From contig JACMPW010000002.1 in the NCBI GenBank assembly GCA_014377305.1, positions 1 to 43,384 of the forward strand: DNA of 43,384 nt, written 5' to 3'. Made by a program: the position numbers and the translations under genes. Numbering within the stretch: the first letter of the stretch is position 1; each line of letters starts with the position of its first letter. The notes below the pieces were generated by a model, which saw only the letters and a program-made list of their open reading frames with translations, had not been told where the DNA came from and searched no databases. Below, one piece after another: positions 1 through 43,384 of this stretch. Source of the DNA: Candidatus Altimarinota bacterium. Lineage in GTDB: Bacteria > Patescibacteriota > Gracilibacteria > BD1-5 > UBA2023.

Positions 1-612
<612 letters not shown>

Positions 613-669
613 ATATTTTTAATTATAATATATAAAATTTAATTTTTTGCAAATAATATTTATATATGC

Positions 670-933
670 TTATTCGTACTCCTCTGCTTCTTCTACTGCC
701 TCATCCAGGAACTGATTCACAAATCCTCTCATGAGGATCATGATTCCCATACCGATCAGCAGAGAGGCAAATGCACTCAGATTGGAATTATCAGGGAAGA
801 GGTAGTGATCGGCAAGATTCCATATTCCACGCCAGAATAGGATGATCGCTGCACCCATCAGGAACGCTTCGAATCGTTTTCTCCAGAGTTCTGCTCGGGT
901 AGTTTTATGATGGAAAAAATGAAAGAGAGACAT
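670..933 (-). CDS. Small membrane protein, two transmembrane helices
   Basis: An 87-residue protein closing on TAA. Residues 1-22 are basic and cytoplasm-like. Two hydrophobic segments follow at about 24-43 and 55-76, separated by a short polar stretch. The tail is strongly acidic (EAVEEAEEYE). I do not recognise the family. The gene contains no UGA codon. It stands alone on the minus strand, divergent from serS. Confidence 0.7.
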   Translation of the reverse strand: MSLFHFFHHKTTRAELWRKRFEAFLMGAAIILFWRGIWNLADHYLFPDNSNLSAFASLLIGMGIMILMRGFVNQFLDEAVEEAEEYE

Positions 934-1037
934 ATTGGTGGATATTTATGTACTCACTATATCAGATAAAAGATTTTTTTGCAAAAAATGAGAGATTCTC
1001 TATAATCCGATCTATATCCTCTCAATCCACCCAAACT

Positions 1038-2339
1038 ATGATCGATATCAAAATACTCAGGACCAACCAAGAACTCGTCAAAAAGACCCTCCACGATAAG
1101 GTCACCAAGTGAGTCGATCTCGACCGTGTGATCACCCTCGATGCTCTCCGCATCTCTCTCGGACAAGACCTCGATGTCCTACGTATGCGACGCAATGATA
1201 TCTCATCACAGATGGGAAAAGGGAAACCAGAGCCACATCTTCTCGCTGAGGCAAGAGAGATCAAAGAAAAAATCCAAGCACTCGAACCAGAATTCGAAAA
1301 AGTTGAGACAGAGTTCCTTGCGCTCTATAAAAAAATCCCAAATATCCCAACTCTAGATACTCCAGTCGGACTCACCGAAGAGGAGAATGTGATGGTGAAA
1401 CAATGGGGAAAAATCCGTGAATTCGATTTCCCAATCAAGAATCATGCGGAGATCGCAGCAGTTCGAGGATGGATCGACAAGGAACGAGCAGCGAATGTGG
1501 CAGGTTCTCGTTTTGCATACCTCAAGGGAGATCTCGTGAAACTCCAATTCGCCCTCATCCAATGGGTGATGGACTCACTCTCAGATTCAACTGTCCTCGA
1601 CCAGATCATCGCGGAACACTGACTCAAGGTATCAAACAGGCCATTTGTCCCTGTACTTCCCCCATATATGATCAAGACGGCTCCCTACGATGCGATGGAT
1701 CGACTTGAGCCGAGCGAAGACCGCTACAAGATCGAGGGACAAGATCTCTGGCTCCAGGGCTCTGCCGAGCATGTGCTCGGATCTATGCACGCTGGTGAGA
1801 TATTCGCTGAGGTAGATATGCCCGTTCGCTATCTCGGATATGCGACATCATTTCGCGGGGAGGCTGGAACCTACGGGAAAGATATGGAAGGGATCATCCG
1901 TATGCACCAATTCGACAAACTCGAGATGGAGTCATTCTCAACCGCTGAGACCTCTCACGATGAGCATCTCCTCTTCTCAGGTATCCAAGAGTGGCTCATG
2001 CAACAACTCGAGATCCCATATCAGAAGCTCCAGAAGTGTACGTTCGATATCGGAAAACCGAATGCAAAGGGAAGTGATATCGAGGCGTGGCTCCCAGGAC
2101 AACTCAGGTATCGTGAGACACACACTGCTGACTATATGACTGACTATCAGTCTCGTAGACTCCAGACTCGTGTTCGCCGTACATCATGAGATGTCGAGCT
2201 CATCCACACCAACGATGCGACAGCATTCGCCTGCGGACGAGCACTCGTTGCTATCATGGAGAACTATCAGAACGAGGATTGTACCGTCACTGTTCCGAAA
2301 GTACTGATGAATTATATTGGAGGAAAAGAGAGGATATAG
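1038..2339 (+). CDS. serS: Seryl-tRNA synthetase
   Basis: Charges tRNA-Ser with serine in the cytoplasm. The 433-residue length is normal for the family. Residues 1-110 form the N-terminal helical arm that grips the tRNA long variable arm. The class II core follows, with motif 2 (FRGEAGTYGKDMEG then IRMHQFDKLEM) and motif 3 (DYQSRRLQTRVR). The ending NDATAFACGRALVAIMENYQ and VPKVLMNYIGGKERI is characteristic. The start at 1038 restores the conserved beginning MIDIKILRTN; UGA codons at Gly positions (for example VTKG near residue 25, EHG near 195 and TSG near 378) would otherwise split it in three. It is the clearest housekeeping gene in the left part of the window. Confidence 0.97.
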
Positions 2340-2356
2340 TTCTTAATTTATAGAAT

Positions 2357-2590
2357 ATGATCACAATTGCATTTACTAAAATCTGAAGGTGAGCAGTTTC
2401 ATGGTGAGGATTTATGGATGAAAAAAACTGAGAGATTCATCTTATGAAAGAGGTATGAGAGTTTTATCCTTGAATTTGAATTTCAGATATAGATAATGTG
2501 GGAAAGAAAATATTGCGGGAACTGGAGAAAGAGCTATGACCACAAAAAGACTGAGAATGCTTTATGGTTCATTTTGATTGAAAATTATAG
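2357..2590 (+). CDS. Small Gly-rich hypothetical protein, visible only with UGA=Gly
   Basis: A 77-residue frame from ATG 2357 to TAG 2588-2590, with ten in-frame UGA codons; no standard-code ORF finder would report it. The product starts MITIAFTKIGRGAVSWGGF and includes a short acidic and hydrophobic stretch. No signal peptide or membrane helix is evident, and I do not recognise a family. It lies 17 bases after serS and 27 bases before the GNAT gene, so it probably shares their transcript. Being a real gene is supported by the continuous frame and the close fit between neighbours, but the evidence is limited. Confidence 0.5.
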
Positions 2591-2617
2591 AATATATCTT
2601 TTTAAGAAAAATAATCT

Positions 2618-3151
2618 ATGTCCTTCCTTCGCAATCCTCATATCGATCTCACGCAGTCAAAAATAGAAACTGACAGATGCGTACTTGTTCCATTTTCCAC
2701 TGATGGACGAGTAGATATCCGAGAGCTCCAGGAGGAGTTCTGCAAGGCGAACAAGGATCTCTGGGTATGACCATTCTTGCCGAGTTATGAAGAGGAGATT
2801 ATCTGGCTGACATGAGTGGAAAAAGATATTGCAAACCGAGAACTGTTTGAGAATTTCATCCTCGATAAAAATACATGAAGTTTCATCTGATGTATAGGAG
2901 TGAATCGTCCTGAAGAACATCGCATGAATATCTGACTCTGGATCCGAGAATCTGAACAAGGTAAGTGATATGGAACTGAGGTGTATGTGGCGATGCTCGA
3001 CTGGGCTCGTGAACATACGATATATGGTCACCTCAAGCACTCACTCACACCTGAGAATATATGAAGTCGCAAACTCGCAGAGAGATTCGGTGGGATTTTG
3101 CAAGTAGAGAAGACAGAGAGTGGTCATAATATATATCATATTCCTCTCTAG
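2618..3151 (+). CDS. GNAT-family N-acetyltransferase, RimJ/RimL-like
   Basis: A 177-residue acyltransferase that would move acetyl from acetyl-CoA to an amine, possibly a protein N-terminus or small molecule. The fold is seen in the order expected for GNAT: substrate part (residues 20-80), then GSFIGCIGVNRPEEHRMNIGLWI (strands 2-4), the CoA-binding motif A around SEQGKGYGTEVYVAML (Q/R-x-x-G-x-G/A), and the NIGSRKLAERFGG helix typical of RimJ/RimL members. UGA codes for the second glycine of the QGKGYG loop. The exact substrate cannot be told. It follows serS and the 77-residue protein closely. Confidence 0.85.
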
Positions 3152-3223
3152 TTCTTTGTCTTCGTATTTTCTTTGCTATCTCGAGTGATCGATATAGTAT
3201 GAGAGTTCACTAATCCTCATACC

Positions 3224-3700
3224 ATGATCATCAGATATAGTCTCATCGCAGCTCTCCTCACTCTCTCATCATGTTCCTACTGAGTGAGTACGCCGACGCA
3301 ACCAGTTGTCACTCCGCCAGTCGCCACAGGGACAGTAGTGCAACCGCCACCGACGAATATAGCAACAGGCTCTACAGATGAGTATAGGCTCTCATTCACG
3401 AATACAAATACAGGTATGGTCACAGTGCATCATACCACTGGGGTCAAGACTCATGTATACTTCGTCAACACGGATGCGAAGACAGCACATGTCGTCGTGA
3501 CATTCCCAGCGGGTACACAGGGCAATCTCCGCTGGTCTCAGGTCGTCATGCCTGATGGGACGATGGATGGGCCATTCTGACAGGATACGAACTACAACCT
3601 CGCACAGACTGGATCATATGAACTGATATTCCATGAGAATATGATGTCCGGAGATCCATGGACGGGAGATGCATGGATCATGATCACACTGCAAAAATAG
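3224..3700 (+). CDS. Secreted lipoprotein, unknown function
   Basis: A 158-residue protein with a type II signal: MIIRYSLIAALLTLSSC, the Cys at 17 being the lipidation site (LSSC lipobox). A Pro/Thr-rich linker follows (residues 20-45), then about 105 residues that look like a single beta-rich domain (EYRLSFTNT, THVYFVNTD, AHVVVTFPAG, SYELIFHEN). No catalytic motif is recognised. The Met-rich stretch near ENMMSG is notable but short. It is probably membrane anchored and faces outward. A strong hairpin terminator follows the stop. Confidence 0.75.
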
Positions 3701-3706
3701 ATACTA

Positions 3707-3754
3707 AAATATATAAAAATTCCGAGTCTGCTGACTTGGGATTTTTATATATTT
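3707..3754. terminator. Hairpin terminator between convergent genes
   Basis: A 14-bp perfect AT stem (AAATATATAAAAAT with its complement at 3741-3754) is continued inward by a GC-containing stem (CCGAGTC/GACTTGG) around a TGCT loop. It sits between the lipoprotein stop (3700) and the stop of the minus-strand PhnA-like gene (3761), so it can serve both directions. Confidence 0.8.
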
Positions 3755-3760
3755 CAATAG

Positions 3761-3988
3761 TTAGTCCACCTTTTTCATGAAGCAGGTCTTGAGTACGAGT
3801 CCCTTGATCTCCGGAGTATTCGCACTGATCTCCTCTATATCATCGGTGAGACGGATATTTTTGACTTTGGTTCCTTTGTTGAGAGAGATCTTGGTTCACC
3901 GTACATCGAGTTGTTGAGTGAGCTGGACAGTATCTCCAGATGAGAGGGTATTTCCGAATGCATCGACAGTGATGAGTTCTTCTGACAT
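3761..3988 (-). CDS. PhnA/YjdM-like C-terminal domain protein
   Basis: A 75-residue protein matching the C-terminal domain of PhnA/YjdM: DAFGNTLSSGDTVQLTQQLDVRG, then TKISLNKGTKVKNIRL and GLVLKTCFMKKVD. Full PhnA proteins carry an N-terminal zinc ribbon that is absent here. Despite the old name, the family is no longer thought to cleave phosphonoacetate, and its role is unclear. One UGA codon gives the Gly of DVRG. It lies downstream of the alkyltransferase gene on the same strand. Confidence 0.8.
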
Positions 3989-4273
3989 AGATATTATTGG
4001 TTATGATTATAGTATTTTTATTATTTCCGAGTCCATTCCCATTTACTTTTTCTTCTGTACTTTTGTAACCAAAAGTACCAAAAGTTCTTCTTTTTCGTTT
4101 GTTCGTTTTGGATTCTGTGAACGATTGGTTTTCTAAAATTCCAAACTAAGGTACATTCGGAATTTTCAAGAAAACTACATCGACAGAATCGAAAAACTCT
4201 CAAAAACAAAGAAGCAAAATGGGGCAAGTAAAAACAGAAGCAACTGGGACGAGAAAGACACAAGTAGACGAAT
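3989..4273. other. Gene-free stretch with nested inverted repeats
   Basis: No convincing gene is seen between the alkyltransferase stop and the PhnA-like start. At 4057-4078 a perfect hairpin has arms GTACTTTTG/CAAAAGTAC around TAAC. At 4087-4214 a longer imperfect inverted repeat has several matching blocks: CTTCTTT (4087-4093) with AAAGAAG (4208-4214), GATTCTGT (4111-4118) with ACAGAATC (4183-4190), and GGTTTTCTAAAATTCC (4127-4142) with 4159-4175. This could be a structured leader or trailer RNA, or a small non-autonomous element. Confidence 0.6.
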
Positions 4274-4765
4274 TTATCTGTGTTTTTTCTCGTGCTCGAG
4301 GAGCCACACCTTCCGCTCCATCCCACCACCATATCCGACGAGTCGGCCACTTGCACCGATGACGCGATGACAGGGGATGATGATGACGATACGATTGTTG
4401 TGATTGGCTCCGCCGATAGCTCTGACAGCTTTTGGACGAGAGATCATTTTCGCTTGTTCGCCGTAGCTGCGAGTCTCGCCGTATGGGATCGCTTGGAGTC
4501 ACTTCCAGGCGTCTTTCTGGAAATCAGTACCATCGACTGCGAGTGGGATATCGAACTGTTTTCTCGTTCACTCGAAATATTCTCCGAGTTCTTGCTCTAT
4601 CTTTTTGAGGAGAATATTTGTTTCTGATGTTGCATCTGGGAATCGGACAAGCTTCTCTGTGAATTCATCACTATCTGCGAACTCGAGCATCACGAGATGA
4701 TCGTCACTCGCTATAGCCACGAGATCACCGATTGGAGATGAGATGATGGTTTGATAGAGTTGCAT
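4274..4765 (-). CDS. ogt: Methylated-DNA-[protein]-cysteine S-methyltransferase
   Basis: Repairs O6-alkylguanine by moving the alkyl group to its own cysteine in a single-turnover reaction. The 163-residue protein has the complete C-terminal core: DFQKDAWKGLQAIPYGETRSYG, PKAVRAIGGANHNNR, the active-site PCHRV with Cys132, and GRLVGYGGGMERKVWLLEHE. The start at 4765 (MQLYQTIISSPIGDL) matches the usual N-terminus of Ogt proteins; the frame stays open further upstream but without similarity. UGA encodes Gly66 and Gly89. It precedes the PhnA-like gene on the same strand, 285 bases away. Confidence 0.95.
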
Positions 4766-4868
4766 ATTGAGATGAGTATATCCAATATTGAGATTTTTAC
4801 CATCAAAAATCCGCACAAATATATGAAAATATTATGAGTTTTTTATGCGAGCATCTTGCTCTCTATTT

Positions 4869-5102
4869 CTACTTTTTCGAGATTATTTTTGTAGACCTAT
4901 CATCAGTATTCTCTTGAAAATCTGGAAAGAGTGCATCCCATTGAGACCATGGACTCCACCAGTCTCCGAGATATGCTCGAGACAAATATTCAGGATTCTG
5001 ATCAAAGAACTCTCGATAACTCGTATAGTCATCGAAATCTTTCTGCAATGTATGTGCTTTCCCATTCACATTCGAACTGGAGACCACGCGTCATTTGAAC
5101 AT
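4869..5102 (-). CDS. Small hypothetical protein
   Basis: A 77-residue frame from ATG 5102 to TAG at 4869-4871, with one UGA near the start (MFKGRV). It is rich in aromatic and acidic residues (DYTSYREFF, YLGDWWSPWSQWDALFPDF) and has no signal or membrane segment. I do not recognise a family. It lies between the alkyltransferase and the divergent helicase gene. A start a few codons downstream, at the GTG reading VVSSSN, is possible. Confidence 0.5.
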
Positions 5103-5251
5103 AGTATGAAGAGTTAGATTTTGAAATAACCAAACCTCACATGGTAGGTAGAAATATTATATCTTTCAAAAATAAAAGAAAAAGAAAAATTGAGGACAAA
5201 AGTATTCATATTTTTTATTGTTTTTCACCCCCTTTTCTATACACTCTCCCT

Positions 5252-6961
5252 ATGACTCAAGATCAAGCGTACGACATACTCACGATGGGACACAATGTGT
5301 TCCTCACGGGAGCAGCAGGGACGGGCAAGACCTATCTGATAAACCGATTCATCCGACATGCTCGTGAACACGGAATCACCATAGCGGTCACTGCATCGAC
5401 TGGGATAGCGGCGACACATATCGGAGGGATGACGATCCACTCATGGTCGGGGATGGGTATCCGAGATACGCTCACGGATGAGGATATCGATGTGATCGTA
5501 TCGCGTGAGTACCTCGCGAAGCGGTTCGCCAAGACGAATATATTGATCATCGATGAGATCTCGATGCTCTCGGGAGTGTTTCTCGCGAATCTGGATCGAC
5601 TCCTCAGGTCGACTCGTTTTTCTCAGGAGCCATTCGGAGGGATTCAGGTCGTACTTGTTGGGGACTTTTTCCAGTTGCCACCAGTGTCTCGTGGGAGTGA
5701 TGTCGAGTTTGCATTCGAGCATCCATCGTGGCGTACCTATCGTCTTGCAATCTGTGTGTTGGATGTGCAGTATAGACAAGGAGAGGATCCACTTCTCACG
5801 ATCCTCAACGAGATCCGCTCTGGGGATATGAGTCAGGAGTCTTTTTCGCTCCTTGATCGTCGCAATATTCCTGTTGATACCGAGGATCATACCGAGCTCT
5901 TCACTCGCAACATATCCGTTGATACCTATAACACGCAGAGGCTCAACGCGATCCACGACGATACATTCGTCTTCGAGATGCAGTCAAAGTGAGCCGAGAA
6001 ACTGGTAGAGGCTCTCAAAAAATGATGCCTCGCACCAGAGACTCTCATCCTCAAAAAATGAGCTCGAGTGATGTTCGTGAAGAACAACTTCGAGGCATGA
6101 TATGTGAATGGCTCGATCGGACATGTGGTCGGCAAGTATGAGAGCCTGCCGATCGTCGAGCTCACCGATGGGACTCGTATCATCGCGGATCATATGGACT
6201 GGTCGATCGAGGAAAATGGCAAGGTCAAGGCTACTATCCTGCAGATCCCACTCCGACTTGCCTGGGCGATCACTGTCCACAAGTCGCAGGGGATGACCCT
6301 CGATACCGCTGTCATGGATCTCAGTGATGCATTTGTCCGAGGACAGGGATATGTCGCTCTCTCTCGTGTCCGCTCACTCAACGGATTGATACTCAGAGGA
6401 TACAATCCAATAGCCCTCCAGATTGACTCACGAGTTCGTGACTATGATGAGATACTCAGGGCAACCTCAGCTGCTGTGATCGAGAGACTCGCTCAGATAT
6501 CTGAGAGTGAAAAAGAAACTAAGATAGAAACCGCGATCAAAAAACTCTGAGGCATCCTACAAAAAATTGATCTCGACTTCGTAGATCCCAAGCGAGCAAA
6601 GCTCGCAACTCATGAAGAGACTTACTCGCTGATTCAGTCTGGGAAGTCACTTGATGATATTGCGGAGATTCGCAATATCAAAATATCGACTATATTCTCC
6701 CACATCGAGAAACTCACTGAAGAGGGAAAGATCATTGATCTCACTTCTCACAGACCAGATGACAGTCATCGACTATCCGATATCCACCGAGCGTTCGTAG
6801 AGGTCGGTACCCTCTCACTCTCTCCCATTCGTGAGTTTCTCGTCAGTCTCCATGACGAGGATTATACCTATGATGAACTGCGTATGGCTCGACTGTTTCT
6901 TTCCATATCGGATCGAGCAAAGATCGAAGAGCAAATGCTCTATGAGAGTGAATGAATATAA
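5252..6961 (+). CDS. PIF1-family DNA helicase with C-terminal HTH domain
   Basis: ATP-dependent 5'-3' DNA helicase (superfamily 1B). Of 569 residues, the first ~410 form the motor: Walker A GAAGTGKT (20-27), motif Ia TASTGIAATHIGG, Walker B with DE at 101-102, motif III VLVGDFFQLPPV, then a UvrD_C_2-type end with ITVHKSQGMTLD and YVALSRVRSLNGL. Residues about 440-500 (HEETYSLIQSGKSLDDIAEI) look like the HTH_40 winged helix seen in bacterial PIF1 and RecQ proteins. UGA replaces Gly at six or more places, including NFEAGYVNG. It divergently neighbours the 77-residue protein. It may act on replication barriers or structured DNA, as in the family; that is inference. Confidence 0.92.
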
Positions 6962-7012
6962 AAAAGCTCTAATATAGAATGAACGAGTCACTCATTTATT
7001 TTTTACTGATTT

Positions 7013-8413
7013 ATGCATACCAAGATTCTTTCGACAATGATTCGACTCATCCTTTCTTGTCGATATAGAGTTGTGATCAAAAATATCGATGTTTTTGATG
7101 TTCCAGAGTCAATTTTGATACTTTCCAATCATCCAGCCTTCATTGACCCGATCATATTGCTCTCATATTTGAGTAAAAAGAAGGATATTTCACCAGTGAT
7201 CACTCATAAATATAGTCAGATATTTGGTATAAGTACTATTCTATCTTGGATACAGGCCATTATTGTACCCATTATTGATGATGCTCTCTCAAAAAATACT
7301 GTAGCACAAGTAGTTCTTACCATCAATAGATCTCTCAAAGACCAAAAAAATATACTTCTATATCCTGCCTGAAAAATCTATAGTCAATGATTTGAGTCAA
7401 TTCTTGGAAAAAGAATGGCCTATGACATTATTAGTTGATTGGATTCAAATGCTCGAGTTATTTTTGTTCATACTACCTGACTCTGGTGAAGTATATGGTC
7501 AAAATCGTATACAGGAGAAAATCCGAAAATATGAACAATATTCCTTCGTTCATTATACTTTCTTTTCATAAACCTCTTCTTTCTGATACCCAAACGAGAG
7601 GTTTCGATCGAGTGTGATGATATCACGGATATAATCAGGGAATGGAGTAGGGAAGATCTTCCAATATTTAACCAGAAACTGGAAGACTTTTATAATAAAA
7701 ATGGAGCTGAATTATGTAATTATATTCCTCATTATTTTTTCTATGATGATACTGCAAATAAGATTGAACCAAAAAATATCGTCGGATCTCTCAGTGAAAT
7801 GCAGAAATCTTGAATAGAAGATGCAATTTTCCAGCCAGAAACCGTGTTTCGAGTACATGATATCATCGCCACCATAAAATGAATTCATCCTTCAACTCTA
7901 ACGCTCCATACGCATCTCCTCCTCGATTTGCAGATGGATTCATTGGATATGATGGAACTCAGTACTATTGTCCACAGCCAATTCCCAAATGCTTCAAATC
8001 CTGAATTACAAACCTTAAGATATATATCAGATATTGCATATATGGCATCTTGAGGTCAACTTATACCGGATGATACTACCCTACTTTTGAATGATCAAGC
8101 CTATTCACTCAGGCAGTACATAAATAATGCTTGATATAGAGACATTGGTTTTCTCTTTCCAGAACAACTTATTTCAGTCCTGAAATCCGAATTTCAAGAA
8201 AGAAATGCAAGAGTCATCGAGTTGACCCTTGAGTGAGGAGAAGAGGAATTTTTCAGACAGTACCATACGATAACGACCAAGGTTATTGTTACGAGTTATA
8301 TATATTATCGTGAGCTCAGACATCCTTGGCTTGCTAAGTATGAGGAGAATTTTATCTTTATCGAAGATATTCCTAGGAGATCTCGCATCTTTTCGAGGAT
8401 TCTTGGATGATAA
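7013..8413 (+). CDS. Fused lysophospholipid-type acyltransferase and acyl carrier protein
   Basis: 466 residues with two recognisable parts. Residues 1-200 are a PlsC/LPLAT-type acyltransferase: NHPAFID carries the HX4D motif (His40, Asp45), YPAGKIYSQG (117-126) takes the place of the usual FPEGxR motif, and RVIFVHTTGLWGS is typical of a bacterial subgroup. Residues about 270-350 form an acyl carrier domain with DSL (Ser310) as the predicted 4'-phosphopantetheine site (LQMDSLDMMEL). The rest of the C-terminus (~375-466) is unassigned. Twelve UGA codons are read as Gly. It heads a nine-gene operon that also carries a phosphopantetheinyl transferase, a condensing enzyme and an acyl ligase, so it probably holds and transfers an acyl chain at the membrane. 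Confidence 0.85.
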
Positions 8414-8420
8414 ATGAAGT

Positions 8421-9515
8421 ATGTTTGGATTGCTTTTCTCATATATTTCATATACTTGCAAGTATACTAACTCACCCAATATGCTTTTCTCATATTTTTC
8501 TCGTGAATTGACACAGCAGGCTCTCGTCTTTGAGATATTTGCTGGTATTTCTCTCCTGTGTATCATCTATTATGGTGTGAAACACTATCGTTTCTTTTTT
8601 TGGCGTTTCTTTGCCCTTGCATTCGGAGTATTTTGTTTTGAGGGGCTCACATGAGCTATGTGGAATAACGCTCATCTTGGGAATCTTGCGTATATCCATA
8701 ATGATGTCAGCTGGGTGATGACCCTTATTTGGACAGGATTGATATTTTTGAACAAGTTTCTCTATGAGAGCATCTGTCAATCAAAGACTCTCATAAAAGA
8801 ATTTGCTTATGTAACCCTTGGTTCTAGTATTCTCTGATGGATCACCCTTACGATTCTAAAAATGATAGATATTTTTTCATATTCTATCACTATGGAATCA
8901 TATGTATCGTCATCAGTAAATATTTTTTGAATACCAGTCGAAGCTATAATATACTTCCCTGTATTTATCTTCACATCATATACATTCTATAAATATTGGG
9001 AACTCGCTATGTATGATAGGCACCTTTTTTCTCACTATAGTATTTCACTGAAAAAAGATATAGTCATCAGTGCATGTACTATCCTCCTTATAGGCTATTT
9101 GATGCATCCTCTTTTGCAGATGACCCTATGATCTACCTTTGTACTTGTTATAGTATATCTAGTAGGACTTATGTTTACGAGTTTCATGGTTGGTCAGATC
9201 AAGGATGTTCCACTTTTTCAGAGATATATTGCTGGTATATTTGTATTATCTATGTTTGGTATGATTATCGTGAGCCTGATGATGGATCATAGTATGATAT
9301 CTCTATCTCAGTCGATCAAGGATACACATACAGTCAATACTGTATTGGTACCATGACTCTCTATCTCTGATGTTGAGTTCGTTGGGATCGTCTTGTTTTC
9401 TTGTCTTTTGATAGCTATAGTGAGATACTTCAAGATCGTTACTGATAATAGCAATATCAAGCTCGATGATAAGAAAATGACATTCCAAGGATGGAAGAGT
9501 TTACTGATAAAATAG
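8421..9515 (+). CDS. Polytopic membrane protein of the acyl-carrier cluster
   Basis: 364 residues with about nine hydrophobic segments (for example IFAGISLLCIIYYGV, VSWVMTLIWTGLIFL, ILLIGYLMHPLL, RYIAGIFVLSMFGMII). I recognise no family or catalytic motif; it could be a transporter or a membrane-embedded enzyme. It begins seven bases after the acyltransferase-ACP gene. A competing ATG at 8414 is rejected because its frame stops after 18 codons. Five UGA codons are in frame. Strongly AT-rich codon use (ATA, TTT, TAT), like the rest of this operon. Confidence 0.7.
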
Positions 9516-9548
9516 TGTATAGTTTTTATATAAGTTAACCACAATCCT

Positions 9549-9782
9549 ATGGCAACTGTTTTCCCACTGGTTCTTATATTATATGTTGCATTATGACTAA
9601 TATCTTTAGGTAAGAACAATTCAACTCTTTGAAAGGTTTTTATGAAATTTCTATTTCTTGCTGGTATGTTGTTTGTGGCAGGATTTGTATTTTTGATATT
9701 TATCGATAGTAACACATTCATTGCCATATCTTCTGCCACACTCATTTTATGAACATCACTTTGGAGAGCATTTAAGTGGTAA
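9549..9782 (+). CDS. Small membrane protein, paralogue of the next gene
   Basis: 77 residues with an N-terminal hydrophobic segment (MATVFPLVLILYVALGLISLG), a short basic loop and two further hydrophobic stretches. The part GKVFMKFLFLAGMLFVAGFVFL and ILGTSLWRAFKW can be aligned with GKRIMKFIFLGGMLMLAGTVFVG and ILGHRMTYNW in the following protein, so the two look like a tandem duplication. Three UGA codons are in frame. No family is recognised. It probably acts in the membrane with the other cluster products. Confidence 0.6.
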
Positions 9783-9786
9783 TGAT

Positions 9787-10053
9787 GTGATTGAAGGATG
9801 AATTTTATACCCCTTTTTTATTTATATGCTTTTTTTCTTATTCGTGCTTATCATTTTTATCCCATATTTTTCACCAGCTTTCATTGGTAATCAGACTATA
9901 TGAAAGCGTATTATGAAGTTTATTTTTCTCTGAGGGATGCTGATGCTCGCTGGTACTGTATTCGTTGGATTATTTGATATATTCTTTCCACTATCATTCA
10001 TACTAGCTCCTGGTATACTCATCCTATGACATCGTATGACTTATAATTGGTAG
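9787..10053 (+). CDS. Small membrane protein, paralogue of the previous gene
   Basis: About 88 residues, three hydrophobic segments, closing on TAG at 10051-10053. No ATG lies near the 5' end in this frame; GTG 9787 is chosen because it starts four bases after the previous stop and keeps the first hydrophobic segment, while ATG 9826 is an alternative that shortens it. The second half is similar to the previous protein. Four UGA codons are in frame. The role is unknown. Confidence 0.55.
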
Positions 10054-10055
10054 AT

Positions 10056-10952
10056 ATGAAAATCAAAACTCTCACTGAGCTCTCAAGAAAATCTTCTCAT
10101 TCTCATGAGGAATTTTTTGATTGGTGAACATATTCTCTCCAAGATGGAGAATATTTTATGCCCCCAGAGCTCCTATCTATCTATGATACGCCACTCTATG
10201 CTACACTAAGTGATCCTCAGATACGAGAACTGACTCGTATAGAGTCTATACAGATCATATATCTCTATGCCTATACAGAGAGTGTGATGTGTTATTATCT
10301 TGCTCGACATCTCGTAAAATCAGATTTTGGGAGCGAAGAACATGCATTTGTCCTCAGGGAACAGCTAGAAGAATACCGTCATCAAGATATGTTTCTGCGA
10401 TGACTCGAGATATTAGGTATGGATTTTCAGCCTATGTCTCGTTTCACAAAATGGTGGACATGACTCGAAGCAATTATTTTGCCTGCAAAATATTTTTTCT
10501 TATTACAGATAACTATAGAGCTCATCTCTAGGGAGATGGGGAGATTGATCTTCTCAGATCATCGTGTCAATCAATTGGTACGAGATATCTCGCTCATGCA
10601 TGAGCGAGAAGAGGCTCTCCATATTGCATTCTCAGATACATATCTGCAACGATCATTTCAGGACGCTGGATTCTTTGTTCGAACATTTGGAGGGATATGT
10701 ATGGCACTGGATATTGCATTTATCAATACTTTTTACATATATCCATGACTATATAAAAAGGCCTGAATAGAGAATGATCAACTCTTCTACAGAGAGGCTC
10801 GCAAAGCCATTAGAAAAAGTCTTGTAAAGAATATGCTTACATGAAGTGCTCTTGAGTTTCTCAGAAAATATGATTGGATAACCTGGGCAAATGCTGGGAT
10901 ATGGCTTATTTTTACCTGAATTACTCGAGAAAAAATCTATGGAAAAAATTAG
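10056..10952 (+). CDS. AurF-like diiron N-oxygenase family protein
   Basis: 298 residues, all-helical, with the seven metal ligands expected of the p-aminobenzoate N-oxygenase (AurF) family: Glu75, Glu106-x-x-His109 (LEEYRHQDMF), Glu155 and His182-x3-Glu186-x2-His189 (MHEREEALH). The spacing of the two histidine motifs is the same as in AurF. Family members use a diiron-peroxo centre to oxidise amines to hydroxylamines or nitro groups, or to hydroxylate carbon. The substrate here may be carrier-bound, judging by the neighbours. UGA encodes Gly at residues 24, 116, 136, 231 and others. It overlaps the next gene by 14 bases, a sign of coupled translation. Confidence 0.85.
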
Positions 10953-11973
10953 AAAATTATTCCAGAAATCAGTATCTATAATTGGAATAGGTACATATGT
11001 TCCGACTTCCTCATTTACAAGTGATGATATAGAGGAGCGTATTCACTCGCAGAGCCAGTACCATGATTTCCAGAAGGGAATTGTGTATGATATTTCTGGT
11101 ACTTATACTCGGCATTTTGTTGCACCTGATGAACAGGCATCCACAGTTGCTATATATGCGTCAAAAAAAGCGATCGAATCAGCTCGTCTGAATATCAATG
11201 ATATTGATTGTATCATCTTTGCAAGTGCTTCTCAAGATATCATTGAACCAGCTACAGCAAATATGGTCCAACTGGGACTCTGATCTACGGCTCCTGTGAT
11301 GGATATCAAAAATGCTTGTAATAGCTTTCTGAATGGTATACAAGTAGCGTCCAGTATGATCCAATCATGACAATATAAAAATATCCTGGTATGTTCATGA
11401 GAAACTCCATCTCGAGCCATCAAATGGAATACAAAAGATAGGAAAGAATTCAAGGATGCTCTGGCATGATACAGTCTCGGAGATGCTGGTGTAGCTATGA
11501 TTCTCTCAGAGAAAAAAAAGAATATGCCCACAGTTGTGTTCACTGAATTTTATTCTAAATGAGAGTATTGCTATACAAGTACTATCCTTTGATGAGGATC
11601 ATTGTATCCTCGAGATGCTGAGAAAAATTATTTTCTCTCTGATTCAAAGGCTTTATCAGAAGCATTTTGACTCCATGCCAAAGAATTTTGTCTTGTATCT
11701 TTGCATAAGTACGGATGGAAAATATCCTCTATACAATATTTTTTTCCACATATTGTATCTCGATATTCGGCAAATATATTTAGGGATGTGTTTTCTATTG
11801 CTCATCACCATATTATTAATTATAATAGTACTCATGGAAATATGGCATCTTGTTCTATCCCGTACGCCCTAGTTAGGGCAATAGAAGAGAAGAAATTTGC
11901 TCCATGACAAAGATGATTGATGATCTGACTTGGTGCATGAGCATCGTTTTGAGTAGTTGGTATACAGTTTTAA
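10939..11973 (+). CDS. 3-oxoacyl-ACP synthase III-like condensing enzyme
   Basis: 344-residue thiolase-fold protein that would make a carbon-carbon bond between an acyl thioester and an extender unit. The catalytic triad is visible: Cys127 in IKNACNSFLNG, His271 in FFPHIVSRYS and Asn301 in STHGNMASCSIPYAL, followed by the closing loop GLGAGASFGVVGIQF. The usual FabH His motif HQAN is not kept, so it may not be a true FabH. The sequence NACNSFLNGIQVAS also recalls OleA, which joins two fatty acyl chains. Start 10939 gives a normal N-terminus; an upstream ATG at 10891 would add sixteen residues that lie inside the AurF-like gene. More than ten UGA codons. Confidence 0.85.
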
Positions 11974-11976
11974 TAT

Positions 11977-13497
11977 ATGTATTTTTATCGATCACATCTT
12001 CTAGATGATTTCCTCGCTGATATCTCTGTAAGTGAGGAGGAGATTATTATAGATACAGTCTCTAACAAGAAAATGATAGCCAAAGATTTTTACTCGGAGA
12101 TATGTCGTATCGCTGATTGACTCCAGAAAAATTGACTGCAAAAGTGAGATACTGTCATCATCTTTACTAAGGATAGCATTGCTTTCAGTATTTTTATAAT
12201 TGCAATACTACTTATCTGAGGTACAGTGGCGATCATAGATCCTGAAATAGGAGACCAAAATCTCTATAAAAAAATATCTCTTTTGCGTCCTTCTTTTTGT
12301 ATTATTGATGGAATTATTTTTGATATACTCCATCTTGGAAAAATCGGGAAATATATTCACCCCATTTTTATGACATTATCAAGGAATATACTCGATATTT
12401 GTGGGAAAATAATTATTACATCAAAAACATATCTTGGAAAACACCATCAGAATGTGTGTGAGTGGGAGCATGTTACTGCTATTCCAACATGGATTGATAG
12501 AGACGAGAGTGATGATGCTATTATTGTATTTACTGGCGGAACTACTGATGATCCAAAATGAGTCATTCATTCATTGGGATCGTTATCTGCAACGATCCAA
12601 GTACTAGAGTTATTGATAGGAGAGAGTCATATTTTTTATGCGGATTTACCACATTTTATACTCTTTGGAGTTGTCATGCAAAAACAGACAATCATAGGAA
12701 ATGAATCCTACTCTCCTGGTAGGATTCATGATATATTTGTCTGATATGATGTTGATGCCACTTTTTTTGCTCCTTATAAGATTCAACAATTTATTACTCA
12801 AGGTATCAGATTTCCAGGATGTCTCAATCATATGCTCATTGGCTCAGCTCCGATGTATAGCTCCTTTCTTGAAAGGTGTATTTCCCAATGTTTCCCCTCG
12901 AATACTCGTATTACTTGTGTATATGGTATGACTGAACTATTGCCTATTGCGAGTATAGATGCAAGGGAAAAAATTGATGTCTTGTACCATCGTTGAGATA
13001 TACTCTGAAAACCATTTTCTGGTGTTCTGTATAAGTTTGGTAAGGATAATGAACTGCATGTAAGTGCTCATCATGCGATGAAGTGATATTTTTGAAAACC
13101 ACCACAAGATTATATAGCTACCTGAGACCTGGTTTCGAGAGATTGAGATAATCTTGTTATGCTCTGAAGAAAAAAAGATATGGTCATCAGAGGGAATTAT
13201 AATATATACCCTTCTCTTTATGAATCTATAATACTGTCCATCCCATGAGTGAATGATTGTGCTCTATTTGGCATCCATGAGTCTGATTACAACGAGCAAA
13301 TTATTCTCTTGGTAGATTCTATCTTTACCGATAAGTCTTTATTTTTATCAAAACTTCAAAGTTGAAAGTATTCAATTGACTCTTTTGCTATACCAGATAA
13401 TATTGTTTTTGGTTCCATTCCGAGATTTGGTAGACAAAAAAAGATCAATAAATTTAAACTCTGACAATTATACTTACATCATAAATTATGAAAATAG
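11977..13497 (+). CDS. AMP-forming acyl-CoA/acyl-ACP ligase
   Basis: 506 residues of the ANL superfamily. It would activate a carboxylic acid with ATP and load it on CoA or the carrier domain encoded upstream. Motifs: phosphate loop TGGTTDDPKG (186-195), A5-type YGMTE (316-320), A7 with TGD (382-384), hinge region LGRKKDMVIRGNYNIYP (397-412), and the end IPRFGRQKKINKFKL, where Lys488 or Lys489 is the likely catalytic lysine. The length is a little short for the family. It begins four bases after the condensing enzyme and overlaps the next gene by ten bases. UGA is used for Gly195, directly after the loop lysine, and for fifteen or so other glycines. Confidence 0.88.
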
Positions 13498-14387
13498 CTA
13501 TTACTGGATCTACATGATTTATTGGAGGACATCTGGTTCGTTATTTTGATAATGGAATGAATACGATTTATGCGTTTGGGCGATCAGCACCACAATTCGC
13601 CTCAGGGAATATTATCCCTATCATATGGGATATGAATGATCCAATATGAATACATCTAGATGATATAGATCTATATATCCATGTTGCAAGTGATACAAAC
13701 TATAGAGGATCTATAATTGATATGCAATATTCCAATGTTGATTCTCTAGAGAATATTCTGGGTAGCTTAACCAAAAATATAAAACACTTTATCTATATAT
13801 CATCATCTTCCATATATCAGTGAGTATGATGAATACCTCTCAGAGAAGATATGAAGATCGATATATGAAATCTCCATAATAGCTATGCTCGTACCAAATA
13901 TCTCGCAGAACAAAAACTCATGAAAGAGTTCCCAAAAAATATAAAACTCACTATCATTCGACCTCGAGCTGTCTATGGTATATGAGATAAGTTCCTTTTG
14001 CCAACTATTTTACAATATACCATATTTGGACGATTGTTGCTTTTTTGAGATGGTAGTATCTATACTTCGCTCACGAGTGTAGAGAATCTATGTGAGGCTG
14101 TAGATACTATTCTAGATAAACAACATACGAGACAAGCAATATATAATATTGCAGATAGAGAGCCTCTTATGCTAGAACAAATATATCAGTCTATTTCTAG
14201 ACAATTTGGGCTTATGGGTGTTTTGCATATCCCCTATTTTTTTATACATATACTTATGTTCTTTGATAAGAATAGATTTTCTTATGTATTAGATAGTTTT
14301 CAATATAATAAGATTCTTGATCTCTCCAAAATCGAACATCTCTGATATAGATGAAAGCATACATTTTTGTCATTTATGGATATGTAA
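13488..14387 (+). CDS. NAD(P)-dependent epimerase/reductase (extended SDR)
   Basis: 299 residues with a Rossmann start (ITGSTGFIGG, residues 5-14, the Gly10 codon being UGA), a Ser-rich strand ISSSSIYQG that would supply the catalytic Ser, and Tyr133-x3-Lys137 (NSYARTKYLAEQ). A substrate-binding tail follows (RPRAVYGIGD, IYNIADREPL). Extended SDRs include sugar epimerases and 3-beta-hydroxysteroid-type reductases such as OleD; the neighbours favour reduction of a ketoacyl product, which is inference. It overlaps the ligase gene by ten bases and the next gene by one. Confidence 0.85.
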
Positions 14388-14941
14388 TGATACACTACGA
14401 ATACCATATAAAAGCAAAATCTGTTGTCATAAATGCCAAGGCACAATACCCCTGGCTGTCTACTATGAGTCTTGCGGATGAAAGTATCGAAGCAAGGTAT
14501 CATCTTTTATGATACCTTCAGGATACTTACTGATATCATTGAATTCTTGATAAAGATATATATAATAAGCCTATCCCTATAGAATTTAATGGATGATTGT
14601 TATTCTGGTCTATAGCACATACAGAGAATTATATTGCATGTATTATATCGGATGATCGAGTAGGGATCGATATTGCTGAAATAAAATTTCGAAATAGTGC
14701 TCTTTTGATGATTTTTCCTGAATATGAATATATTTTGATTGGAGAAAGAAATTGGGAAACATTTTATATACTCTGGACTTCTAAGGAGGCTCTGATTAAA
14801 AAAATATATTGAAAGATAGAAGATATGGGAGAAATGTATGTTCAGTCATATACAGATAATAGGATGATCATCTCTTTTTATCAGAAAGAATATACAATAT
14901 ACTGCATTGAGTGAGGTACAGCAACCTTAGCATATTGTTAA
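14387..14941 (+). CDS. 4'-Phosphopantetheinyl transferase
   Basis: 184 residues of the Sfp/AcpS superfamily. It would attach the CoA-derived phosphopantetheine arm to Ser310 of the carrier domain encoded at the start of this operon. The metal and CoA motifs are present: WSIAHTENYIACIISD, VGIDIAEI (Asp95, Glu98), FPEYEY, and LWTSKEALIKK (Lys133, Glu134). Its stop-start overlap with the SDR gene (TAATG) indicates translational coupling. It closes the cluster; AT-rich codon use ends here and the next gene returns to the window's normal usage. Confidence 0.85.
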
Positions 14942-15048
14942 AAAGTATGCTCTATGAGAGTGAGGGGATTAATTTGTAGTTATATTGTCCTTGTAAAAAT
15001 AGTACAAACGCATATACTCATTCTACTTTATTTAATACACTACATTTT

Positions 15049-15567
15049 ATGTTCTATCAAACTACTATAACGCTCCCGATCGTCCGACTCCAGTGACTCC
15101 TCTCGCTGCTCGATACAGTCGAGACACAGGCTGAGGTCAGAGGTATGAGCGATACTGAGATCCTCGAGCTCCGTCTCGCACCCAATATGTTCGCACTCGT
15201 AAAACAGATCCAGATAGCGACTGATAATGCCAAAGGGATGGCATCTCGTATGGCATGAAAAGAGGCTCCCAAATATGATGATAATGAAGTATCTTTTTCA
15301 GATATCCGAGCTCGTCTTGAGAAGACGATCACCTATCTTGAGACATTTACAGAAGCAGATTTCGCGAGTGCAGTGACTGCCGAGGTACGTCTCCCATGGT
15401 TTCCTGATATGATGTTCGTCGGAGAAGGGTATCTCACGACCTACGCACTCCCGAACTTTTTTTTCCATGTTGTATCGGCGTATGCTATCTTGAGAAGTGC
15501 AGGATTCGATATTGGCAAGTGAGACTATATGGGTCCTGGGCTCGCACTCATTCCAGATGTGAAATAA
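15049..15567 (+). CDS. DUF1993 family protein
   Basis: 172 residues with the DUF1993 features: an N-terminal helical part, FSDIRARLEKTITYLETFTEADF in the middle, and the conserved tail LPNFFFHVVSAYAILRSAGFDIGKGDYMGP. The family resembles DinB-like helical bundles and has no established function. Three UGA codons are in frame, including that for the Gly before the DYMGP motif. It lies 15 bases before the ABC ATPase gene. Confidence 0.88.
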
Positions 15568-15582
15568 TATATAAAAAATCCA

Positions 15583-16494
15583 ATGAAAAAACAACTCGCA
15601 CTTCAGACTACCGACCTCAAAAAAACCTATCCAAATGGAATAGAGGCACTGCGGTGAGTCACCTTCGATATCGAGAAGGGTGATTTCTTCGCACTTCTCG
15701 GACCAAACTGAGCTGGCAAGTCGACGGTGATCGGGATCATCTCAGGTCTCGTGAACAAAATATCTGGGCAAGTTATTGTCGGTGGACACGATCTGGATAT
15801 GGCTGGTGCCGAGGCGAGACTCGGCGTTGGTGTGGTGCCTCAGGAGTTCAATTTTGGTATATTTGAAAAGGTGTATGATATCGTCCTCGCTCAGGCTGGA
15901 TACTATGGGATCGCACCAGAGGTCGCGAAGCCCAATGTCGAGAAATATCTCAGAGCCCTCGGACTCTGGGAAAAGCGAAATGCAGCATCTCGAACCCTCT
16001 CAGGAGGGATGAAACGACGACTGATGATCGCTCGTGCACTCGTCCATGATCCACAATTGCTCATCCTCGATGAGCCAACGGCTGGAGTCGATATCGAGCT
16101 CCGGCTCGGGATGTATGAGTTCCTCCGTGAGCTCAACAAGTCAGGAGTGACGATCATCCTCACAACACACTATCTGGAAGAGGCTGAGAGTCTCTGTCGC
16201 AATGTAGCGATCATCGATAGGGGTATCATTGTCCGCAATTGACCGATCCGAGAGCTCCTCGCCTCGATGGAGGATGAAGTGGTAACGGTAGATCTGGATA
16301 AGAACTATACAGATAATATGCTTGATTCATATTCTCCCACTGTCTCTGATATATCTCTCGATCTAACAGTTTCATCAAAATATACGCTCGATGATGCAAT
16401 CAAAATCCTCCAAACTGGAGGATACAAGATTAGATGAATCAAGCCAAAAAGTGGGAGACTGGAGGAATTCTTTTTGAAGAGTACAGGAAAATAA
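15583..16494 (+). CDS. ABC transporter ATP-binding protein, YadG-like
   Basis: 303 residues. Drives an ABC-2 type exporter. It has Walker A GPNGAGKST, in which the Gly after Asn is a UGA codon, Q-loop VPQEF, signature LSGGMKRRLMIARAL, Walker B LLILDEPTAGVD and an H-loop ILTTH, then a C-terminal regulatory tail of about 85 residues. Its natural partner is the YadH-like permease at 17286. The two are separated by an opposite-strand gene, so they are not one simple operon. The substrate is unknown; the family exports lipids, polysaccharides or drugs. Confidence 0.93.
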
Positions 16495-16497
16495 GGA

Positions 16498-17175
16498 CTA
16501 CTTCGTAGGATCTATGAGTTTTTTCTTATCGATGACCTCCGTTTCCTTTTCCCAGGTTGGTTTTGGGGCGATATACTTTGGTTTTTTGTATTCTTCTTTG
16601 GCTATTTTGGTTGGTATAGTTTTCGTAGATTCTGACTTGCTGTACGCTCTCTTCGGAGTATCTGCAGCTTTTACTCTCTTGTCACCGACATCATCCCAGG
16701 TACGAGTCGAGACTCGTGGAGTAGTTGACTTGTCCCATGCTGATCCGACTCATTTGTATCCTGTTTTGCTCTTCTCGAATCCGGTTCCAGGTTTCTTCGA
16801 CTTTGGATCCCAGCTGGATTTTCGACTTTCTCACTCGTATGTAGCTGCCTTATCGAAAGTATTGCGAAATCCTCCTCTCGCATCTGATGGAGATGATTCA
16901 TCTCTTGGCTTCGTAGCAGAATAGTCGCGTTCTTTGTTCTTCGAGAAGCTGCGTTGTGATTTTTTCGTCTCTTTTCTCCACTGGAGCTTGGACTCTGCTC
17001 ACTCCACTCGTTTTGGTTTTTTTTCACTGGATTCTCTGACCCATGCTGGGATGGTTTCTGTCTCTTGTTTCATGACTCGTGGAGCTTTTTCTTTTTTCTC
17101 GGGTATCGACTTGGCGACTTTCGCTACTCGTGGAGTACCGATCTTGCTGTTTTTGGATCCTGTTTTTGCTTTCAT
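16498..17175 (-). CDS. Basic low-complexity protein, unknown function
   Basis: 225 residues, very rich in Lys, Ser, Arg, Pro and Glu, with repeated short motifs (TPRVAKVAK, APRVMKQE, TTPRVSTRTW, TPKRAYSK) and no hydrophobic core, so probably disordered and perhaps RNA- or DNA-binding. The frame needs UGA as Gly at three sites. It stops three bases after the ABC ATPase stop on the other strand. An upstream ATG at 17268 in the same frame (MKGYKKYRK) would add 31 residues; 17175 is preferred because composition changes there. The hydrophobic plus-strand frame across the same region is its antisense shadow. Confidence 0.6.
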
Positions 17176-17285
17176 AAGTATTTTTGATAGAGTATTGCTG
17201 AGATAGTACCTCCAGAACTCTTTTTTGCAAATTATATTTATTTTCCTATACTTCTTGTATCACTTCATTTTTTAAACTATTCCCC

Positions 17286-18059
17286 ATGAATCCTTCACAA
17301 CTCTGGGTCTCCTACTCGACCATCGTCCGCAAAGAAGTCTCCCGATTTCTCCGAGTCTGGAAACAGACGATCGTCCCACCCGTCATCACGACGACTCTCT
17401 ACTACGTGATATTCGGACAATTCATCGGATCGCGTATTGGCGTAGTGGGCGGACTCTCATATATGGAGTTCATCGTGCCAGGACTCGTGATGATGTCAGT
17501 GATCATGAACTCGTTCTCACATGTGGTATCGTCGTTCTACATGGCAAAATTCCAGAAAACGATCGAGGAGATCCTCGTCTCGCCGACTCCCTATTGGGTG
17601 ATCATCCTCGGATTCATCACGGGAGGCGTCATCCGTGGTATGGTGACCGGGGCAATCGTCCTCGGTGTAGCATTTTTCTTCACACATGTTTCATTTGCTT
17701 CTGTTGGGCTCACACTCCTTTTTGCCTTCTTGACTTCACTATTATTCTCACTTATCGGACTCCTCAACTGACTCGTAGCCGATAGCTTTGACTCGACATC
17801 CGTGGTTCCCAACTTCGTCCTCACGCCGCTCACCTATCTTGGAGGAGTGTTCTACTCGATCACGATGCTCCCACCCGTCTGGCAGATGGTATCTCATGCC
17901 AATCCGATCCTCTATATGATCGATGGATTCCGCTATGGGATGCACGGAGTATCCGATATCTCTCCGCTCATATCGTTCGGAGTGCTCGTCGGGTTTTGTA
18001 TATTATTCTTCTCGATCATCTGGTGGATGTTCAGTCGAGGACAGGGGATCAGGAGCTAG
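17286..18059 (+). CDS. ABC-2 type transport permease, YadH-like
   Basis: 257-residue membrane protein, six hydrophobic segments. It starts with a cytoplasmic helix (VRKEVSRFLRVWKQTIVPPVITTTLYYVIFG) and carries the family hallmarks: FIVPGLVMMSVIMNSF, FYMAKFQKTIEEILVSPTPYW, and near the end FVLTPLTYLGGVFYSITMLPPVWQ and HANPILYMIDGFRYG. It would form the channel for the ATPase encoded at 15583. A single UGA gives Gly in LLNGLVAD. A perfect hairpin follows the stop. Confidence 0.93.
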
Positions 18060-18060
18060 A

Positions 18061-18098
18061 TTCCAAAAAAAAGAGCAATATTGCTCTTTTTTTTGGAA
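18061..18098. terminator. Perfect palindromic terminator
   Basis: A 19-bp perfect inverted repeat: TTCC, eight A, then GAGCAAT, and its complement. The A and T runs at the two ends make it work in both directions. It starts one base after the permease stop codon and ends directly against the stop of the minus-strand NYN gene (18099). Confidence 0.92.
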
Positions 18099-18911
18099 TT
18101 ATTTGTTCCTCACATACAGTATCTTGTATCTACTACTCCCTCACTCTCGCTCCGTGATATCGAATACTCCAGTCGAGGCGAGGAGGGGAGTCAGCTTGTT
18201 GAATCCATAGTTGCGAGGATCGAAGTTGGGTTGTTTCTTTTGTAGTAGTGTCCCGACATCTCCAAGGAATGCCCACCCATCGTCTCCCGAGAGATCATAG
18301 ATCGTCGCTGATATGAGACGGATGAGCTCAGGAGTGATGATATCTACACTTGCACCCAGTGGCTGTGTATCTGTGATGGTATCGATTCCTACTTGTCCGA
18401 GGGAGCTCATGGGATTTGACTCTCATTTTTTGTGTTTTTTCTCTGGTATTGGAGACTTCTTACTTGCCTCTTTCGCAGGCTTGAGGATTTCGATATAGAT
18501 GAACTTGTCACAGGCCACGATGAATGGTTTTGGAGTTTTTTTCTCACCGATTCCATAGACTCGCATCCCAGCCTCCCTGAGTCGAGTAGCGAGTCGGGTG
18601 AAGTCAGAGTCGCTCGACACAATACAGAATCCGTCGACTTTCTCACTATAGAGAACATCCATCGCATCGATGATCATCGCACTATCGGTCGCATTTTTGC
18701 CAGTCGTGTATCCATACTGTTGGATCGGCTGGATCGCATGCTCGAGGAGGAGATCCTTCCACTTGGCGAGACCTGGACGCGCCCAGTCGCCATAGATCCG
18801 CTTGATCGTCGGATTGCCGTATTTGGCGATCTCCTCCATCATCTCTCGGACATAGGCGGATGGGATATTGTCACCATCGATGAGGACGGCGAGTCGGATG
18901 TCTGTTTCCAT
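18099..18911 (-). CDS. NYN-domain (PIN-like) protein with OST-HTH/LOTUS domain
   Basis: 270 residues. Residues 5-145 are a NYN/LabA-type nuclease fold with acidic motifs LIDGDNIP, IIDAMDVL and IVSSDSDF, plus YGDWARPGLAKWK; the family cleaves or binds RNA with a metal ion. After a Lys-rich linker, residues about 195-270 form an OST-HTH (LOTUS) domain: ELIRLISATIYDLSGDDGW, then FLGDVGTLLQKKQPNFDPRNYGFNKL and KLTPLLASTGVFDI. Two frames that look separate under the standard code are joined by one UGA in the linker, and another UGA extends the end to TAA at 18099. The proteins are usually linked to RNA metabolism. Confidence 0.9.
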
Positions 18912-18979
18912 GATTTGCGTATTAGAATATTCTATATTCTATTCTCTTTTGATCTGATTGCAAGGAATCCAATTCCTAC

Positions 18980-19017
18980 AAAAAATCCCTCCCGAAACTC
19001 GGAAGGGATTTTTTTTT
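18980..19017 (-). terminator. Hairpin terminator after the TG-rich protein gene
   Basis: A stem of AAAAAATCCC/GGGATTTTTT continued by CCGA/TCGG, followed by a T-run on both strands. It lies 12 bases downstream of the minus-strand stop at 19029 and upstream of the NYN gene start, so it should end the TG-rich gene transcript. Confidence 0.8.
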
Positions 19018-19028
19018 GATTCGTCATA

Positions 19029-19568
19029 CTAGCGATGTGCGTTTCCATTTTTGCGTGACTGCTGGATTTCTTTGATTCGATCTTTGAGATCTTTGATTTG
19101 AGATTTGATTTCTTCTTTATGTTCTTTTTTCTCCTCATGCTTCTCTTGTTTTACTTCTTTTCTGCATTCTCTGACATAGAATTGATGAGACCTGTTGGCT
19201 TGCTTGACTGAGCTGAGAGTCTTGATCGCGGTCTGGAATCCTGTACGGAATGCCTGATTCGCAGATTGCATAGTACTGAGCTGAGCCGCACCAGTGAGAG
19301 ATAGGGCTCCTGAATAGGCTGATTGTTTCACTCCGACGAGTCGAGCTACCTCAGTAGAGAATGCCTGTTGAGCTACGAGGAGAGCTGCTTGATTGACTTG
19401 GACTGTACCAGTATTGCACTGGGCTCCAGTTCCTATAGTTCCAGTACTCGTGACTCCAGTAGAGGTAGTACCTGTAGATGTAGTTGTGCCTGTTCCAGTC
19501 GTATCTGCGAAGAGTGCAGGTACAAGTAGTATCGAGGCTATAGCGGCGACCATGATATAGTTTTTCAT
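19029..19568 (-). CDS. Secreted Thr/Gly-rich protein with charged C-terminal helix
   Basis: 179 residues. A signal peptide (MKNYIMVAAIASILLVPALFA) is followed by a low-complexity Thr-Gly-Ser segment of about 30 residues, a middle helical part rich in Ala and Gln (residues ~65-120), and a strongly charged Lys/Glu helix up to the end (EKHEEKKEHKEE and KDLKDRIKEIQQ). Start 19568 is chosen because it gives a proper signal peptide; the open frame upstream is not plausible. The family is not recognised. It is probably exported and could be a surface or periplasm-like spacer protein. Confidence 0.7.
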   Translation of the reverse strand: MKNYIMVAAIASILLVPALFADTTGTGTTTSTGTTSTGVTSTGTIGTGAQCNTGTVQVNQAALLVAQQAFSTEVARLVGVKQSAYSGALSLTGAAQLSTMQSANQAFRTGFQTAIKTLSSVKQANRSHQFYVRECRKEVKQEKHEEKKEHKEEIKSQIKDLKDRIKEIQQSRKNGNAHR

Positions 19569-19712
19569 ATAAAAATAGATAAGGATAAAAACAGGGAAAT
19601 ATAAGTTATCGAATATAGCTCGAACGCTAGAGAGTATCTCACAAAAATTATTTTTTACAAGGTTCTTCACTGTTATTTCATACAAAACTCACACAAAATA
19701 CTATATCATTTT

Positions 19713-20981
19713 CTATGGTTGTTTATTCCAATCTGCCCACCATATTTGCTCATCTTGGCGGTATGCAACACCACTCTCGCTATAACTCAGGATCTCTCAC
19801 TCGACGATCCAATTGAGATCATTGCTCCCACGATAGATGAATAATATTCCTCCAGTTGTTTCTATGAGTATATTACCTGAGAGAGTATGAAATCTAGCAT
19901 CCTTGTAGGAGAGATGAACGGGGAGTATGATATCTCGTTCGCGATCGATAGGATCACTTGAGTGTCGGATGATGAGATGATATGATCCATCTCGATCTCC
20001 GATAAATAGCATATCATCTGCGAGAGTAGTCGCAGAGATGATATGCTCGAGCGGGAGAACTATAGGCTCGACTGTAGATGCTACAGGACTCAGAACCCCA
20101 AAGTTGCTCATATAGAGTTCTGCGTCGATGCGTATCATCTGTGAGAGATCGATAGTCCCTGTCTGATCCCATATCTTACCAATATTGCCATCAGAGATCT
20201 CTCTGATCGATCCGCTACGAGCGATCAGTCCACGAGAGATATCGAGGATACCTGTCATATATTGGTGTCACTCAGTGAGGAGACTATGTACCTGAGGACA
20301 TGAGAAAAGTCTAGATACCCATTCGACATGTGGACATGTTTCGACATAGTCTTGTATATATTGATCTGCAATCAAGAATTTGTCCGTCGACCATCTGAGT
20401 ACTCCTCTATTGGTCATGAAATATACTCCACCAATCTGATCGAGTGACCCACTATAGTTGACTCTACCAGTCATCGTCGCTCCAGACCAGATGAGTCCAC
20501 TTGCTGTACGTATTATATAGGTGTTGTCTGTGACCTGATAGAGTTCATTTGATTTCTGGAGTTTTCGGTATATCGGTTTCGGAAGGAGTGATACCTTTTC
20601 GATGAAAAAGGGTTTCTCACGATCGATCCTGAAATCCATAGTATTCGATAGATATCCAGATTCTGTTATATGCATAGTATAGTCACCATAGTCACTCATT
20701 CGCTTCTCATTACTTGTATAGGTGCCACTCCCGAGATATATACTCGCTTCTTGGGGAGTAGTTCTGACATTGATAATTCCAAATGACCTGATCAAATCAG
20801 ATCATCCAGATCATATATTGCTCCCAGATTCTGAGAATATTCGTCGCATTCATAGTCTGATATCAGGATAGTATCCCTGGAAAAAATAGTATAAAAAAAA
20901 TGCACATATAAATACAATGATCCAAAATAGACGGGCTGCTAGCCGTTTTCGGATGATCTCGAGTTGATAGGATTCGATCAT
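19713..20981 (-). CDS. Membrane-anchored PEGA-domain protein
   Basis: 422 residues. The N-terminus is cytoplasmic with one transmembrane helix (LFWIIVFICAFFLYYFF). A short linker with four UGA-coded glycines leads to a PEGA domain at about 68-115 (GIINVRTTPQEASIYLGSG), a small beta fold common in surface proteins. The remainder has several repeated beta-strand patterns (IYRKLQKSNELYQV, VYFMTNRGVLRW, MLFIGDRDGSYHLI) that could form a propeller-like domain. Under the standard code this gene appears as two ORFs plus fragments. It starts 15 bases after the glycosyltransferase stop, so the two are probably one operon. Confidence 0.82.
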
Positions 20982-20996
20982 AGGAATAGTAATATA

Positions 20997-22475
20997 TTAC
21001 GAATTATTTTTTCGTTCCATTTTTTCAGTAGTATCGAAACTATCGATCCTTTTTCATAGGAACAGCCGTATCTGTGACTCTATGGCAGGTATCGAAAAGA
21101 GCGTAAGAGTCAATACAGGTACTGCGATCCACTGGAGCATGTTCCATACGTAGTCGAGAGGTGTGAAGTGAGTATATCGACGCATGATATGGATGGAGAG
21201 GATACTCGGGATGATGATAGTGGCAAAGAGAATTGTGAAGATGAGTGAGCTCGCGATCGGTACCGTGAATGTGGCAAGTGAGTGATCTATCGACGTGAAT
21301 ACGCCAGGAACGTATCCAATAAAAAATAACATAAATGGTCCACCCGCCCAGAAGAGATGATTGTAGACGAGGTAGATCGTTTTTCGGATTTTCTCGATGG
21401 TTGGAATTTTGGGATTCGCTATAAACTCAGGGAGTACGAACTCGATATCCGTACAACCCCATGACCAGCGTCTGAGTTGCTTGTATTGGGATCTGATTGT
21501 CCTATAGAGATTTTTCTCATCGACGAGATCCATCTCACAGATTGCAGGAGTATGGATGATACGAAATACTCCATCCCAACCGAAATAACTTCTCCAGTAC
21601 TGCATCCCATCCTCGACGATAGAGTATTTGTCCCAATAATTGGCATGATGCAGACATGCGAGAGACTGTCCATATACGGCGAAGTTGCGATAAAACTCTG
21701 GATTTTGACTCTCGAAAAATTGCCACATCGTCGTCCCAATACCGATGATACGGGCAAAGAAATGCCCCTCTCGCCAGTTGTTGGAATATATCGGAGTATA
21801 CTGGTAGATCGCGTGATCACGCATATCGGTCGAGAGAAACTGCTCAGTGATAATCATAAAAAAATTGATCTCTACCTTGGTGTCTGTATCGATCGTCGAG
21901 ACAAAAGTTTGCCTAGAATCGAGTTGTACCTGTTTTTCATATTCACAGATCGCATAGGTAATATTTGCTCACTTTACCTTGCCTTCTCACTCTCTATCCG
22001 TTGGATGGATGATATTCACGATTTCTATTCACTTCCCGTTGTACTCTTGTATTATTTGCTCTGCATGTTTTTGTCCATCAGGTGCTCGGGCCTCCGTTGC
22101 GAGGAGTACGACTATATTTTGCTTATATGGATAGGCAGTATTACGGAGTGCGATGATATTCTCTTCTATGACATTATACGGTTCTGTATAAATGGGTACG
22201 ATGACAATATGTTTGATATTTTTTGCTCATTTTGACACGATGGTATCTCGGCTCCAGTCTTTTTTCTCGAGTTTGAGCAATCTGATATACGACTTGAGTA
22301 CATAGTAATATGACTCGAATACTTTCACTGACCAATATGATATATAGAGTGCGATGAAGAATAATCCCGTCTCATAGTGGATACGCATCAGAGCGAGTGG
22401 CAAGAGAAAAGTCCCGATCAGAGCAAGCAGTGGGATTTTTGGGAGCCAGTAGGTGAGTGTAGTATATTTTGACAT
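20997..22475 (-). CDS. Family 2 glycosyltransferase, membrane-bound
   Basis: 492 residues. Two N-terminal membrane helices (residues 9-50) precede a cytoplasmic GT-A domain with HIVIVPIYTEP, the DxD-type motif TIDTDT (Asp196, Asp198), the ED acceptor site (SIVEDGMQYW, near 288) and the QxxRW motif QLRRW (333-337). Three or four C-terminal helices follow. This is the arrangement of processive or lipid-linked GT2 enzymes, such as cellulose- or hyaluronan-synthase relatives. Four UGA codons at glycines split the gene under the standard code. It likely makes a surface polysaccharide together with the downstream PEGA protein; the sugar is unknown. Confidence 0.9.
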
Positions 22476-22577
22476 TTGCTGAGTATTATAGCGGATTCCT
22501 GAATTTTGCAACTTTGAGTAGGTGATAAAAATAAACACTTTTTTTGCAAAAAATCCACTTTTTCATATATTGCCCAT

Positions 22578-23228
22578 ATGCAATCCACTTTTTCATCACA
22601 CGGTTTCGAGTTATTGGAGTTTGAGCTCGCTCAGTTCCAGCAGTTTCTCTCGCTTTTTATCGAGTACAATGCTCATACCAATCTCTCAGCTATTCGCGAT
22701 GAGGCGGGGATCATAGAGAAGCACTTTATCGACTCGCTCTATGGAGTGAGTATCGCGAGTGAGATCGTCGAACATACGATGAATACACCAGTCAGGCTCC
22801 TCGATATCGGATCAGGTGGAGGATTTCCGGGTATTCCTCTGAAACTCGTGATGCCAGAGCTCGATATCACTCTCCTTGATAGTGTCGGCAAAAAGGTGAA
22901 GGCTATGAATCACTTTGTCGAAAATCTCAAACTCGAAAATATCAGAGCGATCCAGGATAGAGCGGAGAATCTCGCGAAGAGTCCAGAACATAAGGGGCAG
23001 TATGATATCGTCGTATCACGAGCGACGGCATATATCACGGATATATTGTTCTATTCGGCTCCATTTTTGACGGCCAATGGGCGGATCATCCTCTACAAGA
23101 TGCCAGGTGAAGAAGAGCGGCGAGATATCGGACAAGCCTGCAAAAAATATCGACTCAAGCTGACCGGGGAGCTCGAATATGAGCTCGGTGGCAAGCTTCG
23201 GATCATCTATGTATTCGCACGAGCATAG
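22578..23228 (+). CDS. rsmG: 16S rRNA m7G527 methyltransferase RsmG
   Basis: 216 residues; N7-methylates G527 of 16S rRNA with S-adenosylmethionine. Typical features: helical N-terminus with YNAHTNLSAI and HFIDSLYG, the SAM site LLDIGSGGGFPGIPLKL, LLDSVGKKVKAMNHF, and the DIVVSRATA signature. It has no UGA codon and is the only long gene here intact in the standard code. It is followed by the tRNA genes, which have their own promoter. Confidence 0.96.
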   Translation: MQSTFSSHGFELLEFELAQFQQFLSLFIEYNAHTNLSAIRDEAGIIEKHFIDSLYGVSIASEIVEHTMNTPVRLLDIGSGGGFPGIPLKLVMPELDITLLDSVGKKVKAMNHFVENLKLENIRAIQDRAENLAKSPEHKGQYDIVVSRATAYITDILFYSAPFLTANGRIILYKMPGEEERRDIGQACKKYRLKLTGELEYELGGKLRIIYVFARA

Positions 23229-23244
23229 TTTTTCTAAAAAAGTT

Positions 23245-23272
23245 TTGACAACTCCACAGGTTTTTATACAAT
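23245..23272 (+). promoter_or_regulatory. Sigma-70-type promoter for the tRNA genes
   Basis: A consensus -35 box TTGACA at 23245-23250, 16 bases, then TACAAT at 23267-23272. This predicts transcription starting near 23279, about 15 bases before the tRNA-Gly. It lies just after the rsmG stop. Confidence 0.75.
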
Positions 23273-23293
23273 GCGTGAGCTTTGTTACTCCTT

Positions 23294-23369
23294 GCGGGCG
23301 TAGCTCAATGGCTAGAGTCTCTGCCTTCCAAGCAGACTGTTATGGGTTCGAGTCCCATCGCCCGCTCCA
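23294..23369 (+). tRNA. tRNA-Gly (anticodon UCC)
   Basis: A 76-base cloverleaf with acceptor GCGGGCG/CGCCCGC, D-arm with AGCTCAATGGCTAGAG, anticodon loop CTTCCAA, T-arm ATGGG-TTCGAGT-CCCAT and an encoded CCA. The anticodon UCC reads GGA/GGG glycine codons. It is not the UCA-anticodon glycine tRNA that would be required to read UGA. Confidence 0.95.
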
Positions 23370-23421
23370 TGTATACAATTAGTAGTTACTAATTACTGAT
23401 TAGTAACTTTTTCTTTTATTC

Positions 23422-23498
23422 GGGCGTATAGCTCAGTTGGTTAGAGCGCGACACTGATAATGTCGAGGTCCGTGGTTCAAATCCACGTACGCCCACCA
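23422..23498 (+). tRNA. tRNA-Ile (anticodon GAU)
   Basis: A 77-base cloverleaf: acceptor GGGCGTA/TACGCCC, anticodon loop CTGATAA, T-loop TTCAAAT, with encoded CCA. The anticodon GAU reads AUC and AUU isoleucine codons. Confidence 0.95.
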
Positions 23499-23514
23499 TT
23501 CCTATAGAAACATT

Positions 23515-23591
23515 CGGAGACTGGCGCAATTGGCTAGCGCACGTGCTTTGGGAGCACGGGGTTGTGGGTTCGAGTCCCACGTCTCCGACCA
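23515..23591 (+). tRNA. tRNA-Pro (anticodon UGG)
   Basis: A 77-base cloverleaf: acceptor CGGAGAC/GTCTCCG, anticodon loop TTTGGGA, T-arm GTGGG-TTCGAGT-CCCAC, with encoded CCA. Anticodon UGG. Confidence 0.94.
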
Positions 23592-23783
23592 TTTTATTCC
23601 TTCGATTGAGATCTGAGTTTGCGGAGTAAAAAAGTTTTTGGTCAATTCTTTAGAACTTCAAAAAACAAAGATTTTTTTCATATTGCCAATGGAGCGAGGA
23701 ATATAGAATATAATTCTGTATTTCCGAGCTAAATGCAGTAATAAGAGACATATCTCATATTACAGTTCCCTGGATCGTCATAT
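23592..23783. other. Spacer between tRNA-Pro and tRNA-Glu with a hairpin
   Basis: No gene is seen. A near-perfect hairpin at 23738-23763 (GTAATAAGAGA, loop CATA, TCTCATATTAC, one mismatch) lies 20 bases before tRNA-Glu. A TATAATTC sequence near 23709-23716 could be part of a promoter for tRNA-Glu, but no clear -35 box goes with it. Confidence 0.4.
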
Positions 23784-23858
23784 GACGCCATCGTCCAGTG
23801 GTTAAGACAACGGGTTTTCATCCCGTAGACCGGAGTTCAATTCTCCGTGGCGTTACCA
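23784..23858 (+). tRNA. tRNA-Glu (anticodon UUC)
   Basis: A 75-base cloverleaf: acceptor GACGCCA/TGGCGTT (with one G-U pair), anticodon stem CGGG/CCCG around TTTTCAT, T-arm CGGAG-TTCAATT-CTCCG, and encoded CCA. A perfect hairpin terminator starts 14 bases later. Confidence 0.93.
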
Positions 23859-23871
23859 ATCTATTACATAT

Positions 23872-23903
23872 ACGAAAAAGAGCTCATATGAGCTCTTTTT
23901 CGT
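23872..23903. terminator. Perfect palindromic terminator after tRNA-Glu
   Basis: A fully symmetric 32-base sequence, ACGAAAAAGAGCTCAT and its complement, ending in a T-run. It separates the tRNA genes from the FMN-lipoprotein gene. Confidence 0.88.
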
Positions 23904-23966
23904 TTGATTTTATTTATATTTTTTATATACTTTTTCAGTATTTCTTTATATAAAAAAATTATTCTC

Positions 23967-24431
23967 ATGCAAAAAATCACTCTTCCACTCGTCATGATCG
24001 CCTCACTTGCTACCCTGGTATCTTGTGGCACAAGTACTACTAATAATACTACTAAAACGCCTCCTACTCCCCCTATAGTTACAGGAGTCGTAGAAACAAC
24101 ACCAGTTATCCAGACTGGTACGATTACAGCTACTATGACAATGACCCCAAATACTCCAGTATCACTCACGCGAGATGAGACAGTTGCGTATAATACTCCA
24201 GCAGGACGTGATCTCATCGGACTGCATGTGGTAGTGACTGATGGACTGATCACGAGTGTTGTCGCAACTCCTCAGGCAGAGCATGATATCTCTAAAAATT
24301 ATCAGATCGCATTTGCGAGTGATATCAAAACAAAAGCTATCTGAAAAAAAGCAAAAGATCTCCATCTTGACGCTGTTGGAGGAGCTTCTCTGACTACTGC
24401 TGCATTTGAGCAATTCGTCCGCTCATTCTAG
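23967..24431 (+). CDS. FMN-binding-domain lipoprotein
   Basis: 154 residues, exported. The lipobox LVSC (Cys20) is followed by a Thr/Pro-rich spacer to about residue 65 and then an FMN-binding domain: RDLIGLHVVVTDGLITSVVA, IAFASDIKTKAIGKKAKD, ending LDAVGGASLTTAAF. In this family FMN is attached by a phosphoester bond to the last Ser/Thr of a D-x-x-S/T-G-A-S/T motif; here that is DAVGGAS with Ser141. The next gene encodes the transferase ApbE, so covalent flavinylation outside the membrane is well supported. One UGA (Gly126) occurs in the domain. It is likely an electron carrier; the partner is unknown. Confidence 0.88.
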
Positions 24432-24458
24432 TCTAGAATTCTGAAAAACTTTGAATAT

Positions 24459-25304
24459 ATGCAGATCCTCGATCTCGATATCATCGGGACACATCTCACG
24501 ATCTCTATCGATACACCTCATACTTGTGATGAGGTGTTTTTTGATATCCGTGTCAGGCTCGAGGATTTTGAGCTCAGATACTCTCGGTTCATCTCGAACA
24601 ATTGGCTCGATATGCTCAATAAGAATAGAACTGGAGTACTGGATATTGACGGCAAAAAGATGCTCGAATATATGCTCGGGGTTTCTCATCATACGGATGG
24701 ATACTTTGATCCGACAGTTGGGAAGAGACTGACAGAGCTGGGGTATGGAAAAAAAAACGATGATATTTTCAGAGAAAGTAGATTCGGTAATTATAGAGAT
24801 ATTGAGATTATTACTGACATAGTGCTGTTACATTGAGATATCTTACTCGAATTCGGAGGATGAGGAAAATGATATCTGATTGATGTGATACAGGATATAC
24901 TCAAAGTATATCCGAGATTTTTGATCAATTTCTGAGGAGATATGTACGGTCGTGGTGAGTGGACTATATGACTCGAGAGTCCCTTCACCTCAGATGAGGT
25001 CATCGGCACTATCGTCCTCGTGGATCATTTTTTGGCTTGTTCGGCAGGCACTCGTAGAGCGTGGTGAATATATCATCATCTCATCGATCCGCATATGGGT
25101 GAGTCTGCGAATGCTGTCGTTGCCTCATTTATCGAGTGAGCGAGTGGCATGATAGTTGATAGTTATGCTACGGCACTCTGTGTGATGCCATGGGAACTCG
25201 CTATCACAACACTTGAGAAAACCCCCGATATTTCATGAGTTATCGTATCTGCTGAGGGCAATATCTATCAGAAAGAGGGGAGTCGAGCGGACATTTTTGT
25301 ATAG
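24459..25304 (+). CDS. apbE: FAD:protein FMN transferase (ApbE)
   Basis: 281 residues. Splits FAD and attaches the FMN half to Ser/Thr of exported flavoproteins, most likely the lipoprotein encoded 27 bases upstream. Features: N-terminal beta part (LDIIGTHLTISI), HTDGYFDPTVG, LEFGGGGKGYLID (glycines partly UGA), FLINFGGDMYGRGEWTIGLESP, CSAGTRRAWG, and HHLIDPHMGES followed by ASGMIVDSYATALCVM. No signal peptide is evident, although the family is usually exported; the N-terminus may be anchored another way. Nine UGA codons. It is followed by a terminator hairpin. Confidence 0.93.
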
Positions 25305-25334
25305 AGATTCATAAATAGAGTTTTTGATCATAAA

Positions 25335-25364
25335 AAAATCCTTCCAAAGAATTGGAAGGATTTT
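25335..25364. terminator. Hairpin terminator between apbE and the fasciclin gene
   Basis: A 13-bp perfect stem AAAATCCTTCCAA/TTGGAAGGATTTT with loop AGAA, followed by T-rich sequence on both strands. It lies between two convergent genes. Confidence 0.9.
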
Positions 25365-25377
25365 CTTTATTCTCGCC

Positions 25378-26145
25378 TTATTTTGGCATGAGAACGGTGT
25401 CGATAACATGAGTGACTCCGTTTGAAGAGATCACATCAGCCGTCTCGACCATTGCTGATCCATTGATCATGAGTTTCCCATTCAATCGTGTGAATTTGAG
25501 AGTTTTGCCTTCTACAGTCCTGAGAACGAGACCATCTGTGAGATCGCTCGCCTTATATTTACCAGAGACTACATGGTAGGTGAGGATATCTACGAGAGTA
25601 TTCTTATTCTCAGGCTTGAGGAGCGTATCGACTGTTCCTGCTGGGAGTGCTGCAAATGCAGCATTGTTCGGAGCAAATACAGTGAATGGCCCTGCAGACT
25701 TGAGCGTATCTACGAGTCCTGCTGCCTTCACTGCTGCAACTACAGTCGTGACATTGCTCGCACGTACAGCGTTATCGACAATATCTTGTGATCTCACCAT
25801 CATCTGTCCCCCTACCATGACTGCATCGGACTTGAGTTCGAGGAGGAATGCCTTGATCCTCAGATTCTGAGAGACAGTACCTCGATATCCAGTTACGCCT
25901 GCGAGTTTCGCAAGAGCTACTCTATCGCGTTTCCAGTTATATCCATAGTGCACAGCAACTGCCATAACTGATTTTTTAGAATAATCCATTTTTGTCATAG
26001 ATGTCTCCATAGACATAGATCATTCCATCTTCATCATTGAGTCAGAATGCATCATCATAGATCAGTCCATAGATGTCATCGCAAAACCCTGAACCCCTGA
26101 TACGAGAATTGCTCAAGCAACTCCGAGAGTGATAATACTTTTCAT
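25378..26145 (-). CDS. Exported fasciclin (FAS1) protein with Met-rich N-terminus
   Basis: 255 residues. A signal peptide (MKSIITLGVAGAILVSGVQGFA) is followed by a segment with about a dozen methionines in 40 residues (DGSMMMHSDSMMKMEG and so on). A middle part (residues 55-110) is unassigned. Residues 115-255 form a FAS1 domain: NVTTVVAAVKAAGLVDTLKSAG, PFTVFAPNNAAFAALPAGTVDTLL, LVDILTYHVVSGKY, and the final NGVTHVIDTVLMPK. Four UGA codons in the first 45 residues hide the true start in the standard code. It is divergent from the msrB gene and shares a regulatory region with paired TTAATCT boxes. FAS1 domains mediate adhesion; the Met-rich part could bind copper or absorb oxidants. Confidence 0.88.
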
Positions 26146-26187
26146 AAGAGAAAAAGTTAGAAAATAATGTGCCTCTGCACAAAAACA

Positions 26188-26218
26188 ACTATATGATACG
26201 AGATTAAGATTAGATTAA
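26188..26218 (-). promoter_or_regulatory. Direct-repeat operator and -10 for the fasciclin gene
   Basis: Read on the minus strand: TTAATCT (26218-26212), four bases, TTAATCT (26207-26201), seven bases, then TATAGT (26193-26188) as a -10-like hexamer. The 11-base period is typical of sites for OmpR/PhoB-type regulators, one of which is encoded nearby. Confidence 0.65.
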
Positions 26219-26256
26219 CAGAAATAGAGATCCCGATTTTTCCAGAGAAATTCTTC

Positions 26257-26288
26257 TTAATCTATCCTTAATCTCTTTGTGGTATTCT
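26257..26288 (+). promoter_or_regulatory. Direct-repeat operator and -10 for msrB
   Basis: TTAATCT (26257-26263), four bases, TTAATCT (26268-26274), eight bases, then TATTCT (26283-26288). It mirrors the divergent element 38 bases to the left, so the two operators form a symmetric divergent control region. The -35 position is occupied by the repeats, which fits a promoter needing an activator. Confidence 0.65.
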
Positions 26289-26315
26289 ATTATATATTCT
26301 TTTACCATCATATAT

Positions 26316-26831
26316 ATGATATATCGTATTCTAGATTTCTCGATTCTTTTTTCTTTTCTTACCTCTGTTTCGGCAACCCCTAGTATCAATACTTCTTCTC
26401 TCATTCGATATACAGCTATAGCTGATCTTTCGGCTATTTCCTATAGTGTTACTCAGCTTGGTGATACGGAGGTTCCGTATGATAATCCATATTGGGACAA
26501 TCATGAGGCTGGTATGTATGTTGATATTATTGACGGCACACCGCTTTTTTCCTCTCGGGATAAGTATGATTCAGATACAGGGTGGCCGACATTTTCTCGA
26601 CCGATAAATACTAATAATATTTTACAAAAAACTGATACGACTGGAGGAATAATAAGAACTGAGATAAAATCGAGGCGGTCAAACTCTCATCTCGGTCATC
26701 TCTTCGACGATGGTCCAGTTATATATAACGGTGTGAGATATTGTATGAACTCAGCGGCACTCAGATTCGTACCACTCGAGAAGATGCAGATTGAGTGATA
26801 TGTTGCCTATATGAGACTATTTCGCAAGTAG
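26316..26831 (+). CDS. msrB: Exported peptide-methionine (R)-S-oxide reductase MsrB
   Basis: 171 residues. A signal peptide or anchor (MIYRILDFSILFSFLTSVSA) precedes the MsrB fold: NPYWDNHEAGMYVDIIDGTPLFSS, DTGWPTFSRP, HLGHLFDDGP and the catalytic RYCMNSAALRF with Cys143. The paired CxxC zinc sites of many MsrB proteins are absent. It reduces R-form methionine sulfoxide in exported proteins. The upstream MWYSIIYSF extension is not likely to be translated. One UGA (Gly161) lies near the end. It is followed 61 bases later by a two-component system. Confidence 0.93.
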
Positions 26832-26892
26832 TATATTCATCTTGCAACTTCGATGCTATTGTCTACAATCTCTCTATACTGATATCTCTCAT

Positions 26893-27564
26893 ATGCATAT
26901 TCTCATCATCGACGACAATCCTGAAATAACGGAAAATATCTCTCTCTATCTCCGTACACGGGGATATGTGACTTCTATTTCTCCCAATGGTGAAGATGCA
27001 TTTGATCGGATCATACGAGATGCAAGTTATGATTTTCTCATCATCGATCGTATGATGCCTCGTATCGACTGACCGTCACTCGTTCGTATGCTCCAGGCTC
27101 GCTCGATACATATTCCGTTTATTTTTCTCACAGCACTCGGTAAGCAGATCGACCGTATCGAGTGACTCTCACTCGGTGCAGATGACTATCTCGTGAAGCC
27201 ATTCGACCTCGAGGAGCTCGCACTCAGGATCGAGGCTATTACTCGTCGCAATGGTAGTATCATCCAAAAGAACCAAAATCTCCATGAGTCTCATGATATC
27301 GTGTTTGATATGGGTGCTCACCGAGTCACTCGTCGTGGTCAGTGAGTCGATCTCTCACCCAAAGAATACGAACTCCTTGAGATTCTTTTTAAAAATCGAT
27401 GAAAGGTTCTGGATCGAGATTTTCTCTATGAGAAAGTCTGGTGAGACTACGATGCCAGTGATAAAATTCTCGAAACAATCAATGTCCATATCGCTCATCT
27501 CCGCAAAAAACTCTCTCCTGATATCATCCGTACCGTCAAACTCGTTGGGTATATTATCGATTAA
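26893..27564 (+). CDS. OmpR-family response regulator
   Basis: 223 residues. Receiver domain with the acidic pair Asp7-Asp8, phosphorylated Asp52 (IIDRMMPRIDG), Thr80 and Lys102 (YLVKPFD). The winged-helix domain has LSPKEYELLEILFKNRGKVLDRDFLYEKVWG and the recognition part ETINVHIAHLRKKL. It would bind the 11-base-period repeats seen in this region. Five UGA codons. The gene starts 12 bases before its kinase. Confidence 0.95.
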
Positions 27565-27576
27565 AAATTATCTCAT

Positions 27577-28839
27577 ATGGCCCTCACTACTCGTACTAAG
27601 ATTACTATTCTCTTCGCCTCCATTGTCTCTATCCTTGTCGTTCTCCTGAATATGCTCGTATTTGAGAGTGCTAATAGAGAATGGCAATCCAAAAAATCCG
27701 AATATATGCACACTTCGATGGATTCTATGTTGACACTCGAAGAAGCCAAGAAGATGTTCGTTGATCTCGAGGTCATAGATGTGAGTGGGTCGACGATTTT
27801 TCAACAGGGTATATTCACCCATAATATGAAACATGAGAGTATTGCGTCATGGTTCTTCGCTGATCCCAATATCACGAGTGCTGGTGGACGGGCTTATTAT
27901 TGGGGTATCGAGACCAAGAAAGATGGCTATACCTACAAGACAGTAGATGATATCACTGATATCATCTTTGCTCGTGATATGATGATCGAGCGGGCACTCT
28001 GGCTCTCACTCGTAGGGATACTCCTCATTATACTGATTGGATATTTTTTCTCTGGATATATACTCAGGCCTATCCAAAATATGAATGCTGCTACTAGGCG
28101 ATTCTCTCTATCACAAAAAGAATCCACGAATCATGTCGGAATCTATGGAAATATCAAAGATGAAGTCGTGATATTGGCTCGTTCTCTGGAAGAACTCTTC
28201 GATCGAGTCAACAAAGAAGCCGAACGACTTGAACAATTCTCTGATGATATTGCTCATGAGATCAAGAATAAGCTCTTCGAAGTGATGAGTTCTCTCGATA
28301 TCGCGAGTACCCCAGGCAATACTGAATATGGTATCGCAAAAGCAAAAAGAGTACTCAAACAGCTCTCTGGTGTTGTCGATGCACTCCTGTTTTTTGCTCG
28401 TAATGATGTCAAAAATCCTGAAACTACTCATATCAGTCAACTCATCAAAACGACCCTTGGTGATGAGGATAAGCGAGTATCCATAGGTGGTGATGAAAAT
28501 ATCGTCAAAGAGATATACCCCGAACTCTTCATGGCTGCAGTCGGCAATATAGTATCGAATGCTCAGAAATTCACAGGAGTAGATGGTACTATAGAAATCA
28601 AAATCTCAAAAGAATCACTCACGATATCTGATACTGGGATCGGGATATCTCCCAAGGATCTCACTCATATATTCGATCGTCTCTACAAGGTAGATGCAGC
28701 GAGGACGAGTGGCTCTGGTCATGGACTCTGACTCTCTATCGCAAAAAAGATCATCGAAGACTTGCATGGCATGCATCTCATGGTAGAGAGCCAGTATGGG
28801 AAATGAACGAAGTTCATTATTAGTTGGGACAAGCTCTAG
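27577..28839 (+). CDS. Sensor histidine kinase
   Basis: 420 residues. TM1 at 9-29, an exported sensor part of about 108 residues with nine methionines, TM2 at 140-160 and a HAMP-like linker up to 215. Dimerisation domain with His227 (DDIAHEIKNKL), then the ATPase with the N box GNIVSNAQKF, G1 DTGIGISPKD and G2 GHGLGLSIAKKI, where the Gly after Leu is a UGA codon. The usual Pro of the H box is absent. The sensor domain is not recognised; the neighbours suggest that it perceives oxidant or oxidised methionine. Confidence 0.93.
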
Positions 28840-28845
28840 ATTGCC

Positions 28846-28876
28846 TTCATCTATCGTTAATCTCCTGTCGTATACT
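28846..28876 (+). promoter_or_regulatory. Direct-repeat operator and -10 for the dipZ-like gene
   Basis: TTCATCT (28846-28852), four bases, TTAATCT (28857-28863), seven bases, TATACT (28871-28876). It differs in only two bases from the msrB copy (TTAATCTATCCTTAATCT against TTCATCTATCGTTAATCT) and lies in the gap between the kinase stop and the dipZ-like start. Confidence 0.65.
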
Positions 28877-28903
28877 CAGTCCTATATCACTATCACCCTC
28901 ACT

Positions 28904-30640
28904 ATGTTCTCACTCTCTCTCGCACTCGTCTCTCTGATCGCCTGAGTTCTCACGATCCTCGCACCATGTGTCCTACCTGTTCTGCCGGTTATCCTCGCAG
29001 GCTCAGTAGGAGAAAAGTGAAAATGGTATCCGTATATCGTTACGGGATCACTCGCACTCTCGATCGTCGCATTCACCGTACTGCTGAAGGCCTCTACTCT
29101 CCTCATCGATGTCCCACCTGAGTTCTGGAAGTATCTCTCTGGAGTTATCCTCCTCGCACTCGGACTCGTCTATATTTTTCCTCATACATGGACGCTCATC
29201 AGTTCTCGGATATTTGGTTCACGAGCCAACAGCTCACTCGATCATGCTCAGGATATCGAGTCATCGACTATGAGAGCGATCGTCACGGGGGCGGTACTCG
29301 GTCCAGTTTTCTCCACTTGTTCGCCGACCTACTCGCTCCTACTCGCTACTGTATTTCCTGTCTCATTGGTTGCGGGGATCGTCTACACATTCATATATGC
29401 AATCGGACTCTCACTTGTACTCCTTGCGATCGCAGTATTTGGGGCCTCATTGGTGCGAAAACTCAAGGTATTCGCCGATGAGGGAGGGATATTCCGCAAG
29501 ATGCTCGGGCTGATACTCGTCGTAGTCTGACTCCTGATTATTACAGGTATAGATAAAAAAATCGAAACCTATCTCGTCACACATTTTGATGTCACGAGTA
29601 TCGAGGAGAGTGTACTCGATCGAGTACTACCGAGCACATCACCTAGTGCTCCTATATCACCCATACCAGAGCAGATCCTCCCTTCGTCAGAATCACAAAT
29701 ACAAAATATCCCAAAACTCAATATCGAGAATCCTATAGCGGCTCCCGAGATCCCAGGATCTCTGACTAATTGGATCAACTCGAACCCACTCACGATGGCG
29801 AGTCTCAAGGGCAAGGTTGTCCTCATCGATTTCTGGACATACTCATGTATCAACTGTCAGCGGACACTCCCATATCTCATAGATTGGGACAAGAAATATA
29901 GAGATCAGGGACTCGTCATCATTGGCGTCCACGCTCCTGAGTTCGCATTTGAGAAGGTCAAAAATAATGTCGAAAAAGCAGTCACAGAAGCTCAGATACG
30001 ATATCCAGTCGTCCTCGATAATGACTTCACCCTATGGAATCTCTACAATAATCGATATTGGCCGGCCAAATATTTCATCGATCGATCTGGTAAGATCCGT
30101 CATACTCATTTCGGCGAAGGAGAATATGCAGAGAGTGAGACGGTAATACAGTATCTATTGAACGAGGGGAAAATTGGATCAGAAGTTGCTATGCAGTCAC
30201 CACGTCTTTCCTCACAGGAACAGACGAAATCTATTCCTCAACAGGCCAACACAAAGCCACAATCTCCAGAGACCTACCTCGGTACTGATAGACGAGCCAA
30301 TATAGTTGTATCTGATGCTCCTCTAGCATCCAATCAATGGTCTCTCGGTGGCAAGTGGGATGAACAACTCCAATCGATCACAGCCGTTAAGCAGAGTACT
30401 CTCAGCTATAATTTCTCAGCTCGGGATGTCTATCTCGTACTCGGTGGTACATGAACCATCAAGGTCACAGTGGATGGCATAGTCCAAAACCCTGGAAAGG
30501 ATGTGCAAAATGGTATCATCACCGTCGATAGTGATCGTATGTATCATATCGTACATTCGCCTCATTTTGCACAAGACAAAATCCTCAAACTCGAATTCTC
30601 CCCTGGTGTGAGTGCCTATGCGTTTACCTTTTGATCGTAG
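28904..30640 (+). CDS. DipZ-like fusion of CcdA/DsbD membrane domain and thioredoxin-like domain
   Basis: 578 residues. Residues 1-215 are a CcdA-type membrane domain that carries electrons across the membrane through a Cys pair: Cys22 (APCVLPVLP) and Cys139 (STCSPTYS). A Pro/Ser-rich linker follows (240-285). Residues 290-440 are a TlpA-like thioredoxin domain with Cys315-x-x-Cys318 (YSCINC). The C-terminus (about 455-578) begins SPETYLGTDRRANIV, the beginning of the domain found at the end of mycobacterial DipZ. It would deliver reducing power from cytoplasmic thioredoxin to the exported Msr enzymes encoded next to it. Six UGA codons. The TTAATCT operator precedes it. Confidence 0.92.
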
Positions 30641-30655
30641 CTGTTTTCCCCGAAG

Positions 30656-31237
30656 ATGAGAACCATTTACTATTTTCTGCCCTATCTCTCCATTTTCTTA
30701 ACTTACTTATCTATGTTCAAAAATACCAATAAATGGATATCTAGAAGTCTTGTTTTTCTATTGATTCTTATTTCTGCACTATACTATGTATATCATTGGA
30801 ATATGAGTCAGCAACTTTCTTCATTGGAGTATTCTCAGCAAGCTCTAAAAAAAGATATTGCTACACCAACATCATCTAATTCTATGATGATGCAAAAAGA
30901 AACTCCCAAGATGGAGGCAACTATGAAGATGCATGGTTATATGGACTATTCTCCAGAACTCGTCGCATCTGCACTGAAGGGTGGGAAACAGGTAGTATTA
31001 TTTTTTGCAGCACCGTGGTGTCCGTCATGTCGATCTCTCGACAAGGTGATCCAGGCAGATCTGGGATCTATAGGGACAGGTACGCTCATCGTCCGAGTCG
31101 ACTATGATACATCTACAGATCTCAAGAGACAATACGGAGTTGTCACACAACATACGATTGTGCTACTCAACCCTGATGGTCGTGAAAAATCGAAAAAGAT
31201 CTGAGCAAGGACAGTAGCTGAGGTACTCGGTAACTAA
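30656..31237 (+). CDS. Membrane-anchored thioredoxin-like protein
   Basis: 193 residues with one or two N-terminal hydrophobic helices (residues 2-20 and 29-46), a Met-rich linker at 75-100 (SMMMQKETPKMEATMKMHGYM), and a thioredoxin fold with the WCPSC motif (Cys122, Cys125). It likely passes electrons from the DipZ-like protein to MsrA-MsrB outside the membrane. ATG 30713 (Met20) is an alternative start giving a single membrane anchor. One UGA (KKIGARTV) near the end. Its Met-rich linker resembles that of the fasciclin protein in composition. Confidence 0.87.
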
Positions 31238-31247
31238 CATATACTAT

Positions 31248-32366
31248 ATGAAAAAAATTCAAATTTTAATTCTCGTACTCTTGGGTATAATCGGATGAAC
31301 TTTTTACTACTTTAATTCTACAACTATGAACACAACGACAACTGTTACTCCAAAAACAGAAACAAACCCTTGAAATTTAAGGAAAGCCTACTTCGCAGGA
31401 GGATGCTTCTGGTGTATGGAGGGTATATTTGAGGCACAATCAGGAGTCACTGCTGCCGTATCTGGATATGCAGGAGGTGTACAAGAAGATGCCAATTATG
31501 AGCTCGTATCAGCGGGCAATACAGATCATCGCGAAGCGGTCGAGATCAGCTATGATCCTGCTGTTATCAGCTATGCGACACTGGTAGATCTCTACTTCAC
31601 TCAGATCGATCCTACGCAGGCAGATGGTCAGTTCGGAGATCGAGGATATCGCTATACGACCGCGATACTCTATACTACTGATGAAGAAAAGCAGATTGCT
31701 GAGACAGCGATAGCACAACTCGAAAAGTCCAAAAAATTCGATAAGGCAATAGCGGTGAAGGTGGAACCCCGTACGACATTTTTCATGGCGGAAGAGTATC
31801 ATCAGGACTACTACAAGAAGTCAGTATTCCGCTATAGTCTCTATAAGGAGGGGAGTGGACGCAAGGGATATATCGAGCAAACATGGGACGAGAAGATAGC
31901 GGAGATCGAGGCGTGACAATCAGGAAAGACTCAAAAACCAGTAAATCTCAAAGACAAGCTCACTGATATTCAATATCGTGTCACACAAGAAGAAGGAACG
32001 GAGGTTCCATTCAAAAATCCATATTGGGACAATCATCAGAGTGGTATCTATGTGGATATCGTAGATGGTTCTCCGCTCTTTGCTTCTCTCGATAAGTTCG
32101 ATAGTGGGACTGGATGGCCGAGCTTTACCCGAGTTATGACTGGTGCGAGTATAGTCGAGAAAACTGATACCCAGCTCTTCTCGACTCGTACAGAGGTCAG
32201 ATCCAAGAATGCAGATTCCCACCTCGGTCATCTCTTCACCGACGGTCCAGTCGATCAGTGAGGGATGCGATACTGTATCAACTCCGCCGCACTCCGGTTC
32301 GTTCCTGTGACTGATCTGGACAAGGAGTGATATGGGGAATACAAGCAGATTTTTGACAAGCGATAA
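31248..32366 (+). CDS. msrAB: Exported bifunctional methionine sulfoxide reductase MsrA-MsrB
   Basis: 372 residues. One N-terminal helix (residues 4-22) anchors or exports it. MsrA part: [14 protein letters not shown] (catalytic Cys53), [26 protein letters not shown]. MsrB part: [39 protein letters not shown] and [11 protein letters not shown] (Cys343). Together they repair both stereoisomers of methionine sulfoxide in envelope proteins. Comparable secreted fusions occur in Neisseria and Streptococcus, in the latter with CcdA and an extracytoplasmic thioredoxin. The MsrB half is similar to the separate MsrB at 26316. Several UGA glycines, including Gly223 at the domain junction. Confidence 0.95.
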
Positions 32367-32447
32367 TTGTAGGTGAATTCAGCTCGGATTTGACGCAAAA
32401 AAAGAACTCTGATACACTCGTAGTATCAGTTTTTCTTTTTCTCTCCT

Positions 32448-33824
32448 ATGTCTCTCATCACCTCCACGAGTCCATCCGACCACTATGCTCCACTCGGATC
32501 TATCGAGTCTACCTCGCCAGCCGAGATTGCTACGATCGTCGCCCAGGCACACCGTTCCCAGATCCTTTGGGCAAATATGCCAGTTGTCGAGCGAGTCTGA
32601 CTCCTGCGGGAACTGTATGATACTTTTGCATGACAAAAAGAAACCATCGCTACGAGTATCTCAATCGAGATGGGTATGCCGATCCGACTCGCTCGTGATG
32701 AGGTCAGCTATGGACTCAGCTATATGCTCTGGTATCTCGATCATGCAGAGGAGAGTCTCACTCCTGAGATTGTTTTTGAAAACGATACCGAGATCCATAT
32801 GGTCACCTACGAACCGAAAGGGGTGATTGCTGCGATAACTCCTTGGAATTATCCTTTTATGCTCTGTATCTGGGCGTGTGTCCAGCCACTCCTCGCGAGC
32901 AATACCATCGTCTGGAAGATCTCGAAGGAGGTGATATTGACTGGTAAATTGATCGGTTCTCTGATCGAGAACTCGTCTCTCCCACCTGGAGTCTGGACGG
33001 AGATATATGGAGACGGACACACGGGCGATCTCCTCACGGACGCAGATATCGACGGGATCACATTCACGGGATCGACGAGAATCGGGAATATGTTGTCACA
33101 GAAGGCTCTCGAAAAGGGGATCACTACCGTGATGGAGCTCGGTGGATCGGCTCCAGGAGTCGTGTGTGCTGATGCGGATATCGACGCAGTACTCGAGACG
33201 ATCTACTATATGCGATACTCCAATTCTGGTCAGATGTGCGATGGACTCAAGCGTCTCATCGTCCATACGAGTCGCTATGATGAGCTCGTGGCGAAGCTCT
33301 CCACCCGGCTCCTCTCGAAAAAACTCTGAAGCCCGCTCGATCCATCGATTGATATCGGACCACTCGTGTCTGAGAGTCAACTCACGAGTGTCAGCGAACA
33401 ATATGATGATGCTATCGCGAAGTGAGCAACGATCCTTGCGACAATTCCTATTTCTCCTGAGCTCTCTGGTGCCTACTTTGCACCTGTGATCCTCGGAGAT
33501 ATCACGACTGATATGCGAGTCTGGCGAGAGGAGGTCTTCGGGCCAATCTTGCCGATTGTCACTTTTTCGACGATCGAACAGGCGATAGAGCTCGCCAATG
33601 ATACGATCTATGGACTCGGAGCATATGTATTCACTGAGGATAGAGAGACCTTTGCTTATCTTGCTCGCCATATGGAGAGTGGGATGGTGCAACTCAACAA
33701 TGTGAACTACTGTATCCCATCCGATCCGTTCGGTGGATACAAGGCGTCGGGTATCGGTCGCGAGCATGGGAAGGTAGGATTTCATGAACTCTGCAATACC
33801 AAGGTAATCAGCATGCCAAAATAA
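32448..33824 (+). CDS. NAD(P)-dependent aldehyde dehydrogenase
   Basis: 458 residues; oxidises an aldehyde to an acid. Active-site residues are visible: Asn134 (TPWNYPF), Glu230 (ELGGSAP) and Cys264 (SNSGQMCDG). The cofactor region carries ITFTGSTRIG, and the end has EEVFGPILPIV and PFGGYKASGIGREHG. The family includes succinate-semialdehyde and 4-aminobutanal dehydrogenases; a nearby class III aminotransferase makes such an amine-derived aldehyde plausible. Four UGA codons. It starts a four-gene block ending with glutamate dehydrogenase. Confidence 0.92.
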
Positions 33825-33834
33825 ATACCAATAT

Positions 33835-34476
33835 ATGCATGATTTTTCTCTCATATTTGTTCTCATCTCGGCGTGTATCTATCTCATCTGATTCATCCCG
33901 TATGTTTATCATATATTCCATGGTCGAGTGGTTCCGCATCCTTTTAGCTGGACGATCTGGTGTATCCTCTCAGCGATCAGTACCTATGCTCTCTTCTCAG
34001 CTGACGGGGCGACGAGCTCACTCATCGCTCCCGTGATCCGTACGATCGCCCTCTCGATAGGAGGAGTCATCGGATGGTTCATGATCCGCAAGATATCGAT
34101 CAATAGATTCGACTATCTTTTTCTGTTACTCGGAGTTAGTTGTGTCTTGATCGCTTCATATTATGGAGTACGACAAGCGATTATTCCCACTATTATTTTG
34201 GACTTCCTAGTGTTATCTCCTACGATCAAAAAAATCTGGAACGATCCAGATTCTGAAGATATATTTGCATGGGTACTTGTCTCTCTTTCTCAGATTTTTC
34301 TCCTTCTCTCGTTCAATCATTATACTATAGAGAATTCACTTTTCTGGGCATACCAACTGATTATCAACTGACTGGTAGCTATTTTTATCTATCGACGCAG
34401 GCTCTATATGAGTCAGTGGACGAGTAGAGTCAAGTCATTTTTTGATTCTATTCTCGCTTTCACAAGCAAAGTATAG
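33835..34476 (+). CDS. Polytopic membrane protein, unknown function
   Basis: 213 residues with about seven hydrophobic segments (FVLISACIYLIGFIPYVYHI, TIWCILSAISTYALF, VIRTIALSIGGVIGWFMI, YLFLLLGVSCVLIASYYGV and others) and a short basic tail. The motif YVYHIFHGRVVPHPFSWTIW is distinctive but I cannot assign a family. Two UGA codons. Between the aldehyde dehydrogenase and aminotransferase genes, 10 bases after the first; a transporter for the substrate is a guess only. Confidence 0.72.
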
Positions 34477-34533
34477 TATTATATATCTATTCTTAATGTT
34501 GTAGTATAATATCATCTCACATTCTCATATCTT

Positions 34534-35958
34534 ATGCCAAAATCTCTCAAAACTGCTCTCGAATACGCTAATACCTGGACGGATATCATCAAACTCAATA
34601 AACACCCAGACAAGAAACAGTCAGAGTGGATCATATCTGAGTCACTCCACAACTTCGGAGAACACTTCAACAAGTGATGGCTCGAGAATCGCAAATCCGT
34701 CACTCAGTGAGGGATGTGGGCAGCGACCGAATACGCTGGACAATGATCCGTATTCTCTGACGTTCTCGGGCGTGAGTATATCGACTGGCTCGGTGGCTAT
34801 GGACTCTTTTCTCATGGCTGGTCCAACCCAGATATCATCTCTGTCGTATCCGCTCAGCTCGCTCGTAGCCCTATGCCATCACAAGAGCTCATCGATCCAC
34901 TCCGAGGCGTACTCGCGAGGCTCATTGCTGAGATTACACCAGGTGATTTGCAGTACAGTTTTTTCTGTGCGAGTGGTACAGAGGCCAATGAGTGAGCTAT
35001 CAAACTCGCCAAGATGTATACCAAAAAGTCAGCATTTATCTCGACTATCAATGCGTTCCACGGCAAAACTATGGGATCTCTCTCGATGATGGGAAAAGCT
35101 CTCTATCGTGATCCTGTCGGGCAGATGTACGGAGGCCCAGTATATTTTGTCGAGTTCTGAGATGCTGACGCTATGGAGAAGCAACTTGAAACTTGCAAAA
35201 AGCTCGGTATAGGAGTCGCAGGAGTCATCATCGAACCGATCCAGTGAGAGGCAGGAGCAGTCGTCCCACCCGATGACTACTGGCCACGAGTCAGGGCTAT
35301 GACTCGTGAGCATGGTACTCTTCTCATTGCCGATGAGGTACAGACAGGACTCGGTCGTACGGGTCGGATATTTGGCGTGGATCACTGGGATGTCGTCCCT
35401 GATATCATGACTCTCGGGAAGTCACTCGGTGGAGGTGTGATGCCGATATCAGCGTTCGTCTCGACGGCCGAGATCTGGCAATGTATGATGTACCCCAATC
35501 CGTTCATCCATACGACAACGACTGGAGGTGGAGCACTCGCGTGCAGTGCTGCGATAGCAGGGATACAGGTCATGCTCAGAGATGATCTCGCAGGGCAAGC
35601 AAGAGAAAAATGAGACTATATGATGGCGAAACTCCAAGAATTTGTGAAAAAATATCCGAAAATCTATGAAAAAGTCACGGGTAAGTGACTCCTCATCGGT
35701 CAGCATTTCACATCGAAGGAGATCGGATATCAGGTAGCATCAGAACTATTCAAGCGATGAGTTCTCGTCGGTGGTACCCTCAACTCCGCGAAGACTATTC
35801 GCATCGAGCCACCACTCGTGATCGACTATGAGACGATCGATCGAGGACTTGCTATCTTATCCGATACTTTGGAGTTCATATCCGCTCAGATCGAACGAGA
35901 GGGGAAGAGTACATTTTTTGATGAGATAAAAAAATACATCCACGAAAAAACAGCGTAA
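34534..35958 (+). CDS. Class III aminotransferase, putrescine/4-aminobutyrate type
   Basis: 474 residues, pyridoxal-phosphate dependent. Motifs: CASGTEANEGAIKLAK (phosphate binding), AFHGKTMGSLS, VIIEPIQGEAG, LLIADEVQTGLGRTG with Asp267, and the Schiff-base lysine Lys296 (MTLGKSLGGG). The long N-terminus (residues 1-70) with WAATEYAGQGS is like putrescine aminotransferase (PatA), which makes 4-aminobutanal and glutamate; 4-aminobutyrate aminotransferase is the alternative. With the aldehyde dehydrogenase and glutamate dehydrogenase next to it, this fits a pathway that deaminates a diamine or GABA. UGA encodes about ten glycines, including Gly154 and Gly238. Confidence 0.9.
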
Positions 35959-35960
35959 AA

Positions 35961-35986
35961 AGAGTTGCAAATATCTTTACAACTCT
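35961..35986. terminator. Weak hairpin after the aminotransferase gene
   Basis: AGAGTTG and CAACTCT, 7 bp, around a 12-base loop; no T-run follows. It may be an attenuator or RNA processing site between the aminotransferase and glutamate dehydrogenase genes. Confidence 0.35.
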
Positions 35987-36029
35987 ATAATGAGATAGGT
36001 TCTCATATTAAATAATAATCAATTTTTCC

Positions 36030-37274
36030 ATGTCTACCAACAACCCATTCCTCTCAGCGAGGTCTCAGATGCAGACAGCATACGTCTTTCTCACTGGTCG
36101 CTACGATGCTCAGTTCCCGAAGATGATGAATCCTGAACGAGTCATCGAGGTCAATATCCCAGTAAAAATGGATAGCGGCGAAATCAAGAATTTTGTCGGA
36201 TATCGTAGTCAACACAATGGAGCTCGTGGACCATATAAGGGAGGTATCCGCTACCATCAGGATGTGACAGTCGACGAGGTGAAGGCACTCTCGACCTGGA
36301 TGAGTATCAAGTGTGCTACTCTCGATCTCCCACTCGGAGGAGGCAAGGGCGGTATCATCGTGAATCCCAAGGAACTCTCAGAACGCGAGCTCGAACAACT
36401 CTCTCGTGGATGGGTGCAGCGGCTGTACAAGTATCTCGGACCGCTCGATGATGTCCCAGCACCAGATGTCAATACAAACGGACAGATCATGTCATGGATG
36501 GTGGATGAATACTCAAGATTGCTAGGTCACTGGACTCCAGGGACTTTCACTGGCAAGCCGCTCTCGATCGGTGGATCTCTTGGTCGTGATACGGCTACTG
36601 CTCAGGGCGGACTCTATGTTCTCGAGGCGTATCTCAAAAGCAGCAACGAATCACTCAAGGGCAAAAAAGTAGTCATCCAATGAGCCTGAAATGCTGGACT
36701 CAATATGATTGAACTCATAGCAAAAACTGGGGCAATCCTCATCGGAACCTCTGACTCTCATGGTGCCATCTATGACGAGGCAGGTCTGGATATCGCTCAT
36801 ATCGTAGAGCTGAAGAAAAATAAACAAGCTCTTACAGAATATACATGGGGGACTCAGATCACGAACCCTGAACTCCTCGAACTCGAGTGTGATATCCTCA
36901 TCCCAGCAGCTCTGGAGAACCAGATCACATCTGAAAACGTGAAAAATATCAAAGCGAAACTCATCCTCGAACTCGCCAATGGGCCGATCACTCCTGACGC
37001 AGATGTTGTACTTTTCTCCAAGTGAATTGCCGTGATCCCAGATATCCTCGCGAATGCTGGAGGTGTGACGGTATCCTACTTCGAACAAGTGCAGAACAAT
37101 GCGAACTACTACTGGTCTCGCGAAGAGGTACAACAGAAACTAAAACTGAAGATGGAAACCGCACTCGCAGGAGTCCTGAAGTCAGCTACAGAACACAAGG
37201 TGATGCTCCGCACTGGGGCTTATGTGGTCGCCATGGAGCGGATACTGGAAGCAATGAAGATGAGAGGGGAATAG
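36030..37274 (+). CDS. Glutamate dehydrogenase
   Basis: 414 residues; converts glutamate to 2-oxoglutarate and ammonia with NAD(P), or the reverse. Catalytic part: GPYKGGIRYH (Lys70), Lys94, PLGGGKGGI (Lys106) and DDVPAPDVNTNGQIM with the catalytic Asp. Cofactor domain: VVIQGAGNAGLN, in which two of the glycines are UGA codons. The ending GGVTVSYFEQVQN is typical of the hexameric class. It could regenerate the 2-oxoglutarate consumed by the neighbouring aminotransferase. Three UGA codons, each at a conserved glycine. Confidence 0.95.
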
Positions 37275-37293
37275 TTGATTGTTGGATAAAAAT

Positions 37294-37319
37294 AAATCCG
37301 TCTTGCGAGAGATGGATTT
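37294..37319 (+). terminator. Hairpin after glutamate dehydrogenase
   Basis: AAATCC-G-TCT, loop TGCG, AGA-GAT-GGATTT, then TTGTTTCT. An imperfect stem with a T-rich tail, 19 bases after the stop, before the TesA-like gene. Confidence 0.55.
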
Positions 37320-37336
37320 GTTTCTATAATGGCTAT

Positions 37337-37987
37337 ATGAAAACAATTCTCGTTATAATTACATCTCTCTTTCTTTTTACCTCTTGTGGTTCGTCAGTAC
37401 CAGACACGGTCGTGATACCAGTAAAAACAGAAAAAACTATCCTCGCTCTCGGTGACTCGCTCACTGCAGGGTATGGACTCAGCGTGTCTGACTCCTATCC
37501 GAGTCAACTCGAAGCCAAGCTCAGAGAGCAGTGATACACCTATAGTATCCAGAACGGCTGAGTCTCAGGTGATACGAGTGCTGGACTCCTCTCGCGTATG
37601 GACTGGCTCCTCGAGTGAGATGCACCGACACTCGCGATCCTCTGTATCGGGGGCAATGATGCCTTCCAGTGAAAAGACCCAGCTGAGATCGAGAAAAATA
37701 TCCGAGCCATCATAGAAAAACTAGAGTCCAAAAATATCCCAATACTCTTCGCTGGGATGCGTGCGCCACTCAATCTCTGAGGCGAATATGGTAAAAAATA
37801 CGAAGCTATATTCCCGAAACTCGCAAAAGAATACAAGCTGACATTTATGCCATTTTTACTCGAATGAGTCGCACTGAAGGCTCAGTACAACCAAGATGAT
37901 CGCATACATCCCACCCGCGAGTGATATGCGATCGTGGTGGGGAACCTGATGGAGATACTCGAAGACGAGAATCTGATAGTGAAGTAG
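37337..37987 (+). CDS. TesA-like SGNH esterase lipoprotein
   Basis: 216 residues, exported as a lipoprotein (FTSC, Cys17). SGNH hydrolase motifs: block I LALGDSLTAGYGL with nucleophile Ser41, block II Gly in NGGVSGDTSAGLL, block III IGGNDAF (Asn107), block V DRIHPTREGY with Asp188 and His191. This is the TesA/multifunctional lysophospholipase-thioesterase type. It is followed by a membrane acyltransferase-like gene and then an ABC pair resembling YbbA-YbbP, whose genes flank tesA in E. coli. UGA codons encode at least eight glycines. Confidence 0.92.
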
Positions 37988-38002
37988 CTAATCCCCAAAT
38001 AT

Positions 38003-38710
38003 ATGCGATATCAATCCCTCGATACACTCCGTGGACTCGCGATCATGGGGATGATATTGTTCCATACGAACTATATGCTCGAGGAGATCTTTGCTGTAGA
38101 TATATTCTCTTTTTCTCAGGTATTCTGGTATATCCTCGGGAGAGTGGTTGCTATCGTATTTATCACTGTATCGGGCGTCTCACTATATCTCTCACTCCAG
38201 CATGGATCCCACGATCGGATAGCGATGCGAACTCGAGAGAGATTCATGATACTCACGACTATCGCCCTCGCTATATCACTCGTGACCTATACATATTTTT
38301 ATGAGCAGAGGATCTCATTCGGGATTATTCATTTTTTTGCTATCGTGACGGTGCTCGCTCTCCCTCTGGTACGACTCGGATCCTGGAATATACTCGTCGG
38401 TATAGCGTGTCTGATCATCGGATATGTTATCAGTCCCATGAGTTTCGATACGGATCTCCTCATCCCACTCGGGATCACCCCCATAGGCTATTACTCGGCG
38501 GACTATTATCCTATATTCCCATGGTTTGGGTACTATCTGATGGGATATGGAGTCGCATCATGGCTGAGTCTGAGAGGATATCTCGATACTCTATTCTCAT
38601 GATCGCACCAGATGCTCCGACCACTCGCATACATTGGCAGACATTCACTCCTCGTCTATGTACTGCATGTGCCGATCATTTATGGAGTTATATTGTGGAT
38701 ACTACACTAG
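38003..38710 (+). CDS. DUF1624/HGSNAT-like membrane protein
   Basis: 235 residues, seven or eight hydrophobic helices. The start MRYQSLDTLRGLAIMGMILFHTNYML is typical of the DUF1624 family (heparan-alpha-glucosaminide N-acetyltransferase, catalytic domain), related to membrane acyltransferases, with the conserved RG and His. Also YYPIFPWFGYYLMGYG and SLLVYVLHVPIIYG near the end. It may move an acetyl group to a surface glycan; the substrate is unknown. One UGA (SGSHQ). It starts 15 bases after the TesA-like gene. Confidence 0.85.
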
Positions 38711-38767
38711 TGGTTCCGATTGTATTTTCCTATATATCCATATAATAACCTTCTAAGTAACCTACTT

Positions 38768-39427
38768 ATGATCTCACTCCAAAACATCTCAAAATCGTAT
38801 ACCTCTCGTGGTGAGACGGTGACTCTCTTTACGGATCTCGATTGGCGAGTCGAGACGGGCAGCTTCGTCGCTCTCATGGGTGCAAGTGGTGCGGGCAAGT
38901 CGACACTCCTCTCACTCATCGCAGGGATACTCACTCCAGATAGTGGCTCTATCTCACTCGGAGAGACTGATATCACGACCCTCTCGACTGATGCGATGAT
39001 CGCATATCGCGGAGGACACATCGCATTTATCTTTCAGGCTTTTGAACTCATCCCGAATCTCACTGTCACAGAGAATATCGATCTCGTACTCGATATCTCG
39101 CATGCACCTCGCAGGTATACGACCGATGAGATACTGGAGAGGGTGTGACTCACAGGCAAGTGAAGACGCTATCCGAACGAGCTCTCAGGAGGGGAGCAAC
39201 AGCGAGTTGCTATCGCTCGGGCTTTTGTTGCGGATGTGCCATACCTCCTCGCTGATGAGCCGACGGGTAATCTCGATGAGGGCAATGCGAGTCGTATCAT
39301 GGATCTCATCGATATACTCCACCAGGAGACAGGCAATACTATCGTGATGATCACGCATGATGTGGATATCGCGAGTCGAGCAGACACTGTATGGCGACTG
39401 CATAACGGGCAACTCCAGCAAAAGTAA
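38768..39427 (+). CDS. ABC transporter ATP-binding protein, YbbA/LolD-like
   Basis: 219 residues. Walker A GASGAGKST, Q-loop FQAFELIP, signature LSGGEQQRVAIARA, Walker B YLLADEPTGNLD and H-loop ITHD. Members of this MacB/LolD/YbbA subfamily pair with FtsX-type permeases and act as mechanotransmitters rather than transporters across the membrane. Its partner is the gene that starts 14 bases later. Three UGA codons near LERVGLTGKGRR. Confidence 0.94.
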
Positions 39428-39441
39428 AACGACCTCATATT

Positions 39442-41901
39442 ATGCTCACACTCCTCCGTCTCATCATTCTCCGCAACTGGCAGTCGCTCTTGACCCTGTT
39501 TTTTGTGACCTTGTTCTCTGGTGTTGGGTTCATCACACTCGGACAACTCACGACCAATATCGAGTCGAGTGTGGCGAGTGAGACGCGTCCGCTTTTTGGT
39601 GCGGATATGATCATCTCCGTCGATGGATATACGGGAGCATCCCTCTATGATACATTCGCACTGTACCTCTCAGGTGAGACCTATACTTGGGCGGAGCGAC
39701 ATGAGTTCTCGACGACACTCTTCGACCGAGAGGGTAAGACCTGACTCGTGAAGGTGGTGAGCTATAGTGGCACATATCCACAGAGAGGCATGTTGAAGAC
39801 TGTAGGTATCCAAGTACTACAACAATGATGAAATTCAGGATGAATCATTCCAGATTCACCTTTTTCTTCCGAATGACCAGAGTGAAGGAGAGTGGGGGCC
39901 ACTCCAGAACTCATCGACAGATTCGCAACAGGAGGAGCTATCACACTCGATGGGATACCAGTACAGATAACAGACTCTATCCTCGAGTCGAGTGATCTCG
40001 GATTCTCACTCGGGACAGACAATCATCTTATCGTACTCCCGACAGAGTTCCTCTCAGGATCGATGCTCCTTTCATCAGGTTCACGACTCGACCACGATCT
40101 CCTCATCTCATTCTCAGATGAGCGGCGGGCAAGGGTACTCACTACTCAGTTCAAGTCTATCGAGGCACTCTCATCCTACCGTATTCGCAACTATGAGGAT
40201 CGTTCAGAGCGCAATCTCGAAGTTGCCGGAGAACTCATGAACTATATCCTCCTCATCCTCGTAGTGTCGAGTATATTTGAACTTGTTATCCTTAGGTCGG
40301 CTCATGATGCCTTTTTTGACTCGCTCTCGCGGACTCTGCGCATCGTCGAGACGCTCGGATTCACACGTAGACGACAGATGATACTCTTCGCCATCCTCTA
40401 TGGACTCATCCTCCCAGTCGCACTCATCCTCGCTGGAGTGATCGGATTTTTTATCCTCTGACTCATCGCACGATATCCTGAGGCGGAGAGCTTTGTGTGG
40501 ATATTCTCGGCATTTTTCTCCTCGGTACTGCTCCTACTCCTCCTCGTATTCGCAGCGTTCTACCCTGCATGGCGGAGTAGGTGGTGGACACAGGAGACTC
40601 CTACAGCGATCGGGACTCTCCTCATGAAAAGCAGATACACGAAGCCACTCATAAAGATCTGAAGTGATACCATCATCAGTGCGATAGTGGGGATCATCGT
40701 GATCGCCCTCATATTCTCAGATATCGTATTTGCCCTCTTGGTGGTCGTCGGTGGGGGAGTCATCCTCCTCATCCTATCCTTCATTCTCCAGTTCCTCTAT
40801 GAGAGGATCTTCCGATTCGCGGCTCCGCTTCGTGTACGAGATTTTCCTCTATTCGACGGACTGCGTACTCTGGTCCGACCACTCACACCGACTATACCGA
40901 TCACTATATCTCTCGTGTCGGTGACGACTTTTTTTCTCGTGTTCATCATGTTTTCCCTCTCGTTCCGCTCAGAGCTCTCCATAGACGCGAGTGAGAGTGC
41001 CAATATGTACGCCCTCAATATCCTCGAATCCGATAGAGCCAAGATAGAGGCAGTCCTCACCGAAAAATCTGAGATGTACTCCATCCTGCGTGCACGTATC
41101 TCTCGGATCAACGGGCAGACTCTCACCGAACACCTCAATACTGAGAAACCGAGTGAACAGTTCACACGAGAGTTCAACATCACGACGACACCACTCGAGA
41201 ATCAGATCATCCAGTGAAAAGACACTATCACGGCTGATGAGGTCTCAGTCGATGCTGACTTCGCGAGTCGTCTCGGAGTCGAGATCGGAGATACGATTGA
41301 GTTCCTCCTCTCGGGAAAGTCTATCACTCTCACTATTGCGAATATTCGCGAAAGTACGAGACAGGGATTTCGCCCATTTTTCTACTTTTCGTTCGATCCT
41401 GTTGCATTCCGCACTGCTCCGAAGACCTACTTCGTCTCGACCTATACGACAGATAGAGAAGGTTGGAAACAGCTCATCCTCGCGAACTCTGGGCCACATG
41501 TGACATTCGTCGATGTGGAGAGTATCCTCTCGATCGTGCGAGATATCTCAGGCAAGATCCTCTCTGTGATCGGACTCTTCCTCGCGGTCGTCTCACTCTT
41601 TGCACTCTTTGCGATCGTGTCGTTTTTCTCACGGATGCGACCGATCGAGTCGATGCGGACTCGTCTCTATGGACTCTTCGGACTCCTCCCTGAGCGTATC
41701 ATGCGATCACTACGTACCAGTCGTGTGACCCTCTTCGTCGTGTCGTGGATCCTCTCGATCATCCTGGCACTCACTATCTCTCTCTGGGTCATCCGAGCGA
41801 GTACTATCCTCTCCTTCTCATGGTGATCAGCTGGTCTCGTGATGCTTGGTTCGATCGTAGTATATGGAGTATTTGTCGCTATACTCAGACCCAAGAAGTA
41901 A
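39442..41901 (+). CDS. FtsX-type ABC permease, YbbP-like
   Basis: 819 residues, the size of YbbP. An N-terminal helix (residues 13-35) is followed by a large exported domain (about 36-260) rich in beta strands, then a three-helix FtsX core (263-390), a further helix set, a second exported domain (about 510-670) and a final FtsX core (681-815). Nine or more UGA codons break it under the standard code, including a cluster in the first exported part (VLQQGGNSGGIIPD). The TesA-YbbA-YbbP arrangement suggests action on lipids or lipoproteins at the membrane surface. Confidence 0.9.
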
Positions 41902-41934
41902 AAAATCCCTCCCGATCATTCGGGAGAGATTTTT
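41902..41934. terminator. Hairpin terminator between ybbP-like gene and SLH esterase
   Basis: AAAATCCCTCCCGA and TCGGGAGAGATTTT around a 5-base loop, one mismatch, ending in a T-run. It is between two convergent genes and is close in sequence to the terminator at 18980-19017. Confidence 0.88.
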
Positions 41935-41943
41935 AGTAAGTTC

Positions 41944-43384
41944 TTATAATCCTCTTATCCACCCCACTATACTACTCCCACCACTCTTCGGCCAACTGTG
42001 TGTATCATTGCCATAGGTCGGATAGTTCTCACACCAGACGACGGGATTGCCCGTCGAGCAATCTGCCCACTTCTGACAAGAGAATCCTCCTATCTGGACA
42101 GATACTGTTGTCGCTCCACACTTGTTCACGAGTTTCATTTTACTCTCAGTGGCTCGTGCTATCGCAGGGGATGAGAGTGTATCGTTCGGATTCTGGTAGA
42201 TGAGTGTTGCCGTCGGAGTATCGTTGCAGCTACTCGTATATCCACCACCTCAGACTATCGCCAGAGAGCGGAACACATCTCCCTGAGTACAGGCAAGTCG
42301 AGACGCGAACCATGCACCGAGTGAGTGTGCGACGATATCGATATCTGATCGACTCACACAGAGACTGTCGGTCACATCTCGGATGATGGTATCGACGAAT
42401 GTGATATTTTCCTCACTTGACCAACTAAAAGCTGAACCACTTGGAAGTCCTGCGGGATACGCGACGATATAGTCACTCTGAGAGCCTCCTCGTCGACTTC
42501 ACTCCAGTCACATATAGTTCTGCACCATACTATTGCTGTTGGTGCGACCGTGTATCGCGATGATGAGTCCTGCAGGATTCGCTCTACTATAGCTCGATGG
42601 GACGGTCAGGATATAGCTGCGAGTCTTGCCCGCAACGGTCACCTCATAGGTTCCTGAGCGGAGAGTCTGTGGGATACTACATCACTTCGAGAGACTCTGG
42701 AGAGGGGATTTTTTGCTACTGTATTCTCGGACTCTGAGTATCAGCTCGCTCGCCTTGCCACGAGTCATCGGAGAGCTCACAGAGTAACTCGCCGAGTCGA
42801 GGATATGGTTCGTATTCGCGAGTTCCTGATAGGGGATATACCATGGATTGCCGTTCGCAGGTGCGAGACCATACATCCGCAGTCCCATAGCGAGAGCCTC
42901 TAGTATGGTCACAGGAGCATCAGGGTGAAAACTCCCATCATCGAATCCCCGCACCATACCGAGTGCGACCCCCTCACAGATATACGGATGGTACCACTTC
43001 GTGATACCAACATCTCCGAAGCATCGCTTAGTAGCTCGGACTGGACTCACTCACTTGGTTCCAAAGAGTACTTTCAGCATCTCGGCACGCGTGATCGTGT
43101 TGTCAGGTCCGAACCTGCCATCATCATACCCAGATATGATACCCTCACTCGCGAGTATCTCGATAGAGTCGCGGTAGTAGGAGAGCTCCGTATCAGGGAA
43201 ACTGGCAAAAGCAGACTGACTGACGAGGAGGGCAGATGTGAGGATGAGGGCGCTATATCCATATTCTGCCACTTCACTCGAAGACGGTAGCTTTTTTGTG
43301 AACATTTTGTTTTGGGTAGCTCGTGCTCACACTTGGAATCCACTTTCTGTAGGTCCTGGACAGAGGGCAGTTACGACAACGCCA
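41944..43384 (-). CDS. SLH-domain esterase, joined upstream to a short-chain dehydrogenase C-terminus (partial)
   Basis: From Met at 43305 the product has 453 residues. ILTSALLVSQSAFAS is a signal-peptide core. Three S-layer homology repeats follow (RDSIEILASEGIISGYDDGRF, YICEGVALGMVRGFDDGSF, YQELANTNHILD). Then comes an alpha/beta-hydrolase of the LpqC/feruloyl-esterase type with LIIAIHGRTNSN, nucleophile AHSLGAW and a His in GNDTHSWP, plus six cysteines. The frame stays open upstream of 43305 to the edge and reads GVVVTALCPGPTESGF, then KKLPSSSEVAEYGYSAL, as in short-chain dehydrogenases. So the esterase has either lost its own start and fused to a dehydrogenase, or the assembly joins two loci. 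Confidence 0.75.

Follow-up and report, generated by a model that had tools for sequence, protein, structure and literature searches.

Nine genes at positions 7013–14941 of the window (the whole 43,384-nucleotide stretch of Candidatus Altimarinota DNA that was analysed) form a real operon, as is confirmed by the analysis; the presence of its four-enzyme core in three other genomes shows that the gene set is more than chance. We put at roughly 0.55 the probability that this is a horizontally acquired operon in which OleACD-type acyl condensation, lacking OleB and accompanied by an AurF-like oxygenase, is joined to a carrier module that would derive from an Aas-type lysophospholipid acyltransferase, for a product predicted from the genes. 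All nine same-strand open reading frames are intact when read with translation table 25 (TGA = Gly); with the preferred starts, intergenic gaps are at most 33 bases, and several gene pairs overlap:

g1, 7013..8413, + strand: PlsC-like acyltransferase (HX4D: HPAFID), ACP domain (DSL, about 280–324) and acyl-ACP ligase remnant (343–455)
g2, 8421..9515, + strand: membrane protein, ~8 TM segments, no known family
g3, 9549..9782, + strand: small membrane protein, paralogue of g4
g4, 9787 (GTG) or 9826 (ATG)..10053, + strand: small membrane protein, paralogue of g3
g5, 10056..10952, + strand: AurF/CmlI-type diiron oxygenase; putative ligands E75, E106, H109, E155, H182, E186 and H189
g6, 10939..11973, + strand: OleA-type KASIII; C127, H271, N301 and E103-P104
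g7, 11977..13497, + strand: AMP-forming ligase, OleC-like
g8, 13488..14387, + strand: OleD-like SDR (GSTGFIG, YARTK)
g9, 14387 (alternative start 14351)..14941, + strand: Sfp-type phosphopantetheinyl transferase (PPTase)

For g9, the start at 14387 is preferred over that at 14351 because of its TAATG overlap with g8. The tight packing claimed in a preliminary description of this DNA is thus borne out, as are the gene identities that it proposed: family matches were obtained for AurF (2e-32), KASIII (6e-20 and 2e-16), AMP-binding (4e-29), Epimerase/SDR (2e-20), and ACPS/PPTase (5e-7), and the motifs of g1 are conserved. Judged by sequence, the operon is composed of two joined modules, an acyl-condensation core (g5–g8) and a carrier module (g1 and g9).

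The recoding itself is sound because in-frame TGA codons often stand opposite a Gly of a standard-code homologue (11 of 13 in g6, 9 of 17 in g7). The GC content of the operon is about 0.35 vs a genome ORF median of 0.438, and its TGA use is doubled, which together suggest acquisition from another recoded relative. The low GC, along with a patchy distribution and the ligase remnant in g1, might also be expected of a decayed or misassembled stretch that has no function. We find this scarcely credible, however, as the nine frames are intact and tightly packed with conserved catalytic residues, the core gene set is common to three other genomes, and the TGA recoding fits, with flanking genes on the contig recoded alike.

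The best PDB matches of g6 are to Xanthomonas OleA (1.7e-31), whose Glu117-Pro aligns with E103-P104, and the C127, H271, and N301 triad is also in place. The role of Glu117 has been described as unique to OleA homologues, with the residue found in all but two of the OleAs studied (PMC7064751). This Glu-Pro is shared by g6 with its three CPR homologues and with three Streptomyces/Embleya proteins; E. coli FabH and five further KASIIIs that were checked lack it. A tree of 14 KASIII proteins places g6 with the OleA type, apart from the FabH type (split 100/100); the Xanthomonas campestris OleA forms a long branch in this tree, and the branching order within the OleA clade is tentative. By its Glu-Pro hallmark and its position in the tree g6 is an OleA-type enzyme, with condensing activity predicted. 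OleD is the best family for g8 (2.7e-21), which has both the NAD(P) motif GSTGFIG and YxxxK (YARTK), and the G456 and S. viridifaciens homologues also match it best (1e-40 and 3e-21, respectively). The ligase g7 belongs to the ANL family, with PRK09274 as its best model and a match to the OleC model (8e-18) that lies under the cut-off; no Abhydrolase_1 match, and so no OleB, was found anywhere in the genome. The likeness to OleA, OleC, and OleD without OleB that had been pointed out earlier is thus upheld, also by synteny with an OleA-GT-OleC-P450-OleD cluster, and we regard OleACD-type condensation as highly probable. Against the OleACD model, none of the three proteins comes near the curated cut-off of its best NCBIfam model (g6, 168 vs 285 bits for PRK09258; g7, 117 vs 478 bits; g8, 76 vs 580 bits for the OleD model NF042422). 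It also counts against the model that characterised OleA takes acyl-CoA, not acyl-ACP.

The four-gene core g5–g8 also occurs in a Gracilibacteria MAG (G055, together with g2), in G456, and in a Paceibacterota MAG. The latter two use the standard code and have no ACP or PPTase match. The core chemistry therefore does not depend on the carrier, which is a further point against the joined model. Wider AurF searches, covering 338 genomes from the class and 335 from that to which G456 belongs, revealed no further member. No OleA-like genes lie near the AurF homologues of two other Bacteroidota genomes (L120 and L121) or near those on the actinobacterial plasmids that were viewed, and a Runella cluster (L014) was rejected as a full relative: its KASIII falls with the FabH type and does not have the OleA Glu. 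On plasmid pKVP2 of S. viridifaciens, a KASIII-GT2-acyl ligase-P450-NAD(P) oxidoreductase cluster encodes proteins 33, 27, and 28% identical to g6, g7, and g8, respectively. The OleA-GT-OleC-P450-OleD cluster, which has the same layout, is a predicted beta-lactone maker, and OleACD clusters that lack OleB have already been described, an oxygenase gene being included in some of them (PMC7064751). The earlier statement that no such cluster is known is therefore right about the nine-gene set, within the literature searched, but not about OleB-less OleACD clusters as such.

The oxygenase g5 matches PF11583 well above its cut-off (112.7 vs 29.6 bits), and its ExxH + HxxxExxH pattern, with three His and four carboxylates, is invariant across five sequences; the putative ligands were set by this pattern, following the ligand description in PMC12101540. 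CmlI (Z 19.3) and next AurF (Z 18.3) come nearest to its predicted structure (pLDDT 86). PDB profile searches with g5 sequences returned no AurF match, so the link to AurF rests on Pfam and on the fold. Given the seven conserved AurF-like ligands and these closest folds, g5 might N-oxygenate an amine in the manner of AurF/CmlI, with the Ole-like enzymes making the acyl part of a nitrogen-containing product. Such a product is very improbable, because g5 is only about 12–13% identical to AurF/CmlI and neither the operon nor the surroundings of the core in the other genomes contain an amine-forming gene such as one for an aminotransferase or NRPS.

The carrier module has a different background. 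Of 77 genomes in the order, 14 have a g1 homologue, and those homologues that are full-length and fused match acyl-[ACP]-phospholipid O-acyltransferase (1e-119 to 1e-127). The tail of g1 matches the start of the fused ligase in these relatives (2e-7), only about 110 residues of the ligase domain being left. Although g1 scores slightly under the Pfam cut-offs (acyltransferase, 21.8 bits vs 23; carrier domain, 19.6 vs 20.8), 12 family members share its HX4D and DSL(Ser) motifs. A PPTase gene lies in 7 of the 13 neighbourhoods fetched around g1 homologues; MFS, patatin, and AMP-ligase genes also occur as neighbours, and g9 homologues occur in the same cassette. On this evidence g1 is a truncated Aas-type fusion, and the source of g1 and g9 looks like a lysophospholipid-reacylation cassette, because the relatives in the order are Aas-type and often adjoin PPTase and MFS genes. 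The label "self-contained" hides this two-part origin.

The truncation of g1, the enrichment of lysolipids in CPR-rich samples (PMC7242380), and the failure to detect any AMP ligase besides g7 in the 918-kb genome would fit an operon that serves mainly in salvage and remodelling, with g7 standing in for the lost g1 ligase and loading host fatty acids on the ACP, g1 reacylating lyso-lipids, and g6, g8, and g5 merely tailoring the chain. As the sole ligase found, g7 cannot obviously both load fatty acids and serve as OleC, which weighs against the OleACD model as well. Yet g7 groups with the core-module ligases (29–38% identity) and scarcely resembles Aas-type ligases, two genomes have the core but no detectable ACP, the Glu-Pro of OleA is present in g6, and no homologues of the cassette's MFS, patatin, and C92 proteins are found in this genome, making a salvage role improbable.

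No known family was matched by g2, g3, or g4, of which the last two are alike (3.5e-6). A homologue of g2 (50% identical) adjoins the KASIII of G055; a PDB profile search with g2 was empty, and its AlphaFold model, built from two sequences (pLDDT 40), is not usable for fold comparison. A match to g2 in G025 was set aside as weak (1.5e-4) and short, with no core genes in the 2.5 kb around it, and a 310-aa membrane protein in G456 has no detectable homology to g2. These membrane proteins could export a beta-lactone directed at the host or at competitors, with g7 acting as OleC and the Aas-derived part just supplying acyl chains. OleACD clusters without OleB have been linked to secreted beta-lactones, one with a P450 being predicted to make one (PMC7064751); the similar Streptomyces cluster and the lack of an Abhydrolase_1/OleB point the same way. 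We nevertheless consider secretion rather unlikely, since the PlsC-like acyltransferase with its intact HX4D suggests transfer to a lipid backbone, the operon has no recognisable transporter family, and g7 is far under the OleC model cut-off.

Type II FAS was not detected: no match to FabD/F/Z/I, AcpP, PlsX/Y/C, CdsA, or PgsA was found in the 918-kb genome, which is only about 93% complete, while positive controls were found; nor was any ACP or PPTase detected besides g1 and g9. For this genome, this agrees with the preliminary description, in which CPR bacteria were said generally to lack fatty-acid synthesis, so that a carrier-protein system here is surprising. The bacterium is tiny and probably host-dependent.

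Under the acyl-condensing model, g9 would arm the ACP of g1, and host-derived acyl chains would be offered as thioesters. Two chains would be condensed head to head by g6 to a 2-alkyl-3-keto acid, which g8 would reduce to the 3-hydroxy acid; g7 could activate acyl groups and/or close a beta-lactone as OleC does, g5 would use O2 to oxidise the chain or the condensed product, the g1 acyltransferase would load the product onto a lyso-lipid or glycerol backbone, and g2–g4 may anchor or move it in the membrane. We infer the substrates, the order of steps, the product, and its destination. Most likely, host-derived acyl chains would yield an oxygenated 2-alkyl-3-hydroxy acid or a beta-lactone lipid; the chances that a lipid product stays with the cell seem evenly balanced. 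The modified lipid suggested earlier is still a working idea. More tentatively, the organism may build its own lipid from stolen chains: an ACP-linked OleACD set would fuse two host acyl chains, the AurF-like diiron enzyme would replace a P450 on acyl chains, and the product, esterified into the envelope, would be an undescribed mycolate-like or oxygenated 2-alkyl-3-hydroxy lipid.

How CPR bacteria acquire and alter membrane lipids is an open question. A lipid study of CPR-rich groundwater reported that, in the CPR genomes it covered, no enzymes were identified that either make ACP or depend on it (PMC7242380). The present operon ties an ACP, a PPTase, and an acyltransferase of its own to an acyl-condensing pathway, which points to a lipid or beta-lactone so far unrecognised among bacteria believed to live mostly by lipid scavenging; its genes are testable candidates both for the salvage of lysolipids and for the making of a lipid or beta-lactone by CPR bacteria. 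Literature searches on the gene set, on CPR acyltransferase/PPTase lipid genes, and on AurF acting on acyl chains returned no description of the combination. As far as searched, no CPR bacterium has been described in which OleB-less OleACD is paired with an Aas-type carrier and AurF, and the AurF-like oxygenase is a new partner for OleACD pathways.

Several known systems resemble parts of the operon. The CylC/NocO dimetal halogenases, which act on acyl-ACP, are AurF-related diiron enzymes whose genes accompany those of an ACP and a fatty acyl-AMP ligase, but they carry QExxH, and g5 was rejected as a CylC-type halogenase on its EEYRH (EExxH) motif. With the N-oxygenases AurF and CmlI, g5 shares the fold (Z 18–19), EExxH and HxxEExxH, and seven putative ligands; it differs in its ~12% identity, a second-shell Asp replaced by Glu, and partners that are Ole-like rather than of arylamine pathways. 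Aas-type acyl-[ACP]-phospholipid O-acyltransferases (PRK08633, PRK06814, and PRK08043) combine, like g1, a PlsC-like acyltransferase and an acyl-ACP ligase start in one chain, and in the order they often have an MFS gene nearby; g1 has in contrast a built-in ACP domain and has lost most of the ligase domain, and the MFS, patatin, and amidase partners are missing here. The OleABCD olefin pathway of Xanthomonas campestris likewise has an OleA-type KASIII with Glu-Pro, Cys, His, and Asn, an OleC-like ligase, and an OleD-like reductase, whereas the operon, its sequences distant from the curated families, lacks OleB and adds the AurF-like oxygenase, the ACP-acyltransferase, the PPTase, and three membrane proteins. 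The nearest annotated relatives found are the P450-bearing OleACD-type clusters of the beta-lactone type (S. viridifaciens pKVP2; A. atraurantiacus, PMC7064751), which share with the operon a KASIII, an acyl ligase, an oxygenase gene, and an OleD-like reductase without OleB; the operon has no glycosyltransferase, an AurF-like diiron enzyme replacing the P450, and an extra carrier protein, PPTase, and acyltransferase.

Read with translation table 25, positions 7013-14941 of the + strand hold nine intact frames (g1 to g9), which family searches assigned as follows:

g1, acyltransferase and ACP, both marginally below the Pfam cut-off
g2, g3 and g4, membrane proteins for which no family matched; g3 and g4 (9549-10053) are small, mutually similar tandem paralogues
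g5, AurF (2e-32)
g6, KASIII
g7, AMP-binding
g8, epimerase-type SDR
g9, phosphopantetheinyl transferase (PPTase)

Reading TGA as Gly is supported by standard-code homologues, which carry Gly opposite in-frame TGA codons (11 of 13 in g6 and 9 of 17 in g7, aligned with those of the standard-code CPR genome G456). The window is contig C14 of a genome of 917,877 bases in 16 contigs, 93% complete. The flanking genes, a same-strand Pif1/RecD2-like helicase immediately upstream (5141-6961) that has an HTH_40 domain at its C-terminus and an ABC-transporter-like ATPase frame downstream, look unrelated to the operon. The nine genes have a GC content of 0.32-0.38 (genome ORF median 0.438, 5th percentile 0.35), and 44% of their Gly codons are TGA, versus 20%; the probable donor of the operon is another member of the recoded lineage, one of lower GC.

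Among solved structures, those of Xanthomonas campestris OleA come nearest to g6 (1.7e-31), which carries E103-P104 at the OleA Glu-Pro position together with C127, H271 and N301. The same combination occurs in G456, in a Candidatus Gracilibacteria MAG of the same order (G055, L013), in a Paceibacterota protein and in three Streptomyces/Embleya proteins; Glu-Pro was absent from the other proteins compared with g6 (Escherichia coli FabH, a Klebsiella plasmid KASIII, and Runella, Rhizobium, Pontibacillus and Priestia proteins), and a 14-protein tree split the two sets with support of 100/100. Because g6, g7 and g8 all score far under curated NCBIfam cut-offs, we label them OleA-type, OleC-like and OleD-like and do not class the operon as an olefin pathway; a search for OleB gave zero Abhydrolase_1 matches across the window genome. 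The nearest annotated cluster, on S. viridifaciens plasmid pKVP2 (KASIII, GT2, acyl ligase, P450, NAD(P) oxidoreductase), has the OleA-glycosyltransferase-OleC-P450-OleD layout, for which a beta-lactone product is predicted since OleB is absent (PMC7064751). An unannotated locus on Streptomyces sp. BHT-5-2 plasmid p1 (L122:5923-10563) has ligase-like and SDR-like frames after an OleA-type KASIII, adjoining a large PKS-like frame. Clusters in Runella (L014:3391-11228), Pontibacillus (L124:3998-8963) and Rhizobium (L125:4001-8156) are a separate type, with a KASIII lacking the OleA Glu, an SDR/NAD(P) oxidoreductase, an MBL-fold hydrolase and an F390/CoF-synthetase-like protein; that of Runella additionally has AurF and GH3.

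AurF was scarce in our searches: two genomes had it among 99 relatives, two among 338 from the class and two among 380 from the phylum. In G055, AurF-ligase-SDR (L003) and KASIII-g2-small membrane protein (L006) sit on two short contigs, and a third contig has a PPTase at its end (L088). The G055 g2, the best-conserved protein between these two Gracilibacteria, is 50% identical to that of the window; the values for g5, g6 and g7 are 41%, 42% and 38%. A single small membrane protein lies downstream of the G055 g2 homologue. G456 (L009) has consecutive KASIII, ligase and SDR genes, then two other membrane-type proteins and an SRPBCC (Polyketide_cyc2) protein (L009:7470-9263), with AurF beyond them on the opposite strand; these intervening proteins perhaps have a role similar to that of g2-g4. 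In a Paceibacterota MAG (L015), AurF adjoins SDR-ligase-KASIII. Because searches detected neither ACP nor PPTase in G456 or this MAG, Gracilibacteria seem to have added the carrier.

A structure model of g5 (five-sequence alignment, pLDDT 86) has CmlI as its nearest fold match (Z 19.3, 263 residues, rmsd 4.0), then AurF (Z 18.3), both ranking above ribonucleotide reductase R2 and methane monooxygenase; because other helical diiron proteins reach Z 15-17, the fold alone is insufficient to assign function. Seven putative ligands, invariant across the five sequences, match the 3-His/4-carboxylate pattern of AurF, and g5 lacks QExxH, the motif of acyl-ACP halogenases (PMC12101540). CylC shows that an AurF-related enzyme is able to act on an ACP-bound fatty chain.

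Of 77 genomes in the order, 14 encode a g1 homologue (identity up to 44%), and none of the 13 neighbourhoods fetched outside the window contained KASIII, AurF or g2. A g9-like PPTase lay within the stretch in 7 of the 13, and recurrent neighbours, their families verified on example copies rather than every copy, were an MFS protein, a patatin-like phospholipase, an AMP ligase and a C92 amidase. This recurrent Gracilibacteria cassette of acyltransferase-ACP(-ligase), PPTase, MFS transporter, AMP ligase, patatin and C92 amidase (L089-L101, e.g., L089:4935-10635, L093:7097-12477, L095, L096, L098, L099) resembles an Aas/LplT-type system for lysophospholipid salvage, here in CPR bacteria. In E. 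coli, Aas and LplT follow the same logic in lysophospholipid uptake and reacylation. In some genomes (G001, G003, G017, G026) acyltransferase, ACP and ligase are fused in one long protein of about 850-910 residues, and two of these fusions, when tested, matched acyl-[ACP]-phospholipid O-acyltransferase (1e-119 and 1e-127); others encode an acyltransferase-ACP protein of about 370-390 residues, several with a separate ligase gene nearby. The window's g1 retains the acyltransferase (HPAFID) and ACP (DSL), its ligase being reduced to about 110 residues, and the MFS, patatin and C92 partners were undetected in a search of its genome. CPR-rich samples are reported to be rich in lysolipids, and the study concerned identified no ACP-dependent enzymes in its CPR genomes (PMC7242380).

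E. coli queries for FabD, FabF, FabZ, FabI, AcpP, PlsX, PlsY, PlsC, CdsA and PgsA had no match in the 93%-complete genome of the window, a method that may overlook remote homologues; the controls ParC, UvrC and UppS were matched, and g6 was the sole FabH match. Because g1, g9 and g7 are the sole ACP, PPTase and complete AMP ligase matches (the ligase search also recovers g1, through its ligase remnant and its own inclusion in the profile), the operon is the only carrier system found there; further ones could sit in the missing ~7% or be remote homologues. Although FAS was undetected, contig C15 of this genome encodes a 1519-residue frame (L030:1265-5821) that resembles a fused acetyl-CoA carboxylase: it matched carboxyltransferase (ACCA) and biotin carboxylase domains but no biotinyl domain; a FabG-like short-chain dehydrogenase lies at the contig's other end (L069:4386-5078).

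At the sequence level, the domain content, catalytic residues, OleA-type identity of g6, origin of g1 and lack of detectable OleB or FAS are demonstrated. We propose that g6 would join host acyl chains head to head, g8 would reduce the condensation product, g7 would either load acyl groups or close a beta-lactone, g5 would oxidise the chain, and g1 would move the product onto a lipid. This model is weakest in the double duty demanded of g7, in the role of g2-g4 and, because known OleA works on acyl-CoA, in the link between ACP and OleA chemistry. In the literature searched, with many subscription papers beyond reach, we found no description of OleACD combined with Aas-type and AurF-like enzymes, nor of the core module (g5-g8) or carrier module (g1 and g9) in CPR bacteria; already known are OleACD without OleB, Aas-type acyltransferases and AurF-like enzymes.
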